Assembly: GCA_025055455.1 (NCBI GenBank)
Contig: JANWXD010000002.1
Span: 195,808 to 259,807 of the forward strand
DNA from: Bryobacteraceae bacterium
Lineage (GTDB): Bacteria > Acidobacteriota > Terriglobia > Bryobacterales > Bryobacteraceae
Direction: 5' to 3'
DNA length: 64,000 nucleotides
Position numbers and translations under genes: made by a program. Under the pieces are notes generated by a model that was not told the origin of the DNA, made no database searches, and was given only the letters and a program-made list of their open reading frames with translations. Numbering within the stretch: position 1 is the first letter of the stretch; each line of letters begins with the position of its first letter. Below are positions 1-64,000 of the stretch, in pieces.

Positions 1-1233
1 CGCATATTGGCGGCGCGGACCGTCCTCGTCCGGGACGGCAGGATCGCGGAAATCGGGCCGGCCAACCGCGTGCGCGCGCCCGAAGGCGCCGTGCGAGTGG
101 ACGGACGCGGAAAGTATCTGATGCCGGGTTTCGCCGAAATGCACGGCCACCTGCCCGGCCCGGACGTGCCCCGCGAGGTCGTCGAAGACGTCATGTTCCT
201 GTATGTGGCCAACGGCGTCACCACCGTGCGCGGGATGCTGGGAAATCCCATCCACCTGCAACTGCGCCGCGAAGTGGCCGAGGGCAAGCTGCTCGGCCCC
301 AGACTCTATGTTGCGGGGCCGGCCTTCGCCGGAGCGAAGCTGACGCCGGAGGAGGCGCGGCAGCGGGTGCGGGAACAGAAAGAGGCCGGTTACGACCTTC
401 TCAAGGTGCTCGAAGGACTGCGTCCGGAAACCTACGAAGCGATGGCCGCGGAAGCCAAAGCCGTGGGGATCCCCTTTGCGGGCCACGTGCCGGATGAGGT
501 GGGCTTGCTGCGGTGCCTCGAGGTCGGCCAGAAAAGTATCGATCATTTGGACGGCTATCTGGAGGCGCTCGAAGCCGACGACTCCCCGCTGCGCAACGCC
601 GATCCGAAAATTCGCCGACGCGATCTAGGTTTGTACTTGGACGAACGGAAGATTCCGGCCTTGGCGGAAGCGACGCGCAAAGCCGGCGCCTGGGTCGTGC
701 CCACGATGGCGCTCTGGGAGACCTTCAACTCCACCGAAAGCCCCGAGGCCATGGCGCAGCGCGCGGAGCTCCAATTCGTTCCCCGGCAGTGGGTGGAGGG
801 TTGGGTGAAGCAGAAGACCACGCTGCTGGCCAACTTGAACCCCGAGGCGGGGCGGCGGGTCATCGAGGTCCGCAAGAAGGTCCTCAAGGCGCTGCGCGAC
901 GCCGGAGTGCGGATCGCCTTTGGGACCGATTCGCCGCAAGTGTTCAGCGTTCCGGGGTTCTCCACGCATCGCGAGATCCCGATCCTGCGCGAGGCGGGCC
1001 TGACGCCGTATGAGATTCTGGTCTCCGGCACGCGCCACGTGGCGGAGTATTTCGGCACGCTGGCCGAGACGGGGACTGTGGAGAGAGGCAAGCGAGCGGA
1101 CCTGATTCTGCTGGAGGCGAATCCCCTGGCGGATCCGGCCAACCTGGCGCGCCGCGCTGGCGTGATGGTGGCGGGCCGCTGGATCCCGGAGACCGAGATC
1201 CAGAAGCGCCTGGCGGCGATGGCGTCGCGCTAG
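1..1233 (+). CDS. Amidohydrolase family protein, 5' end cut by the window
   Basis: The frame is open from base 1, so the gene starts upstream; the TTG at 7 is only the first possible start codon inside the window. The visible 410 or so residues cover most of an amidohydrolase TIM barrel of the imidazolonepropionase-like or prolidase-like type. Seen in the sequence are a beta-sandwich lead-in, the first metal motif written HGH (GFAEMHGHL, about residue 45), later histidines in GHVP and DHLDG, and the barrel-end GTDSP with the expected metal Asp. The tail ADLILLEANPLADP is typical of the family. These enzymes hydrolyse cyclic amides or dipeptides, often in the periplasm. The substrate cannot be told, and a signal peptide, if present, lies outside the window. 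It converges on the histidine kinase gene and overlaps it by 4 bases. Confidence 0.85.
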   Translation, partial: RILAARTVLVRDGRIAEIGPANRVRAPEGAVRVDGRGKYLMPGFAEMHGHLPGPDVPREVVEDVMFLYVANGVTTVRGMLGNPIHLQLRREVAEGKLLGPRLYVAGPAFAGAKLTPEEARQRVREQKEAGYDLLKVLEGLRPETYEAMAAEAKAVGIPFAGHVPDEVGLLRCLEVGQKSIDHLDGYLEALEADDSPLRNADPKIRRRDLGLYLDERKIPALAEATRKAGAWVVPTMALWETFNSTESPEAMAQRAELQFVPRQWVEGWVKQKTTLLANLNPEAGRRVIEVRKKVLKALRDAGVRIAFGTDSPQVFSVPGFSTHREIPILREAGLTPYEILVSGTRHVAEYFGTLAETGTVERGKRADLILLEANPLADPANLARRAGVMVAGRWIPETEIQKRLAAMASR

Positions 1234-3023
1234 TTTGTGGCGCCGTTCGGAACATGTGGCGCCGCCGGAGAAGCGTCCCGCGGCTCCAACGGTAGCCGCA
1301 CATAAAACCGCGCGCCGCGGCCGGGCTCCGATTCGGCCCACATCTCGCCCCCGTGGTCCAGAACCGTTTGCCGCGCCAGCGCTAGGCCCAAACCGAGTCC
1401 CCCCTTCTTGCCGAAGCTGGCAAAAGGTTGGAAGAGCTGATCCCGCACCTCGGGAGCGATGCCGGGGCCTGTGTCTTGCACGCACACGGTGACGGCGCCG
1501 TTGGCCGCCTCCGCCGTGACCCGCACGCAACCTCCAGACGGCATGGCCTCGACGGCGTTGTGCATCAGGTTGAAAAACACCCGCTCCATCCGCGCCCTGG
1601 CCAGCGGCAACTCCAGGGTGTTGGGGACCTGGATTTGCAACTGGATGCCGTGCGCCTGCATGGCCGCCGCCAGGTTTTCGGCGGCGCCTTCGATGACCTC
1701 CACCAAGCGGCACAATTCACGTTCGACGGGCCGGCCTCGCGCGACGTTCATGAGGTCTTGCAACAGTTCTTGAATCCGTCGTGACGCTTTGTACAGACTG
1801 GCGGCGAGCCGCTTGACCTGCGAGGGCGGAAGCTCCGTATCCATCAAGATCTCCGCTGCGCCGTAAATCGCCGCCAGCGGGTTGCGCAGGTCATGCACGA
1901 TGGAACTCGCCAGACGCCCGATGGTGGAAATGCGCTCCTGGCGGATGAGCTCGCGGCGCGCCTCCTGGAGCGACTGGCACATGCTGTTGAATGTGCTGGC
2001 CAAGCGTCCCAGTTCGTCTTCGCTCGCCACTTGCACGCGGTAATCATAGTTCTGGCGCGCCACTTCCGCGGCCGCTACGTCCAAGCGCTTGACCGGCTCG
2101 ATGATGCGCCGGGCAAGCAGCCAGGTTAGCCCCAGGCCGGCCAGCATGGCTGCCGCCCAAATCCGGATGATGTCCCGCCGGAGCGCCGCCACGCGTTGGC
2201 GCGCCGCTTCGAAGGAGCGGAAAATCCCGAGTCTGCCGATGGGTCGGCCGTGTGCATCCACGAGGTCCCGCAGCAGCGGCACGTACTCCCGTGCGCCATC
2301 GCTCACCCGCTGGCCCGCGAGGGCCTGCGGGACCGACTCGGCCAGCCGCCGTGTGGCGCGTGGATCCAGCGTAGAGGCAAAAACCTCTCCGCGGGACAGA
2401 AACAGGAACTCGCTGCCTCCCGTGGCTTGTCGCAGCCTTCGCGCCACGTGGCTCGTTACGGTATAGCCCGTCACCAAGACGCTGAGCAGCGCGGGCCCGC
2501 GGGGGGAATCGACGTAGACGGGCGTGAGCACCAGCTGGACCAGGGACCCGTTCCGGACGGCGAAACCGGACACTTGGTCCGGAAAGCGCGCGCGGGATTC
2601 CCGCACCAGCTCCCAGGACCGCGGCACGGGCGCCGGCGGCGGTTCGCCCAGCACGGCCACCAGGTTGCCTTCCGGATCGGCCACCAGGAAGAACGCCGAC
2701 TCCTCGAGGTCGTGGGCCACACGGTTCCAGACCTCCTGGGCGGCGTCGCGGATCGTGAGGGGGTCCCGCGTCCCGAAGGCTGCCCGCACGTTGGGCATGC
2801 TGGCGATCACGGCCGCCACGCTCCGCAGCATGTCAGCGCGCGCCCGCCACAGCGAGACATAAGCCTGAAAACTGGTCTCGGCTTCTTCGTGCAGGCTGCG
2901 CGAGGTCGTCTCCAGTGCGTGGCGCTGCACGATCCATCCGGTAATCGCGAACAGCGCGGTCAGCGCCACGGAGGTGGACAGCCAGATCTTCCAGACGAGC
3001 GACAGCCGCCGGTACCACCTCAC
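1230..3023 (-). CDS. Membrane sensor histidine kinase with extracytoplasmic sensor and HAMP domain
   Basis: A 597-residue sensor kinase. Membrane segments are visible at about residues 12-32 and 283-303, enclosing a roughly 250-residue extracytoplasmic region of the Cache type. A HAMP domain follows (about 303-355). The HisKA box SSIVHDLRNP has the phosphoacceptor His at 377. The ATPase domain has an N box (NLMHNAVEAMP), a G1 box (DTGPGIAP) and a G2 box (GLGLGLALARQ). It is the last gene of a minus-strand operon and overlaps the cupredoxin gene by ATGA, so the two are probably translationally coupled. The likely phosphorylation targets are the two response regulators upstream in the same operon. 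The ligand is unknown; the adjacent copper protein suggests redox or metal sensing, which is inference. Confidence 0.93.
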   Translation of the reverse strand: MRWYRRLSLVWKIWLSTSVALTALFAITGWIVQRHALETTSRSLHEEAETSFQAYVSLWRARADMLRSVAAVIASMPNVRAAFGTRDPLTIRDAAQEVWNRVAHDLEESAFFLVADPEGNLVAVLGEPPPAPVPRSWELVRESRARFPDQVSGFAVRNGSLVQLVLTPVYVDSPRGPALLSVLVTGYTVTSHVARRLRQATGGSEFLFLSRGEVFASTLDPRATRRLAESVPQALAGQRVSDGAREYVPLLRDLVDAHGRPIGRLGIFRSFEAARQRVAALRRDIIRIWAAAMLAGLGLTWLLARRIIEPVKRLDVAAAEVARQNYDYRVQVASEDELGRLASTFNSMCQSLQEARRELIRQERISTIGRLASSIVHDLRNPLAAIYGAAEILMDTELPPSQVKRLAASLYKASRRIQELLQDLMNVARGRPVERELCRLVEVIEGAAENLAAAMQAHGIQLQIQVPNTLELPLARARMERVFFNLMHNAVEAMPSGGCVRVTAEAANGAVTVCVQDTGPGIAPEVRDQLFQPFASFGKKGGLGLGLALARQTVLDHGGEMWAESEPGRGARFYVRLPLEPRDASPAAPHVPNGATN

Positions 3024-3739
3024 CGCCGCACCCCGGGATAGACAATGTGTTCCTCTGGCGCCGGGGGATAATCCTGGCCGTACTTGTTCTTGTGCGGCAC
3101 CTCCAGGTAGCCGGATTCGGAAATGCGCAACAGCGGAAGCTGGACCTCGCCGCCGTCTTCGCCGACCACAATCTTTCGCTCCAGCGCTCGGAGCGTCTCC
3201 TCCGTGGCCCGTTCGTGCCAGACGCGTAACCGGTACTCGCCCGCGGGAACGCCTTCGATGCGAAAGGCGCCCTCGCGATTGGTGACGGCGACGAACGGCG
3301 TGCGGGTCACCACGATCGCGGCGCTCATGGTGGAGTGAATGTTGCAGAACACGCGCACCACGCCCTCGCGGCGGAATCGGACTTTTTGGCTCGTGCCGGG
3401 AGGGTAGAGGCCGGTGTCGAAGGGCTGGCCGCTGAAGTTGGAAAAGGCGTTGTGGAAGATCGGATCCAGATTAGGGAATTCCACCGTCGTGCCCACCGGT
3501 ATCGCCAGTACGTGCGGGATAAACCGCTTCCCTTTCTGGATCATCTCGACGGTGCGGGACGGAGCGGCGGGGGCCTCGCGGCCGATAGGGTCCAGCCACA
3601 CCGCCACCCCGGAATAGTCCCGGTGCTTGCGCACGGCCGGATCGCGCGAGTCCACCAACTCGACCCGACCCGCCACGGACCCACCGTACAGGTCCGTCGC
3701 GCAGGCCAGGCTAAAAAAGATACGCCAAGGCCAAGTCAT
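3020..3739 (-). CDS. Secreted type-1 copper (cupredoxin-like) protein with a regulatory-like beta domain
   Basis: This 239-residue protein has a short hydrophobic N-terminus (MTWPWRIFFSLACA) that looks like a weak signal peptide. A plastocyanin-like core carries a complete type-1 copper ligand set: His96 (IFHNAF), then Cys132, His135 and Met138 in FCNIHSTM. A carboxypeptidase-regulatory-like beta sandwich follows (about 148-190, with GAFRIEGVPAGEYRLRVWHE). Related proteins are often labelled methylamine utilisation protein. The protein probably carries electrons or binds copper outside the cytoplasm. It overlaps the barrel gene upstream by 29 bases and the kinase downstream by 4. The N-terminus is short for a signal peptide, so the real start could lie further upstream within the barrel gene. 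Confidence 0.8.
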   Translation of the reverse strand: MTWPWRIFFSLACATDLYGGSVAGRVELVDSRDPAVRKHRDYSGVAVWLDPIGREAPAAPSRTVEMIQKGKRFIPHVLAIPVGTTVEFPNLDPIFHNAFSNFSGQPFDTGLYPPGTSQKVRFRREGVVRVFCNIHSTMSAAIVVTRTPFVAVTNREGAFRIEGVPAGEYRLRVWHERATEETLRALERKIVVGEDGGEVQLPLLRISESGYLEVPHKNKYGQDYPPAPEEHIVYPGVRR

Positions 3740-5039
3740 AGTGGTTGTTGATGCGCAGCCCTGTGCCCAAATACTCCGTGCGAACCTGGAGGGCTTCCAG
3801 CCCGACGACCACGTTTGGAGCGAGGCGGTACATGGCGTTGGCGCCCCAGGCGGTATTCTTGCCCACCATGCCGGGCAGTAAGTCGGCGTTGCGGTCGTCG
3901 TGCCGCCCGGCCATCAGGTTGAACGACAGTCGCGAAGTCGCCAGGAACGTGAACTGGCCCCAGCCGCCGCGGCTGCGCACCGGGGTCACGACGTCTTTGC
4001 GGATCACGAAACCTTGCCGCGGCGCGCCAAAATGTCCGAGATTTTGCCCACGGAACAGGACGCCCGTGAACTCCAGCCGGCGCCAGGGGTTCGCGAACCA
4101 GTCGAAGGAAACCAGACGGGAGGGCACCGAGGAGCCAGCCACCTGCGAGCGGCTGGCATGGAAGCCCGGCGCGATCTCCACGCGGCGCTCTTCGTCGAGG
4201 GCGTGCGACAGCAGGAAGCGCCCCTCCAGGCCTGGGCGGCGCCGGCTCACGGTGGAGGCGTATTCGGCCGGCACCAGGGCGACGTCCTCGCTGGTCTGTA
4301 GGAGCCCCACCTGGGCCGCCAAGCGCGTCCCTTCCGCTACGCGGAACCGCTGCTCGAAGCGCACCTGGGGCTGCCAGCGCCACAAGTTGCCGGCGCCGGT
4401 GAGCGGTGAAACGCCGACTTGGGCCAGCGAATTGGGCTCCCGTGGATTGAAGATCGCTTTTTCCTGGCCGGCAAGCAGGCTGCGCGTGGGCCACTCGATC
4501 TCGATCGAGGCCGTCCGGATCCGCGCCTGCTGACCGAGCGGGTCTCCGGCGCCCGCGAAAAAGTCGGCGAGGAGGGAACCGCGCACCTTGCCGCCCCACA
4601 GGGTGTTGCCGCCCTGATACTGTAGGCCGATCACCGACTGGCGCAGCGTCGCGCCGCCGGAACGCGGGCCCGGCGTCCGGGCCGCCAGCGGAGGATTGTC
4701 CGCGCCCCCGGATCCGCGCGAGTTCAGGAACAGGTTGAACAGCGCCATGCCCGTGACGCGCAGCGGGAATCGCTGCGAGGCTTCCACTTTGGTTTGCGCC
4801 TGCTCGGCGATACGCCGCTCGTGGATCTCGACCCGTTCCTCGAGTTCCCCGGGCTGCGAGGCGCGCGCTGTTTCCAGTTGGCGGCGCAATTCGGCGATTT
4901 CGGCCCGCAAGCGCTCGTTGTCGCGCTCCAAACGCTCGAGCCGTTCCGCCAGCGCCTCCAAGCTCAAATCTTGAGCCGACAGGCGGAAGGACCCCGTGGC
5001 GACCAGCAGGCAAATGGCGAATTTACCCCAGAGTGGCAT
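3711..5039 (-). CDS. Outer-membrane beta-barrel protein with N-terminal coiled coil
   Basis: The start chosen is the ATG at 5039, because GGAGG lies about 8 bases upstream and the next residues form a clean signal peptide ending at LSAQ. A longer frame opens further upstream but lacks both. After the signal peptide comes a charged heptad-rich stretch (about residues 24-80, LEALAERLERLERDNERLRAEI) that should form a coiled coil. About 340 residues of alternating strands follow and end in an aromatic LAYLF, the usual C-terminus of a barrel recognised by the BAM machinery. The layout resembles S-layer/porin hybrids and the poorly characterised DcaP-like group. Cargo is unknown. It overlaps the receiver gene upstream by 17 bases and the cupredoxin downstream. 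Confidence 0.75.
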   Translation of the reverse strand: MPLWGKFAICLLVATGSFRLSAQDLSLEALAERLERLERDNERLRAEIAELRRQLETARASQPGELEERVEIHERRIAEQAQTKVEASQRFPLRVTGMALFNLFLNSRGSGGADNPPLAARTPGPRSGGATLRQSVIGLQYQGGNTLWGGKVRGSLLADFFAGAGDPLGQQARIRTASIEIEWPTRSLLAGQEKAIFNPREPNSLAQVGVSPLTGAGNLWRWQPQVRFEQRFRVAEGTRLAAQVGLLQTSEDVALVPAEYASTVSRRRPGLEGRFLLSHALDEERRVEIAPGFHASRSQVAGSSVPSRLVSFDWFANPWRRLEFTGVLFRGQNLGHFGAPRQGFVIRKDVVTPVRSRGGWGQFTFLATSRLSFNLMAGRHDDRNADLLPGMVGKNTAWGANAMYRLAPNVVVGLEALQVRTEYLGTGLRINNHYDLALAYLF

Positions 5040-5406
5040 CGAGAAGTTCCTCCACTTTCTTTCTGACCTGGGCCGGCGAGTACGGTTTCGCGAAGTACGC
5101 ATCCACGCCCAGCCGGCGCAACCGTTCGGGGGTGGCCGGGTCGGTGTCTCCGCTGAGGACCACGATGGGGAGCCGGTCGAATCGCGCCCGCACCCGGGCG
5201 ACCAACTCGAACCCGTCCATGGAGGGCATATGCAGGTCCGTCACGAGGATGTCCACCGCCTCCGGTGAACCGGCTTCCAGCATCTCCAGGGCTCGGCCAC
5301 CGGAGCAGGCGTGCACGACCGAGGCTCCGGGGATTGCAAGCAGGGCCACCTCCAGGGTGGAGGCCGAATGCGGCGTATCGTCGACGATCAAAATCGTGCG
5401 CGGCAT
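5023..5406 (-). CDS. Single-domain response regulator (CheY-like receiver)
   Basis: A 127-residue stand-alone receiver domain. The acidic pair is Asp9-Asp10 (LIVDD), the phosphoacceptor is Asp57 (VTDLHMPSMDG) and the conserved lysine is in FAKPYS. There is no output domain, so it acts by protein contact or as a phosphate relay. The ATG at 5406 is preferred because the receiver fold begins right after it (MPRTILIVDD); a GTG eight codons upstream at 5430 is the alternative. The stop overlaps the start of the barrel gene by 17 bases. It most likely shares the histidine kinase at the end of this operon. Confidence 0.9.
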   Translation of the reverse strand: MPRTILIVDDTPHSASTLEVALLAIPGASVVHACSGGRALEMLEAGSPEAVDILVTDLHMPSMDGFELVARVRARFDRLPIVVLSGDTDPATPERLRRLGVDAYFAKPYSPAQVRKKVEELLDATLG

Positions 5407-5466
5407 CGCCCCGAATTGTCCCCGCAACACGGCCCCCCGCTTGTTAACTGGTTGTTAAAAAGTCCC

Positions 5467-6141
5467 TCAAGGCAGAAAGCGATATCCGACCCCGTGAACC
5501 GTAAGGAAATGCCGGGGAGCGCTGGCATCCGGCTCCAACTTCTGCCGGAGCTTGACGACGTGCGCGTCCACGGTGCGGGTGTTCGGGAACGCATCGTAGC
5601 CCCAGACCGAGTTCAGAATCATGTCCCGCGTGAGCGGCCTGTCGGGATTGTGCAGGAAGTATACGAGCAAGTTGTACTCGGCGGGCGTGAGTTTCACCGG
5701 CTCGCCTTTGCGAAGCACCACTCGCCGCTCCAGATCGACGGCCACTTCGCCGAAGCGGATCACCTTCCTGGCGTCGGGCGAGCTGCGGCGCAGCACCGCG
5801 CGGATCCGCGCCAGAAGCTCGCGCGTGCCGAACGGCTTGACGATGTAGTCATCCGCGCCGATTTCGAGCAGCAGCACCTTATCCACCTCATCCCCGACGG
5901 CGCTGAGCACGATGATGGGCGTCTCGATCTGCGCGGCCCGGACCTGTTTGCAAATCTCCATCCCGTTCATCCCCGGCAGCCGGAGATCCACCAGCGCCAG
6001 ATCCGGCTTGAGGAGCAGCAGTTTTTCCAGTCCGTCCCGGCCGTCGGCGGCAAAGACGGCGCGAAACCCTTCCTGCTCCAGCATGACGCCGATAGTTTCC
6101 CGCAAGGCCTCGTCGTCGTCGATCACCAGAATGGTTTGCAT
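5467..6141 (-). CDS. OmpR/PhoB-family response regulator
   Basis: This 224-residue two-domain transcription factor has a receiver domain with Asp8-Asp9, phosphoacceptor Asp52 (LALVDLRLPGMNG) and the lysine in VKPFGTREL. A winged-helix DNA-binding domain of the OmpR type occupies about residues 128-224, with NTRTVDAHVVKLRQKL as the recognition helix and GVGYRF near the end. It starts the minus-strand run that continues through the receiver, barrel, cupredoxin and kinase, so the operon contains a complete two-component system. The gap to the next gene is 60 bases. It probably controls its own operon; no operator is evident. Confidence 0.94.
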   Translation of the reverse strand: MQTILVIDDDEALRETIGVMLEQEGFRAVFAADGRDGLEKLLLLKPDLALVDLRLPGMNGMEICKQVRAAQIETPIIVLSAVGDEVDKVLLLEIGADDYIVKPFGTRELLARIRAVLRRSSPDARKVIRFGEVAVDLERRVVLRKGEPVKLTPAEYNLLVYFLHNPDRPLTRDMILNSVWGYDAFPNTRTVDAHVVKLRQKLEPDASAPRHFLTVHGVGYRFLP

Positions 6142-6251
6142 GATCCCCTGGCGGTGATTCTAGTGTACCCTGAGCGTCCCGTTTGGCGGCCCGCCGCCGA
6201 CGGCGCTCTGGTATGCTGTTGGCTTGCAAACCAACTCCGGGAGGCGCCCTC

Positions 6252-7529
6252 ATGTCGAATCGGCTCTCTCGCCGCAAGTTCCTGACGCAGTCGGCGGCGG
6301 CCGTGGCGGCAGGCCCGGCCGTGCTGCCGGCCCTCGGGGCCAACAACCGGCTCCGCGTGGGCTACATCGGCACCGGCAGCCGCGGCCACTATCTGATGAA
6401 CATGATGTACCAGGCCGTGCCGCAGCTCGTGGAGGTGACGGCCGTCTGCGACACCTACCAAGGGCACTTGGCGCGCGCCAAGGACCGCGTCCAGTCCGTT
6501 TCTGGCAAAACCCCCAAGACATTCGTGGACTACCGCGAGCTGTTGCGAGACCCGGCCGTGGACGTGGTTTTCATCGCCACGCCGGAACACCTGCATCACG
6601 AAATGGCGATCGCGGCGCTTCAGGCGGGCAAGCACATCTATATTGAAAAGCCCCTCGCGCACACGATCGAGGAGGGCGCCGAGATCGTCGCCTTGGCGGA
6701 AAAAACCGGCAAAGTCGTGCAGGTGGGCACGCAGAATCGCAGCAACTCGCTGTACATCCTGGCCAAAGAACTCGTCGCCCAGGGCATGATCGGCGACGTG
6801 CACTACGTGCGCGCCTACTGGTACCGCAACTCGCTTCCCGACAACCCCGCCTGGCGATACGTAATTCCGGCGGACGCGAGCGAACAGAACACCGACTGGC
6901 AGCGCTTCCTCGGACCCGCTCCCAAGCGGCCCTTCGACAAGCGCCGCTATTACCAGTGGCGCCTGTACTGGGATTATTCGGGGGGCATCTCGACCGACTT
7001 GCTGGTGCACCAAACCGACATCACGAATTTCGTCTGCAACAAACGCGTGCCGCTGTCCTGCGTGGCCTCCGGCGGCATCTACCGCTGGACGGACCCGGAC
7101 GATGACCGCGAAGTCCCGGACACGCTCAGTGCGATCTACGAATACCCGGACCGCTTCCATATCAACTACAGCTGTTACTTCGGCAACGAGCGCTTCGGCT
7201 ACGGCGAGGAATTCTTGGGAAACGAGGGCACGATTCAGGTGCTCAACCGCCAGATCTTCCACTTCTGGCCGGAGACGTTCCGCGGCAAAGCGCCGGCTCA
7301 CGTCGCGGCGCGCAAGGAGATGCACCTGGAAATACCCGGCAACGACAACAACGCGGTCCAGGCTCACATCCGGAATTTTCTCGAATCGGTGTTGGGCAAA
7401 GCCAAGCCGGTGGCGCCGGCCCGGGTGGGTCACGAGGCCGCAATCAGTGGCCACATGGCCACGTTGTCCTACCGTCACAACAAGAAGGTCTACTGGGACG
7501 AGAAGACCGAAACGTACCGCTTCGCTTGA
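6252..7529 (+). CDS. Gfo/Idh/MocA-family oxidoreductase with Tat signal
   Basis: The ATG at 6252 is chosen because GGGAGG sits just upstream and the protein then begins with a twin-arginine signal (LSRRKFLTQSAAAVAAG). The mature part opens with the Rossmann motif VGYIGTGSRG, has the catalytic-lysine motif EKPLAH, and runs to 425 residues, normal for the secreted Gfo/Idh/MocA dehydrogenases common in Acidobacteria and Planctomycetes. These use a tightly held NAD(P) to oxidise or rearrange sugars or inositols, and the Tat signal implies folding with cofactor before export. An MFS carrier starts 97 bases downstream, so the pair may serve uptake and conversion of one carbohydrate. The exact substrate is unknown. 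Confidence 0.92.
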   Translation: MSNRLSRRKFLTQSAAAVAAGPAVLPALGANNRLRVGYIGTGSRGHYLMNMMYQAVPQLVEVTAVCDTYQGHLARAKDRVQSVSGKTPKTFVDYRELLRDPAVDVVFIATPEHLHHEMAIAALQAGKHIYIEKPLAHTIEEGAEIVALAEKTGKVVQVGTQNRSNSLYILAKELVAQGMIGDVHYVRAYWYRNSLPDNPAWRYVIPADASEQNTDWQRFLGPAPKRPFDKRRYYQWRLYWDYSGGISTDLLVHQTDITNFVCNKRVPLSCVASGGIYRWTDPDDDREVPDTLSAIYEYPDRFHINYSCYFGNERFGYGEEFLGNEGTIQVLNRQIFHFWPETFRGKAPAHVAARKEMHLEIPGNDNNAVQAHIRNFLESVLGKAKPVAPARVGHEAAISGHMATLSYRHNKKVYWDEKTETYRFA

Positions 7530-7626
7530 CTCTCCCGCGCCGCCAGTTTTGATAAGATCGGTGACCGCGGCTTGGAGCGGTGATGCCTCCGAGCATGCGT
7601 TCGAATCGGACTGCGGAGAGAAGGTC

Positions 7627-8805
7627 ATGGCGACGATGAGAACCGGACGGCTCGTTGTGGCGGCGATTCTCGGAATCCTGGTTTACGGCATGATTGCGGC
7701 CATGCTCGGCACGCTGCTTCCCAACTTGTCGGCCAAGTTCGGGCTGACGCCGGAGCAAAGCGGCAACATCGCCTTCGCCCAGGCCCTCGGGTTGATCCTT
7801 GCCTCGGTGGCCGCCGGCCCCCTGTGCGACAACAAGGGTAAGAAGACCGGAATCGTCCTCGCGCTGGTTTTGATCGCGGCGTCGCTGTTTCCGCTTCCGA
7901 ATGCGGGTGGCTACACGCAGCTTCTGGCCTTTCTGTTCTTATTGGGGTTGGGGGGCGGCACGCTGGTGACAGCGGCTAACGCCTTGGTGAGCGACATCAG
8001 CGAGGAACGCCGCGCCAGCACCTTGAATTTGCTCAATCTGTTCTTCGGCCTCGGCGGCCTGCTGACGCCGTTCATCGCCGCCAATATGCTTGCCGGCAAC
8101 GCGGTGGCGCTTTGTTACTTAGTGGCGGGGCTGACGACCGTAACCCTGCTGGTCAACGCGGCCACGCCGATGCCGCCCCCGACGGGCGAGCGGGGCTTCC
8201 GGCTGTCGGAGGTCAACGAGGTGCTGGGCCGTCCGGCCCTATACCTGCTCTCGCTGATGCTCTTCCTCTATGTGGCCTGCGAGGTAGGCGTGTGGAACTG
8301 GCTGGCGAAGCATCTGGTGGCTCAGGGCGTGCCCGAGAGCCGCGCGCTGAATATTCTCTCCCTTGGCTTCGCGCTAGGCCTGCTCATCGGCCGCGTGGTA
8401 GTGGCCCGCATCCTCATCAACGTGCGCGCCGTGAACGTCACCCTGGCGGCGTCGTTTCTGATGGCGATTACGACCTACCTGGCGCTCCAAACGGCGGATC
8501 CCACCATCGCCTGGATCGCGGTGTTTTGCGCTGGCTTGGCCATGGCGCCCGTGTTCCCGACCACGCTCGCCATGACCGGCGACGCTTTCCCCAAGGCGAC
8601 GGCTACGGCGATGGGCATCGTCATTACCTCGGGTTGGATCGGCCTGGCCGTCAGCTCCAAGATCATCGGCGGCATTGCCGGCGGTGACGACCTGCGGCTG
8701 AAAACGGCCCTGTTAGTGCTTCCGGTTTTCTCCGTGATCATGATCGGCGTCAACTTGGTCCTCCGGCCCATGCTGGCGCCCAAGCGCGCGGCCGCCGCGG
8801 CGTGA
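7627..8805 (+). CDS. MFS transporter
   Basis: This 392-residue permease has about twelve hydrophobic segments. The start is the ATG at 7627, preceded by a GGAGAGAAGG stretch; the frame is open further upstream, but only as a shadow of the dehydrogenase gene. The loop after the second or third helix reads GPLCDNKGKKTG, a variant of the MFS loop 2-3 motif. The last third (GDAFPKATATAMGIVITSGWIGLAV) resembles the FucP-like sugar branch. Its place after a sugar-type dehydrogenase suggests carbohydrate uptake. Specificity cannot be read from the sequence. Confidence 0.88.
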   Translation: MATMRTGRLVVAAILGILVYGMIAAMLGTLLPNLSAKFGLTPEQSGNIAFAQALGLILASVAAGPLCDNKGKKTGIVLALVLIAASLFPLPNAGGYTQLLAFLFLLGLGGGTLVTAANALVSDISEERRASTLNLLNLFFGLGGLLTPFIAANMLAGNAVALCYLVAGLTTVTLLVNAATPMPPPTGERGFRLSEVNEVLGRPALYLLSLMLFLYVACEVGVWNWLAKHLVAQGVPESRALNILSLGFALGLLIGRVVVARILINVRAVNVTLAASFLMAITTYLALQTADPTIAWIAVFCAGLAMAPVFPTTLAMTGDAFPKATATAMGIVITSGWIGLAVSSKIIGGIAGGDDLRLKTALLVLPVFSVIMIGVNLVLRPMLAPKRAAAAA

Positions 8806-8824
8806 CCATCCTACGCTGAAGCCC

Positions 8825-9068
8825 ATGGCGGCGACTACGGCGCTGACCGTGCCGGGGTGCTTGCGACAAACGTTCCGCGAAGGCGAGCGCGTCGAATTGG
8901 TGGGCGGGGAGATTCTGCTCGGTCTGGGTGATCTATCCGGAGCAGCGCACGGTGCGGGTGTTCGATCCGAGCGGCGCCTCGCGCCTGCTGCGGGCGCAGG
9001 AGCGGCTCGAGGTCGACTGGCTGCCCGGCTTCTCGGTTTGCGTCGCCGAGTTCTTCGAGGGGCTGTAG
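8825..9068 (+). pseudogene. Remnant of a Uma2-family (DUF820) nuclease-like gene, frame-broken
   Basis: From 8922 to the TAG at 9066 the frame reads VWVIYPEQRTVRVFDPSG, then a stretch ending LPGFSVCVAEFF. This matches the C-terminal third of Uma2 endonuclease-fold proteins (the VWVIDP...TVTVY...LPGF...VAELF pattern). That frame has a stop at 8844 and no plausible start. The adjacent frame from ATG 8825 encodes a phrase, FREGERVELVGGEIL, that also resembles a Uma2 C-terminus and then runs into nonsense. The likely explanation is a decayed gene or two overlapping decayed copies. Only the C-terminus is left, so no activity is expected. Confidence 0.5.
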
Positions 9069-9084
9069 AGCGCCCGCGCGGCCT

Positions 9085-10608
9085 TCACGCCGGCGTGGTC
9101 TGAAGCGTCTCGAGCCGCTGGCCCGTCTCCTGCTGGATTTGAGCGTGCAGGCTGTTTCCGTGAGCGTCCATGGTGACGATGGCCAGGAAATTCCTGACGC
9201 GCAGGCGCCACATCGCCTCCGGAATGCCGAACTCCATCAGATAGACGCCCAGCACCTCTTCGATGTTGCGCGCGTAAAACTGGGCCGCGCCGCCAATGGC
9301 GTTCAGATACACGGCGCCGCATTCCTTGAGCGCCTCTAATGTCTTTGCGCCCATGCCGCCCTTGCCGATGACGGCGCGCACACCGTAGTTTCGGATCACG
9401 TCGGCCTGATACGGTTCCTCGCGGATGCTGGTGGTGGGTCCGGCGGCCTTGACCACCCACCGGCCGTCTTGCTGGAGCATCACCGGCCCGCAATGGTAGA
9501 TCACCGCGCCGCGCAGGTCCACCGGCGGCGGGTTCTTGACCAGATAGGCGTGGACGTTATCGCGTCCCGTGAACACCTCGCCGTTGAGCAGGACCACGTC
9601 TCCCACGCGCAACGCCCTCACGGCCGCTTCGCTGAGCGGCGTCTCCAGGATCACTTCTTTTCCGGTGAGGGGAAACCCTTCGTCCTTCACCAAACGCTCC
9701 ACAGGCCGGTTTGGGTCGCGGTACAGCCAGCGCGTGATCGCTCCCGTGGAGGGATCCAGGCGCACGCCCAGCCTCCGGAAAGCCCAGCACTCGTAAGCGA
9801 CCGAGACAAAAAAGCTCGCCGGAAGGCGATTGGCTGCGGTGATCTTGCAGCCCAGCAGCGACGCGCGGCCTCCGAAGCCCATCGCACCGACGCCGATCTT
9901 GTTGGCTTCCTCGAGGATTTCCGCCTCCAACCGGGCCAGCACCGGATCGGGATTCACATCGTCCAGGGGCCGGAAGAGCTCGTATTTGGCGAGCGTGTAG
10001 CCGTGCGCCCGGTCGCTGCCGATGCAAACGCCTAGCACGCCGGGCGCGCAGCCGTGCCCTTGCGCCTGCCAGACGGCATGAAGAATGCACTTGCGAACCC
10101 CCTCGAGATTCCGGTCCGCCCGGCCCAAGTGGTCCAGCTCACAAGGAAGCGAGTACTGAATGTTCATGTTCTCGCAGCCGCCGCCCTTGAGGATCAGTCG
10201 GACTTCGATTTCATCTTCGTCCCACTGCTCGAAGTGAACAATCGGGGTCTCCGGGCCGAGATTGTCGCCGCTGTTTTTGCCCGTGATGGAATCCACGGAA
10301 TTGGGCCGCAGCTTGCCGCGCCGTGTGGCCTCTGCGACGGCTTCGCGGATCTGCTTCTTGATCTCGATCTGGTTGACTCCGGGGGGCGTGTGAACGACGA
10401 ATGTCGGCATGCCCGTGTCCTGACAAATGGGGGCCTCGTCCTGGTAGGCCATGTCGGTGTTGGCGGCCATGATGTGAAGGGCTTGGTAGGACTGTGTGCC
10501 TGGCGTTTCGCTTGCTAGCGCCTGCTTCATCGCCGCGCGCACGTCGGGCGGAAGGTTGGTGGAAGTTTGCGTAATGAGCTCCAACAAGCTCGTAAACAGG
10601 AATTGCAT
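9085..10608 (-). CDS. Class I (iron-sulfur) fumarate hydratase, single-chain
   Basis: A 507-residue enzyme that joins the alpha and beta parts of class I fumarases in one chain. It interconverts fumarate and malate using an oxygen-sensitive [4Fe-4S] cluster. Likely cluster cysteines are Cys62 (ICQDTG), Cys187 (HGCAPGVLG) and Cys254 (LLGCKITAANRLP). Further motifs are GGGCENMN, the beta-domain start near residue 305, and GKGGMGAKT near residue 418. AGGAGC lies a few bases before the ATG at 10608. Tartrate dehydratase is the close alternative, but the fused form favours fumarase. The HlyD-type gene upstream on the same strand is 15 bases away, so both may be co-transcribed, although functions look unrelated. 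Confidence 0.92.
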   Translation of the reverse strand: MQFLFTSLLELITQTSTNLPPDVRAAMKQALASETPGTQSYQALHIMAANTDMAYQDEAPICQDTGMPTFVVHTPPGVNQIEIKKQIREAVAEATRRGKLRPNSVDSITGKNSGDNLGPETPIVHFEQWDEDEIEVRLILKGGGCENMNIQYSLPCELDHLGRADRNLEGVRKCILHAVWQAQGHGCAPGVLGVCIGSDRAHGYTLAKYELFRPLDDVNPDPVLARLEAEILEEANKIGVGAMGFGGRASLLGCKITAANRLPASFFVSVAYECWAFRRLGVRLDPSTGAITRWLYRDPNRPVERLVKDEGFPLTGKEVILETPLSEAAVRALRVGDVVLLNGEVFTGRDNVHAYLVKNPPPVDLRGAVIYHCGPVMLQQDGRWVVKAAGPTTSIREEPYQADVIRNYGVRAVIGKGGMGAKTLEALKECGAVYLNAIGGAAQFYARNIEEVLGVYLMEFGIPEAMWRLRVRNFLAIVTMDAHGNSLHAQIQQETGQRLETLQTTPA

Positions 10609-10623
10609 ACGGCGCTCCTGGTG

Positions 10624-11619
10624 CTATCGTAGCCTGATGCGGACCTGGACCGTCAGGCCCGGCTTCACCGCAGGACTCGGGCTGACGAATTCCACGATGG
10701 CCTGTCCGTCCCGCACTTCGCGAACTGTGCCGCTGAGGGCCTCGCCGGCCATTTCGGCCACAATCACGGCGGCTTCCTGTCCCGGCCGGATGCGCTCCAG
10801 ATCCGGGGGCGGCAGGTCCAGGGCCACCTCGAGCTGCGACAGATTCACGGCGATCTGAAACAACTCGCCCATGTCCGGGCGTACCGTCTCGCCGGTCTGG
10901 CCGCGGCGAGCCACGACGATACCGGCTGCCGGGGCGCGCACTTCGCCCTGGGCCATCTGCGACGTCATTTCCTCGAGCTCTGCGGTTTTTTGGGTGACGA
11001 GTTTGCGCGCCTCGTCCAGGTTCTTCTGAAGCGCTGCGACTTGTTCTTCCGCGCTGCGGGCGATCTCGTCCAAGCCGGCGAAGGTGGCCTTGGCGGTTTC
11101 GAATTCGCGCTCCGCTTTCTCGTACGCCAGCCGCGGCGTGGCGCCCTCGCGAAACAGCAGCTGCTGCCGCAGGAAGACTTTCTCGGCCCGCTCCAGCTCG
11201 GCGCGGGCGCGGTTGGCGTCGCCGCGAGCTCGCGCTGCTTCCAGACGCGCGGCGATCAGGCGGCTTTGCAGGGTCTCGGCCTGCGAGCGGGCGCGGTCGA
11301 GCTCGTTTTGGAGCGCCTCGCGCGCGGCTTCCAGGGCCGTGCTTTGGATTTGGGCGAGCAGCTCGCCTTCGTAGACCTCCTCCCCGACGTCCGCGAAGAA
11401 GTTTTGGATCACGCCTTCGACGGGGATCGGCACGGGCACGACCTGCTGCGCCCGAATCGCACCGCTGGCTGTAAGCTCGGCAGGTTCGGGCTGAGCCGCC
11501 GAAACCGGGGGGCGAGGCGCCGGCGTCCGGCTGCGCCGCAACCAGATCCCGCCGGCGAGCACCATCAGACTGAGAGCGATGACGCCGCCGATCAGCCAAG
11601 ACTTGCGCACCGCTACCAT
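10624..11619 (-). CDS. HlyD/MFP-type membrane-fusion adaptor
   Basis: A 331-residue protein with one N-terminal membrane anchor (about 8-26, LIGGVIALSLMVLAGGIWL). A lipoyl-like half motif (VEGVIQNFFADVGEEVYEGELLAQI), a long alanine-, glutamate- and arginine-rich coiled-coil hairpin (about residues 95-215), a second lipoyl half (GEVRAPAAGIVVARRGQTGETV) and a beta-barrel end follow. Such adaptors link an inner-membrane pump to an outer-membrane channel, but neither partner is adjacent. The ATG at 11619 is taken as start; a GTG five codons upstream at 11634 is possible. The protein may work with a pump encoded elsewhere, or in surface attachment of exported products. Confidence 0.82.
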   Translation of the reverse strand: MVAVRKSWLIGGVIALSLMVLAGGIWLRRSRTPAPRPPVSAAQPEPAELTASGAIRAQQVVPVPIPVEGVIQNFFADVGEEVYEGELLAQIQSTALEAAREALQNELDRARSQAETLQSRLIAARLEAARARGDANRARAELERAEKVFLRQQLLFREGATPRLAYEKAEREFETAKATFAGLDEIARSAEEQVAALQKNLDEARKLVTQKTAELEEMTSQMAQGEVRAPAAGIVVARRGQTGETVRPDMGELFQIAVNLSQLEVALDLPPPDLERIRPGQEAAVIVAEMAGEALSGTVREVRDGQAIVEFVSPSPAVKPGLTVQVRIRLR

Positions 11620-11675
11620 CCTATCCGGCTTCACGCTTTGCGTCGGCCTTGCGGGTTGCGGTCGAATCGGTACAT

Positions 11676-12230
11676 ATGGCAGCGCAAGTCACGTTGAAGC
11701 GTCTGGTCGCGGTGGCCCTACGCGTCGGCAATCTGACTTTCGGCGGCGGCGACCCGACCATGGCGGCGTTCCACCGAGAAATCGTCACGCGACGGAACTG
11801 GCTTACGCCGGAGCAGTACGCGTTGGCGTTCGGACTGGCGCGCGTGACTCCGGGGACCAACCTGCTCGCTTTTTACGTGGCAGTCGGCTGGCGGTTGATG
11901 GGCTGGCGGGGCGCGCTGGCGACCGTCCTGGCGGCCACGACGCCCTCGGCAGCTTTCGCCGTGTTGTTGACGCATTCGGCGGCTGCTTGGGGCGCCAACC
12001 GCTGGGTGACTTCGGTGTTCGAAGCCCTGTCGGCCACGGCGGTCGGCATGACGGTGGCCACCGCGTGGCTGTTGCTGCGGCCGTATCTCCGAGGACGGCG
12101 TGCCTGGCGCCCCCTCGTCTTCTCCGGAGGCGCGGCCATCCTCGCTTTGGGGGAGTGGCTCTCGCCCGTTCAAATCGTTGGGCTGGCGGCCCTCGCTGGC
12201 CTGCTGTGGGGGGATACGGAGGGGCCGTGA
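11676..12230 (+). CDS. Chromate transporter-type protein, first half (CHR domain)
   Basis: A 184-residue membrane protein with the CHR family signatures FGGGDPTMAAFHREIV near the start and ARVTPGTNLLAFYVAVGW, plus five or six hydrophobic segments. It is about half the length of a full ChrA, and the next gene supplies the other half. Split CHR pairs are known to act together as the two domains of one carrier. The ATG at 11676 gives an N-terminus right before the conserved region. Its stop overlaps the GTG start of the next gene by GTGA, so the halves should be made together. Chromate is the named family substrate; the true substrate may be another oxyanion. Confidence 0.85.
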   Translation: MAAQVTLKRLVAVALRVGNLTFGGGDPTMAAFHREIVTRRNWLTPEQYALAFGLARVTPGTNLLAFYVAVGWRLMGWRGALATVLAATTPSAAFAVLLTHSAAAWGANRWVTSVFEALSATAVGMTVATAWLLLRPYLRGRRAWRPLVFSGGAAILALGEWLSPVQIVGLAALAGLLWGDTEGP

Positions 12231-12745
12231 GCACCGTGCTCCTTTACTTGATTCTTCTTAAAGCCGTGGCCACCTCGTTCAGCGGCTTGGCCTCGCTTCC
12301 CGTGTTGCGGGCGGACCTTGTGGAGCACTACCGGGTGTTGACCGACGCGGAGCTGAGCACGGCGGTGGCGATCGGCCGGGCGGGGCCGGGCCCGATCGGG
12401 TTGTACGTCGTCAGCGTCGGCTATTTTGCGGGAGGCGTACCGGGCGCTTGTGCGGGCCTGCTCGCGCTCGTCACGCCGGCATTCCTCATCATCCCGGCGA
12501 TCTCGTTTCTCCGGGGTGCTGCCGGCCGGCGGGAACTCCGCGGCGCAGTCCACGGCGTGATGTTCGCGGCGGCCGGTCTGCTGGCGTGTGCGTCGCTGCC
12601 GCTGGCTCGCAGCGCGATAACGGGACCGCTTTCGAGCAGCCTAGCGGCGGCAAGCTTTCTCGCTCTAGCGCTCACCCGCGCCGACACCGTGTGGGTGGTC
12701 GTCGGGGGAGCGGCGGTCGGGCTGCTCGCTGCTTGGGCCGGCTGA
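12227..12745 (+). CDS. Chromate transporter-type protein, second half (CHR domain)
   Basis: A 172-residue partner of the preceding CHR protein. The start is GTG at 12227, overlapping the previous stop; the same frame is open further upstream but runs through the first half-gene out of phase. Family marks are FSGLASLPVLRADLVEHY, then AIGRAGPGPIGLYVVSVGYFAGG, the second-domain version of the GPG motif, followed by three or four membrane segments. Together the two proteins match a full-length two-domain ChrA. No regulator of the ChrB type is near. Confidence 0.85.
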   Translation: MSTVLLYLILLKAVATSFSGLASLPVLRADLVEHYRVLTDAELSTAVAIGRAGPGPIGLYVVSVGYFAGGVPGACAGLLALVTPAFLIIPAISFLRGAAGRRELRGAVHGVMFAAAGLLACASLPLARSAITGPLSSSLAAASFLALALTRADTVWVVVGGAAVGLLAAWAG

Positions 12746-12801
12746 AGCGCCCGAGGGCGATCGGCTATACTTGCGGAGGCGGCGGTCGGAGGGCGCTGGC
12801 C

Positions 12802-13071
12802 ATGGCGGAGTTGCGAGTAGGGGACATCATCGATGACTACTGCGTCAGGTGCAAGGCGATCACCAACCATTCCATCGTCTCGCTCGTCAACCAAGAGCCG
12901 GCCAAAGTCCGCTGTCGCACCTGCTACAACGATCACGACTACCGCCACGCCAAGACACCCGCGCGGAAAGACAAGCAGAAAAAAGAGCTGTTCAAAGCCG
13001 TACTGGCTTCGATTGACCCGTCGGCCGTCCAGGCCCTGGAGGAGAAACGGCGTCGCAAGGAGCAGGGCTAG
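12802..13071 (+). CDS. Small zinc-ribbon protein of unknown function
   Basis: This 89-residue protein starts at ATG 12802, with a GGAGGGC ribosome site about 10 bases upstream. It contains a CVRC pair followed about 27 residues later by CRTC, which fits a four-cysteine zinc ribbon. The second half is very basic (KTPARKDKQKKE, EKRRRKEQG), so nucleic-acid or ribosome contact is plausible. I do not recognise a named family. A TATACT hexamer at 12766-12771 could be the -10 box of its own promoter. It converges on the APC permease gene with only 6 bases between stops. Confidence 0.75.
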   Translation: MAELRVGDIIDDYCVRCKAITNHSIVSLVNQEPAKVRCRTCYNDHDYRHAKTPARKDKQKKELFKAVLASIDPSAVQALEEKRRRKEQG

Positions 13072-13077
13072 GCGCGC

Positions 13078-15291
13078 TCAGCCCTTGCTCAACTCCCGGC
13101 GGATTTCCTCGATCACTTCTTGGCGCTTCTCGTTGGCCAGGTCGCGCTCCAGCCGGCGCAGCGCCACCCCCACGACGTCCCGATGATGCAGGCGCGCTCC
13201 GATGCCCGGCTCCTCGGTGAGCCGGAGCCACAGCTCGTGGAGCCGCTCGACGTCTTCCGGCCACAGCCGGGGAGGATGCGGCCCGAGGTTTACGAACATG
13301 GAGGGTCGGTCCGGGCTGATGATCTCGAGCGAAAAGGCGTGGCGCGGCTCGGGCAGGCGCTCCCAGGCGAGCCCGATGAGGCGGGCCAGTTCCTCGGAGG
13401 CCATCCGGGCCGAGACACCAGTGACCAGGCGGGAAGCCTGCAAATTGGCCGCGGTTTGCACCATGGCGTCGAAGGGATCGACGCCGGGGACGACCAGCAG
13501 CTCGACGGGCTTGCCCTGCTTTTCCGCCACCGAGACGACGCGTGTGAACAGCTCCTGCTCGTAGTCGGTGAACAGCTGGTGCTCGGCCAGGTCGTACTCG
13601 CCGGTGCCGGAAACCGGCCGCACGGTCATGACTACGATGTCGTGGCGGCGCACGTTGGTTTTCTCGAGCACCCGCGCCAAGTGATGCATGCGATTGTAGT
13701 CCCGGATCGCGACCAGCACGCATCCCGGGCGTGCCCGCACCGTTGCGGTGGACACCTGGGGCTGGAGTTCGAGGTTGAACTCCTCCAGCCCGGACTTTTT
13801 CTGCTGCCGCTTCCGGGCGTTCCAGCGCTCCGAGATCAGGAAGACGGCGAACAGCACCGTCGTCAGCGAGACGCCGAAAATCGTAGCGATGCGCTTGGAG
13901 AATAGATTGGTCACCGCGACGGCGAAGAGCGTCAGCGTCACCAGTCCGAGACCCAGGGGCCACTCGCGGCCCCCGAGACGCAGGTTCCACGGCGCCTTGT
14001 ACTCCTGGTCCGCGCGCTGGAACCGCAACGCCATGACGCCCAGCGCCTTGAAAGCGAAACTCCAAATGACGCCGAAGGCGTAGGCTTCGCCGAGCAAATA
14101 GACGTCGCCACGGCTGCCGAGAATCGTCAGGATCTGCAGCAGTGTGACGGCATTGATGATGTGGTGCGAAGTGCCAAAGCGCCGGTGTGGTTTACGGAAC
14201 CACTCCGTCAGCACTCCGTCTTCGGCCACGCGGTTCAACACGCCATTGGCGCCGATGATCGAGGTATTGACTGCGCCGGAAAGGATCAGCACCCCCACCA
14301 GCACCACGAAGACATGAAACATCAGGCGCAGCGGCAGCGGCCCGGCCAGTTCCATCGACAGCCCGCCCAGGAGGTTGTCGTAGTAGCGCGGCCGCACCGA
14401 ATCGGGGATGAGCATCACCGCGAACAAGCTGCTCAAGCCGGTGGCGATCAAGGCGTAGGTGCAAACGATGTTGGCCGTGATCTTGAGGTTTTTGAGTTTC
14501 GGGTGGGCGATCTCTCGATAGACCTGGGCCAGGGTTTCAAAGCCGCTCATGGCCAGCAAGGAGTGACCGAAGGCGATCAAGAATGCCACGAGCGCGATGC
14601 GGGGCCACGAGGTGCCGTGGAACCAGCCCAGAGATTCTTCGGTGAAGCGAAAGTTCGCGGGAGTGGGCGCCGGCGGCAGCTCGACGCCGCCTCGCACCAG
14701 GAGCGTGATGAGGCACCAGACCAGCAACACCACGACCATCACGGTCGTGATCTGCATGATCCGCAGCGCCTTGCTGCTGGATTCGCGGATGCCCCGGACG
14801 TTGGCCCACCAGAAGTACAGCGTCACGGCCACCCCGAACGCTGCGGCGAACGGGTGCGGCGCCACGCGGAAGCCGACGTGGGTCATCTGGCCGACTTCGT
14901 TGATCAGCCCCGCCAGGTATTGGCCCGCGCTGACGGAGCTGATGGGCCCGGTGAGCACGTAATCCACCACGAGGGCGGAAACGGACAGTTTGGCGAGAAA
15001 CGGGCCCATGCTGTCCCGCACCACCACGTACACCCCGCCGCGCACGAACATCGAGCAGCTCTCTAGATAGACCCAGCGCACGGCAAAGGCGAACAGCATC
15101 ACGAGCAAAACGAGCCAGGGTGCGGGCTTGCCGACCGCCTGTTCGGCGATACCGCCGACATAGAACATGGTCGAGGCCAGGTCGCTCAGCACGATGGCGG
15201 CGGCCCGCCAGAAGGAGATAAAGGTGAGCGCGACGGTGGTGGCGACGACGATTTTCGCAGCCGGGAGGCCCCGACTGCTTTCAGCGGCCAT
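13078..15291 (-). CDS. APC-superfamily permease with C-terminal USP-like domain
   Basis: A 737-residue protein. The first 470 residues or so hold about twelve hydrophobic segments typical of amino acid-polyamine-organocation carriers. GGVYVVVRDSMG and the helix-6 region LIAFGHSLLAMSGFETLAQVYREI are recognisable. The remaining 230 residues are soluble and contain a universal-stress-protein-like alpha/beta unit (about 530-650: VLVAIRDYNRMHHLARVL, then VTGVSARMASEELARLIGLAWE). Fusions of APC carriers to USP domains are known; the tail probably senses nucleotide or regulates transport. The substrate is unknown. It diverges from the cca gene with only a few bases between the two starts. Confidence 0.85.
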   Translation of the reverse strand: MAAESSRGLPAAKIVVATTVALTFISFWRAAAIVLSDLASTMFYVGGIAEQAVGKPAPWLVLLVMLFAFAVRWVYLESCSMFVRGGVYVVVRDSMGPFLAKLSVSALVVDYVLTGPISSVSAGQYLAGLINEVGQMTHVGFRVAPHPFAAAFGVAVTLYFWWANVRGIRESSSKALRIMQITTVMVVVLLVWCLITLLVRGGVELPPAPTPANFRFTEESLGWFHGTSWPRIALVAFLIAFGHSLLAMSGFETLAQVYREIAHPKLKNLKITANIVCTYALIATGLSSLFAVMLIPDSVRPRYYDNLLGGLSMELAGPLPLRLMFHVFVVLVGVLILSGAVNTSIIGANGVLNRVAEDGVLTEWFRKPHRRFGTSHHIINAVTLLQILTILGSRGDVYLLGEAYAFGVIWSFAFKALGVMALRFQRADQEYKAPWNLRLGGREWPLGLGLVTLTLFAVAVTNLFSKRIATIFGVSLTTVLFAVFLISERWNARKRQQKKSGLEEFNLELQPQVSTATVRARPGCVLVAIRDYNRMHHLARVLEKTNVRRHDIVVMTVRPVSGTGEYDLAEHQLFTDYEQELFTRVVSVAEKQGKPVELLVVPGVDPFDAMVQTAANLQASRLVTGVSARMASEELARLIGLAWERLPEPRHAFSLEIISPDRPSMFVNLGPHPPRLWPEDVERLHELWLRLTEEPGIGARLHHRDVVGVALRRLERDLANEKRQEVIEEIRRELSKG

Positions 15292-15298
15292 ACACGGA

Positions 15299-16681
15299 AT
15301 GCCTCATCATCCAACGGGTTATTCTACGATTGTGCTCGGCTGGGAAACCAGCGCTGGAGGCCTCGCTCGGCGGGTCGCCGCCGCGTTGCGCCAGAGGGGA
15401 TTCCAGGCGTATCTCGTCGGGGGTTGCGTCCGGGATCTGCTGCTCGGCCGCGAACCCAAGGACTACGACGTGGCCACCGACGCGCGTCCGGAGCAGGTGC
15501 TCAGTTTGTTTCCAGACGCCAAGCGGGTCGGCGCCCAGTTCGGCGTGGTGCTGGTGGCCGACGGCGATCGTCAGGTCGAGGTGGCGACGTTTCGCGCCGA
15601 CCACGCCTACCAGGACGGACGCCACCCGTCGTGGGTCGAGTTCCGCAGCGATCCCCGCGAGGATGCCCTGCGCCGGGATTTCACGATCAACGCTTTGATG
15701 CTGGATCCGGCCACGGGGGAAGTGCTGGATTTTGTCGAAGGCCGACGGGATCTGGACGCTCGTCTGATCCGCGCCATCGGGGACCCGGAGATCCGTTTCC
15801 GCGAGGATCATTTGCGGATGCTCCGGGCGGTACGGCTGGCAGCGGGCCTGGGCTTCGAGATCGAGGCCGAGACAATGTCCTCGATTCGACGTAACCGCGC
15901 CCAGATCCGCCGGGTGGCCGCCGAGCGCGTGCGCGACGAGTTGGTCCGGATTCTCACCGAAGGCGCGGCCCGGCGGGGTTTCGAGCTCTTGGATGAGACC
16001 GGTCTGCTTGTGGAAATCCTCCCGGAGGTGGCGGCGATGAAGGGGGTGGAGCAACCGCCGGAGTATCACCCCGAGGGGGACGTCTGGACCCACACGCTGC
16101 TCATGCTGGAAGCCCTCCGCGCGCCCACGGTGACCCTGGCCTTAGGGGTGCTGCTGCACGACGTCGGCAAGCCGAGCACGTTTCGCCGCGCAGAGCGCAT
16201 TCGCTTCGACAGCCACGCGGCGACCGGGGCGCGTATGGCGGTCGAGATCCTCACGCGGCTGCGGTTTTCCAATGAAGAGATCCGCCGGGTGGAAGCGCTC
16301 GTGGCGAATCACCTGCGGTTTCTGGACGTGGAGCGCATGCGCGAAAGCACGCTGCGGCGGTTCCTGCGAATGGAACACTTCGACGAGCACCTGGAGCTGC
16401 ACCGCCTGGATTGTCTGGCAAGCCACGGGCGGCTGGATCATTACCAGTTCGTCGTCTCGAAGCTGCGCCAGCTTTCGCAGGAACAACTCAAACCCCCGCG
16501 GCTGCTCACCGGCCACGACTTGATTCGTGCGGGATATCGGCCCGGACCGTTGTTCCGGCAGATGCTGGAGACCGTCGAGGATGCCCAGCTCGAGGGCTTG
16601 GTGACGACGCGCGAGGAGGCTCTCCAGCTCCTCCACCGCCGGTTCGGTCCGCCAGAGGGGACCGCTCAGGCCGGCTTGTAG
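15299..16681 (+). CDS. cca: CCA tRNA nucleotidyltransferase / poly(A) polymerase family with HD domain
   Basis: A class II nucleotidyltransferase of about 460 residues that adds or repairs the 3' CCA of tRNA, or adds poly(A). Seen motifs are LVGGCVRDLLLGREPKDYDVAT (metal Asp pair), RRDFTINALMLDP, the neck region IRFREDHLRMLRAVRLA, and an HD phosphohydrolase domain (LLHDVGKPSTF, then HAATGARMA). The ATG at 15299 is used; a GTG at 15332 is possible, and neither has a strong ribosome site. Since tRNA-Cys in this window encodes its own CCA, a repair role is at least part of its job. Its 3' end overlaps a small gene on the other strand. Confidence 0.92.
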   Translation: MPHHPTGYSTIVLGWETSAGGLARRVAAALRQRGFQAYLVGGCVRDLLLGREPKDYDVATDARPEQVLSLFPDAKRVGAQFGVVLVADGDRQVEVATFRADHAYQDGRHPSWVEFRSDPREDALRRDFTINALMLDPATGEVLDFVEGRRDLDARLIRAIGDPEIRFREDHLRMLRAVRLAAGLGFEIEAETMSSIRRNRAQIRRVAAERVRDELVRILTEGAARRGFELLDETGLLVEILPEVAAMKGVEQPPEYHPEGDVWTHTLLMLEALRAPTVTLALGVLLHDVGKPSTFRRAERIRFDSHAATGARMAVEILTRLRFSNEEIRRVEALVANHLRFLDVERMRESTLRRFLRMEHFDEHLELHRLDCLASHGRLDHYQFVVSKLRQLSQEQLKPPRLLTGHDLIRAGYRPGPLFRQMLETVEDAQLEGLVTTREEALQLLHRRFGPPEGTAQAGL

Positions 16682-16803
16682 GTGAAGATCATGTACAGCA
16701 CGAGGGCCACGATCGAGAGGATCGCGGCCGCCGCGACGAACTCGAGGAAGATAATTTTGCGTTCGTCGAAGTCGGGCTTGTGGCGCTTGCTCAAGTCGAG
16801 CAT
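16666..16803 (-). CDS. 45-residue single-span membrane protein (short gene)
   Basis: A short frame of 45 codons, ATG at 16803 and TGA ending at 16666. The sequence begins MLDLSKRHKPDFDERK, then has a long hydrophobic segment (about residues 17-41: IIFLEFVAAAAILSIVALVLYMIF) and ends TYKPA. GGGGAGGG lies about 7 bases before the ATG, a strong ribosome site. Charge layout (basic or acidic N-terminus, then the span) fits a one-pass inner-membrane peptide. It overlaps the last 16 bases of cca on the opposite strand. The function is unknown. The good start site and the clean hydrophobic span make it more than a chance frame. Confidence 0.6.
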   Translation of the reverse strand: MLDLSKRHKPDFDERKIIFLEFVAAAAILSIVALVLYMIFTYKPA

Positions 16804-17006
16804 CGTCGAGCCCTCCCCTTCCGCCTTCGGCCTTCACTCTAACGCTGCGGGGCGATGCTGTCAAGTCTTCCGACTCAGGCGGCGGCGTCGGGACCGACCC
16901 AGCCAACTGAACGCGCAGCGTTGCCGCAGGAGCTTACCGGAGCCCGCGGGCCCGGCGCGGCGCTCCACCGGATTTAGGGTTGCGCAACTTGCCCGCGAAA
17001 TTGCAA

Positions 17007-20237
<3,231 letters not shown>

Positions 20238-20243
20238 GCGACG

Positions 20244-21374
20244 TTACGAACGAAACTCCTCCATGAGCCGGACAAAGTCCTGGAACAGGTAGTGAGAATC
20301 ATGGGGGCCGGGCGCCGCCTCCGGGTGGTACTGCACGCAGAAGACCGGATGGAAGCGGTGCCGGAAGCCCTCGAGCGTGTGGTCGTTCAGGTTGATGTGG
20401 GTCAGTTCGACCTCGTTGAGGTTCAACGAATCCGGATCCACGGCAAAGCCATGATTGTGGGAGGTGATTTCCACGCGATTCGTGATGCGGTTCAGCACGG
20501 GGTGGTTGGCGCCGCGGTGGCCGAACTTGAGTTTGTACGTTCGGCCGCCTAAGGCCAGGCCGAGAATCTGGTGCCCGAGACAGATGCCGAAGATGGGCCT
20601 CTTGCCGATGAGTTTGCGCACCTGGGCCGCCTGGAATTGAAGCGGCTCGGGGTCTCCGGGACCGTTGGAGAGGAACACGCCGTCTGGATCGAGCGACAAA
20701 ACGTCCTCGGCGGTGGTGCACGCCGGGACCACCGTGACCCGACAGCCGACCAGCGCCAGCCGACGCAAGATGTTGCGCTTGATGCCGTAATCGATAGCCA
20801 CCACGTGGAAGCGCGGCGGCGCCGCTTCCGGGACAGGGTCGGAGGGAGAGCAGGGGCGCACGGGTTCGGTCCACTGGTAGGGTGTATGGGTCGACACGCG
20901 CGTCGCCAGCTCCAAGCCGGCCATGGGAGGGATCCGCCGGGCGGTCTCGACGAGCTCTTGCGGGGACGCCCCGTCGGTTGCCAATACGCCCCGCATCACC
21001 CCCCGGCTGCGGAGCCGCCGCACCAAGGCGCGGGTGTCGATCTCGGCGATGATCGGAATTCCGTGGGCGGCCAGAAACTCCTCGGCGTGTTGCCGCGAGC
21101 GCCAGTTGCTGGCAACGGAAGACAGCTCGCGCACGGCCAAGCCTTCGATGTGAGGGCGCGCGGACTCGCTGTCCTCAGGGTTGGTGCCGTAATTGCCAAT
21201 TTCCGGATAAGTGAGGACGACGATCTGTCCGGCGTAGGAGGGATCCGTGAAGATCTCCTGGTAGCCGGTGATGGCGGTGTTGAAAACGACCTCTCCGCAG
21301 CGGCGGGTGCGCGCCCCAAAGGCGCGGCCCTCAAAGACGCTGCCGTCTTCCAGGGCGAGCAGAGCCTGAGTCAA
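20244..21374 (-). CDS. carA: Carbamoyl-phosphate synthase small (glutaminase) subunit
   Basis: The glutaminase subunit hydrolyses glutamine and channels ammonia to CarB. A longer frame opens at 21461, but the TTG at 21374 is the better start: AAGGAG lies 8 bases upstream and the protein then begins at the usual family position (LTQALLALEDGSVFEGRAFGA), giving 376 residues. The N-terminal small-subunit domain has GEVVFNTAITGYQEIFTDPSY. The class I glutamine amidotransferase domain has the nucleophile in GICLGHQILGLALGG, then HNHGFAVD and VQYHPEAAPGPHDS with the catalytic His and Glu. TTG initiation may limit its level. Confidence 0.96.
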   Translation of the reverse strand: MTQALLALEDGSVFEGRAFGARTRRCGEVVFNTAITGYQEIFTDPSYAGQIVVLTYPEIGNYGTNPEDSESARPHIEGLAVRELSSVASNWRSRQHAEEFLAAHGIPIIAEIDTRALVRRLRSRGVMRGVLATDGASPQELVETARRIPPMAGLELATRVSTHTPYQWTEPVRPCSPSDPVPEAAPPRFHVVAIDYGIKRNILRRLALVGCRVTVVPACTTAEDVLSLDPDGVFLSNGPGDPEPLQFQAAQVRKLIGKRPIFGICLGHQILGLALGGRTYKLKFGHRGANHPVLNRITNRVEITSHNHGFAVDPDSLNLNEVELTHINLNDHTLEGFRHRFHPVFCVQYHPEAAPGPHDSHYLFQDFVRLMEEFRS

Positions 21375-21484
21375 GTCCGATTCTCCTTGGGGGAAGGCCT
21401 CGTTTCCATTCAAGCACAACGACGGGATTCGATGGGCGCACACCCGGGGGCCGGCTGCCATAATGGGGTCGGAGGCCGCAAATC

Positions 21485-22756
21485 ATGACGACAACCGCCA
21501 TCCCTCTGGAGCAGGAGACCAACCCGTGGCGGGCAGCAGAAGCCCGTTTCGACGAGGCGGCCGCCCGGCTGGGCCTGGACAACGGTCTGGCGAAAGTCCT
21601 CCGCACTCCTTCCAAGGAAATCACCGTCTATATCCCGGTGCAACTCGATGACGGACGTCTGGAAGTCTTCACCGGGTATCGAGTGCAGCACTCCATTGCG
21701 CGCGGGCCGGCCAAAGGCGGCATCCGGTTTGCGCCGGACGTCACCTTGGATGAAGTCCGCGCCCTGGCGGCCTGGATGACCTGGAAATGCGCGGTGGTGA
21801 ACATCCCCTTCGGGGGCGGCAAAGGCGGCGTGGTGTGCGACCCGGCGCTGTTGTCCGAAGGGGAACTGGAGCGCATCACGCGGCGCTACACGGCGGAGAT
21901 CCTGGATTTTCTCGGGCCGGAACGGGATGTGCCCGCGCCGGACCTGAACACCAACGAGCAAACGATGGCCTGGGTGATGGACACCTACTCGATGCACGTG
22001 CGGCATACGGTGACGGCCGTCGTGACGGGAAAGCCGCTCGATCTGGGGGGATCCCGCGGTCGGGCGGAGGCCACGGGACGGGGGTGCATGATCGTCACCA
22101 CGGAGGCCCTCAAGCGTTTGGGAATGCGGCCGGAAGGAGCCCGCGTGGTGATTCAAGGCTTCGGCAACGTAGGCGGCATGGCGGCCAAACTGATGGCGCA
22201 GGCCGGCTACAAAATCATCGCCGTGATCGAGGTTGACGGCGCCGTCTACAATCCCCACGGGCTGAATATTCCCGCGCTGATGGCGCATCGCCGCGAGACG
22301 GGCTCGATCCTGGATTTTCCCGAAGCCGAAAACATGGACCGCGATGAGGCGATGTTCTTGGAGTGTGAAGTCCTGCTGCCGGCCGCCAAGGAAAACGTGA
22401 TCACCTCGCAGAACGCGCACCGAATCCGGGCCCGGGTGCTGTGCGAAGGCGCCAACGGCCCGACCACCCCACCGGCAGACCTCATCCTGGCCGAGAACGA
22501 TGTGTTCGTGATCCCGGACATTCTGGCCAACTCCGGCGGCGTCACGGTGTCGTATTTCGAATGGGTCCAGGATCGGCAGGGCTACTTTTGGAACGAAGAG
22601 ATGGTCAACAGCCGCCTGGAAGAACTGATGGTCTCCAGCTTCCACAACGTGGTAAGCTATGCCGACAAGCATAAAGTCAACAACCGGATCGCGGCGTACA
22701 TGCTGGCCATAGACCGGGTGGCCTTCGCCATCAAGCTGCGCGGCATCTACGCATGA
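21485..22756 (+). CDS. Glu/Leu/Phe/Val dehydrogenase (glutamate dehydrogenase type)
   Basis: A 423-residue amino-acid dehydrogenase of the short hexameric glutamate dehydrogenase class. It reversibly converts glutamate to 2-oxoglutarate and ammonium. Signatures are [19 protein letters not shown], the catalytic-lysine motif [30 protein letters not shown], and the Rossmann motif [19 protein letters not shown] stands about 10 bases before the ATG. It diverges from carA, the other nitrogen-metabolism gene here, and its stop overlaps the mutS start by ATGA. Confidence 0.95.
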
Positions 22757-25353
22757 GCGAGGCGCCTTCGACGCCGCTGATGCGGCAGTACCATGCCATC
22801 AAGCAGCAGGTGCCGAACGCCTTGTTGTTGTTCCGGCTCGGAGATTTCTACGAGCTGTTCTACGAGGACGCCGTCATCGCCGCCCGCGAGCTGGAGATCA
22901 CGCTCACCTCCCGCAACAAGGAGCGGGGGCAGCCGATTCCCATGTGCGGCGTGCCCTATCATTCGGCGGAGAACTACATCGCTCGCCTGCTGCAACGGGG
23001 CTACCGCGTGGCCATCTGCGAGCAGATGGAGGATCCCCGGTTTGCCAAGAAGCTCGTCAAACGAGAGATCACGCGGATCGTCACCCCCGGCACCGCCACC
23101 GAGGCGGGCGTGCTGCGGGCGCGGGAGAACAACTATCTGGCGGCAGTAGCGGGCAAAGGGGGCCGAGTCGGGGTAGCGTACGTCGACGTCTCGACGGGGG
23201 AGTTTCGCGCCACGGAGGCGGAGGCAGCCGAGGCCGAGGCCACGCTGGAACGGCTGGCGGTCCGAGAAGTGCTGGTGACATCCGGCGAGGACCCACTGCG
23301 GTTGCCGGCGGGAGCGCTCCGCACGGAGCTGGAGTCCTGGATCTTCAGCCAGGACTACGCTGATCGCACCCTGCGGGAACACTTCCGCCTGCTGAGCCTG
23401 GACGGCTGCGGCCTGGCGGGGCGACCGCTCGCCACAGCCGCGGCGGGCGCGATCCTGCACTACCTCAAAGAGACGCAGAAGGCGGCGCTCCAGCATCTGG
23501 ACCCGCCGGGCTTCTTCGAGCGGGCCGCCACCATGGTGCTCGACGCCGTCACGGTGCGGAACCTCGAGCTGCTCGAGCCGCTTTTTTCCGCCGACCTCGG
23601 TGGCGCCAAAGAAGCGACCCTCGTCGGGGTGCTGGATCAAACCCTCACCGGGATGGGAGGGCGGCTGCTGCGGCGCCGCTTGCTGGCGCCCTCGCTCGAT
23701 CGGGCCGAGATCGAAGCGCGCTTGGACGCGGTGGAAGAGCTGGTCCGAGGCACGATCCTGAGGACCGAGATGCGGAAGGTGCTGGGTGGGATTCAGGATC
23801 TGGAGCGGCTGTTGGCCCGTGTGACGGTAGGCACGGCCGGACCTCGCGATCTGCTGGCCCTGGGCCGCTCGTTGGCCCGCGTGGCCGAGCTGAAGCGTCT
23901 GGTGGACGCGCTGGGCGCTGGGCAACGGGTGGCCGAGGTGGCGCTTGGGTTGGATGAAGTGGCCGAAGTGCGCGACCGGATCCTAGCGGCGGTCGCCGAC
24001 GACTCCCCGGTCCACGCCGGCGATGGCGGCGTGATTCGCGACGGCTATCACGAGGAGCTTGACCAGCTCCGCGATCTGCGCCGCCATAGCCGGCAGTACC
24101 TCGCTTCGCTAGAGGGGCGGGAGCGGAGCCGCACCGGCATCGCGTCGTTGAAGGTCCGGTTCAACAACGTCTTCGGCTACTACATCGAGGTCTCGAAGGC
24201 CAATCTCCACCTGGTCCCGGCCGACTACGAGCGCAAGCAGACGCTGGTGAACGCCGAGCGGTTCACGACACCAGAGCTCAAGGAACTGGAAGCGAGGATT
24301 CTAGCGGCCGAGGAGAAGATTTTGGAGCTCGAGCGGGAGCTGTTTGCCGAGCTGCGGGAGTTCACCGCCGCGCAAGCGCGGCGCATCCGGCAGACCGCCC
24401 AGGCGGTGGCGGAGCTCGACGTGACGGCGGCGCTGGCCCAGGTCGCGGCGGAGAACCGCTACGTGCGGCCGCGATTTTCCGATACGGGCGAGATGCGCAT
24501 CGTGGCCGGCCGTCATCCCGTGGTGGAGAAGCTCACCGAGCGGGAGGGCGGGCGGTTCGTTCCCAACGATCTGTACCTGAACCAAGACACGGACCGCATC
24601 GCGCTGATCACCGGCCCGAACATGGGCGGCAAGTCCACCTACCTGCGGCAGGCGGCTCTGATCGCCATCCTGGCGCAGGCCGGCTCCTTCGTTCCCGCCG
24701 AAAGTGCGCTCCTGCCTCTGATTGACCGGGTCTTCACCCGAGTGGGAGCCTCCGACCACTTGGCGCGCGGCCGCTCCACCTTCATGGTGGAGATGATGGA
24801 GACGGCGACGATCCTGAACACCGCCACGGCCCGCAGCCTGATCCTACTGGACGAGATCGGACGCGGCACGGCGACCTACGACGGCTTGGCGCTGGCGTGG
24901 GCGGTGGTGGAATACCTCCACGAAAAGATTCGGGCCAAAACCCTGTTTGCCACCCACTACCACGAGCTGACGGAACTGGCGGGCCAGTTGGAGGGCGTGC
25001 GCAACCTGCGCGTGTCGGTGAAAGAATCGGGCGATCAGATCGTGTTTTTGCGGCGCGTGGAGCCGGGCAGCGCCGACCGCAGCTACGGCATCGAAGTGGC
25101 CCGCCTGGCGGGGTTGCCGCCGCGGGTGATCGAGCGGGCGCGGCAAGTGCTGGCGCTGCACGAAAAAACGGAACAGCAAGTCACTGGGGAATTGTCGCCG
25201 CGGCCGAAGGCACGGCCCGTGCAAATCCAGTTGTTCGAGCCGGTAAACTACCAGATCGCCGAGCGGATCCGCTCCCTGAAGCTGGAGGAGCTGCGTCCGC
25301 TGGATGCGCTGAACCTGTTGAGTCAACTGCAAGAGGAGCTGCGAAAACGGTGA
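22753..25353 (+). CDS. mutS: DNA mismatch repair ATPase MutS
   Basis: At 866 residues this is a full-length MutS1. The mismatch-reading Phe-X-Glu is Phe32-Tyr33-Glu34 in [12 protein letters not shown]. The clamp and lever domains follow, then the ATPase with Walker [14 protein letters not shown] (about 620), the signature [11 protein letters not shown], Walker [16 protein letters not shown] and the FATHYHEL motif. It binds mismatches as a dimer and calls MutL, which is not in the window. Its ATG overlaps the stop of the dehydrogenase gene, so translation is probably coupled although the roles differ. It converges on the DksA-type gene. Confidence 0.97.
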
Positions 25354-25362
25354 GCGCGCCGC

Positions 25363-25761
25363 CTATAGGTGGTCCTGTTCGAGCAGCAGGTCAAGAGGCT
25401 CGGGCTCTCCGGCGCGGCGAGAATCGGCGGCCTCCTGGCATCGGACGCACAGCGCGGTCCACGGGACGGCGTTGAGCCGATTGGGCGAAATCGGCTCCTC
25501 GCACTCCAGACAGACGCCGTAGGTACCATCTTCCAGGCGCGCCAGCGCCGCTTTGATCTGACGCTTCAGCGAAGTGAGGCGGTCTAGGTTCGTGATGGCC
25601 AGTTCCCGCTCCGCCGTGAGCTGGGCCAGATCCACATCGTCGGGAGCTTTCTGCACCGAAACGTTTTCGCGGTCGCGCAAGGCCACACCGAGCTCGCGCT
25701 CGACTTCGGCGAGCTTGGCCTCGAGGGCGGCTCGATATTTCGCGAATTCGTTCTTTGCCAT
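25363..25761 (-). CDS. DksA/TraR-family zinc-finger protein
   Basis: This 132-residue protein starts at ATG 25761 with GGAGA upstream; a longer reading frame lacks support. The first 75 residues form a coiled-coil hairpin rich in Glu, Arg and Leu. The end has the C4 zinc finger CLEC (GTYGVCLECEEPIS) and CVRC (ALCVRCQEAADS), with the spacing of DksA/TraR proteins. Family members bind RNA polymerase through its secondary channel or are small stress regulators. The coiled-coil tip carries KAPDDVDLAQ, with acidic residues near the tip as in DksA. Which promoters it acts on is unknown. Confidence 0.9.
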   Translation of the reverse strand: MAKNEFAKYRAALEAKLAEVERELGVALRDRENVSVQKAPDDVDLAQLTAERELAITNLDRLTSLKRQIKAALARLEDGTYGVCLECEEPISPNRLNAVPWTALCVRCQEAADSRRAGEPEPLDLLLEQDHL

Positions 25762-25953
25762 GATCGTTCTCCGGGGCAGCGTCGGCCGGAGGACACCACC
25801 CTTCTGGAGCGCCACTCTTCCGCGAACCCGCCATGCGGACGCTCAGGAAAGGACAGGCGAGCGCCGTCGCACGCCCACTTCAATGGATGCCCATGATGTC
25901 CGGCGCGTTACGAAATCCGGGTGGCGAACCGACACGGTCCGTGCTGGCCCGGA

Positions 25954-25983
25954 TTGAAGAGGGCGAGTCCTGCTGTCTATAAT
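25954..25983 (+). promoter_or_regulatory. Probable sigma-70 type promoter upstream of a hypothetical gene
   Basis: A perfect -10 hexamer TATAAT lies at 25978-25983, with TTGAAG at 25954-25959 and an 18-base spacer. The -35 box matches the TTGACA consensus at four positions. This is the clearest housekeeping-type promoter in the window. It would drive the hypothetical gene at 26147 and perhaps the glycosyltransferase after it, with a long leader. A small inverted repeat (GGCGAG/CTCGCC, 8-base loop) at 26042-26061 lies in that leader. Confidence 0.45.
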
Positions 25984-26146
25984 AGCGGATGGCGGCAGCG
26001 TTGTGGTCCCGCCGCCCACTTTCACTCCTATCTGCTCTCCGGGCGAGTTGCATATCTCGCCACGGGCCGCTGCGATAGAAATGTGGGATCAATTTCCGCC
26101 AGCTTGTAGCTTCCATCTCGTCACGGCCGGTCTTGCCCCTGTGCTC

Positions 26147-26623
26147 ATGCTCAGATGGATCAGATGGAGAAGTTGGTTTCGCCGGCGCACCCCTGAGCCC
26201 GAACCCGTCGCGGCCGTAGATCCCGCCGAGGAAGCTCGGCAGGCGCTCCGGCAACGCCACGGCGTCCAGCTAATTTCCCAGGCCGATGAAGGCACGGGTT
26301 TGGATCGGGCGCCGGCGGGCGTCTACGGGTTTACTTACGCGCCGGGACACGCCAACGCCCCGCTGTTTCGGAAGCGCACCTACCATAGCTACGAGATTCA
26401 CAAGCTGCCGGGTGGGGCCGCCCTGATTGTGGGCTATGTCCCGGATGCGGTTGCGGCCGCGCTGGCCGCCGGGCGGGAGAGCTTGCAGTTCCGCCTCCGG
26501 CCGGACCCGGAGGGCGAGGCCCAGACGCTGACGGCGATCGCTCTGGACCGCGTGACTTGGTTTCGCGAACACTCGATCCGGGAGCCCGCCGGATGGGAGT
26601 TGCGCGTGGCGCCACTCGAGTGA
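26147..26623 (+). CDS. Hypothetical protein
   Basis: I do not recognise this protein. From ATG 26147 it has 158 residues, starting MLRWIRWRSWFRRRTPEPEP, a tryptophan- and arginine-rich head that may bind membrane or nucleic acid. A mixed alpha/beta body follows, with GVYGFTYAPGHANAPLFRKRTYHSYEIHKLPGG near the middle. The frame is open back to 26003, so a longer product starting at 26081 or 26003 is possible; no start has a good ribosome site. It precedes the glycosyltransferase gene by 22 bases and may share its promoter. The 385 bases before it (25762-26146) hold only the promoter described and an inverted repeat. Confidence 0.6.
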   Translation: MLRWIRWRSWFRRRTPEPEPVAAVDPAEEARQALRQRHGVQLISQADEGTGLDRAPAGVYGFTYAPGHANAPLFRKRTYHSYEIHKLPGGAALIVGYVPDAVAAALAAGRESLQFRLRPDPEGEAQTLTAIALDRVTWFREHSIREPAGWELRVAPLE

Positions 26624-26645
26624 AGCGCGGCGGAAGGGACACGTC

Positions 26646-28934
26646 ATGAATACGTTCGGCTCGTCGTTGAGTCGTGTGGCGGTGATCGGCAACTACCTGC
26701 CCCGGCAGTGCGGCATTGCCACGTTCACCACGGACCTCTGTGAGTCCATCGTGGCGCAATATCCCGACCTGACCTGCCTGGCGCTGCCGGTCAACGACCG
26801 GCCGGACGGCTATGCCTACCCCGATCGGGTGCGCTTCGAAATCGCCCAGAATGACATTACCAGTTATCAGCGGGCGGCAGACTTTCTCAACATGAACAAC
26901 ATTGAGGTCGTCTGCCTCCAGCACGAATACGGCATTTTCGGCGGGCCGGCGGGCAGCCACATCCTGGCCTTGTTGCGCGAGCTGCGGATGCCGGTGGTGA
27001 CCACGCTGCACACGATCCTCAAAGAGCCCGATCCCCATCAGCGTACGGTGATGCTGGAGCTCATCCAGCTCTCGGATCTGCTGGTGGTCATGAGCCGGCG
27101 CGGGGCGGAGTTTCTCCGGCAGATTTACGGCGCGCCCGCAGAGAAAATCGTCTTCATCCACCACGGCATTCCAGAAGTGCCCTTCGTGGATCCGAACTTT
27201 TACAAAGATCAATTCGGTGTGCAGGGCAAGATCGTTCTGCTCACGTTCGGCCTGCTTTCCCCAAACAAGGGGATTGAATACGTGATCGAGGCCCTGCCGG
27301 CGGTGCTGGAGAAATTTCCCAACGTGGTGTATATCGTGCTCGGGGCCACCCATCCGCACGTGGCCCTTCGGGAGGGCGAATCCTACCGGCTGAGGCTCGA
27401 GCGCCTGGCGCGGGCCCGCAAAGTGGACCGGCATGTGATTTTCCATAACCGCTTTGTCAGTTTGGAGGAGCTCACCGAGTTCATCGGAGCGGCCGACATC
27501 TACCTGACGCCGTATCTGAACCGGGCCCAGATCGTCAGTGGGACGCTTGCCTACACGGTGGGAATGGGCAAAGCTGTCGTTTCGACTCCCTACTGGTACG
27601 CCGAGGAGCTTCTGGAGGACGGGCGGGGCTTGCTCGTTCCGTTCCGGGACCCCTCGGCGCTCGCGGAACGCATCCGGGCGCTGCTCGAGCACGATGGCGA
27701 GCGGCACGCCATGCGCAAGCGCGCCTGGCTGCTCGGGCGGGAGATGATCTGGCCGCGCGTGGCCCGCCAATACGTGGAGGTATTCGAACGGGCCAGAGAG
27801 CTGCGAGCCACCCACCCGCGGCCGGCGTTTGCGGCCGTGACCTTGGAGCAGCGCCCCTTGGACCTGCCGCCGCTCAAGCTGGATCATCTGCGTACGCTGA
27901 CCGACGGCACCGGGGTGTTGCAACACGCCATCTTCACCGTTCCCAACTACAATGAGGGCTACACCACGGATGACAACGCGCGCGCGTTGGCGCTGGCGGT
28001 GCTGCTGGAGCAAGTGGGCGAGCACTTTCCGCTGGCCCCGCGTTACCTGGGATTTCTCTGGCACGCCTACAATTCGGCCGTAGGCCGATTCCGAAACTTT
28101 CTCGCCTACAACCGGGATTGGCTCGAAGAGGTGGGTTCGGAGGATTGCCACGGGCGGGCGCTCTGGGCCCTGGGGTTGGTGCTGGGGCGGTCGCAAAATG
28201 CTGGGTTGCGGGGACCGGCGGCGCGATTGTTCGATCAGGCCTTGCCCGCCACGTTGGAGTTCACCAGTCCGAGAGCCTGGGCCTTCGTCCTGATCGGGGT
28301 GGACGAGTATTTGCGGCTGTTTTCGGGGGACCGCGCGGCGCAGAACGCTCGTGAGGTGCTGGCGGAACGACTTCTGGAGCTGTACCGGCGCAACCGGTCG
28401 CCGGACTGGCGGTGGTTCGAGGACATCGTGGCCTACGATAACGCCACCCTGCCCCACGCCCTTCTGGTAGCCGGACGAGGCATGGGCCGCAAGGATATGG
28501 AAGAGGCGGCGCTGGAAGCCCTTTCCTGGCTCGCGGAGGTCCAACGCGCCGGGGGCGACCATTTCGTGCCCATCGGCTCGAACGGTTTTTACCGGCGAAA
28601 CGGCGAGCGGGCCCGATTCGACCAGCAGCCCCTGGATGCGCACGCCATGGTTTCGGCGTGTCTGGAGGCGTGGCGGCTGACGGGCGACAGCGGCTGGCAG
28701 AAAGAGGCGCAACGGGCTTTTGAATGGTTCCTGGGGCGCAACGACCTCGGCCTGCCCCTGTACGACGCCGCCACGGGCGGATGCCGGGACGGGCTGCATC
28801 CGGACCGCGTCAATCAGAATGAGGGGGCGGAATCCACGTTGTCCTTCCTGATGGCGCTGCTGGAGATGACCATGGCCGCGGGCGTCATTGACGCCGCGAA
28901 AGCGCCGTTGGCCGCCACGGCCGCCTGCACATGA
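26646..28934 (+). CDS. GT4 glycosyltransferase fused to a C-terminal helical (alpha/alpha barrel-like) domain
   Basis: A 762-residue protein of two parts. Residues 1-380 or so form a GT-B fold family 4 glycosyltransferase, with VAVIGNYLPRQCGIATFT at the N-terminal loop, VTTLHTILKEPD, FGLLSPNKGIEYVIEALP in the nucleotide-binding half, and the acceptor/donor region YLNRAQIVSGTLAYTVGMGKAVVSTPYW. Residues 400-755 form a helical region with YTTDDNARALALAVLL, DCHGRALWALG and DQQPLDAHAMVSACLEAW, resembling the (alpha/alpha)6 barrels of glycoside-active enzymes. This two-part layout is seen in other bacteria next to GH130 genes. It probably builds or remodels a mannose- or glucose-based glycan. The ribosome site GGAAGG precedes the ATG. 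Confidence 0.85.
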   Translation: MNTFGSSLSRVAVIGNYLPRQCGIATFTTDLCESIVAQYPDLTCLALPVNDRPDGYAYPDRVRFEIAQNDITSYQRAADFLNMNNIEVVCLQHEYGIFGGPAGSHILALLRELRMPVVTTLHTILKEPDPHQRTVMLELIQLSDLLVVMSRRGAEFLRQIYGAPAEKIVFIHHGIPEVPFVDPNFYKDQFGVQGKIVLLTFGLLSPNKGIEYVIEALPAVLEKFPNVVYIVLGATHPHVALREGESYRLRLERLARARKVDRHVIFHNRFVSLEELTEFIGAADIYLTPYLNRAQIVSGTLAYTVGMGKAVVSTPYWYAEELLEDGRGLLVPFRDPSALAERIRALLEHDGERHAMRKRAWLLGREMIWPRVARQYVEVFERARELRATHPRPAFAAVTLEQRPLDLPPLKLDHLRTLTDGTGVLQHAIFTVPNYNEGYTTDDNARALALAVLLEQVGEHFPLAPRYLGFLWHAYNSAVGRFRNFLAYNRDWLEEVGSEDCHGRALWALGLVLGRSQNAGLRGPAARLFDQALPATLEFTSPRAWAFVLIGVDEYLRLFSGDRAAQNAREVLAERLLELYRRNRSPDWRWFEDIVAYDNATLPHALLVAGRGMGRKDMEEAALEALSWLAEVQRAGGDHFVPIGSNGFYRRNGERARFDQQPLDAHAMVSACLEAWRLTGDSGWQKEAQRAFEWFLGRNDLGLPLYDAATGGCRDGLHPDRVNQNEGAESTLSFLMALLEMTMAAGVIDAAKAPLAATAACT

Positions 28935-29202
28935 TCTCGGCCACCCGCCTCCGCTGCCGCCACGGGCGGCCGTCCCGCCGGATCGGCCGCATCGGCATCG
29001 CACGGGGTTCGGCGTGGCCTGCCGCGGCGGCCGCAACGTGTCCCCGCCAGCGGCAGGCCCCGCCCACTTCGCTCGGGTGGGCCGACCCCATGGCGTTCTG
29101 GGGTTTGCGGGAAGCGCTGGACCGCCGCCGCTATAAAGCTTGCTCGCAGGCGCGCCGAGGGAAGCGTACAGAACCCCAGCGGCGAGTTGCTTAGGAGTGC
29201 CG
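28935..29202. other. Non-coding spacer between glycan genes
   Basis: A 268-base GC-rich gap without a credible gene. It contains an inverted repeat GCCCAC/GTGGGC with a 9-base loop at 29062-29082. That could terminate the preceding glycosyltransferase transcript, but no T-run follows. A TATAAA hexamer at 29132-29137 might be a -10 box for the GH130 operon; no good -35 box stands at the right distance. I see nothing else in it. Confidence 0.35.
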
Positions 29203-30168
29203 ATGGCGAACCACTACCAGTTCAGCGAATTGTTCCATCGCTACGATCGCAATCCGATTCTGACGGCCAACCAATGGCCCTATCCGGTGAACTCGGTCTT
29301 CAACGCGGGTGCGGCCAAGCTGGATGGCGAGACGCTGCTGCTCGTGCGGGCCGAGGACCGTAAGGGTTTCTCCCACCTGACCGTGGCCCGGAGCCGGGAT
29401 GGCTTCGGGGGATGGGTCATCGACCGCGAGCCGACGTTTCCCGCTTCGCCGCAGACGCACCCCGAGGAGATGTACGGCATCGAAGATCCGCGGCTGACGT
29501 GGCTGGAGGAGCGCAACTGCTGGGCCATCACCTACACGGCGTTCTCCGACGCCGGGCCCCTCGTATCGCTGGCCTGGACGGAGGACTTCCGGACCTTCCA
29601 CCGCCTGGGGCCCGTGATGCCGCCGGAGGACAAGGACGCCGCCCTGTTTCCCGTGCGCTTCCAGGATCGGTGGGCCATGCTGCACCGGCCGGTGGCGACG
29701 CTGGCGACCACCGGCGCCCATATCTGGATCTCGTTTTCGCCGGATCTGAAGCACTGGGGCGACCACCGCGTGCTGTTGCCGGCCCGCCGGGGCGGCTGGT
29801 GGGACGCCCGTAAGATCGGGTTGTCACCGCCACCTCTCGAGACGCCGGAAGGCTGGCTGATCCTCTACCACGGCGTGCGGACCACCGCCGCGGGGTGCCT
29901 GTATCGGCTGGGGCTAGCGTTGCTCGACCGCAACGACCCGACCCGCGTGCTGCGGCGCTCCAGCCAGTGGGTCTTCGGGCCGCGGGAGACGTACGAGCTG
30001 GAAGGCGATGTGCCGGGCGTCGTGTTTCCGTGCGGCTGGGTCGTCGAAGACGACGAGGTGCGACTCTACTACGGGGCGGCCGACTCCTCCATTGCCTTGG
30101 CCACCGCCAGCTTGAAGGATCTGCTCCGCTTCGTTCTGGAGTCGCCGCCGGGAGACGGCTCCCAGTGA
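29203..30168 (+). CDS. GH130-family glycoside phosphorylase (mannosyl-type)
   Basis: A 321-residue five-bladed propeller enzyme of GH130. The ATG at 29203 follows AGGAG. The catalytic Asp is Asp95 in YGIEDPRLTW. The pair His161-Arg162 in MLHRP belongs to the basic cluster that binds phosphate in the phosphorylases. ISFSPDLKHWG and ILYHGVR are further family signatures. GH130 enzymes phosphorolyse or hydrolyse beta-mannosides, usually beta-1,2- or beta-1,4-linked. This copy keeps the phosphate-site His, so a phosphorylase is the likelier reading. It overlaps the following GT4 gene by GTGA. Confidence 0.88.
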   Translation: MANHYQFSELFHRYDRNPILTANQWPYPVNSVFNAGAAKLDGETLLLVRAEDRKGFSHLTVARSRDGFGGWVIDREPTFPASPQTHPEEMYGIEDPRLTWLEERNCWAITYTAFSDAGPLVSLAWTEDFRTFHRLGPVMPPEDKDAALFPVRFQDRWAMLHRPVATLATTGAHIWISFSPDLKHWGDHRVLLPARRGGWWDARKIGLSPPPLETPEGWLILYHGVRTTAAGCLYRLGLALLDRNDPTRVLRRSSQWVFGPRETYELEGDVPGVVFPCGWVVEDDEVRLYYGAADSSIALATASLKDLLRFVLESPPGDGSQ

Positions 30169-31178
30169 AGCTGGCGATGCTGGCGCCGATTGCCTGGCGC
30201 ACGCCGCCCCGGCACTACGGGCCCTGGGAACAGGTCGTTTCGCTGCTGACGGAGGGCTTGGTGCGCCGAGGCGTGGACGTGACGCTGTTCGCCACGGCCG
30301 ACTCGATTACTTCCGCGCGTCTGGTAGCGGTGTGTCCCCGCGGCTATGAGGAAGACCCGGAGCTCGACGCCAAGGTTTGGGAGTGCCTGCACATCTCGGC
30401 AGTCTTCGAAAGGGCACGCGAATTCGACCTGATTCACAACCACTTCGATTTCCTGCCGCTGACCTACTCTGGACTGGTGTCGACCCCGGTGCTGACAACG
30501 ATCCACGGCTTCTCGTCTCCGAAAATTCTGCCGGTTTACCGTAAGTACAACCGGCGCGCATATTATGTCTCGATCAGCCATGCGGACCGGGCTCCCGATC
30601 TAAGCTATGTTGCCACCGTATACCACGGAATTGACCTGAGCAGGTTCACCTTCCGCGAGCAACCGGAGGACTATTTGCTTTTTTTCGGCCGGATTCATCC
30701 AGACAAGGGGACCCGAGAGGCCATCGAGATCGCGCGGCGTGCGGGCCGGCGCCTGCTCATCGCCGGGATCATTCAAGACCGGGCCTATTGGGAACGCGAG
30801 GTGGCGCCCTGGGTGGACGGGGAGCGAGTGCAGTACCTCGGCAGCGCCGGGCCCGAGTTGCGAGACCGATTGCTCGGCGGCGCGTGGGCGCTGCTGCACC
30901 CGATCCGGTTCGCCGAACCCTTCGGCTTGTCGGTCGTGGAGGCTATGGCTTGCGGCACGCCGGTCATTGCGTTCCCCCGCGGCTCGATGCCGGAGTTGAT
31001 TCGAGACGGGGAGACGGGCTTCCTCGTGGCGGACGTGGATGCCGCCGTGGAGGCCGTCGCGCGCATTCCGAGCCTGAAGCGGCGCCGTTGCCGCCAGGAG
31101 GCCGAGGAACGCTTCTCGAGCGAACGCATGGTGGACGATTATCTGCGCGTCTACCGCGAGATCCTGAACCACGGATGA
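30165..31178 (+). CDS. GT4-family glycosyltransferase
   Basis: A 337-residue GT-B enzyme beginning at GTG 30165, overlapping the upstream stop. The N-terminal half begins VKLAMLAPIAWRTPPRHYGPWEQVVSLL, like the AviGT4/WsaF-type GT4 group. The donor half has LLFFGRIHPDKGTREAIEIARRAG, and the nucleotide-sugar EX7E motif is present as EPFGLSVVE (Glu to Glu, eight apart). It transfers a sugar from an activated donor; donor and acceptor are unknown. Tight coupling to GH130 genes on both sides suggests one pathway. Confidence 0.9.
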   Translation: MKLAMLAPIAWRTPPRHYGPWEQVVSLLTEGLVRRGVDVTLFATADSITSARLVAVCPRGYEEDPELDAKVWECLHISAVFERAREFDLIHNHFDFLPLTYSGLVSTPVLTTIHGFSSPKILPVYRKYNRRAYYVSISHADRAPDLSYVATVYHGIDLSRFTFREQPEDYLLFFGRIHPDKGTREAIEIARRAGRRLLIAGIIQDRAYWEREVAPWVDGERVQYLGSAGPELRDRLLGGAWALLHPIRFAEPFGLSVVEAMACGTPVIAFPRGSMPELIRDGETGFLVADVDAAVEAVARIPSLKRRRCRQEAEERFSSERMVDDYLRVYREILNHG

Positions 31179-32110
31179 AAGAGCCAATCGTTCAGCGCTA
31201 CCCCGGCAACCCGATCCTTACTCCCGACGACGTGCCGTATCCCGTCAGCACGGTCCACAACGCTGCCGTGGTGAAGGCTGCGGATCGCTACTTCATGGTG
31301 TTCCGCTCGCATCTGCGCAACGGCCGCTCGATTCTCGGTCTGGCGGAAAGCGAAGACGGGTTTCGCTTCCGGGTGCGGCGCGAACCGTTCCTCATTCCTG
31401 CAGACGATCCTCCATTCCGCGACTATGAAGAGTATGGAGTGGAAGATCCGCGCCTCACACGCCTTGGAGACACTTACTATTTAACTTACAGTGCGTATTC
31501 GCGTTATGGAGTACGGATCGGACTAGCGGCGACGGAAGATTTCCGAAATGTGCGGCGGATCGCGCTGATCACCCAGGCGGATTGCCGCAACGTAGTCTTG
31601 TTCCCCCAAACTTTCGACGGCCGTTATGCGCGGCTGGACCGACCGCACAGCGGCATTCTGCCCTGGTCCATCTGGATTTCCTATTCACCGGACTTGATCC
31701 ACTGGGGCGATTCCCGCGTGTTGATCCGCCCGGCGGCCTATCACTGGGACGAGATGAAGGTGGGACCCGGTGCGCCGCCATTTCTTACGGAGCAGGGGTG
31801 GCTTCAGATTTACCACGGCGTCTTCCAGACCATGGCGGGGGCCGTGTATCGGCTGGGCGTGGCGCTCCACGACACCACCGACCCAGCGCGCGTTCTCGGC
31901 GTGGCCGACGAATGGATCCTGGAGCCGCAGGATCCTTGGGAACGCGGCGGCTACGTGCCCAACGTCGTGTTCAGTTGCGCCGCGGTGCCCGAACCGGACG
32001 GCACGGTAAAGATCTATTGGGGCGGCGCCGACACCGTCCTGTGCGCGGGAACCGCCCAAATTGCCGATTTGACCCGTCTTTGCCTCGAAAAACCCCGTCC
32101 GCCGCTGTAG
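31175..32110 (+). CDS. GH130-family enzyme, second copy with an altered phosphate-site residue
   Basis: A 311-residue paralogue of the GH130 protein encoded at 29203. Its ATG overlaps the GT4 stop (ATGA). The catalytic Asp is Asp91 in YGVEDPRLTR. SIWISYSPDLIHWGDSRVL and GWLQIYHGVF match the family well. Where the first copy and most relatives have LHRP, this one has Asp155-Arg156 (RLDRP). The loss of the His may shift it from phosphorolysis to hydrolysis or change the acceptor; this is inference. Codon use in the middle of the gene includes AT-richer stretches, for example near 31470-31510, unlike the neighbours. Confidence 0.87.
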   Translation: MKEPIVQRYPGNPILTPDDVPYPVSTVHNAAVVKAADRYFMVFRSHLRNGRSILGLAESEDGFRFRVRREPFLIPADDPPFRDYEEYGVEDPRLTRLGDTYYLTYSAYSRYGVRIGLAATEDFRNVRRIALITQADCRNVVLFPQTFDGRYARLDRPHSGILPWSIWISYSPDLIHWGDSRVLIRPAAYHWDEMKVGPGAPPFLTEQGWLQIYHGVFQTMAGAVYRLGVALHDTTDPARVLGVADEWILEPQDPWERGGYVPNVVFSCAAVPEPDGTVKIYWGGADTVLCAGTAQIADLTRLCLEKPRPPL

Positions 32111-32277
32111 CGGACGCGACCGCGCTTGGGCTTTTGCCCCACGTTGCGCCAGCGCAGGAGCCATCCGACCGGGGATTTTGACGCACCCGCCCGACCCGGG
32201 TCTTGATTTTGCAACGTTTGGGCGTGGCAACCGACATGCGGGATACTTTCGTATAGCAGAGGCGAAAAACAGCGACG

Positions 32278-33432
32278 GTGTCCCCCAGCACTGAGCGAAA
32301 GATGCGTCTGGAGGCGAAGGAACTCGCCTCCCTGATCGAAACGCTTCGGCGCGATGGTTACGAAGTTGTCGGCCCCACCGTCCGCGACGGCGCCATCGTC
32401 TATGACGCGATCGAGGGTCTGGAGGATCTGCCCCGCGGTTGGACGGATGAGCATGCGCCTGGACGGTACCGGCTGCTCCGACGTCCGGACAACGCTCTGT
32501 TCGGCTACGTGGTGGGACCGCAAAGCTGGAAGAGGTTTCTGCTTCCCCCGCGGGTGCGGCTGTTTTCGGTCCGGCGAAACGGGGACCAGCCGGAAATTAT
32601 CGCGGATGCTAGCGCCGAGCCGCCCCCGAAGTATGCGTTCCTGGGCGCGCGGGCCTGCGAGCTGGCGGCCCTCGCCGTGCAGGACCGGGTGCTGCTCGGG
32701 GGACCCTACGCCGATCCGATCTACCGCAATCGTCGGCAAGATGTCTTCGTCATCGCGGTCCAATGCACGCAGGCCGCGCCCACTTGCTTTTGTTCGTCGA
32801 TGGGAACGGGCCCCAAGCTCAGCGGCGGCTACGACATCGCCCTGACCGAAGTCGTGGAGGGCGCAGAAAGCTGGTTCGTGGCCCACGCCGGCACCGAAGC
32901 GGGCGCGGCCCGGCTGGCGGCGCTCGGGGCGCCGGAAGCGAGCCCGCAGGATGTGGCGCGTGCCGAGGAGGCGGCGCGCCGCGCCGAGTCCATGATCACC
33001 CGGCGGCTGAACACCGCAGGCCTCCGGGAGCGTCTGGCCGAGAACTTCGAACATCCCCAGTGGGACGATGTGGCGCGGCGCTGTCTGGCGTGCGCCAATT
33101 GCACCCTGGTATGCCCCACGTGCTTTTGCGTCACAGTCGAGGACACCAGCGACGTGACTGGGAGCCATGCGGAGCGCTGGCGCCTCTGGGACTCTTGCTT
33201 TACCCAGAGCTTCAGCTACATTCACGGCGGTCCGGTGCGGGCCTCCATCAAAGCGCGCTACCGGCAGTGGCTCACGCACAAGCTCTCGAGCTGGCACGAC
33301 CAGTTCGGCACCTCCGGTTGTGTCGGTTGCGGCCGCTGCATCACCTGGTGTCCGGCGGCCATTGAAATCACAACGGAGGCGGAAGCCGTCTGCGGCTTTC
33401 CGCCGAGTTCCCTGAGGAGTGAGCAAGCATGA
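32278..33432 (+). CDS. hydB: Hydrogenase beta subunit (iron-sulfur protein, HydB-like)
   Basis: A 384-residue iron-sulfur protein, the electron-transfer beta subunit of group 3b-type hydrogenases. The C-terminal third has two ferredoxin-like cysteine sets, CLACANCTLVCPTCFC (about 280) and CVGCGRCITWCP (about 350). Two further cysteine-rich spots are near residues 125 and 162 (GARACELAAL, TCFCSS). GTG 32278 starts the frame; ATG 32302 (MRLEAKELASLIE) is an equally plausible start. It overlaps the cNMP-domain gene by ATGA and heads the hydrogenase operon. Confidence 0.88.
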   Translation: MSPSTERKMRLEAKELASLIETLRRDGYEVVGPTVRDGAIVYDAIEGLEDLPRGWTDEHAPGRYRLLRRPDNALFGYVVGPQSWKRFLLPPRVRLFSVRRNGDQPEIIADASAEPPPKYAFLGARACELAALAVQDRVLLGGPYADPIYRNRRQDVFVIAVQCTQAAPTCFCSSMGTGPKLSGGYDIALTEVVEGAESWFVAHAGTEAGAARLAALGAPEASPQDVARAEEAARRAESMITRRLNTAGLRERLAENFEHPQWDDVARRCLACANCTLVCPTCFCVTVEDTSDVTGSHAERWRLWDSCFTQSFSYIHGGPVRASIKARYRQWLTHKLSSWHDQFGTSGCVGCGRCITWCPAAIEITTEAEAVCGFPPSSLRSEQA

Positions 33433-33902
33433 AGATCCCGGACGTACTGGAGACGTTGCGCCATCTTCCTTTTGTCAAGAACTTCGAACCAGATCAGATC
33501 GAGAAGCTGGCGGTCCTGGCGCACGAGGGACGCTTCGAACGGGACCAGATCATTTTTCGCGAAGGCGACGCCTCGAGCTTTTTCTACCTGATCGTGTCCG
33601 GCAAGGTCGCGCTGGAGGTGACGGCTCTGGGACGCACGCTGCGCGTACAGACGCTCGGCGATGGGGAGGCGCTGGGATGGTCGTCGCTGCTGGTGTCCGA
33701 AGGCAAGCACTTTCAGGCGCGGGCCCTCACGGCAGTGCGGGCGCTGGTGTTCGACGGCGCGCGGCTGCGGGAAGCCTGCGAGCAGGACCCCGCATTTGGC
33801 TACCGATTGATGCGTGCCGTTTTCGAAGTGCTGGCGCAACGGCTTCAAGCCATGCGGATCCAATTGCTGGATTTGTATTCTCCGGCGAGCGCGCGCGCAT
33901 GA
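33429..33902 (+). CDS. Stand-alone cyclic-nucleotide-binding domain protein
   Basis: A 157-residue protein made of one CRP-like cNMP-binding beta roll (FERDQIIFREGDASSFFYLIVSGKVALEV, then QTLGDGEALGWSSLLV) and a helical end (LAQRLQAMRIQLLDLY). It ends where CRP would start its helix-turn-helix, so it cannot bind DNA itself. It sits inside the hydrogenase operon, overlapping genes on both sides, so it is made with the enzyme. It may gate the hydrogenase or diaphorase by ligand binding. The usual phosphate-cassette Arg is not obvious in the GEALGWSSLL segment, so the ligand may not be cAMP. Confidence 0.85.
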   Translation: MKIPDVLETLRHLPFVKNFEPDQIEKLAVLAHEGRFERDQIIFREGDASSFFYLIVSGKVALEVTALGRTLRVQTLGDGEALGWSSLLVSEGKHFQARALTAVRALVFDGARLREACEQDPAFGYRLMRAVFEVLAQRLQAMRIQLLDLYSPASARA

Positions 33903-34753
33903 TGGCCTTTGCCCAAACCCAACCCTGGCGGTCCGGAGACCCCATGCTGCCCCAGGCGTCGCGGGTGATCGCCGTGGAGCGCGAAACGCGCGACACGTTC
34001 ACCTTTACCGTGGCGGCGCCCGGTGGAGGCAGCGGGTTCGCGCCCGGTCAGTTCAGCATGCTCTCGGTGTTCGGCGTGGGCGAGGCCCCGATCTCGATCA
34101 GCGGGGATCCGGGGGAGCCGGACCGCTTAGTGTACACCGTTCGCTCCGTGGGGCCCGTGACGCAAGCGCTGGTGACCCGGCGGCCGGGCGAGTGGATCGG
34201 CGTGCGGGGCCCCTTTGGAGCCAGCTGGCCGCTGGCGGCGCTCCGCGGAAAGGATATCTTGATCGTGGCGGGGGGAATCGGCCTGGCGCCCCTGCGCCCA
34301 GCGGTCTATTACGTTCTGCGTCGCCGCGGCGACTACGGCCGGCTCGTGCTGCTCTATGGCGCCCGGAGTCCTCAGGACATGCTGTACCGCAAGCAGCTCA
34401 GCGCCTGGAGCTATCTGCCGGACACGCAGATTCTGACCACGGTGGACTACGGGGGGTTGAGCTGGCGCGGCCATGTGGGCGTGGTCACCACGCTGTTTCG
34501 CTACGCGCGGTTCGATGCGCAGCGGACCGCGGCGCTGGTCTGCGGGCCCGAAGTCATGATGCGCTTCGTGCTGCGCGAGCTGGAAACGCGCGGCATGGCT
34601 CTCTCCGATGTGTACGTCTCCATGGAACGCAACATGAAATGCGCCGTCGGCTTCTGCGGCCACTGCCAGTTGGGACCGCATTTTGTCTGCAAGGACGGTC
34701 CTGTGTTTCCCGCGGCGAGGGTGAAACGGTTGATGGAGCGATATGAACTTTAA
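33899..34753 (+). CDS. hydG: Hydrogenase gamma subunit (FAD/NAD(P)-binding, HydG-like diaphorase)
   Basis: A 284-residue flavoprotein of the ferredoxin-NADP reductase fold. It has an FAD-binding barrel ([22 protein letters not shown]) and an NAD(P)-binding half beginning [20 protein letters not shown]. The C-terminal [2Fe-2S] site is written [18 protein letters not shown] (Cys spacing 4-2-7). It passes electrons between NAD(P)H and the iron-sulfur chain. The start ATG at 33899 overlaps the previous stop, and the end overlaps the next gene by 11 bases. It resembles PyrK-type or sulfhydrogenase gamma proteins; context settles it as a hydrogenase subunit. Confidence 0.9.
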
Positions 34754-35531
34754 CGCCCGACGCAAACCGAAGCTCGCCGTGTTCAAGTTCGCCTCCTGCG
34801 ACGGGTGTCAGCTGACGCTGCTCGACGCCGAAGACGAGCTGCTGGCCGTGGCCGAGGCGGTGGAGATCGCCTATTTCCCCGAGGCGTCGCGCGCCGTGAT
34901 CAAGGGACCCTATGACATCGGGCTGGTGGAAGGCTCCATCACCACGCACCATGACGCCGAGCGCATCCAGCAGGTGCGAAGGCAGTGCCGCACCCTGGTG
35001 ACCATCGGGGCCTGCGCCACCGCAGGGGGCATTCAAGCGCTGCGCAACTGGCAGGACTCGGCCGAGTTCGTTCGCCACATCTACCCGAGCCCGGACTTCA
35101 TCCACACGCTGAAGATGTCGACGCCGATTGCCGAGCACGTGCCGGTGGACTTCGAGCTGCGGGGCTGCCCGATCAGCAAGTCACAGTTGCTCGAGCTGAT
35201 CTCCGCCCTGCTGGCCGGTCGCAAACCGAACATCCCCACCTACAGCGTTTGTCTGGAGTGCAAGCGGCGGCTCAATGTGTGCGTGGCGGTGGCGCAGGGA
35301 ATTCCGTGCCTGGGGCCGGTCACCCAGGCCGGTTGCGGAGCCATTTGTCCCGCCTACGGGCGAGGCTGCTACGGCTGCTTCGGACCGATGGAGACGCCCA
35401 ATACCGAATCGCTGCGCGCCCAGCTGCACGTCCTCGGGCAGACGTCGCAGGAAATTTCGCGCGCCTTCCGCAGCTTCAATGCCTGGACCTGGCATTTCCG
35501 CCACGCCAGCGATGAGGAGGAGCGTGCATGA
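34743..35531 (+). CDS. hydD: [NiFe] hydrogenase small subunit (group 3b-like, HydD)
   Basis: A 262-residue small subunit. The proximal cluster cysteines are present ([36 protein letters not shown]). Further cysteines in [27 protein letters not shown] supply the medial and distal [4Fe-4S] clusters. There is no Tat signal, so the enzyme is cytoplasmic, as group 3 enzymes are. It overlaps both neighbours, the large subunit by ATGA. Length and cluster pattern fit the delta subunit of bifunctional NADP-dependent hydrogenases. Confidence 0.93.
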
Positions 35532-36826
35532 GCCGGACAGGCACACGGACGATCAAAGTGGACTACCTGGCGCGCGTCGAGGGCGAGGGGTCGCTGTATC
35601 TGAAAATCCAAGGCGGCCGACTGCGCGACGTCCAACTGAAGATCTTCGAGCCGCCGCGCATGTTCGAGGCGTTCCTGCGCGGCCGGCATTTTTCGGAAGT
35701 TCCCGACATCGTGGCGCGCATCTGCGGCATCTGCCCGGTGGCCTATCAGATGAGCGCGGTGCACGCCATCGAGGGGGCGCTCGGAATCGCCGTGGATCCC
35801 GCCGTGCGGCTGCTCCGCCGCTTGCTGTACTGCGGCGAGTGGATCGAAAGCCACGCGTTGCACGTCTTTTTCCTCCATGCGCCGGACTTTTTGGGTTACC
35901 AGGACGCGCTGGAAATGGCGCGAGATCATCGCGCGGTCGTCGAACGCGCCTTGGCGCTCAAGAAAGCCGGCAACCAGTTGGTGGCGTTGCTCGGCGGCCG
36001 CGAGATTCATCCCGTCGCGGTGGCGGTGGGCGGCTTCTACAAGACCCCCAGCCGCAAGGAGGTGCGCGCGCTGCGCCCGGCGCTGGAGCAGGCCCTCGAG
36101 GTGGCGCTAGAAACGGTGCGCTTTGTTTCCGGGTTCGACTTTCCGCCATTCGAACAGGATTACGAGTTCGTGGCGCTGTCCCATCCGCAGGAATATCCCA
36201 TGAACGAAGGCCGCATCGTCTCCAACCGTGGCTTGGACGTGGATGCGGCAGAGTACGAGGATCATTTCGCCGAGCACCAGGTGCGCCACTCCCATGCCCT
36301 GCATTCCGTCATCCGGGTCCGGGGCTCGTACATGGTGGGGCCCTTGGCGCGGATCAACCTGAACTTTGACCGGCTCACGCCGGCCGCCCGTCAGGCCGCG
36401 GCGGAGGCCGGGTTCGCTCCGCCCTGCCGCAACCCCTTCCGGAGCATCGTGGCGCGAGCCCTGGAGCTGGTCTTCGCTTGCGAGGAAGGGCTCCGATTGA
36501 TCGAGAGCTACGAGCCGCCGGCCCGCCCGCGCCTCGAGGTGGAACCCCGGGCGGCCACCGGCCAAGCCGCCACCGAGGCCCCGCGCGGTCTGCTCTACCA
36601 CCGCTACCAGATCGGCGCCGACGGGCTGATTCGGCTCGCCAAAATCGTGCCCCCCACTTCGCAGAACCAAAAGCGCATCGAGGACGATCTCTGGGGCCTG
36701 GTGCCGGCCCTCCTGGACCGGCCCGAACCGGAGATCCTGTGGAAATGCGAGCAGGCCGTTCGCAACTATGATCCCTGTATTTCCTGCGCCACACACTTCT
36801 TGCGGCTCACAGTGGACAGAGAGTGA
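35528..36826 (+). CDS. hydA: [NiFe] hydrogenase large subunit (group 3b-like, HydA)
   Basis: A 432-residue catalytic subunit. The nickel-binding cysteines are Cys66 and Cys69 in RICGICP and Cys417 and Cys420 in DPCISCATH. Nine residues follow His423, the peptide normally removed by the maturation protease. That protease is encoded at 39569. The enzyme should interconvert H2 with protons using NADP(H) or NAD(H) through the gamma and beta subunits. Group 3b rather than 3d is favoured by the operon order (beta, gamma, small, large) and the lack of HoxFU. The Hyp maturation genes are not in the window. Confidence 0.94.
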
Positions 36827-36833
36827 GGCGTAG

Positions 36834-39572
36834 ATGAAAAAGTTCAAGGAGACCGGCGCGGCGTCGGGCATCCTCCACGACCGCCGCAAGCCCCTGGATG
36901 TCTTCTTCTCGCCGGAAAGCGTGGCCGTGATCGGCGCCACGGAAAAACCGGGAAGCGTGGGCCGCACGGTGTTGTGGAACCTGATTTCCACGCCCTTCGG
37001 CGGCACCGTATTTCCTGTAAACCCGCGGCGGGCGAGCGTGTTGGGGATCAAAGCGTACCCGCGGATTGCGGCGGTGCCCGAGCCAGTGGATCTGGCAGTG
37101 GTGGTCACGCCAGCCCCCACGGTGCCCGGGGTGATCCGGGAGTGCGTGGAGGCCGGCGTCAAAGGCGCGATCGTGATCTCTGCTGGTTTCAAAGAGCTGG
37201 GCGCCGAAGGGGCCGAACTGGAACGCCAGTTGATCGAGGAAGCCCGCAAGGGGCCTCTGCGGATCATTGGGCCGAACTGCCTGGGCGTAATGTGTCCGCC
37301 CACGGGCTTGAACGCCACGTTCGCCAAGGGCATTGCGCGGTCGGGGACGGTGGGCTTCATCAGCCAGAGCGGAGCGCTATGCACCGCAGTGCTGGATTGG
37401 AGTTTTCGGGAGCTGGTGGGCTTCAGCGCCTTCATCTCCGTCGGCTCGATGGCGGACGTCGGCTGGGGCGATTTGATCGATTATCTCGGGGACGATCCGC
37501 GCACCCGCAGCATCTTGCTTTATATGGAGTCCGTTGGCGACGCAAGGTCGTTCCTTTCGGCCGCGCGCGAAGTGGCGCTGCAGAAGCCCATCATCGTCAT
37601 CAAGGCGGGTCGCACGGCGGCCGGCGGCAAGGCAGCCGCCTCCCACACCGGGGCACTGACGGGCAGTGACGACGTTTTGGAAGCGGCGTTTCGGCGCTGC
37701 GGCGTGCTCCGCGTGGCGAGCATCTCCGAGCTGTTCTACATGGCCGAGGTGCTGGCCAAGCAGCCGCGTCCCAAAGGACCACGGTTGACTATCATCACCA
37801 ATGCCGGCGGTCCGGGGGTGCTCGCCACGGATGCTCTGATCACCAGCGGCGGCGAGCTCGCCGAACTTTCCCCGGACACCATCGAGGCGCTCGATCGAAT
37901 CTTGCCCCGCCACTGGAGCCGGGGGAATCCCATCGACATCCTCGGGGATGCCGACCCGCAACGGTATGCCAAAGCGCTCGAAATCGCGGCGAAAGATCCC
38001 GCAAGCGACGGCCTGCTGGTGGTGCTGACGCCCCAAGCCATGACCGAGCCGACCCAAACCGCCGAGCATCTGAAGTCGTACGCCCGGCTGGACGATAAGC
38101 CGGTGCTGGCCAGTTGGATGGGAGGTCCGGAAGTGGCCGCTGGCGAGCGGATCCTCAACGCCGCCAACATCCCGACGTTTCCCTATCCGGACACGGCGGC
38201 GCGCATGTTCCATTACATGTGGCGCTACACGTATAACCTCCAGGGGATCTACGAGACGCCGGTGTTCGGCGCCGCGCTGGAGGACGGCGCCGGGGCCCGC
38301 TCCGAAGCGGCGCGGCTGCTCGAGGGGGTCCGCGCCGCCGGCAGGACCTTGCTCACCGAGTACGAATCCAAACAGCTCCTGCGCCTTTACCGCATCCCCA
38401 CCGTGGAGACGCGCGTGGCTGCCAGCGAAGACGAGGCCGCGGAGGCAGCCCGGGCGATCGGCTACCCGGTCGTGGTGAAGCTCCATTCGGAGACGGTCAC
38501 CCATAAGACCGAGGTCGGCGGCGTGCATCTGAACCTGCCGAACGAAGACGCGGTGCGCAACGCTTTCCGCGCGATCGCTGCCTCGGTGCACCAACGGGCA
38601 GGCGAAGGCCATTTCCTCGGCGTTACGGTGCAGCCCATGGTGCGGCTGGAGGGCTACGAGCTGATCGTAGGCTCTTCCGTGGACCCGCAATTCGGCCCCG
38701 TGATCCTGTTCGGTATGGGCGGCCAACTGGTGGAGGTTTTCCGCGACCGGGCCTTGGCCCTTCCGCCGCTGACGACGACGCTCGCCCGGCGCATGATGGA
38801 GCAGACGCGCATCTACGAGGCGCTCAAGGGAGTGCGCGGGCGCAAGCCGGTGGATCTGGCGGCGTTGGAGCAGCTTTTGGTGTGCTTCAGTCGCCTCGTG
38901 GTCGAGCAGCCCTGGATCCGCGAGATCGACATTAACCCGTTGGTGGCATCCCCGGAGGCATTGGTGGCCTTGGACGCGCGGGTGGTGCTGCACGAGCCCA
39001 CCCTAACCGAGGCGGAGCTGCCCAAACCCGCCATCCGCCCCTACCCGGTCCACTACGTTTCCGACTGGACCCTCAAGGACGGCACGCCCGTCGTCATCCG
39101 TCCCATCCGGCCCGAGGACGAGCCGCTGATGGTGAAGTTCCACGCAACCCTGTCGGATCGCACCGTCTATTTGCGGTACCTCCACATGCTGAAGCTGAGC
39201 CAGCGGGTGGCGCACGAGCGCCTGGTACGAATCTGCTTCATCGACTATGCGCGCGAGATGGCCCTGGTAGCCGAACACCGGGATCCGGTTACGGGCGAGC
39301 GACGGATACTCGGCGTGGGGAGACTGCGCAAGCTCCACGGCGCTCCGGAGGGGGAATTCGCGGTTTTGGTCGCGGACGAATTCCAAGGCCGTGGTTTGGG
39401 AATCGAGCTGACGCGGCGTCTGATCCAAGTGGCGCGCGACGAAAAACTGGAGCGCGTGGTCGGAGACGTCCTTCCGGACAACGTCAACATGCTGCGTGTA
39501 TGCCAGAAACTCGGCTTCCAGATCCACGGCTCGATCGAGGATCCGGTTTTGAAGGTGGAGCTGGCATTGTGA
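36834..39572 (+). CDS. ADP-forming acyl-CoA synthetase fused to a GNAT acetyltransferase domain
   Basis: A 912-residue fusion. Residues 20-480 or so form the CoA-binding and ligase domains of ADP-forming acetate-CoA ligase ([22 protein letters not shown], the His loop [13 protein letters not shown]). An ATP-grasp domain follows (about 500-725, with [22 protein letters not shown]). The last 170 residues are a GNAT fold ([18 protein letters not shown], the acetyl-CoA loop [12 protein letters not shown]). This is the Pat-like architecture, in which the synthetase part is often a regulatory platform and the GNAT part acetylates lysines. The catalytic His is retained, so ligase activity is possible. 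It lies 7 bases after the large subunit and overlaps the protease gene by GTGA. Confidence 0.93.
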
Positions 39573-40036
39573 AATCGCCTCTGGTCATCGGCTGTGGAGC
39601 GGAGGGCCGAGGGGACGATGTTGCAGGCCTGCTGGTAGCGCGCCGGCTCCGGGCGCTGGGGGTGGAAGCGATCGAGCACCGCGGCGACGCCTTAGCGCTG
39701 CTCGAGAGCTGGAACGAGGCAGGCGCGGAACGGGAGGTCGTGCTGGTAGACGCGGTCGTGACGGGCGCGCCCGTGGGCACGGTGACGGTATGGGACGCCC
39801 GCAGCGTGCCCGTCCTCGGCGACTTCTTCCGCTGCTCTACGCATGCCTTCGGGGTGGCGGAGGCCGTGGAGCTCGCCCGGCGGCTGGACCGGCTGCCGCC
39901 GCGGATGCGGATCTACGGCATCGAAGGAGAGAGGTTCGGGCGGGGGCAGGAGCCCTCGCAGCCGGTGCTCGAGGCCGTGGAACGTGTGGTGTGGGACCTT
40001 GCGTCCTCGGTGGTGTGCGGCGCCGCAGACGGTTGA
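39569..40036 (+). CDS. Hydrogenase maturation protease (HycI/HoxW-like)
   Basis: A 155-residue endopeptidase beginning at GTG 39569. It removes the C-terminal peptide of the large subunit after nickel insertion. Family marks are [15 protein letters not shown] (nickel-contacting acid near residue 17), [12 protein letters not shown] (second Asp) and [20 protein letters not shown] (His). Its start overlaps the end of the acyl-CoA synthetase gene, so this fusion gene and the protease are co-translated and belong to the hydrogenase operon. The presumed target is the nine-residue tail of the large subunit encoded at 35528. Confidence 0.9.
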
Positions 40037-40084
40037 CCTGCCGCACGGATTCCCGTACCATGGCGGTTGTTCGTGGTTGCCGGG

Positions 40085-40474
40085 ATGCGTCAATTGGCTC
40101 TGGGCGACAACCTTCCGCCAATCCCGGATAAACTTTACTTCCGCATCGGGGAAGTGAGCCGGCTCGTGGGTGTGCCGGCCTCGGTGCTGCGTTATTGGGA
40201 AACCGAGTTTCCGTCGCTGGCGCCGAAGAAATCCGGGAAGGGTCACCGCCTTTACCGCCGCAAGGACATCGAGCTGGTGCTCGAAGTCAAGCGGTTGCTC
40301 TATCAGGAGCGTTACACCATCGAAGGCGCGCGCAAACACCTGGAGGCACGGGCCCGGCAAAAAGCGAACAAGCGGCAAGCGCGGGGCGATCAGGCCGCCT
40401 TGTTCGGCGCTTCCCCGACCCTCATGCAAGAAATTCGCCGGGAACTGGAGGCGATTCTGGCGCTGCTGAAGTAG
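40085..40474 (+). CDS. MerR-family transcriptional regulator
   Basis: A 129-residue regulator. The ATG at 40085 is chosen; a TTG six codons upstream is possible. The MerR helix-turn-helix is clear ([29 protein letters not shown], then [21 protein letters not shown]). It continues [17 protein letters not shown], as in the short MerR protein commonly found beside ihfA. No effector domain beyond about 50 residues is present. The target is unknown. A possible -10 box TAGAAT at 40488-40493 downstream would serve the next gene. Confidence 0.9.
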
Positions 40475-40527
40475 AGCCGCCGCGTGCTAGAATGCAGGCA
40501 TTTGTGCTGCGCAAAGGAGGTGCGGGC

Positions 40528-41463
40528 ATGCGTGCGGCGTTGCTTGTGGTCGTGGCGGCGTGCGGATGGCTGACGCGGGTGGAGGCGCAAGGTCCTCCCC
40601 GCACCGAGGAGCCCTCCTGGGCGCCGAAACCCTTGCGCCCGGTGCCCTATACGCCGCCTCACAAACCGCACACCAAGCTGGCGGAACTGAAGGCGCGCCA
40701 CGCCGGAGAAAAGAACTGGCGCGAGGTAGTCGTGGACGACGACCACCTGCAAGCCCACTACGTGCACGCCGCGCCGGGGACCAAAGTCTCGCGCCGCTTC
40801 CACCCCGACACGCGCGCCTGGTGGATCGTCATGGACGGCGCGGTCCGGTTCGACATCGAGGGGCAGGCGCCCGTCGTGGCGCGCAAAGGTTCCATTGTGC
40901 AGGTCCCCATGCAGACGATCTACGCGCTGGAAACTCTCGGCGACCAGCCCGCCCTGTATTTGGAGGTGGGTATCGCCAAAGCCAAGACGTTTTATCCGCG
41001 GGATGTCGAGCCGCCCCAGCTGCCCGGATTCACGTGGCTGTCGGTCGTGCTGAATCGCAAGCCCGGGCCCTACGACCGCGGCAACCAGCCGCACCTGAAT
41101 CTGTACGAGCTGGCCGAGCGGCCGGAGTACAAGGGGCGGAACTTCACGCACCGGGCGGTGCACGATGACCGGGCGGTGGCCAACATCATCTATGGCTACG
41201 AGAAACTGCTGCCGCCGCTCGATCCGAACCACCGGGGCCACTATCATCCCGAGTGCGCGGAGTTCTGGCTTGTGATGGCGGGTCAGATTCGCTACCCGAT
41301 CGAGAATGTCGGGGTGATCATCGCCGAGGAGGGGGACGTCGTCTACGTGCCGCCGTTCACGTTCCACGCGCCGCGCTTTCACGGTCCGGGCCCGTCCTGC
41401 CGGCTGGCCATGAACGGCTATCCCAACATCGCCCACGTCTATGACTTGGCGCGGCCTCACTGA
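40528..41463 (+). CDS. Secreted double-cupin protein
   Basis: A 311-residue protein with a signal peptide (MRAALLVVVAACGWLTRVEAQ) and two cupin folds. GGAGG lies 8 bases before the ATG at 40528. The first cupin has VSRRFHPDTRAWWIVMDG; the second has RGHYHPECAEFWLVMAG, then GDVVYVPPFTFHAPRFHG, with His and Glu residues in metal-ligand positions. Cupins may be oxygenases, isomerases or binding proteins. The export signal suggests an envelope or periplasmic enzyme. No partner gene is near. Confidence 0.82.
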   Translation: MRAALLVVVAACGWLTRVEAQGPPRTEEPSWAPKPLRPVPYTPPHKPHTKLAELKARHAGEKNWREVVVDDDHLQAHYVHAAPGTKVSRRFHPDTRAWWIVMDGAVRFDIEGQAPVVARKGSIVQVPMQTIYALETLGDQPALYLEVGIAKAKTFYPRDVEPPQLPGFTWLSVVLNRKPGPYDRGNQPHLNLYELAERPEYKGRNFTHRAVHDDRAVANIIYGYEKLLPPLDPNHRGHYHPECAEFWLVMAGQIRYPIENVGVIIAEEGDVVYVPPFTFHAPRFHGPGPSCRLAMNGYPNIAHVYDLARPH

Positions 41464-41485
41464 GGGGCCCGTCCCGGCAGCTTTT

Positions 41486-41866
41486 TCAGCGCATGCGCGG
41501 CAAAATCACCCGCAGGTCTGTTTTGGAAAAATCCCGATCGAGCGTCAGAAGCGGACAATCCTCGACCTTGGCTAGGGCGTAGGCGAAGCAGTCTCCGAGA
41601 TTCAGCGGATAGCGGAGACGCGCCTCGGCGGCGATCTCCGCCTGCTCCTCTGTAGGCGGAACCAGACGGATGGGCGAGGCCCGAATCGCGTCCCGCAGCT
41701 CAGCATACAGATTTGGCTGGCGATCCTGGAGCAGCGCGAGGGTTTCGGCGTAGTTCACCGCGCTCATGCGGAGCGCGCGGGCGTTCTCCTGAAGGCGGTC
41801 CGCCGCCCATGGCCCGAACTCCTCGTTGAAAAACACAGCGACCAGAATGGAGGTATCTACGACCAC
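41486..41866 (-). CDS. vapC: PIN-domain toxin of a VapBC-like module
   Basis: A 126-residue PIN-domain ribonuclease-type protein. Acidic active-site residues are present: Asp4 (VVDTSILVA), Glu41 (NYAETLALL), Asp92 (LNLGDCFAYALAK) and Asp110 (LLTLDRDF). It matches VapC toxins, which cut RNA and are restrained by VapB. Its ATG lies 10 bases inside the end of the antitoxin gene, as expected for the pair. It converges on the cupin gene with 22 bases between stops. Confidence 0.9.
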   Translation of the reverse strand: MVVDTSILVAVFFNEEFGPWAADRLQENARALRMSAVNYAETLALLQDRQPNLYAELRDAIRASPIRLVPPTEEQAEIAAEARLRYPLNLGDCFAYALAKVEDCPLLTLDRDFSKTDLRVILPRMR

Positions 41867-42090
41867 AATTCGTCCTCGTTGCGAAACTTACGCCTGCGGC
41901 GAACGGGCGCCTTGAGGCCCTGGCCCAGCCAGGATCGAAAATCGTACTCCCGGCTTGGGCTCAGGCGCTGCACGGCCTCGCGGACGGCGAGTCGAATGGC
42001 GTCGGATTTGCGCGCAATCTTTCGCTCCTTCATGAGCAGCTCCAGGTCGCGCTCGAATTCCAGGGTGACATTGATGTTGAGCTGCTTCAT
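41857..42090 (-). CDS. vapB: Ribbon-helix-helix antitoxin of the VapB type
   Basis: A 77-residue protein from ATG 42090 (MKQLNINVTLEFERDLELLMKERK), with a beta-strand then two helices as in ribbon-helix-helix DNA-binding proteins (KSDAIRLAVREAVQ). The basic C-terminus (PVRRRRKFRNEDELW) is the likely toxin-binding tail. An ATG three codons upstream is also possible. Upstream 42091-42228 shows no gene. The pair is probably autoregulated, though no operator is evident. Confidence 0.82.
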   Translation of the reverse strand: MKQLNINVTLEFERDLELLMKERKIARKSDAIRLAVREAVQRLSPSREYDFRSWLGQGLKAPVRRRRKFRNEDELWS

Positions 42091-42228
42091 ACAGCCCATT
42101 TTAAAGCCTTGGGCTGCATGCGGACCGCGGGGTGAACGGGCGCACCGGCGATGGGGTCGGCAAGGTGGGCAGCATTCCTCATCCAACGCCCGGTTGGCTC
42201 GTTGCCCAGCCGGGGATCGGGCGGCACG

Positions 42229-42909
42229 CTATTCCAGGGCACGGAGACGCTCCAGCAAGCGTCTTGCCGCCTGCTGGCTGGCGTCTTTTTTTGAGGGAGC
42301 TTCGCCTACCGCGGACCATTCCCGGCCGATGCGGGCCTCGACGGTGAACATGCGGGCGTGCGCCGGGCCGCGCTCGGCCACCGTGACGTACTGCGGCGCC
42401 GGCAGCTTGCGGGCCTGGGCCAGCTCCTGGAGCGCCCCTTTGTAATCCGCGGCGGGTTCGATCTCTTTCAGGGCTCTGGCGATGTGGGTCGAGACGAAAT
42501 GGCGCGCTGCCTCCATGCCTCCGTCGAGGTACAGCGCCGCGATCAGCGCTTCCAGGGCGTTGGCCAGCAGGGCCTTCTTGTGCCGGCCGCCGGTGTGCTC
42601 TTCGCCCCGGCCGAGGAGCAGGTATTTGCCGAGCTCCAGCCGTACCGCGGCCTCGTAAAGGTGCCAGCTGCTCACCAGGCGGGCGCGGAGCCGGGACAAC
42701 CGACCCTCGGAAAGTTCCGGGTGCGCTTGCACCAAGGCTTCGCTCACTAGAAAGCCGAGGACCGCATCGCCGAGAAACTCCAGTCGCTCGTTGTGCTGAC
42801 CGCCTGTTTCGTACACCCGGGAGCGATGCGTGAGAGCCTGGCGCAGCAGTTGCTTATCCCGGAAGCAGTAACCGAGCGCGGCTTCGAGGCTTTCCAAATC
42901 CTCGGGCAT
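42229..42909 (-). CDS. rnc: Ribonuclease III
   Basis: At 226 residues this is a standard RNase III that cuts double-stranded RNA for rRNA maturation. The signature NERLEFLGDAVLGFLVSE is intact, with downstream [16 protein letters not shown] and the second acidic site in ALLANALEALIAALYLDGG. A double-stranded-RNA binding domain occupies about 155-225 (DYKGALQELAQARKLPAPQY, then SKKDASQQAARRLLERL). It follows the TPR gene by 33 bases on the same strand, so it may be the last gene of that operon. Confidence 0.96.
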   Translation of the reverse strand: MPEDLESLEAALGYCFRDKQLLRQALTHRSRVYETGGQHNERLEFLGDAVLGFLVSEALVQAHPELSEGRLSRLRARLVSSWHLYEAAVRLELGKYLLLGRGEEHTGGRHKKALLANALEALIAALYLDGGMEAARHFVSTHIARALKEIEPAADYKGALQELAQARKLPAPQYVTVAERGPAHARMFTVEARIGREWSAVGEAPSKKDASQQAARRLLERLRALE

Positions 42910-42942
42910 GCCGGAGGAATCGAACTGCCCCGGCGCCGAACT

Positions 42943-43773
42943 TCAAGGCTTCGGTTGGGGCGTCGGTGGGGCCGGCGGAGCGGCGGCCCCTTTGGCCTGC
43001 AGGGCGCGGGCGCGCTCGGCCTGCGCCACCTGCCGGATCTGCGGATGCGCGTTCGGGTCGTTCATGACCTTGTCCAGCACGGCAATGGCTTCGTCGTACT
43101 TACCGGCTTTGTTGTACGTGGCGCCCAACCTCACGAAGGTCGCCGGATCCTGATTGACCGCCGTTTCGATCGAGGCTTTGAACTTGGCGATGGCCTCGTC
43201 GTAGTTCTTGCGAGCCAGCGCCGCCAAAGCCAAGGTTTCCAACGCCTGCGAATTCATATCCCTCTTGGCAGCTTCCCATTGCTCCTCGGTGACCTGGGGG
43301 TTGGGGCGAGGCGCTTTCTGAATGAGCTCCTGAGCGGTGCGGACGTATTTTTCCACCCGAGCCAGTTTTTCTTCCCGGTCCAAGTCGAACTCCCGCGTGC
43401 GCTGGGCGATCGCATTGGCCAGCATCAGCATCGCCATGTAATGGTTCGGGTCCGCCTGCAAGGTCTGCTCGGCGTACACAATCATGTTGTCGATATCGTT
43501 CTTCTGCTGGTAGGAGACGGCGATAAAGTGCAGCGCCGTCGCCTTGAACTCGGTGTCGGCGAATTTTTCGATGAGTTCTTTCGCCGCCTTGATACGGCTG
43601 TCGGGATCCGGCGCCTGGAACATGGCCATGATGGCCTGTCCCTCAGCTTGGGATTTGACCGTGGGCTGCTTGGCGACCGGAGTTTCCTGAGCCGCGCCCG
43701 CGGGGGGTTGGGCGCAGAGGGCCGCTCCCAAGGTCGCAGCCAGCAAAGCAGTGTGAGTGTATCTTCGTCTCAT
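42943..43773 (-). CDS. Secreted TPR protein
   Basis: A 276-residue protein starting at ATG 43773, with GGGAG upstream. The longer frame reads through a non-coding stretch. The signal peptide runs to about residue 28 (LLAATLGAALCAQPP). The mature part has TPR-like helices (KATALHFIAVSYQQKNDIDNMIVYAEQ, ALETLALAALARKNYDEAIAKF, KAGKYDEAIAVLDKVM) and ends in a proline/alanine tail. TPR units hold protein partners; the target is not known. It lies between a second TPR gene and rnc. Confidence 0.85.
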   Translation of the reverse strand: MRRRYTHTALLAATLGAALCAQPPAGAAQETPVAKQPTVKSQAEGQAIMAMFQAPDPDSRIKAAKELIEKFADTEFKATALHFIAVSYQQKNDIDNMIVYAEQTLQADPNHYMAMLMLANAIAQRTREFDLDREEKLARVEKYVRTAQELIQKAPRPNPQVTEEQWEAAKRDMNSQALETLALAALARKNYDEAIAKFKASIETAVNQDPATFVRLGATYNKAGKYDEAIAVLDKVMNDPNAHPQIRQVAQAERARALQAKGAAAPPAPPTPQPKP

Positions 43774-43822
43774 GCCCGTACTCCCTTCCCTGACCCGCCC
43801 CTGGGGCGGGCCGTTTCTAGTC

Positions 43823-45316
43823 TCATTGTCCTCTCCGCTCCTTGCGATAGGAGCCTTGCAAACCCTGTTCGGCGGCCTGGCGGGCTGGCGCGGAAGCGCC
43901 CTGCACCCGGAGCGCCTCGCGGTAGTGCTGGTTTGCGCGTTCCGATTCCCCCGCCACATCCGCTAGCCGCCCCAGATAGACGTGAGTCCACGCCCGCACC
44001 GGTGGTTCCGGCGCCAGCTCCAGCGTTCTTTCGAACAGACGCTCGGCCGTCTCCGGGTCATTTTCGAGCACCGCGATCCGGGCCAACCCATAGTATGCCT
44101 GGGCGTGTAACGTGCGGTCGTCCGTCTCTCGGAGCAGTCGTGCAAACGCCTCACGGGCCTCCGCCAGCCGCCGGTCGCGATACAGCTGTTCGGCCTCTTC
44201 CGCAGTCTTGCGCGGCCCCGAGGGCTCGGGCGGCGCGACGGCCGGCACGACCTTGGCTTTCCGTACCGGCCGCTCGGAGGCGAACTCCACCTTGTCGAGG
44301 CGTCGCTCTTCCCGGCCCAGATCCAGCGCGGCAACCATTTCGGGAAAGTAGAATCGCAGCGACTGCTCCTGCTTTTCGTAGAGCGCGAGCTGTTCGGCGA
44401 AAAATGGCGCCAGAATGAAACCCTCCCGGAGGGCCTGCTCGACGGCCGCCTGTTTGCGCGGAGCCGGAGCGCGCATCAGCCGCGCCTCGACGGCCTTGAT
44501 CAAGGATTCGATGCTCAACAGAATGAAGTCATTCTTGTATTGCTCCTCGAGGGCGGGGGCGCCCAGGGCGTAATCCAGCAACGCTCGTTTTTCTTGGAGC
44601 TTTTCGGCGTGCCGCAGCACGATCGGGTCGATGACGTAGTGCAGGTAGGCATGCCGGACGTCCTCGACTTGGGGCTCGGGTGACGGCGTCAACACGACAA
44701 AGTACTCGTTGCCGTAGCTGCGGCTGTGAATCTGATTGGGCGCGCCCAGAAGATCCACATAGATCTGGAAGCGCCCGCCCAGCCGCGTGCTGCCAACGTG
44801 GCGCAGATAGGCGTTGACTTCCGTGACCGCCTGGGTCACGGGGCCGTGGTAGCGAGCGATGATTTCTTCGAAGGCAGGCTGCGCTTTGCGCCACAGCTCG
44901 TCCAGACCAGCTTCCCGGTGGAAGCGGGCCAGCAAGGGCCCCAGGCCGTCCAAGGGGATCACGTCCGGCGGCAGTTCGTTTTGCCGGAGCCGGAAGGCGA
45001 ACTTCGGGGGGCCGTCCACGACGAGAGCGAACGAGACGTACTGGCCCAGATCGGCCGAAGGATCGCTGCGGCGGCGCTCGGCGACGAAGCGCTTCAGCTC
45101 CTCGAGGGAGGGAATGTCGCGTGCGGCGAGCTGCTGGCGCAGGAAGTGACGGAAAGGGTGGTTGGCGGGGGAGTCGAGATCGGCGTCGTAGCCGGCGGCG
45201 TTGATGGCGGCCAGCACGCTGAAGAGCGCGGGACTGGCATCCAGCTCGCCCGCCTCGGAAGCGGATGCGGTCCCCCAAGCGATCCACAACGCCGCCGCGA
45301 CCAACAGAGCACTCAA
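43823..45316 (-). CDS. Secreted protein with unusual N-terminal domain and TPR tail
   Basis: A 497-residue protein. The start TTG at 45316 has a GAGGCAGG stretch upstream and opens a signal peptide (LLVAAALWIAWGTASA). The first 330 residues form a domain I do not recognise with certainty. It contains YGNEYFVVLTPSP and DVRHAYLHYVIDP, where an HExxH-type zinc helix would be expected; here it reads RHAYLHY without the Glu. Residues 380-490 are TPR repeats (AEEAEQLYRDRRLAEAREAFARLL, DPETAERLFERTLELAP). It could be a degenerate metallopeptidase serving as a scaffold. It follows the TonB receptor on the same strand. Confidence 0.72.
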   Translation of the reverse strand: MSALLVAAALWIAWGTASASEAGELDASPALFSVLAAINAAGYDADLDSPANHPFRHFLRQQLAARDIPSLEELKRFVAERRRSDPSADLGQYVSFALVVDGPPKFAFRLRQNELPPDVIPLDGLGPLLARFHREAGLDELWRKAQPAFEEIIARYHGPVTQAVTEVNAYLRHVGSTRLGGRFQIYVDLLGAPNQIHSRSYGNEYFVVLTPSPEPQVEDVRHAYLHYVIDPIVLRHAEKLQEKRALLDYALGAPALEEQYKNDFILLSIESLIKAVEARLMRAPAPRKQAAVEQALREGFILAPFFAEQLALYEKQEQSLRFYFPEMVAALDLGREERRLDKVEFASERPVRKAKVVPAVAPPEPSGPRKTAEEAEQLYRDRRLAEAREAFARLLRETDDRTLHAQAYYGLARIAVLENDPETAERLFERTLELAPEPPVRAWTHVYLGRLADVAGESERANQHYREALRVQGASAPARQAAEQGLQGSYRKERRGQ

Positions 45317-45352
45317 GCGTGAACCTGCCTCGATTCTGCTTCCCAGTGTAAC

Positions 45353-47137
45353 TCAGCGGCTTCGGCCGAACAGGGTCCATTCCAGGCCCGCCACGATGGC
45401 GCGGCCCGGCATGGGAACGCCGGCGATCTCCTCGTAGGCCGTGTTGCCGACATTGGTGAGCTGGAGGAACGGCCGCAGGCGCCCGGTTGCACGCGCCAAC
45501 GAAAGATCCACGAGCGCGTAGGGATCCCGAGCATAGCGCTGGAGCACCCCCACGCGGAGGCGCGCCGCGATCCCGCGCCCGATGCCCGTCAGCGCGACGA
45601 CCCCTGAGTGGACGGGGTAATTGAACACGTAGCGGGATTGAACGCCGGGCAGCGGGGTTCGAGCGCCCTTGAGGCCGGTGTAGCGGAAATCGAGCTCGTG
45701 GCGGCGCCGCAGCCGGGCGGTGAACGCCGCTTCGACGCCCGTGAACCGCAGCCGATGGATGTTGGTGGCGCGCCAGATATCGTTGGGCGAACGGCGCACG
45801 TAATCGATGCCGTCCCGTTCGCGGCGGTGAAAGACGGTGAGTTCGGCGCGGAGGCCCTCCCGCGGGTGCCAGTCGAGTCCGGCATCGTAACTCCAGGCCC
45901 GTTCCGGCCGCAGGTCCGGTGAGCCCCGGTTGGCGGGATCGTGGTAGTACAGGTCCGTGAAAGAGGGCAGGCGGAAGGCGCGAGCGGCGCTGGCGCGGAC
46001 TTTCCAACGCGCCGACAGCCAAGCGCCGAAGCTGGCCGAGGGCGCGAAAGCCCCGTGGCCGGCCCCGTAGACTTCCTCTCGCGCCCCGAGCGTGAAGGAA
46101 AAACGGCGTAGGGCACGCACGTCGAAGGCGGCGTAGGCGGCGCCGCGGGCCCGAACGTGGTTGCCCAGATTCGTGCTCACGATGGCGTCGCGGTAGCCCT
46201 CCAGACCGTAATGGAGCCGCGCGGCGGTCCCCAATAAGGCTCGGCGCCGGACCGCTCCCTGGAAGCCCTCCACAATGTGCCGGTTCGTGAAGACCTGGGG
46301 CCGGTCGCGGTAGAGCACGAACAGGTCGGTGTGGCGCCGGAAGGCCACCGAGACATCGGTGCGTTCTCCGAGCTGTTGGCGCACTCCGGCAAACCAGGTC
46401 TTGGTGCGCTCCCAGGAGTTGAAGTTTCCATAGAAACGGTCGGCGCCGAAGGGGCGGTCGTTGTGGGCCAGCAGCAAGGACGTACCGCCCCAAGGGGAGC
46501 GCCAATGCGTCGAGGAGGCCACCGACAGATTGCGGTAGTCGCGGTTCGGCCGGAACCCCGAGGAGAAGTCTCGGGAAAAGGTCAAAAGCTCGCTGAAGCT
46601 GCCGCGTGCGAGGCCGAGGGAGACGCGCTGCTGGTTGACGCCGAAGTTGCCCACCGCGCCCCGGAGCCGGAATTCGGATGATTCCGGACGCCGCGTGAGA
46701 AACTGCACGACGCCGCCGACGGCGTCCGAGCCGTACAAGGTCGAGCCGGAGCCTTTGAGCACTTCGATGCGGGACAGCGCCTCGAGCGGAACCGGCACGT
46801 CCATGTTGTGGTGCCCAGTTTGCGCGTCGTTGAGGCGGAAACCGTCCAGCAGCACGAGAGTCTGCCCGAAGGTACCGCCCCGAATCGACAGATCCGCCTG
46901 GACGGCGCCTGGCGCTCGCTGCCGCAGATCGAGCGAGGGCTCGAGCCGCAGCAGGTCGGCCAGCGTGCTCGCCAGCAACGGTTGATCCTCGACGGGCAAA
47001 TTCCGCACCGCGCGGTCGGCTTCTTCGAGCGGCACCGGCTCGTAGGTGCCGGTCACTACCACCGTTTCGCGCCTTTGCGGAGCGGTTGCGGCGTCTTGTG
47101 CCCACACGGCAACTAGCAAAGGCCAAACAAGAAGCAT
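45353..47137 (-). CDS. TonB-dependent outer-membrane receptor (BtuB-like)
   Basis: A 594-residue receptor with a short signal peptide (LLVWPLLVAVWA). A TonB-box-like VVVTGTYEP stretch and a plug domain (about 45-155: LADLLRLEPSLDLRQR, SIRGGTFGQTLVLLDGFRLND, EVLKGSGSTLYGSDAVGGVVQFLTRR) follow. A 22-strand barrel ends at LEWTLFGRSR. The plug resembles cobalamin or siderophore receptors; the lack of an obvious riboswitch or ABC genes nearby leaves the ligand open. It begins 12 bases after the HEAT-repeat gene stop on the same strand. Confidence 0.9.
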   Translation of the reverse strand: MLLVWPLLVAVWAQDAATAPQRRETVVVTGTYEPVPLEEADRAVRNLPVEDQPLLASTLADLLRLEPSLDLRQRAPGAVQADLSIRGGTFGQTLVLLDGFRLNDAQTGHHNMDVPVPLEALSRIEVLKGSGSTLYGSDAVGGVVQFLTRRPESSEFRLRGAVGNFGVNQQRVSLGLARGSFSELLTFSRDFSSGFRPNRDYRNLSVASSTHWRSPWGGTSLLLAHNDRPFGADRFYGNFNSWERTKTWFAGVRQQLGERTDVSVAFRRHTDLFVLYRDRPQVFTNRHIVEGFQGAVRRRALLGTAARLHYGLEGYRDAIVSTNLGNHVRARGAAYAAFDVRALRRFSFTLGAREEVYGAGHGAFAPSASFGAWLSARWKVRASAARAFRLPSFTDLYYHDPANRGSPDLRPERAWSYDAGLDWHPREGLRAELTVFHRRERDGIDYVRRSPNDIWRATNIHRLRFTGVEAAFTARLRRRHELDFRYTGLKGARTPLPGVQSRYVFNYPVHSGVVALTGIGRGIAARLRVGVLQRYARDPYALVDLSLARATGRLRPFLQLTNVGNTAYEEIAGVPMPGRAIVAGLEWTLFGRSR

Positions 47138-47149
47138 AAAGGTTGGATT

Positions 47150-47926
47150 CTAGCTCGCTCGCCGCCTGTAGCGGATCAGGGCGCGGAGGGCGCAAAAACG
47201 GACGGCGTGGGAAGGGTCCTCGCGGAGACCCCGGAGTAGGGGCTCGAATTCCTGTCGGCCCAGTTCGCCCATGGCCCAGGCGGCGGCACAGCGGAAACGC
47301 GGATCGGGATGGGCCGCAATCTTCCGCAAGGTGTCGCTCGCGGCCTCCTCGCCGAGGCGAATCAATACCACCAGTGCGGTGGTCGCCACTCGGTGGTGGG
47401 GATCCTGGGCCGCGCGACGTAGGGCCTCGAGGAGCCGCCGCGGCTCCGGCGAAGCGGCGATGCCCTCGACGATGTTGGCGCGAACCCGGGCATCCGGGTC
47501 CGCCAAGTGGCGCAGGGTCCACTCCAGGCTCGCTCCGGAGCGGGCGATCAACCGGGCGGCTTGGGAACGCACACGCGGATCGGAGCTCCGCATGTACGGC
47601 AGCACGGCGTAGGTTATGGGGGCGTGGCTGTGCGCCTGAGACAGCACCGCTAGCAGCCGGCGCGGCTCGGGTTCGACACCGGATTCCCGCATCTGCGCGG
47701 CGCAGCGCAGCAGTTGGAAGCTCAGATCCACGTTCCGCTGCCCCGCCTCACGGGCAATTTTCACCGCTTCGGCCAAAGGCGGTCCGCAGGGATCCAATAA
47801 AGTCCGGCAAACGGAGGCGGGGCTTTCCCGACTCGCTCGGGCGCGCTCGGGTGTCCGCTGTCCATCCGACGCAACGTCACGCAGCTTGCCGCTTCGCTCC
47901 TTTGCGGGTATGGGGTCTCCCTCCAT
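47150..47926 (-). CDS. HEAT-repeat protein
   Basis: This 258-residue soluble protein has no signal peptide. From about residue 100 to the end it is made of HEAT-like repeats of about 31 residues (SDPRVRSQAARLIARSG, PDARVRANIVEGIAAS, PHHRVATTALVVLIRLG, DPRFRCAAAWAMGELG, PSHAVRFCALRALIRY). The first 60 residues are charged and of low complexity. It resembles phycobilin-lyase-type or assembly-factor repeats; here it is only a probable protein scaffold. It precedes the TonB receptor in the same operon. Confidence 0.8.
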   Translation of the reverse strand: MEGDPIPAKERSGKLRDVASDGQRTPERARASRESPASVCRTLLDPCGPPLAEAVKIAREAGQRNVDLSFQLLRCAAQMRESGVEPEPRRLLAVLSQAHSHAPITYAVLPYMRSSDPRVRSQAARLIARSGASLEWTLRHLADPDARVRANIVEGIAASPEPRRLLEALRRAAQDPHHRVATTALVVLIRLGEEAASDTLRKIAAHPDPRFRCAAAWAMGELGRQEFEPLLRGLREDPSHAVRFCALRALIRYRRRAS

Positions 47927-48016
47927 CGGGCAGATACTCCCCTCGCTTCTCGGATCGGCAGAACGGCGAAATCACTGGAGGGTCCCGCGTTGCGCCCTAT
48001 ACTGGAGATTCGGGCC

Positions 48017-48595
48017 ATGACCCCAACGGTCGCTCGAGTCGTAGTGTTGGTCTGCTGGACACTGATGGGCGTCGTGGCGGTGGCGAGTTACGTCGGCGCC
48101 GCGCGCCGGCGGAGGCGCACCGGCCTCGATCAACGACCCGCGCAGCGCTCTAGCGTCTCCCTGTGGGGTTTAGCCATGGAAGCAGCAGCCTTCGGTTTGA
48201 TTTGGAGCCTGCCACGATCCGATACCGGCCCCGAAATTCTCGGGTGGATGGCCGCCGGCTTGGCGGTGGCGGCTGCCGGGCTTTTCGTCTGGGCGGTGCG
48301 GACATTGGGCGTGCATTTTCGGATTCAAGCTGTCGTGACCCACGATCACCAACTCGTCACCTGCGGCCCCTATCGTTTCCTTCGGCACCCGATCTATGCT
48401 TCGCTGTTGTGGATGCTGCTGTCGAATTCGTTGCTGGTCACCCGCTGGGAGGCTGCCGTGGGCGCTTTAGCTCTCTTCGTGGTGGGCACGGAGATCCGCG
48501 TCCGTGTGGAGGAGCGCTTGCTGGCAGTCTGCTTGCCGGAGGAGTTCGCCGCTTACCGAAGGCGGTTGCCGGCCTACATTCCGTTCTTGCGTTGA
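48017..48595 (+). CDS. Isoprenylcysteine carboxyl methyltransferase-like membrane protein
   Basis: A 192-residue membrane protein. The ATG at 48017 follows GGAG. Four to five hydrophobic segments are followed by the family motif LVTCGPYRFLRHPIYASLLWMLL and a C-terminal EERLLAVCLPEEFAAYRRRLP. These mark the ICMT/PEMT group, which methylates small molecules or lipids from S-adenosylmethionine. Bacterial members often lack a known substrate. It lies 55 bases before an arsenosugar-type pair, so a role in methylating an arsenic intermediate can be considered but is not shown. Confidence 0.85.
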   Translation: MTPTVARVVVLVCWTLMGVVAVASYVGAARRRRRTGLDQRPAQRSSVSLWGLAMEAAAFGLIWSLPRSDTGPEILGWMAAGLAVAAAGLFVWAVRTLGVHFRIQAVVTHDHQLVTCGPYRFLRHPIYASLLWMLLSNSLLVTRWEAAVGALALFVVGTEIRVRVEERLLAVCLPEEFAAYRRRLPAYIPFLR

Positions 48596-48650
48596 CCAGC
48601 ACGGTGAGCCCGCCGGAAGCGAGCGCTGGTGCTACACTGAACCGCTGAAT

Positions 48651-48983
48651 ATGGCCGGTTACTACCACCAGGAAGACCTGCCGCGGTTTGCCGAGATGGG
48701 CCAGTGCGCCCCGGAGCTGTGGCAGAAGTTTTCGGACTGGTACGGGGCGGTGTTTTCCGAGGGGGCCTTGAGCGCCCGCGAGAAGTCGCTGATCGCCCTC
48801 GCCGTGGCCCATGCGATTCAGTGCCCCTACTGCATTGACGCCTACACGCAGCAGTGCCTGGAGACGGGGTCGAACCTCGATCAGATGACGGAGGCGGTCC
48901 ACGTGGCGGCGGCCATCCGCGGGGGGGCTTCGTTGGTGCACGGTTTGCAGATGCGCAACGCGGCCGCCAAGGTGAGCCTGTGA
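48651..48983 (+). CDS. Arsenosugar biosynthesis-associated peroxidase-like protein (AhpD fold)
   Basis: A 110-residue protein with the carboxymuconolactone decarboxylase/AhpD fold. The CxxC active site is in AHAIQCPYCIDAYTQQC, preceded by LSAREKSLIALAV and followed by EAVHVAAAIRGGASLVHG. Family members of this length are commonly encoded directly before arsS. The stop overlaps the GTG start of the next gene, so the two are coupled. Its chemical role is not settled; thiol-dependent reduction is the inference from the CxxC. Confidence 0.9.
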   Translation: MAGYYHQEDLPRFAEMGQCAPELWQKFSDWYGAVFSEGALSAREKSLIALAVAHAIQCPYCIDAYTQQCLETGSNLDQMTEAVHVAAAIRGGASLVHGLQMRNAAAKVSL

Positions 48984-50029
48984 GCCTGGTTGGGGTCGGA
49001 CACCCGCTCGCCAGCCCGGAGGCACAGCTTCGGGTGCTCGAAACGCGTCGACATCGCGCGTGGAAGCCGTTCGAGCAGGCGCTGGCCGAATCGGGTCTAT
49101 TTCCCCTCCGCGCCACAGGCATTCGCGTGCTGCAACTCAATCTCGGCAAACTGTGCAACCAAACCTGCCGGCACTGCCACGTGGACGCGGGACCGGATCG
49201 GCGCGAAATGATGTCGCGCGAAACGGCGGAGTTATGCCTCGCTGCACTGGCGCAGACGGACATCCCCATCGTGGACATTACCGGCGGGGCGCCGGAGTTG
49301 AACCCGAATTTCCGTTGGCTGGTCGAGCAGGCTCGGGCTCTCGGACGGCACGTGATGGACCGGTGCAACCTGACGGTGCTGCTGCTGCCTTCCCAAGCGG
49401 ATCTGGCCCAATTCCTGGCGCGCCACCGCGTGGAGATCGTCGCCAGCCTTCCCTACTATCAGCAGCGGGAAACGGACGCGCAGCGGGGCCAAGGAGTGTT
49501 TGCGAAGTCCATCGAAGCGATCCGGCGACTGAATACGCTCGGCTATGGGCAGCCCGACAGCGGCTTGCAGCTGAACTTGGTCTACAACCCGACAGGGGCG
49601 TTTCTGCCCCCGAACCAGAAGTCCATCGAAGCGGATTTCAAGCGCGAACTGTGGCGCCGCTACGGAGTGCGGTTCAACTCCCTGTATACCATCACCAACA
49701 TGCCCATCAGCCGCTTCCTGGAATATCTGCTCCGGAGCGGCAACTACGAACGCTACATGGAACGTCTGGTGAACGCCTTTAACCCGGAAGCGGCCGCGGG
49801 CGTCATGTGCCGCTCCACGCTGTCGGTTGGCTGGGATGGCACGCTCTATGATTGCGATTTCAATCAGATGCTCGAGCTGTCCGTCAGCTACGGGGCGCCG
49901 CGCCACATTCGGGATTTTGACGTGGCAAAGTTGGCGACTCGGCAAATCCGGGTGGGCCCACACTGCTACGGGTGCACGGCTGGCTGTGGGTCCTCTTGCT
50001 GCGGGACGATAACGAGTTCGGCCCGATAG
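48980..50029 (+). CDS. arsS: Arsenosugar biosynthesis radical SAM protein ArsS
   Basis: A 349-residue radical SAM enzyme. The cluster cysteines are Cys59, Cys63 and Cys66 (LCNQTCRHCH), followed by VDAGPDR and the GGAPELNPNF loop. A C-terminal cysteine-rich part (CRSTLSVGWDGTLYDCDFN, then CYGCTAGCGSSCCG) suggests an auxiliary cluster. ArsS joins a methylated arsenical to the 5'-deoxyadenosyl unit of S-adenosylmethionine, the first arsenosugar-type step. The start is GTG 48980, overlapping the peroxidase-like gene. No arsM is within the window, so the methylated arsenic would have to come from elsewhere or from the methyltransferase-like protein upstream. Confidence 0.92.
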   Translation: MSLVGVGHPLASPEAQLRVLETRRHRAWKPFEQALAESGLFPLRATGIRVLQLNLGKLCNQTCRHCHVDAGPDRREMMSRETAELCLAALAQTDIPIVDITGGAPELNPNFRWLVEQARALGRHVMDRCNLTVLLLPSQADLAQFLARHRVEIVASLPYYQQRETDAQRGQGVFAKSIEAIRRLNTLGYGQPDSGLQLNLVYNPTGAFLPPNQKSIEADFKRELWRRYGVRFNSLYTITNMPISRFLEYLLRSGNYERYMERLVNAFNPEAAAGVMCRSTLSVGWDGTLYDCDFNQMLELSVSYGAPRHIRDFDVAKLATRQIRVGPHCYGCTAGCGSSCCGTITSSAR

Positions 50030-50122
50030 TGCGCCATGCCCCACACGACCGCCGCCCGGGTCCGGACCACTGGACGGCTTTTGAAGCCAATCCGAACAAC
50101 AAAACGCGCCATTCGATGTTTT

Positions 50123-50140
50123 CCCATTGGTTTCAATGGG
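50123..50140. repeat. Perfect 7-bp inverted repeat before the dehydratase/activase pair
   Basis: CCCATTG and CAATGGG flank a GTTT loop, 58 bases before the start of the dehydratase-like gene. A second small repeat, GGCTT/AAGCC with a 3-base loop, lies at 50076-50088. Neither is followed by a T-run, so a terminator for arsS is less likely than a regulatory stem or operator for the following pair. The 169-base gap otherwise holds no gene. Confidence 0.4.
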
Positions 50141-50198
50141 TTACCTGAGGCAAACTGTGGAACGAACTGGGATTTCAACTCCTTCCGAGAGGTATGCA

Positions 50199-51992
50199 AT
50201 GAGCACGCAGCCGATGGAGCCCAAGCCTAGCCCCATGACAGGGCTGGTTCAGATCGAGTCCTCGATCGAGGCGATTGTACGTCAGCGTGTGGCGGAAGAG
50301 CGCGCGCGTCTGGAGCGGGAGGCCGGGCTCACCGCCCAGGAAGTGCGCCACTTCAAGCGTCCCGTGGAAAGGCCCTTTACCAAGGATCAGCGGGGGCATA
50401 CGACGTTGCTGTTCGGTGGCCTGACGTGGAAACACGAGAAACTCATCCACGGTGCGTTGGAGGGTCTAGGATACGTGGCCGAGTGCTTGCCCACGCCGAA
50501 TGTGGCCGCGTTCCAGACGGGCAAGGAGTTCGGCAACAACGGTCAGTGCAACCCGACCTACTTCACCGTCGGCAACCTTGTCCAATACCTGCAGCATCTG
50601 GAGGAGCAAGGCCTGAGCAAGCAGGAGATCATCGACCGCTATGTGTTTTTCACCGCTGGTGCTTGCGGCCCCTGCCGCTTCGGTATGTACGAGGCGGAAT
50701 ACCGTCTGGCGCTGCGCAATGCGGGCTTCGATGGTTTCCGGGTGCTGCTGTTCCAGCAATCGGGTGGCTTGAACCAGGCCGAGGCTGAAGCGGGCCTGGA
50801 GATGAACCTGGATTTCTTCCTCGCCATCCTGAACGCGATGAACTGCGGCGACGTGCTCAACGAGGTCGCCTACGCCATTCGTCCCTTCGAGGTGCGACCG
50901 GGTCAGACCGACGAGACCCTAGAGCGCGTCGTCGAGTACATGCACGAAGTTTTTCGCAACAAGCAGCCGTGGCGCGTGGGTGACAAACTGGCCCGCTACT
51001 TGGGCGGCTTCAAGGACACGGCCGAGTATATCGGCAAATTCCTGAACCAGCTGCGCAGCGACGAGTACACTGGGGCGCTCGAGCGTTGCCGTGACATGTT
51101 CGACTCGATCGAGGTGGACCGGCTCCGCGTCAAGCCCATCGTCAAGATCACGGGTGAGTTCTGGGCGCAGACCACAGAGGGCGATGGCAACTTCAACATG
51201 TTCCGGTTCCTGGAGCGCGAGGGGGCGCAGGTGTTGGTGGAGCCCGTGGGGACTTGGATCATGTACATGCTCCACCAAGTGGTGCAGAAGTATCGCGACT
51301 TCAAGGGATTGGACGAAGGCGCCGTGCTGCCGCCCCTGTGGCGGCTCGACAAACGGGCGAAGATCGAACTCGACTATCGCACCAAGGTGGCCAAACTGAA
51401 GCTCGCCGAGGCGATCTTCCGGCGCGAGTACCAGCGCATCGTGGACGCCTTGGGCGGCTTGGCGCATCCGCTGGTAGATCAGTACGAGCTGCAGCGCATG
51501 GGCCACCCCTTCTACAACTCGAGGGCGGGCGGCGGCGAAGGGCACCTGGAGGTGGCGAAGAACATTTATTACTCCAACAAGGATCTTTGCCACATGGTGC
51601 TGTCGCTGAAGCCGTTCGGCTGCATGCCCTCCACGCAGTCCGACGGCGCGCAGGCGGCCGTCGTGTCGCTATACAAGGACATGATCTTCTTGCCCATCGA
51701 GACTTCCGGAGAAGGCGAGATCAACGCGCACAGCCGCGTGCAAATGGCTCTCGGCGAGGCCAAGAACAAGGCGAAGCGGGAGTTCCAGGAAGTCCTGGAG
51801 AAGACCGGGCTGACCCTGGACGATTGCCGGGCCTTCGTCGATGCCCATCCGGAAATGAAGCGGCCGATGTACAAGGTCCCGCACCACAAGGGCGTGGTCG
51901 GGGTGGCGGCGAACTTCGTGCTCCACATCGCCGAGCGCATGAAACGGGAAAACTGGGTTCCCGAACGCAAAGTGATGGTCGCCGTCGGCTGA
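50199..51992 (+). CDS. 2-hydroxyacyl-CoA dehydratase superfamily protein (HgdB/DUF2229-like), unassigned substrate
   Basis: A 597-residue protein starting at ATG 50199 with GAGAGG upstream. It belongs to the family of the 2-hydroxyglutaryl-CoA dehydratase/benzoyl-CoA reductase subunits. It matches what is the C-terminal half of larger one-chain CoA-activase proteins. Seen cysteines that could hold [4Fe-4S] clusters are in NNGQCNPTYFT, GACGPCRFGMYE, NAMNCGDVL and PFGCMPSTQSDG. The first 50 residues are charged helix. The next gene is its likely ATP-driven electron donor. The reaction is unknown; a low-potential reduction or dehydration is the family-based guess. Confidence 0.85.
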   Translation: MSTQPMEPKPSPMTGLVQIESSIEAIVRQRVAEERARLEREAGLTAQEVRHFKRPVERPFTKDQRGHTTLLFGGLTWKHEKLIHGALEGLGYVAECLPTPNVAAFQTGKEFGNNGQCNPTYFTVGNLVQYLQHLEEQGLSKQEIIDRYVFFTAGACGPCRFGMYEAEYRLALRNAGFDGFRVLLFQQSGGLNQAEAEAGLEMNLDFFLAILNAMNCGDVLNEVAYAIRPFEVRPGQTDETLERVVEYMHEVFRNKQPWRVGDKLARYLGGFKDTAEYIGKFLNQLRSDEYTGALERCRDMFDSIEVDRLRVKPIVKITGEFWAQTTEGDGNFNMFRFLEREGAQVLVEPVGTWIMYMLHQVVQKYRDFKGLDEGAVLPPLWRLDKRAKIELDYRTKVAKLKLAEAIFRREYQRIVDALGGLAHPLVDQYELQRMGHPFYNSRAGGGEGHLEVAKNIYYSNKDLCHMVLSLKPFGCMPSTQSDGAQAAVVSLYKDMIFLPIETSGEGEINAHSRVQMALGEAKNKAKREFQEVLEKTGLTLDDCRAFVDAHPEMKRPMYKVPHHKGVVGVAANFVLHIAERMKRENWVPERKVMVAVG

Positions 51993-52037
51993 AGCGCGGC
52001 GCCGGCTTTTCGCGAAACGACTCGGGGGAGCGACTGC

Positions 52038-55000
52038 ATGCAGAAACACTACTACATCGGCATGGACGTCGGCTCGACGACGGTCAAGGCTGTCGTGGTG
52101 GATCAGCGCACCGACCAAATCGTCTGGCAAGACTACCAGCGCCACGAAACCAAGCAGCCGGAGAAAGTCCTCGAGTTCTTGAAACGCTTCGAGACCGAGA
52201 TCGAAGATTTCGCGCGGGAGCGAGCGCGGATCTTCATCACGGGCTCCGGCGGCGGCGGACTGGCCAAGTACATCGGCGCCAAGTTCGTTCAGGAGGTCAA
52301 CGCCGTCTCCCTGGCGGTGGAGAAGCTGTACCCGGAATGCGGTTCGGTGATCGAGCTGGGCGGTCAAGACGCCAAGATCATCATCTTCAAGGAGGATCCC
52401 GAGACCGGGCGCAAGAAAAAGATCCCCTCGATGAACGACAAGTGCGCCGGTGGCACCGGGGCGGTCATCGACAAAATCAACGCTAAGCTGCGCATTCCGC
52501 CGGATCAGCTCTGCAACATGGGTTACCTCGGGCTCAAGCTGCATCCGGTGGCGGGCAAGTGCGGCGTGTTTGCGGAAACCGACATCAACGGCCTCCAAAA
52601 AGCCGGCGTTCCGCCTGAAGAACTCATGGCCTCGCTGTTCGAGGCGATCGTCATGCAGAACCTTTCGGTGCTCACCCGGGGCAACACCTTGCGCCCGGTG
52701 GTGCTGTTGCTGGGCGGCCCGAACACCTATATTCGGGGGATGCGCGAGTGCTGGAAGCACAACATTCCCAAGATCTGGGCCGAGCGCAACACCCCGCTGC
52801 CCGAAGGGATCCCGCCGGAGGATCTGATCCGCACCCCCGAGAACGCCCAATATTTCGCCGCCATTGGCGCCGTCGAGTTCGGCAAGACCGAAGAGGAGGG
52901 GGTCGGCCAATATCTGGGTTGGGAAAAGCTCGAATGGTACATCCACGTCGGCCGGGAGGAGGAAAAGGCCAAGAAGGGGGGCAAGGGCGGGTTAGCCAAA
53001 AGCCCCGAGGAATTGGAGGCCTTCAAGGCGAAATATCGGCACAAGAAGTTCGTCCCGGCCACCTTCCAGCCGGGGGAGATCGTCGAGGGGTTCATCGGCA
53101 TCGATGGCGGCTCGACGTCCACCAAGGCGGTGTTGCTGTCCAAGGACCAGGACCGGCGCGTGCTGGCCAAGGCCTATCAGCTCTCCCGAGGCAATCCCAT
53201 CGAGGACACGATGGAGATTTTCGCCAAGCTGCGCAAGCAGGTGGAGGACCAAGGGGCCACGCTCAAGGTGCTCGGGGTGGGCACCACCGGGTATGCCAAG
53301 GACATCTTGAAGGACGTCATCGGGGCCGACGCCGCCATCGTGGAGACCGTGGCCCACACGCAGGCCGGACTCCACTTCTATAAGGACATCGACGTTATCT
53401 GCGACGTCGGCGGACAGGACATCAAGATCATCATTCTCAAAAATGGCCGCGTCAAGGACTTCAAGCTGAACACCCAGTGTTCGGCCGGCAACGGCTACTT
53501 TTTGCAGTCCACCGCCCAGGGCTTTGGCTACCCGGTCGAGCAGTTCGCCGACGTGGCGTTCAGCGCCACCAGCTTCCCGCAATTCGGCTACGGTTGCGCG
53601 GTCTTCATGCAGTCCGACATCGTGGATTTCCAGCGGCAGGGTTGGAAGCCCGAAGAGATCATGGCCGGGCTGTGCAACGTGCTGCCGAAGAACATCTGGC
53701 TGTACGTTTCGCAGATCCCGAATTTGTCGGCGATCGGGCGGCGGTTCCTGCTCCAGGGCGGCACGCAGTACAACCTCGCGGCGGTCAAGGCCCAGGTGGA
53801 CTTTATCGAATCCCGTTTCCGCGGCAAGGACGTACAGCCGGAGGTCATCGTACATGAGCACTGCGGGGAGGCGGGCGCCATCGGCGCGGCGCTCGAGGCC
53901 GCCCGGCTGTGGGAGATGGGGCGGCAGACCACGTTCATCGGCCTCGATGCGGTCCAGCGGATCGAGTACAAAACCACGCGCAACGAAAACACTCGCTGCT
54001 ATTTTTGCAAGAACAAGTGCTTGCGCACGTTCATCGACGTCAAAACCAGCGTGCTCAGCGAGACGGCCTACCGTCCCACCAAGAGCAAAGTTCCCCTGGA
54101 AGAGGGAGCGCAGCGGCTCATCATCGCCACCTGCGAGAAAGGCACAGTGGAAGACATCAACGAGATGCGGAACATCAAGGGCAACCTGGACCGCGTCAAG
54201 AAGGCCAATCCGAACTTTGTCGAGATCGCGGCCAGGGCGGTGTTCCGCGTCCCGGACGTTCCGTTGGTGGCGGACCCGCTGCCCAAGATCCGCCTGACCC
54301 CCGCCCAGAAGAAGCGGGCCGAGCTGATGAGCCGGCGGGCGCGGCTCCGCATCGGCATGCCGCGCGTGTTGAACATGTACTCGGTGGCGCCGGTCTTCAC
54401 GGCTTACTTTGCCTCGCTGGGCGTGAAGGCGGAAAACATCGTCTTCTCCGACTACACCAGCGAGCAGCTGTACAAGGAAGGCGCCAAGCGCGGTTCGATC
54501 GACCCTTGTTTTCCGTCAAAACTCGGCATACCGCACGTCCACAATCTGCTGTACGTGCACCACGCCAAGAAGCCGCTCGACATTATTTTCTTCCCGATGA
54601 TCGACGATCTGCCGAGCGACTTGGCGTGCACGATCGACAGCCGGGCCTGCCCGACGGTGGCCACGACGCCGGAAGCGGTCAAAGCGGCCTTTACCAAAGA
54701 GGGCGACCTGTTCAAAGAAAAGGGTGTGCTGTTCCTGGACACCTTTGTCAATCTCAAAGACCCGAAGGTGTTCGAGCGGCAAATGTTCCAGCAGTTCAAG
54801 GACATTCTGGGTCTGTCTCCGGAGGAGAATCATCGCGCTGTCCAGGAAGGCTACAAGGCGCTCGATTCTTACCTCAACGTCACGCTCCGGGGCGCGGCCC
54901 GCGAGGTGCTGGAGCAACTGGAGCGGGAAGACCGCCTGGGCGTGGTGCTGCTCGGGCGGCCGTACCACAACGATCCGGGCATCAACCACGAAATCCTCGA

Positions 55001-55622
55001 GGAGTTCCAGAAGCTCGGCTATCCGGTCTTCACGCAGGACTGCTTGCCCATTGACGATGACATCATCTGGCGGCTGTTCGGTGACGAGGTGCGCGCCGGC
55101 GAAATCCCGCATCCCATGGCCATTACGGACGTCTGGAAGAACTCCTATAGCGAAAACACGTCACGCAAGGTTTGGGCGGCCAAGTACGTGGCGCGGCACC
55201 CCAATTTGGTGGCCCTGGAGCTTTCCAGCTTCAAGTGCGGCCACGACGCGCCCATCTACACCGTGGTCGAGGAGATCGTGGAGCATTCCGGAACGCCTTA
55301 TTTCTGCTTCAAGGACATCGACGAGAACAAGCCGACGGGCTCGATCAAGATCCGCGTGGAGACCATCGCGTACTTCCTCAAGCGGTACCGCGAGGACATG
55401 GTCGAGGCCAAGAAGAAGCGCAGCTCAATTGACGCGCAATTGGCGGAATTCGAAAAGCGGCTCCGCCTGCAGTTGCTCAAAGAGCGACTGGCGCAGCTCG
55501 AAAGCGACGAAAAGGTCAAACGGAGCTTGGACCAGGGCGCGATGCCGCAGATTCACGTTTCGGTGGCGGCTCTGGCGGCCTCCCGGCCACAAGCCCCGAC
55601 ACAACATGCGACCGGAGACTAG
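52038..55622 (+). CDS. Tandem ASKHA ATPase activase (BcrA/BadF-type, two copies) fused to a dehydratase-like domain
   Basis: A 1194-residue protein. Domain 1 (about 1-290) is an ASKHA activase, GMDVGSTTVKAVVV and ELGGQDAKIII, with cluster cysteines Cys136 (NDKCAGGTGA) and Cys175 (GKCGVFAETDI). Domain 2 (about 350-630) repeats this with GIDGGSTSTKAVLL, DVGGQDIKIII, Cys481 (NTQCSAGNGYF) and Cys520 (YGCAVFMQSDI). In both copies the two cysteines are 39 apart, the spacing I recall for the HgdC activase. A CYFCKNKC cluster motif follows at 654-661. Residues 750-1130 resemble the dehydratase family (SIDPCFPSKLG, DSRACPT, SFKCGHDAP). The last 60 residues are coiled coil. ATP use should push electrons to very low potential. 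Partner: the gene 45 bases upstream. Confidence 0.88.
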   Translation: MQKHYYIGMDVGSTTVKAVVVDQRTDQIVWQDYQRHETKQPEKVLEFLKRFETEIEDFARERARIFITGSGGGGLAKYIGAKFVQEVNAVSLAVEKLYPECGSVIELGGQDAKIIIFKEDPETGRKKKIPSMNDKCAGGTGAVIDKINAKLRIPPDQLCNMGYLGLKLHPVAGKCGVFAETDINGLQKAGVPPEELMASLFEAIVMQNLSVLTRGNTLRPVVLLLGGPNTYIRGMRECWKHNIPKIWAERNTPLPEGIPPEDLIRTPENAQYFAAIGAVEFGKTEEEGVGQYLGWEKLEWYIHVGREEEKAKKGGKGGLAKSPEELEAFKAKYRHKKFVPATFQPGEIVEGFIGIDGGSTSTKAVLLSKDQDRRVLAKAYQLSRGNPIEDTMEIFAKLRKQVEDQGATLKVLGVGTTGYAKDILKDVIGADAAIVETVAHTQAGLHFYKDIDVICDVGGQDIKIIILKNGRVKDFKLNTQCSAGNGYFLQSTAQGFGYPVEQFADVAFSATSFPQFGYGCAVFMQSDIVDFQRQGWKPEEIMAGLCNVLPKNIWLYVSQIPNLSAIGRRFLLQGGTQYNLAAVKAQVDFIESRFRGKDVQPEVIVHEHCGEAGAIGAALEAARLWEMGRQTTFIGLDAVQRIEYKTTRNENTRCYFCKNKCLRTFIDVKTSVLSETAYRPTKSKVPLEEGAQRLIIATCEKGTVEDINEMRNIKGNLDRVKKANPNFVEIAARAVFRVPDVPLVADPLPKIRLTPAQKKRAELMSRRARLRIGMPRVLNMYSVAPVFTAYFASLGVKAENIVFSDYTSEQLYKEGAKRGSIDPCFPSKLGIPHVHNLLYVHHAKKPLDIIFFPMIDDLPSDLACTIDSRACPTVATTPEAVKAAFTKEGDLFKEKGVLFLDTFVNLKDPKVFERQMFQQFKDILGLSPEENHRAVQEGYKALDSYLNVTLRGAAREVLEQLEREDRLGVVLLGRPYHNDPGINHEILEEFQKLGYPVFTQDCLPIDDDIIWRLFGDEVRAGEIPHPMAITDVWKNSYSENTSRKVWAAKYVARHPNLVALELSSFKCGHDAPIYTVVEEIVEHSGTPYFCFKDIDENKPTGSIKIRVETIAYFLKRYREDMVEAKKKRSSIDAQLAEFEKRLRLQLLKERLAQLESDEKVKRSLDQGAMPQIHVSVAALAASRPQAPTQHATGD

Positions 55623-55635
55623 GCGGGATCGGCGG

Positions 55636-55656
55636 CGGGCCGGGCTCATCGGCCCG
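55636..55656. terminator. Inverted repeat between convergent genes, possible terminator
   Basis: CGGGCCG and CGGCCCG pair with a 7-base loop in the 67-base gap between the convergent activase and GT39-like genes. The stem is very GC-rich. No T-run follows on either strand, so it may act as a two-way hairpin barrier rather than a classical intrinsic terminator. Confidence 0.35.
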
Positions 55657-55689
55657 GGACTTCGGTGGGCTCCCGTCGCTCGGTGTACC

Positions 55690-57195
55690 TCAGACGAAAG
55701 AGCGCGTGGGGGCAGCCTGTAAGCCAATGCGAGTCGCCTCCGAAGCCCCGTCGGTGCGCTCCACAACCGGCAAGGCCCCGGGGAGCTGCCGGATGCGTAC
55801 GGTCCGCTGAGGGGCCTCGGCGCAGGAAGGCAGCGGCGTGAGGGCGTAGTAGTCCAGCCCGTAGCGCCAGTTCCGGTGCAGCGATTCGATGCAGACTGCA
55901 TCGCGGTGTGCGGCCACTTGCCGCCACAGGGGCCGTCCCGACGCCCAGCGATCCACTTCCGGAAGCGCCTCGACCTTGAGGTACACGACGGCCGCGGTCG
56001 CCGCCACGGCGGTTAGCATCACGGCGGCGGCGCGCCGTGCCGCTCGTTCCAGCAGCCAAACCCCTGTCGCCAAGGTGACCATTCCCGCTGCGAACGTCCA
56101 ACTCCAGCCCTGAATCGGGGCCCGCGACAGCCCGGAGGCGAGCGCGAAGGGCAGCGTCCCGCTCACCAAGGGCGTTACGACGAGCGAAGCAATGCTCGAG
56201 GCCAATAGCCACCGGGCGTCGGGGCGTTCCGCGAGCGCGAGGCCCACCAGTAGCGCAAGCGGAGGCAGCAGAGGCAACAGGTAACCCGGCAGTTTATTGA
56301 CGGAGGCCGAAAAAAACAGCAAGCCGAACAGCACCCATAACGCCAGGAATCGGCGGCGCGGGTCGGCATAGGGCCTGGGGCGAACAACCGCCACAAGCCA
56401 CGGCGTCCACGGGAAAATTGCCGCGGGGAGAATGGGAAGGTAGAACCACCAGGGGCGCGGGTGATGAATGCCGCCTCCAACTAACCGTTCCAGGTGATGC
56501 CGTCCGAAAAACTCGCCGAGAAATTCCATTCCATGCCGGGCTGCGCATAGGGCATACCACGGAACGGCGGTGAGCAGAAACACCGCAATACCCGCCGGGC
56601 GGAAGAAAGCTCGCCACCGGCTGCGCGCACACCAAACCAGCGGTAAGGCCAGCACCAGCGGCACCAACCCCTTGGCGAGCACCGCCAGCCCGAGGCAGAA
56701 CCAAGCTGCGAGCAAATGCCCCCTGTGGCCGGTGGAAAGCCAGCGCAGACCGAACAACATGGCCAGCCCGAACGTGGCAGCAAGCGGCAGATCGGGCACG
56801 GCCAAATGACTGAAGGCGACCCAGCCGGCGCTGGTGGCCAACACCGCGACACCGTATCCGGCGGCCTCGGAGCCGAACTCCTGACGTGCCAGTGCCCAAA
56901 ACAGCCCGAGGAAGAAGACACCGAGCAGCGCCACAGGCAAGCGCGGCGCCAGATCGGCGTCCAGGCCGGCCAGGTAGCCCGACGCGGTCATCCAGTAAAG
57001 GAGCGGCGGTTTTTCGAACCAGGCTCGGCCCCAGAGCACGGGCGTGAGCCAGTCGCCGGAGTGCGCCATCTGGCGGCCGATGGCGGCGTAACGGGGCTCG
57101 TCCGGACCGATCAGACCGGCTGCCTCGAGCCCAAAAAAATAGAGAAAATAGGACAAGACCCCCGCGGTGAGGGCGATGCGGATGCGATCCAGCAC
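55690..57195 (-). CDS. GT39/ArnT-like membrane glycosyltransferase
   Basis: About 501 residues from GTG 57195, where the protein opens directly at the first membrane helix; longer frames run into a shadow region. It has ten or more hydrophobic segments. The GT-C acid motif is GPDEPRYAAIGRQM (about residue 30), followed by WFEKPPLLYWMTA and, later, SASVNKLPGYLLPLLPP, which mark the ArnT/PMT family. A periplasmic C-terminal domain of about 150 residues follows the last helices. Such enzymes move a sugar from a polyprenyl phosphate to lipid A or protein. The N-terminus overlaps the start of the divergent HIT-like gene by about 20 bases. Confidence 0.85.
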   Translation of the reverse strand: MLDRIRIALTAGVLSYFLYFFGLEAAGLIGPDEPRYAAIGRQMAHSGDWLTPVLWGRAWFEKPPLLYWMTASGYLAGLDADLAPRLPVALLGVFFLGLFWALARQEFGSEAAGYGVAVLATSAGWVAFSHLAVPDLPLAATFGLAMLFGLRWLSTGHRGHLLAAWFCLGLAVLAKGLVPLVLALPLVWCARSRWRAFFRPAGIAVFLLTAVPWYALCAARHGMEFLGEFFGRHHLERLVGGGIHHPRPWWFYLPILPAAIFPWTPWLVAVVRPRPYADPRRRFLALWVLFGLLFFSASVNKLPGYLLPLLPPLALLVGLALAERPDARWLLASSIASLVVTPLVSGTLPFALASGLSRAPIQGWSWTFAAGMVTLATGVWLLERAARRAAAVMLTAVAATAAVVYLKVEALPEVDRWASGRPLWRQVAAHRDAVCIESLHRNWRYGLDYYALTPLPSCAEAPQRTVRIRQLPGALPVVERTDGASEATRIGLQAAPTRSFV

Positions 57196-57757
57196 CTCCA
57201 CAAGTATACCGGCCGCCGTTTGGACGGCTCTCCTGGCGGCCTTCTTGGCCGCTGTCGCTGCGCGCGCCGACATGGCCAACTGTCCCTGTGATCCGGACCG
57301 GCCCGAGACGCTCGCGGCGCGGGAGTGCAGTCTGACGCGGGAGGCGCTCAAGCAGCCCGGCGAGCCGGCTGTCTTCTTCCTGAAAGACATCAATCCGCGA
57401 AAACCGAACCGCATGCTGGCCATCCCGCGCGCCGTGCGCAAGGGCATGTACCGGCTGTCGGACATGACCGCGGAAGAGCGGCTTCAGCTGTGGACTGCGG
57501 CCATTCAGAAGGCTAAGGAGCTCTGGGGTGACGACTGGGCGCTCGCGAAAAACGGCGACCTGGTGCGCACGCAGTGCCAGCCCCACGTGCACATCGGCAG
57601 GTTCATTCGTGAGGTCGAAATGGACAATTTCATCGTGGTGGACGGGCCCGACGAGATCCCCGTGCCCGATGGGGACGGCTTGTGGGTGCATCCCGTCAAC
57701 GGCAAACTCCACGTGCACGTGGGCGAGCAGCTCACCGAGTCGGTGTTGTTGAGGTAA
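57176..57757 (+). CDS. Secreted HIT-like protein of unclear function
   Basis: A 193-residue protein from ATG 57176, with GAGGG upstream and a signal peptide ending AARA before DMANC. Histidine-rich motifs CQPHVHIGRF (about 140) and KLHVHVGEQ (about 180) recall the HIT or CDP-diacylglycerol-pyrophosphatase fold. The classic HxHxHxx is incomplete (only two His in the first motif). ITAL-type start and cysteines CPC and REC near the N-terminus may form disulfides. If it is active, a nucleotide-linked phosphate hydrolysis outside the membrane is likely; it may equally be a binding protein. Confidence 0.62.
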   Translation: MRMRSSTSTSIPAAVWTALLAAFLAAVAARADMANCPCDPDRPETLAARECSLTREALKQPGEPAVFFLKDINPRKPNRMLAIPRAVRKGMYRLSDMTAEERLQLWTAAIQKAKELWGDDWALAKNGDLVRTQCQPHVHIGRFIREVEMDNFIVVDGPDEIPVPDGDGLWVHPVNGKLHVHVGEQLTESVLLR

Positions 57758-57764
57758 GCTTTCC

Positions 57765-59303
57765 GTGCTGCTTTCCGGACTCGTCCAGCTGGCCACTTCG
57801 AACAACTCCGTGATGCGCCTGAACCCTCGGGACAACGTGGCCGTGGCGCGCGTGGCGCTGTGGCCGGGCCTCCGCCTGGAGGTGGACGGACTCGTGGTCG
57901 AAGTCCGCGAGCCGGTGCCCGCCGGACACAAGCTGGCGCTGACGCCCGTCGAGGAAGGGGGCGTCGTGCGGCGGTACGGTGAAGTGATCGGCCGCGCGGC
58001 GCGCCGGATCGAAGCTGGCGAGCACGTGCACACCCACAACCTGCGTTTCGAAGAGACAGCCGGGCAATACGAGTTTCCGGATGAAGCGCTTGCCGTCGAG
58101 CGCCCGCGGCAAGCGGGCCCGATGTTTCTGGGTTACCGGCGGCCCGACGGTCGGGTGGGGACGCGGAACTACATCGCGGTGATTGCCGCATCCAACTGCG
58201 CCGCGCACGCGGCGGAGCTCGTGGCGCGCAGCTATGCAGGCGAGGCGCTGCCACCGGGCGTGGATGGCGTCGCCGCGTTTCCCCACGGCGAGGGCTGCGG
58301 TATGACCACGGGCGCGGACTTGGCCCTGCTGCGTCGCACGCTGGCCGGCGTGTTGAATCATCCCAACGTCTATGCCGCCGTGATCCTGGGGTTGGGGTGC
58401 GAGGTCAACCAGATCGAGCTCTACTTTGGCGAGGAAGCCGCCCGAAGCGGCCGTCTGGTGGGCCTGACGCTGCAATCGAGCGGCGGCACGCGGGCTACGG
58501 TGGAGGCGGCGCGGCGCGAGATTGGGCGTTTTCTCGAGCGGGCGGCCGCCGAGCGGCGCGTGGAGACGCCCGTCTCGGAAATCGTCCTCGGCTTGAATTG
58601 CGGCGGGTCAGATTCGTTTTCCGGCATCACGGCGAATCCCGCGCTTGGAGCCTGCTGCGACCGGCTGGTGGAGGTCGGCGGCACGGTCGTGCTGGCCGAA
58701 ACCACGGAAATCTTCGGCGCCGAACACTTGCTCGTGCGCCGGGCGCGCAACCGGCAGGTGGCGGAAAAGTTGCTCGGTTTCGTTCGGTCCTACAAAGAGT
58801 ATCTGGACCGGTTCCGGGGGAGCTTCGACGACAACCCCTCGCCGGGAAATAAAGAGGGTGGTTTGACCAACATCGTCGAGAAGTCACTGGGGGCAGTAGC
58901 CAAGGCGGGCACTTCCACGCTGATGGACGCGGTGGATTACGCCGAGCGGATCCGGTCCCGCGGATTTGTCTTCATGAACACGCCGGGCTACGATCCCGTG
59001 TCGCTGGCGGGTCTGGCCGCCGGAGGCGTCAATGTCATCGCCTTCACCACCGGACGGGGAAGCGCGATCGGATTTCCGACGATCCCTGTAATCAAGATCG
59101 CCTCCAACAGCGCCACCTTCGCTCGCATGCGGGAGAACATGGATGTGAACGCGGGCCGGATCGCCGACGGCGAAGCGAGCGTGGCGGAAGTCGGTGAGGA
59201 GATTTTCGAGCTGCTCGTGCGCGTGGCCTCCGGCGAGCGCACCGCGAGCGAACGCATAGGACATCACGAATTCGTCCCGTGGCGCATCGGGCCGGTGATG
59301 TGA
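57765..59303 (+). CDS. Altronate/galactarate dehydratase family protein (UxaA-like)
   Basis: A 512-residue enzyme with an N-terminal SAF-type domain (about 15-95, NPRDNVAVARVAL, HVHTHNL) and the dehydratase body. Motifs are GYRRPDGRVGTRNY, AAFPHGEGCGM, LGLGCEVNQ, LGLNCGGSDSFSGITANPALG and GLTNIVEKSLGAVAKAGTS. Such enzymes remove water from altronate, galactarate or related sugar acids using iron. The GTG at 57765 has GAGG nearby and is used; ATG 57813, at the family position, is the alternative. Sugar-acid use agrees with the oxidoreductase-carrier pair at 6252-8805, but they are far apart. Confidence 0.9.
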   Translation: MLLSGLVQLATSNNSVMRLNPRDNVAVARVALWPGLRLEVDGLVVEVREPVPAGHKLALTPVEEGGVVRRYGEVIGRAARRIEAGEHVHTHNLRFEETAGQYEFPDEALAVERPRQAGPMFLGYRRPDGRVGTRNYIAVIAASNCAAHAAELVARSYAGEALPPGVDGVAAFPHGEGCGMTTGADLALLRRTLAGVLNHPNVYAAVILGLGCEVNQIELYFGEEAARSGRLVGLTLQSSGGTRATVEAARREIGRFLERAAAERRVETPVSEIVLGLNCGGSDSFSGITANPALGACCDRLVEVGGTVVLAETTEIFGAEHLLVRRARNRQVAEKLLGFVRSYKEYLDRFRGSFDDNPSPGNKEGGLTNIVEKSLGAVAKAGTSTLMDAVDYAERIRSRGFVFMNTPGYDPVSLAGLAAGGVNVIAFTTGRGSAIGFPTIPVIKIASNSATFARMRENMDVNAGRIADGEASVAEVGEEIFELLVRVASGERTASERIGHHEFVPWRIGPVM

Positions 59304-59334
59304 AAGTGGAAAACATCGTGCGGAACTTCTGGCG

Positions 59335-60255
59335 ATGAAACCGACGATCGGTATGGCTCTGCTGGCTCTCGCGGCGGCAGTCATGGCGGCGGACCGCTCC
59401 GCCTTGGACAAAGCCACGCTCGAGGCCTATTTGCGCCATCTGTTCTTATGGGGCCCGGAGGTCCACGTGCAGATTTCCGACCCCCGGCCCTCTGCGGTGG
59501 AGGGCCTGCTGGAGGTGCGGGTCCGCGCCCAGGCGGGCGCCGCTTCCGCCGAGCAGAGCTTTTATGTCTCCAAAGACGGCCGCCGGATCGTGCAAGGCGT
59601 GGTCTACGACGTCAACGACACGCCGTTCCGCGACACTCTTTCGAAGTTGAAAACCGACGGTGCCCCTGCTCTTGGGACGCCTGGCGCCCCCGTCGAACTG
59701 GTGCTCTTCAGCGATTTCCAGTGCCCTTTCTGCAAAGAAGAAGGCCGGATGCTTCGTCAGCACTTGCTAGCGGCCTATCCGACGCAGGTGCGACTGTACT
59801 TCAAAGACTACCCGCTCGAAAGCATCCACCCCTGGGCCAAAGCCGCGGCCATCGCTGGCCGGTGTGTGTTCCGGCAAAGCCAGGCAGCCTTTTGGGAGTT
59901 TCACGATTGGGTTTACGAGCGGCAGGCGGAACTGACTCGCGAAAATTTGAACGACAAGGTCCTGGAATTTGCGCGGGGCCGCCCTGTGGACGCCCTGCAA
60001 CTGCGCCGGTGCCTGGAGACGCGGGCCACCGAGGCGGAGGTGGAGGCTTCGATCGCCGAAGGCCGGGCCTTGCAAGTGAACTCGACACCGACGCTGTTCG
60101 TCAACGGCCGGCGTCTGGCTGCGCAGGTGAGCTGGCCGCAGTTGAAGGCGATTATTGATTTCGAACTGGAAAACCAGAAGACGGTCCGCACCGCCGGCGG
60201 GGCGCGGTGCTGTGAGGTAAAAGTTTCTTTGCCGGTGGGGGCCGGCCCGAACTGA
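59335..60255 (+). CDS. DsbA-like thioredoxin-fold protein, exported
   Basis: A 306-residue protein with a signal peptide (MALLALAAAVMAAD). A first domain of about 90 residues precedes a DsbA-type thioredoxin domain. The active site is CPFC (SDFQCPFCKEEGRML); the cis-Pro loop is NSTPTLFVNG. A helical insert between them (AIAGRCVFRQSQAAFWEFHDWVYE) is typical. It would form or shuffle disulfides in exported proteins, acting with a quinone-linked partner not seen here. It lies 31 bases after the dehydratase stop and 9 bases before the M28 peptidase. Confidence 0.9.
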   Translation: MKPTIGMALLALAAAVMAADRSALDKATLEAYLRHLFLWGPEVHVQISDPRPSAVEGLLEVRVRAQAGAASAEQSFYVSKDGRRIVQGVVYDVNDTPFRDTLSKLKTDGAPALGTPGAPVELVLFSDFQCPFCKEEGRMLRQHLLAAYPTQVRLYFKDYPLESIHPWAKAAAIAGRCVFRQSQAAFWEFHDWVYERQAELTRENLNDKVLEFARGRPVDALQLRRCLETRATEAEVEASIAEGRALQVNSTPTLFVNGRRLAAQVSWPQLKAIIDFELENQKTVRTAGGARCCEVKVSLPVGAGPN

Positions 60256-60264
60256 AGTGAAACC

Positions 60265-62121
60265 GTGGAGGTCAGTGATTCGTCCGTGCCGAAGTTGGTT
60301 CCATTGAGAGCGCAGTTTCCGCGGTGGTTGCCAGCCGCCGCATTCCTGGCGGCGGCTTCGCTGCTGGGGGCCGAGCGTATCGAGCCCCAGCGATTTCTCG
60401 AGCATGTCAAGTACCTGGCCTCGCCGGAACTCAAGGGCCGGGGCGCCGGAACCCCGGAGCTCGATAAGGCGGCGGACTACATCGCGCGACAGTTCCGCAC
60501 CCTGGGGCTTCAGCCCGTCGGCGGCAGCTACTACCAACCGTTCCCGATGACGGTGAGCGCGCGCCTGGGCCGCGGCAACTCCCTCTTCTACGAAGACGGC
60601 TCGGGACGCTACCAGCTCCAGCTGCACGAAGACTTCCGGCCGCTCAGTTTTTCCCCGAGCGGCGCCGTCGAGGCTCCCGTCGTGTTCGTGGGCTACGGGA
60701 TCACGGCGCCCGAGTACGGCTACGACGACTACGCGGGCGTGGACGCCAAAGGCAAGATCGTGCTCGTGCTGCGCCACGAGCCCCAGGAGTTCGACGAAAA
60801 AAGTCTTTTCGGCGGAAAAGTCTACACCCACCACGCGCAACTAGAAAGCAAGGCGATCAACGCGAAGTTCCACGGGGCTCGCGCGGTGCTGTTCGTCGCG
60901 GACCGGCACAACCATGCCGGCGAAGAGGACCAGCTCGACAAGTTCTCCGATAGCGTCGGCCCGGCGGGGCCCGGGATTCCCTTTGTACAGGTCAAGGCGG
61001 CCGTGGCGGCGCGCTGGCTGGCGCTGGCCGGAAAGTCGCTGGAGGAGCTGGGCAAGGCTATCGACCAGGAGTTGCGGCCGCAGTCTTTCGCCTTGCCGGA
61101 AACCTTGCGTGTGGCTTTAAAGGTGGACGTCCAGCGAGAGGTGCGGATGGTGCGGAATGTCGTGGGGTATCTGCCGGGCGCCACCTCGGAATACGTTATC
61201 CTGGGCGCGCATTACGACCATCTGGGTTTGGGGTATCAGTTCTCGATGGCGCCGTCGCAGGCAGGCACGCCCCACCTGGGGGCGGATGACAACGCCTCCG
61301 GGACAGCGGGGCTGATCGAGCTGGCGCGCTGGTTTGCCTCGCGACCGCGGCCCAAGCGCGGGATCCTGTTTCTGGCTTTCGCGGGCGAAGAGCACGGCCT
61401 GCTCGGCTCCAGTTACTACGCCAACCATCCGCTGCTGCCGTTGAAAGACGCGGTGGCCATGATCAACCTGGACATGATCGGCCGGCCGCGGGACAACAAA
61501 GTTTACGTGGGGGGCGTCGGCACGGGGACGATCTTCCGGGCCTTGCTGGAGCAGATAAACGGGAGCCGCTCGCCGCCCCTCCAGCTGGATCTCTCCGACG
61601 CCGGGGGTTACGGCTCGAGCGACCATTATTCCTTCACCCCGAAGCAGATCCCGGTGCTGTTTTTCTTCTCCGGACTGCACGCGGATTATCACAAGCCCAG
61701 CGACACCTGGGACAAGATCGATGCCCCGGCGGCGGCGCGTCTGCTGGAGTTGGTGGCGGATGTGACCGAGCGGTTGCTGGAAGCTCCCGAGCGCCCCCAG
61801 TTTGTCCGCGTGGCCGAACCGCGTCCCGCCCACATGGCGGGCGGCGGTGGCGGCTATGGCGCTTACTTCGGCAGCGTCCCCGATTTCGGACAAACTTCGG
61901 GTGGCGTGAAATTCGCCGACGTGCGGGAGGGCTCGCCGGCGGCTCGCGCCGGGCTGCGCGCCGGCGATGTGTTAGTCGAGTTCGACGGCAAGCCGATCGA
62001 CAACCTTTACGACTTCACCTACGCCTTGCGGAGCAGGAAACCAGGCGACGAAGTCGTGGTAAAGGTCAAGCGGGGCGCGGAGACCATCACCGCCCAAGTC
62101 CGATTGGAACAGCGGCGCTGA
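60265..62121 (+). CDS. M28 zinc aminopeptidase with PA insert and C-terminal PDZ domain
   Basis: A 618-residue exported peptidase. The start GTG at 60265 is uncertain; a GTG at 60286 also opens onto the hydrophobic segment WLPAAAFLAAASLLGA. Residues 130-250 form a PA-like insert. The di-zinc site is GAHYDHLG (His), GADDNASG (Asp), AGEEHGLLGS (Glu pair), NLDMIGR (Asp) and SSDHYSF (His). The last 85 residues are a PDZ domain (VREGSPAARAGLRAGDVLVEFDG), rare in most M28 enzymes but frequent in Acidobacteria. It trims N-terminal residues from peptides outside the cytoplasm. Confidence 0.92.
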   Translation: MEVSDSSVPKLVPLRAQFPRWLPAAAFLAAASLLGAERIEPQRFLEHVKYLASPELKGRGAGTPELDKAADYIARQFRTLGLQPVGGSYYQPFPMTVSARLGRGNSLFYEDGSGRYQLQLHEDFRPLSFSPSGAVEAPVVFVGYGITAPEYGYDDYAGVDAKGKIVLVLRHEPQEFDEKSLFGGKVYTHHAQLESKAINAKFHGARAVLFVADRHNHAGEEDQLDKFSDSVGPAGPGIPFVQVKAAVAARWLALAGKSLEELGKAIDQELRPQSFALPETLRVALKVDVQREVRMVRNVVGYLPGATSEYVILGAHYDHLGLGYQFSMAPSQAGTPHLGADDNASGTAGLIELARWFASRPRPKRGILFLAFAGEEHGLLGSSYYANHPLLPLKDAVAMINLDMIGRPRDNKVYVGGVGTGTIFRALLEQINGSRSPPLQLDLSDAGGYGSSDHYSFTPKQIPVLFFFSGLHADYHKPSDTWDKIDAPAAARLLELVADVTERLLEAPERPQFVRVAEPRPAHMAGGGGGYGAYFGSVPDFGQTSGGVKFADVREGSPAARAGLRAGDVLVEFDGKPIDNLYDFTYALRSRKPGDEVVVKVKRGAETITAQVRLEQRR

Positions 62122-62166
62122 ACCACGCTAATCTCCGCCCGGGGCCGGGACGATACTCCTCACAAG

Positions 62167-62790
62167 ATGGACCTGCCGGCTCCCCTCTCCTTCGATGGAC
62201 GCTGGGAACTGCCGCCGCTGATCTTACATCCCTTCAGCGACGCGGCGGGGCCTGAGCTGGTGGCGGAAGCGGCCCGCTGCAGCCTGATCCTCCAAGGAGT
62301 GCTGGACAACGAGGAGGGTTTTTCCTGGGAGGAATTGCACCGCCGCGTGCTGCACGGTCGGTATTACGAGATCAAAATGCTGTGCTACTTGGGCAAGGAT
62401 CTGGCGCGGTGGGCGGACCAGTGCGTGGAGGTGGCGGATCGAGACGAGCGGTTGCATTCGACAGGGTTGCGTTCGGAGAGTTTCGCCGCGCTCTTGGTGG
62501 ACGATCCCCCAGCTGGAGTCCGGCGCAAGTTACAAGACTGGGGCGTCAACGAGCACCGCGCCATCTTTCGCCGGGCGTTCGGCTTGAACGCCATGTTCCG
62601 CGATCCGCCCCCGCGGGAGGTTCTCTCGGAGGCTTTCGTACTGCACCACTACCGTTTCGCCGACGCGTTGTACCGCTGCCGTCTGGCGGCGGTCGATTTT
62701 CCTCGCATCGCCAGCGCGAATTTTCACTTCGAGCTGTACGCCTCGGCCGAGTACGCCGGCTTGCTCGAGGAGCGCTGGAGTGAGGAGTGA
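62167..62790 (+). CDS. Protein of unknown function
   Basis: I do not recognise this 207-residue soluble protein. It is mostly helical, with conserved-looking segments GFSWEELHRRVLHGRYYEIKMLCYLGKDLARW (in the middle) and VLHHYRFADALYRCRLAAVDFP near the end. No signal peptide or membrane span is present. It starts 45 bases after the M28 peptidase stop and ends where a broken methyltransferase begins. The start ATG at 62167 is preceded by no strong ribosome site. Confidence 0.65.
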   Translation: MDLPAPLSFDGRWELPPLILHPFSDAAGPELVAEAARCSLILQGVLDNEEGFSWEELHRRVLHGRYYEIKMLCYLGKDLARWADQCVEVADRDERLHSTGLRSESFAALLVDDPPAGVRRKLQDWGVNEHRAIFRRAFGLNAMFRDPPPREVLSEAFVLHHYRFADALYRCRLAAVDFPRIASANFHFELYASAEYAGLLEERWSEE

Positions 62791-63102
62791 ACTGGCGGTC
62801 GATCGGTCGGGGGCGTGGGAGAGATGTTTCGGATGCTGGCTGCGGATTCGAAGCTGGCGACCTCCAAAAGCAGCCCTGCCCAGACGATTCCTTCACTCTG
62901 GTGTGGTGCAGCCACGTGCTGCACGCGATGGACGACATGCCCGCAGCGGCTCGCACGCTTGGCGCCATGACCCAGCTGGGAGGTCGCGTGGTGGTTCGGG
63001 AGAACCGTGTGCACCGATCCCGCCCACCTCTTCCACCGGGACGACCTCTACCTGAGCGCGGTCTCCACCATCTATGTCGGGTCCAAGCCGCAGCGGCGTT
63101 GA
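62787..63102 (+). pseudogene. Remnant of a SAM-dependent methyltransferase, N-truncated and frameshifted
   Basis: Reading from 62787 gives CPDDSFTLVWCSHVLHAM, then LGAMTQLGGRVVVREN, which match the motif II to III stretch of class I methyltransferases (PDDSFDLVWCSHVLHH, LRPGGRLVV). The N-terminal SAM-binding motif is missing because a stop lies at 62781. Near 63000 the protein-like reading jumps one frame: from 63001 the frame encodes DPAHLFHRDDLYLSAVSTIY and ends VGSKPQRR at 63102. An extra G in the run at 62998-63000 would explain this. It is probably a decayed gene between an unknown gene and tRNA-Cys. Confidence 0.5.
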
Positions 63103-63144
63103 CTTCGCGCCGTTACGCGCGCTATGTTCCGTAATGGAGCCCGC

Positions 63145-63219
<75 letters not shown>

Positions 63220-63273
63220 TGATGAGTGATTCAGCCCGTGAGTCAGGGCGGCTCATCCGGCTCGAGCCCCACC

Positions 63274-64000
63274 TTAGCCTCCCCCGGGCGCTTCCAGCCC
63301 AAGCTGCCACAGCAGGAACTGGAGCCGCATGGCCAGGTTCTCGATCTGCTCGGAAAGCGGCAGCCCCGCCGAGTGGCCACGGTATGTGTCGTACAACAGC
63401 AAGACGGGACGGCCGGAACTGGTGGCGGCTTGCAGGCGGGCAGTCATTTTCCGGGCATGCAGCGGATCCACGCGCGTGTCGGCATCCCCGGTGACGAATA
63501 ACACCGCCGGATACGGCGTTCCGTCCCGCACGCGGTGGTAGGGCGAATAGGCGTACAGGTACTGGAACTGCTCGGGATCCTCCGCCGATCCGTACTCGGC
63601 CACCCACCAGCGGGCTACGGAGAACTTGTGGTAGCGGAGCATATCGAGCAGTGGGGCGCCACAGATTACCGCCCGGAACAGGTCCGGACGCTGAGTGAGG
63701 GCGGCGCCGACCAGTAAGCCGCCGTTGCTGTTGCCGGTGATCGCCAGGCGTGACGGCTGCGTGTAGCGATTGCTGATCAACCACTGCGCCGCGGCGATGA
63801 AGTCATCGAACACATTCTGCTTCTTGTCGAGCATGCCCGCCCGGTGCCACGCTTCGCCGAACTCGCCGCCGCCGCGCAAGTTCGCTACGGCATAGACGCC
63901 GCCCCGCTCGACCCAAACGACGGCGAGCGGATCGAATCCGGGAGTGGAGACGAGGTTGAATCCCCCGTAGCCGGTCAGCAGCGTCGGGGCGTCACCCTGG
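63274..64000 (-). CDS. Prolyl oligopeptidase family (S9A) serine peptidase, C-terminal part
   Basis: The frame is open to the right edge, so the N-terminal propeller lies beyond the window. The visible C-terminal catalytic domain has GYGGFNLV and NLRGGGEFGE, then the nucleophile Ser in GNSNGGLLVGA, the Asp in GDADTRVDPLHARK and the His in YRGHSAG, a complete triad in the order of S9A enzymes. It cuts short proline-containing peptides. About 240 of a usual 680-700 residues are present. Confidence 0.93.
   Translation of the reverse strand, partial: QGDAPTLLTGYGGFNLVSTPGFDPLAVVWVERGGVYAVANLRGGGEFGEAWHRAGMLDKKQNVFDDFIAAAQWLISNRYTQPSRLAITGNSNGGLLVGAALTQRPDLFRAVICGAPLLDMLRYHKFSVARWWVAEYGSAEDPEQFQYLYAYSPYHRVRDGTPYPAVLFVTGDADTRVDPLHARKMTARLQAATSSGRPVLLLYDTYRGHSAGLPLSEQIENLAMRLQFLLWQLGLEAPGGG

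Follow-up and report, generated by a model that had tools for sequence, protein, structure and literature searches.

The window considered here is the whole stretch of DNA that was analysed, 64,000 nucleotides in length. It contains two genes, P1 and P2, which lie on the + strand with a gap of 45 bases and form a two-gene unit. Their coordinates agree with those of a first-pass annotation of the same stretch, and the bounds of the first activase copy were converted to window coordinates from G000:C68:247863-248525. The following features were obtained:

50199..51992, + strand: P1, 597 aa, dehydratase/reductase-fold subunit with invariant C117, C156, C159 and C475
52038..55622, + strand: P2, 1194 aa, fusion of activase, activase, four-cysteine module and DUF2229
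52056..52718, + strand: activase copy 1 of P2, PF01869 model positions 1-229, holds C136 and C175
53094..53900, + strand: activase copy 2 of P2, residues 353-621, best PF01869 stretch, holds C481 and C520
53997..54134, + strand: four-cysteine module CX2CX3CX37C of P2 (C654, C657, C661, C699), in 54 of 54 rows
54348..55043, + strand: DUF2229 core of P2, residues 771-1002, Pfam match
54507..55238, + strand: C824-C871-C1067 span in the DUF2229 end, predicted three-cysteine site of a putative cluster

The gene order is stable, with P1 preceding P2 in 102 of the 103 loci that hold both genes. In two genomes (G023 and G365) the genes are found on separate contigs, and the genome of L100 gave an activase-type match only. 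The same modules occur in one chain (L168), in two chains and in three chains (L145), which fits parts of one complex. With an HGD-D-like protein adjacent to a chain of two activases and DUF2229, the pair belongs to the double activase-DUF2229 two-component group.

For P2 the Pfam model BcrAD_BadFG (PF01869) was matched in two stretches with 239.2 bits (cut-off 31.5), and TIGR00241 scored 205 (cut-off 125.4). In the predicted structure, activase copy 2 (residues 350-628) aligned to 4ehu_B with a Z-score of 28.7. Foldseek ranks 1-10 of P2 were activases of BCR, HAD and DCCP systems throughout, and a superfamily reductase chain was absent among the structure matches listed. Each copy contains a cysteine pair with a spacing of 39 residues (C136/C175 and C481/C520). 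All four positions are cysteine in 54 of 54 P2 rows and are kept in L005 and L168. The Pfam stretches and the aligned rows thus bear out the two activase copies with paired cysteines that had been proposed from the first reading. The accompanying term "double ATPase" is too strong, since known activases work as dimers with one shared [4Fe-4S] cluster bridging them (PMC11574389, available text). By analogy, the two copies are most likely the halves of one pseudo-dimer, bridged by a single [4Fe-4S] cluster.

The four-cysteine module of P2 is predicted to be an extra [4Fe-4S] or zinc site, whose metal is presumed. It comprises the CxxCxxxC site noticed before (C654/C657/C661) and, as a further conserved cysteine of window-type P2, C699. 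The former three are kept in the second-type and one-chain forms described below, and C699 is absent from both. The dehydratase-like end that had been assigned to the large protein is recovered by Pfam as DUF2229 at residues 771-1002. All seven cysteines of this half (C654, C657, C661, C699, C824, C871 and C1067) are cysteine in 54 of 54 P2 rows. The likeness between P1 and the DUF2229 end is weak (hhalign P 0.002-0.009), and the Pfam DUF2229 model gave 25.4 bits on the small protein of the second type, below its cut-off of 29.4.

P1 matched zero families in Pfam (E <= 0.001) and NCBIfam (<= 0.01), and a search of its profile against PDB sequences did not find a superfamily chain. Its predicted fold resembles the dehydratases and reductases, in agreement with the first description of this gene as dehydratase-like. 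Foldseek placed DCCP (6eno), MbdON chains (9g87, 9gai) and the dehydratase 3o3o on ranks 1-5. The best match, 6eno, had a probability of 1.00 and an E-value of 1.6e-3; none was found at E 0.001, and TM values were 0.32-0.42. VIA-align gave ten superfamily entries with Z-scores of 9.1-6.0, a small margin over the first unrelated entry at 5.9. The best of them was 3o3n_B (Z 9.1, rmsd 4.8, 282 aligned), and 6eno reached 8.4, a modest margin. At most predicted cluster loops the models of P1 and P2 fall into the lowest pLDDT class (< 50). C117, C156, C159 and C475 are cysteine in 69 of 69 P1 rows. We predict C117, C159 and C475 to be a three-cysteine cluster site; BzdO has a cluster with a matching pattern of three cysteines (Cys95/128/380; PMC11971306). 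In-frame stops occurred in P1 matches of six genomes. Selenocysteine was rejected on the three that were inspected: in L136 and L144 the P1 match ends at a natural stop, and in L140 an early stop near the C-terminus lies at a non-cysteine position of P1.

The same genome carries a second, divergent system at L005. It likewise consists of two fused activases with DUF2229 and a separate dehydratase-like protein, but shares only 24-25% identity with the window type (BLAST) and lies on a separate branch, with 100/100 support. In the window type the small protein is placed first in the gene order and is longer, with extra stretches including one around residues 360-410, while C156 (P1) and C699 (P2) are missing from L005. 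Matches of 1e-198 between the two types from hhalign were discounted in favour of the BLAST identity, since both sets may share members, each query having also found the other type. In the alignment ten P2 and three P1 core cysteine sites are cysteine in both L005 and the one-chain L168, and the three-chain form retains the core set as well. Loss of cysteines in relatives, named at the outset as evidence against the proposed system, was accordingly not encountered in the 54 P2 rows, in the 69 P1 rows or, for the core, in L005 and L168.

The first-pass annotation had also noted the absence of CoA ligase, CoA transferase and beta-oxidation genes beside the pair. A scan of nine window proteins near the pair, one of them devoid of any match, named none of these families, such that the observation holds for these neighbours. 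The conclusion that a hydroxyacyl-CoA substrate is improbable was not confirmed. At 80 of the 424 relatives' loci there was no widespread operon partner; with no widely recurring flanking gene, the absence of CoA genes is hardly informative on the substrate. The commonest flanking cluster was found at 10 of 80 loci, and from its sequence we take it to be a lipase-maturation-factor-like gene. Two further flanking clusters (9 and 8 of 80 loci) resembled frames antisense to P1 and P2. By clustering, six loci have a gene between P1 and P2, presumably glyoxalase-like (VOC), and a similar frame is present in L115.

Comparable pairs have been described before. Ruminococcus MAGs contain a fused double activase with DUF2229 and a separate HGD-D-like partner (PMC11362221), and the actinobacterial strain M08DHB a two-component pair (PMC9686372); in the available text of both sources the pairs are guessed to act on aromatics. 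By description they have the same layout as the window pair; our sequence comparison was made with L005. A search for homologues already assigned to a defined dehydratase reaction found the layout published in outline, and in the literature neither a measured activity nor an experimentally assigned homologue for double activase-DUF2229 pairs. Class I benzoyl-CoA reductases (BcrABCD, BzdNOPQ, MbdNOPQ) share with the pair two activase and two reductase-fold units as well as the activase fold, but consist of four separate subunits instead of two genes, and we know of no extra CxxCxxxC module in them. BzdN furthermore carries a six-cysteine double cubane (PMC11971306), unlike the window pair. (R)-2-hydroxyacyl-CoA dehydratase (3o3n) with its activase (4eht/4ehu, 1hux) shares two dehydratase-fold three-cysteine units and the activase, but there the activase is separate and homodimeric and the CoA substrate defined (PMC11574389). 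DCCP with DCCP-R has the fold family and ATP-driven reduction in common with the pair, but is a homodimer with a double-cubane cluster, and its cysteine count misfits P1.

The pair is probably a four-module ATP-dependent low-potential reductase, and we are fairly confident that P1 and P2 work as one such enzyme of the BCR/HAD superfamily with the pump, relay and clusters as follows. ATP-driven very-low-potential reduction had been suggested from the start and is supported by the activase fold (Z 28.7), the fold likeness of P1 and the retained cysteines. A bridging cluster and an electron relay are known in characterised members (PMC11574389). The two ASKHA halves of P2 would form an internal pseudo-dimer that binds one bridging [4Fe-4S] cluster via C136, C175, C481 and C520. 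ATP hydrolysis in both halves would bend the hinge and push electrons singly on to the DUF2229 end, where a second-stage cluster (C824, C871, C1067) would receive them. From there the electron would pass to the P1 cluster (C117, C159, C475), where the substrate would be reduced or dehydrated. The CxxCxxxC module is probably the entry point for electrons from ferredoxin, or it may have a structural role. In this scheme we infer all clusters, their order, the donor and the choice of the catalytic reductase domain.

A different explanation is an activation or repair machine that works on another protein by reducing its metal site or radical cofactor. The lack of widely conserved neighbours and the presence of two independent systems within one genome would agree with such a role, and a table of methanogen core genes lists a related activase next to McrC-like proteins (PMC4153887). 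Given that no linked client gene was seen and that in BzdNO and HadBC the two-subunit reductase-type core is where a small substrate is bound (PMC11574389, PMC11971306), we regard this as rather unlikely. It is doubtful that the pair is a 2-hydroxyacyl-CoA dehydratase, in which a single firing of the pump starts radical dehydration and the electron is then reused. Two three-cysteine subunits plus an activase do match the component D/component A plan (PMC11574389), and 3o3n_B is the top VIA match of P1. However, P1 is without any Pfam match at E <= 0.001, and the activase of these enzymes is separate (PMC11574389), whereas the fused pump found here may better suit repeated ATP-coupled turnover. 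That no CoA or amino-acid fermentation family was found among the nine window neighbours argues weakly in the same direction. An aromatic acyl-CoA reductase resembling class I benzoyl-CoA reductase, as proposed for Ruminococcus and M08DHB, would explain the 2+2 modules as in BcrABCD (PMC11362221; similar claim in PMC9686372) and the MbdON chains among the fold matches of P1. We consider it similarly doubtful: no widely conserved neighbour was found at the 80 of 424 loci, and the equivalogs of BCR subunits A, D and Q stayed far below their cut-offs (110.7 vs 578, 70.7 vs 312.85 and 81.7 vs 380.2). The acid/base residue His131 of BzdO (PMC11971306) would correspond, in an assumed offset register, to Gly162 (C159+3) in P1 and Val874 (C871+3) in P2. 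A DCCP-like small-molecule reductase is very improbable. In its favour, 6eno ranks first in Foldseek for P1, but VIA Z-scores fail to separate DCCP (8.4) from the dehydratase (9.1), and the BzdN double cubane takes six cysteines (PMC11971306) compared to four invariant ones in P1 and three in the DUF2229 end.

For the four-module reductase we tentatively put forward a narrower version: a self-contained enzyme with a pseudo-dimeric pump, an extra cysteine relay and two single-cluster domains. It may act on a small molecule or a protein metal site instead of a CoA thioester, in Acidobacteriota lineages where class III ribonucleotide reductase is not detectable and whose cells may accordingly be facultative or aerobic. 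This ribonucleotide reductase (TIGR02487), an anaerobiosis marker, was found in 0 of 61 relatives, and therefore the marker cannot discriminate. Pyruvate:ferredoxin oxidoreductase was above its cut-off in 22 of the 61, with some match in 59. Ignoring kinship, it occurred in 16 of 23 relatives with DUF2229 systems and in 6 of the 38 others (one-sided p 3e-5); within the family the counts were 15 of 21 and 5 of 16 (p 0.017). The corresponding numbers for the window type alone, again ignoring kinship, were 12 of 17 against 10 of 44 (p 0.0008) overall and 11 of 16 against 9 of 21 (p 0.11) within the family. These data weakly suggest that DUF2229 systems go with pyruvate:ferredoxin oxidoreductase as electron source.

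Non-nitrogenase ATP-driven electron pumps provide potentials usable by few enzymes. Of 14 control genomes, four had DUF2229, among them those of Lactococcus lactis and Thermotoga maritima. The branch itself is not rare, with window-type P1 in 39 of the 396 Acidobacteriota genomes sampled. As its modules are packed in two genes, and even in one, an expression and activity screen would be practical, and what orphan members of the superfamily reduce would become directly testable with this compact pair.

The window is part of contig C68 in a genome of 3.95 Mb (G000). At this locus the named assemblies closest to it come from Bryobacterales and elsewhere in the Acidobacteriota. The relevant features are:

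50199-51992, + strand: P1 (597 aa), ATG at 50199
52038-55622, + strand: P2 (1194 aa), 45 bases 3' of P1 on the same strand
Upstream of P1: ICMT-like, arsenosugar-type AhpD-like and ArsS radical SAM genes
Downstream of P2: glycosyltransferase gene, gene without family, galactarate/altronate dehydratase-like and DsbA-like genes
G000, contig C57, locus L005, 8553-12904: second double-activase/DUF2229 system, gene order reversed

In P2 Pfam detected two BcrAD_BadFG domains and DUF2229 at 771-1002. NCBIfam assigned the protein to an acyl-CoA dehydratase activase domain family and placed it far under the cut-off of the benzoyl-CoA reductase equivalogs. Among PDB sequences P2 matched activases only, with 1hux and 4eht at the top. 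For P1 the Pfam scan returned no family and the PDB sequences no match at E <= 1. The first-pass annotation had described a two-gene CoA-dehydratase/activase system with a double ASKHA ATPase; its cysteine positions are exact on the P2 sequence, and at the domain level the finding stands and was interpreted correctly.

The fold of P1 was approached by structure prediction (69 alignment rows; pLDDT 78.7). The five best Foldseek matches, none of them at E <= 0.001, were 6eno (a double-cubane protein), chains of two 3-methylbenzoyl-CoA reductase entries and the dehydratase 3o3o. With VIA-align 2 the model aligned to 3o3n_B (Z 9.1, rmsd 4.8, 282 aligned), and ten superfamily entries led at Z 9.1-6.0 before the first unrelated row at Z 5.9. 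In the P2 model (54 rows; pLDDT 77.9, pTM 0.65) the second activase copy superposed on 4ehu_B with Z 28.7 and rmsd 2.1 over 256 residues. Most predicted ligand cysteines lie at or beside regions with confidence <50 (155-162 and 472-477 in P1; 130-139, 172-181, 480-484, 517-524, 816-823 and 1065-1068 in P2), which may be an effect of the absent metal.

In the second system of the genome the activase-activase-DUF2229 protein (1021 aa) comes first and a small protein of 429 aa second; they are 24-25% identical to P2 and P1, respectively. Upstream of it lie genes that we take, by inspection of sequence, to encode a histidine kinase-like and a sigma54-type regulator-like protein, and a gene on the opposite strand intervenes. 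When 52 small proteins were placed in a tree, the 39 of the window type were separated from the 13 of this second type at 100/100, with a long-branch warning. Other chain forms occur as well. The one-chain protein of locus L168 (1431 aa) carries two activase stretches and DUF2229, and its C-terminal part matches P1 (22.8%) and the L005 small protein (27.5%). The DUF2229 part has its own reading frame in L145, L146, L147 and L149 (Pfam was run on L145).

Window-type P1 was found in 39/396 Acidobacteriota genomes at E <= 1e-30 and, counting strong matches, in 17 of 61 close relatives (that in G016 being partial); DUF2229 occurs in 23 of these 61. In one genome window-type P1 occurs twice, at two distinct loci (L018 and L028; G026:C11 and G026:C5). 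Relatives of P1 were also seen in records titled Acidimicrobiia (L075, 77% identity; title probably wrong) and Zixiibacteriota (L110, 69%).

By the filter applied, both proteins were present in 103 of the 116 loci examined for pairing (L036-L151). In 102 of these 103, P1 came first and P2 followed on the same strand no more than 2 kb away; the sole exception, L142, has odd reading frames. In the other 13 the locus end cuts the P2 start (L047, L081, L087, L105), the locus ends at P1 (L088, L139), P2 is a remnant without its middle (L150), or no P2 lies within the locus, where room is as small as 0.8 kb in L114 (L076, L100, L108, L114, L136, L141). In the corresponding genomes P2 was located about 1.4 kb further along (L141), on a different contig (L076, L136) or elsewhere (L108); for L100 the search for P2 gave an activase-type match only. 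In L150 (G396:C7), where P2 lacks most of its middle, and L151 (G421:C44), where P2 is whole, the P1 match is split into two pieces, by either gene decay or assembly error.

The candidate ligands C136, C175, C481, C520, C654, C657, C661, C699, C824, C871 and C1067 of P2 were invariant in 54/54 rows. C455 was likewise invariant in these rows, but is substituted in distant forms. In a diverse P1 set of 28 rows, five second-type proteins among them, C117, C159 and C475 were cysteine throughout and C156 in 22 (otherwise D, E or G). Across a wider P2 set the cysteine was kept wherever a row reached a ligand site, except at C699, which is G in all four second-type rows; row L147_13 was left out of the C136/C175 count because it reaches both only via a misplaced end. 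Aligned with P1/P2, the L168 and L005 proteins have cysteine at all sites except C699 and C156. From this conservation, the core set is four pump cysteines, the CxxCxxxC motif and three cysteines per reductase domain, while C699 and C156 are characteristic of the window type.

Benzoyl-CoA reductase subunit BzdO has a three-cysteine site (Cys95/128/380) and BzdN a six-cysteine double cubane (Cys36/73/100/263/293/327) (PMC11971306); the cysteine count of P1 and of the DUF2229 end fits the former, not the latter. Since known activase dimers hold one [4Fe-4S] with two cysteines per monomer (PMC11574389), both activase halves of P2 would most simply share one cluster. The CX2CX3CX11-13C motif of a flavoenzyme family is a predicted [4Fe-4S] binder (PMC11574389), whereas P2 has the spacing CX2CX3CX37C and its fourth cysteine is not universal; a cluster at this site is therefore speculative, and the site may instead bind zinc.

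In the most likely mechanism, both halves of P2 would bind and hydrolyse ATP, and this would move an electron out of the bridging cluster, by way of the DUF2229 cluster, to P1, the putative site of the substrate. P1 is favoured over the DUF2229 domain as the catalytic one, but this is a guess. Electrons probably come from reduced ferredoxin; an association with pyruvate:ferredoxin oxidoreductase hints at this, although for window-type systems it is weak when counted inside the family. None of 61 genomes yielded a class III ribonucleotide reductase, so strict anaerobiosis is not indicated by this marker.

Beyond P1 and P2, no gene cluster is shared by more than 10 of the 80 listed relatives' loci, and the unit thus largely stands alone. 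The absence of adjacent CoA genes, previously held against a known hydroxyacyl-CoA substrate, is therefore uninformative. Just upstream in the window, at 48504-50026 on the same strand, the AhpD-like (TIGR04169) and ArsS (TIGR04167) genes score above cut-off; this cluster does not recur in 4 or more of the 80 listed relatives. Elsewhere, a presumably glyoxalase/VOC-like gene (identified, as is the next family, by inspection of sequence) stands between P1 and P2 in L090, L092, L094, L095, L098 and L111, starting as close as 14 bases past P1, and L115 has a similar frame. Ten loci (L047, L049, L053-L056, L062, L063, L078, L096) have, upstream of P1, a gene that we take to be lipase-maturation-factor-like; in nine of them it is on the opposite strand. 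Directly after P2, L091, L101, L106 and L109 encode a conserved small protein (about 94-123 aa), a relative of which is found about 5 kb off in L103.

Two Ruminococcus MAGs have the same layout, which PMC11362221 describes as a putative aromatic acyl-CoA reductase, and a two-component pair of strain M08DHB is guessed to act on aromatics (PMC9686372). A literature search, with most subscription papers outside its reach, found no measured activity for this layout. P1-P2 represents a separate and well-conserved lineage within an enzyme kind that is known but apparently uncharacterised. What is new is its anatomy, i.e. a conserved predicted ligand set and a superfamily-like predicted fold for P1, a protein without Pfam or NCBIfam match, together with the modular one-, two- and three-chain forms and the two parallel systems in one genome.
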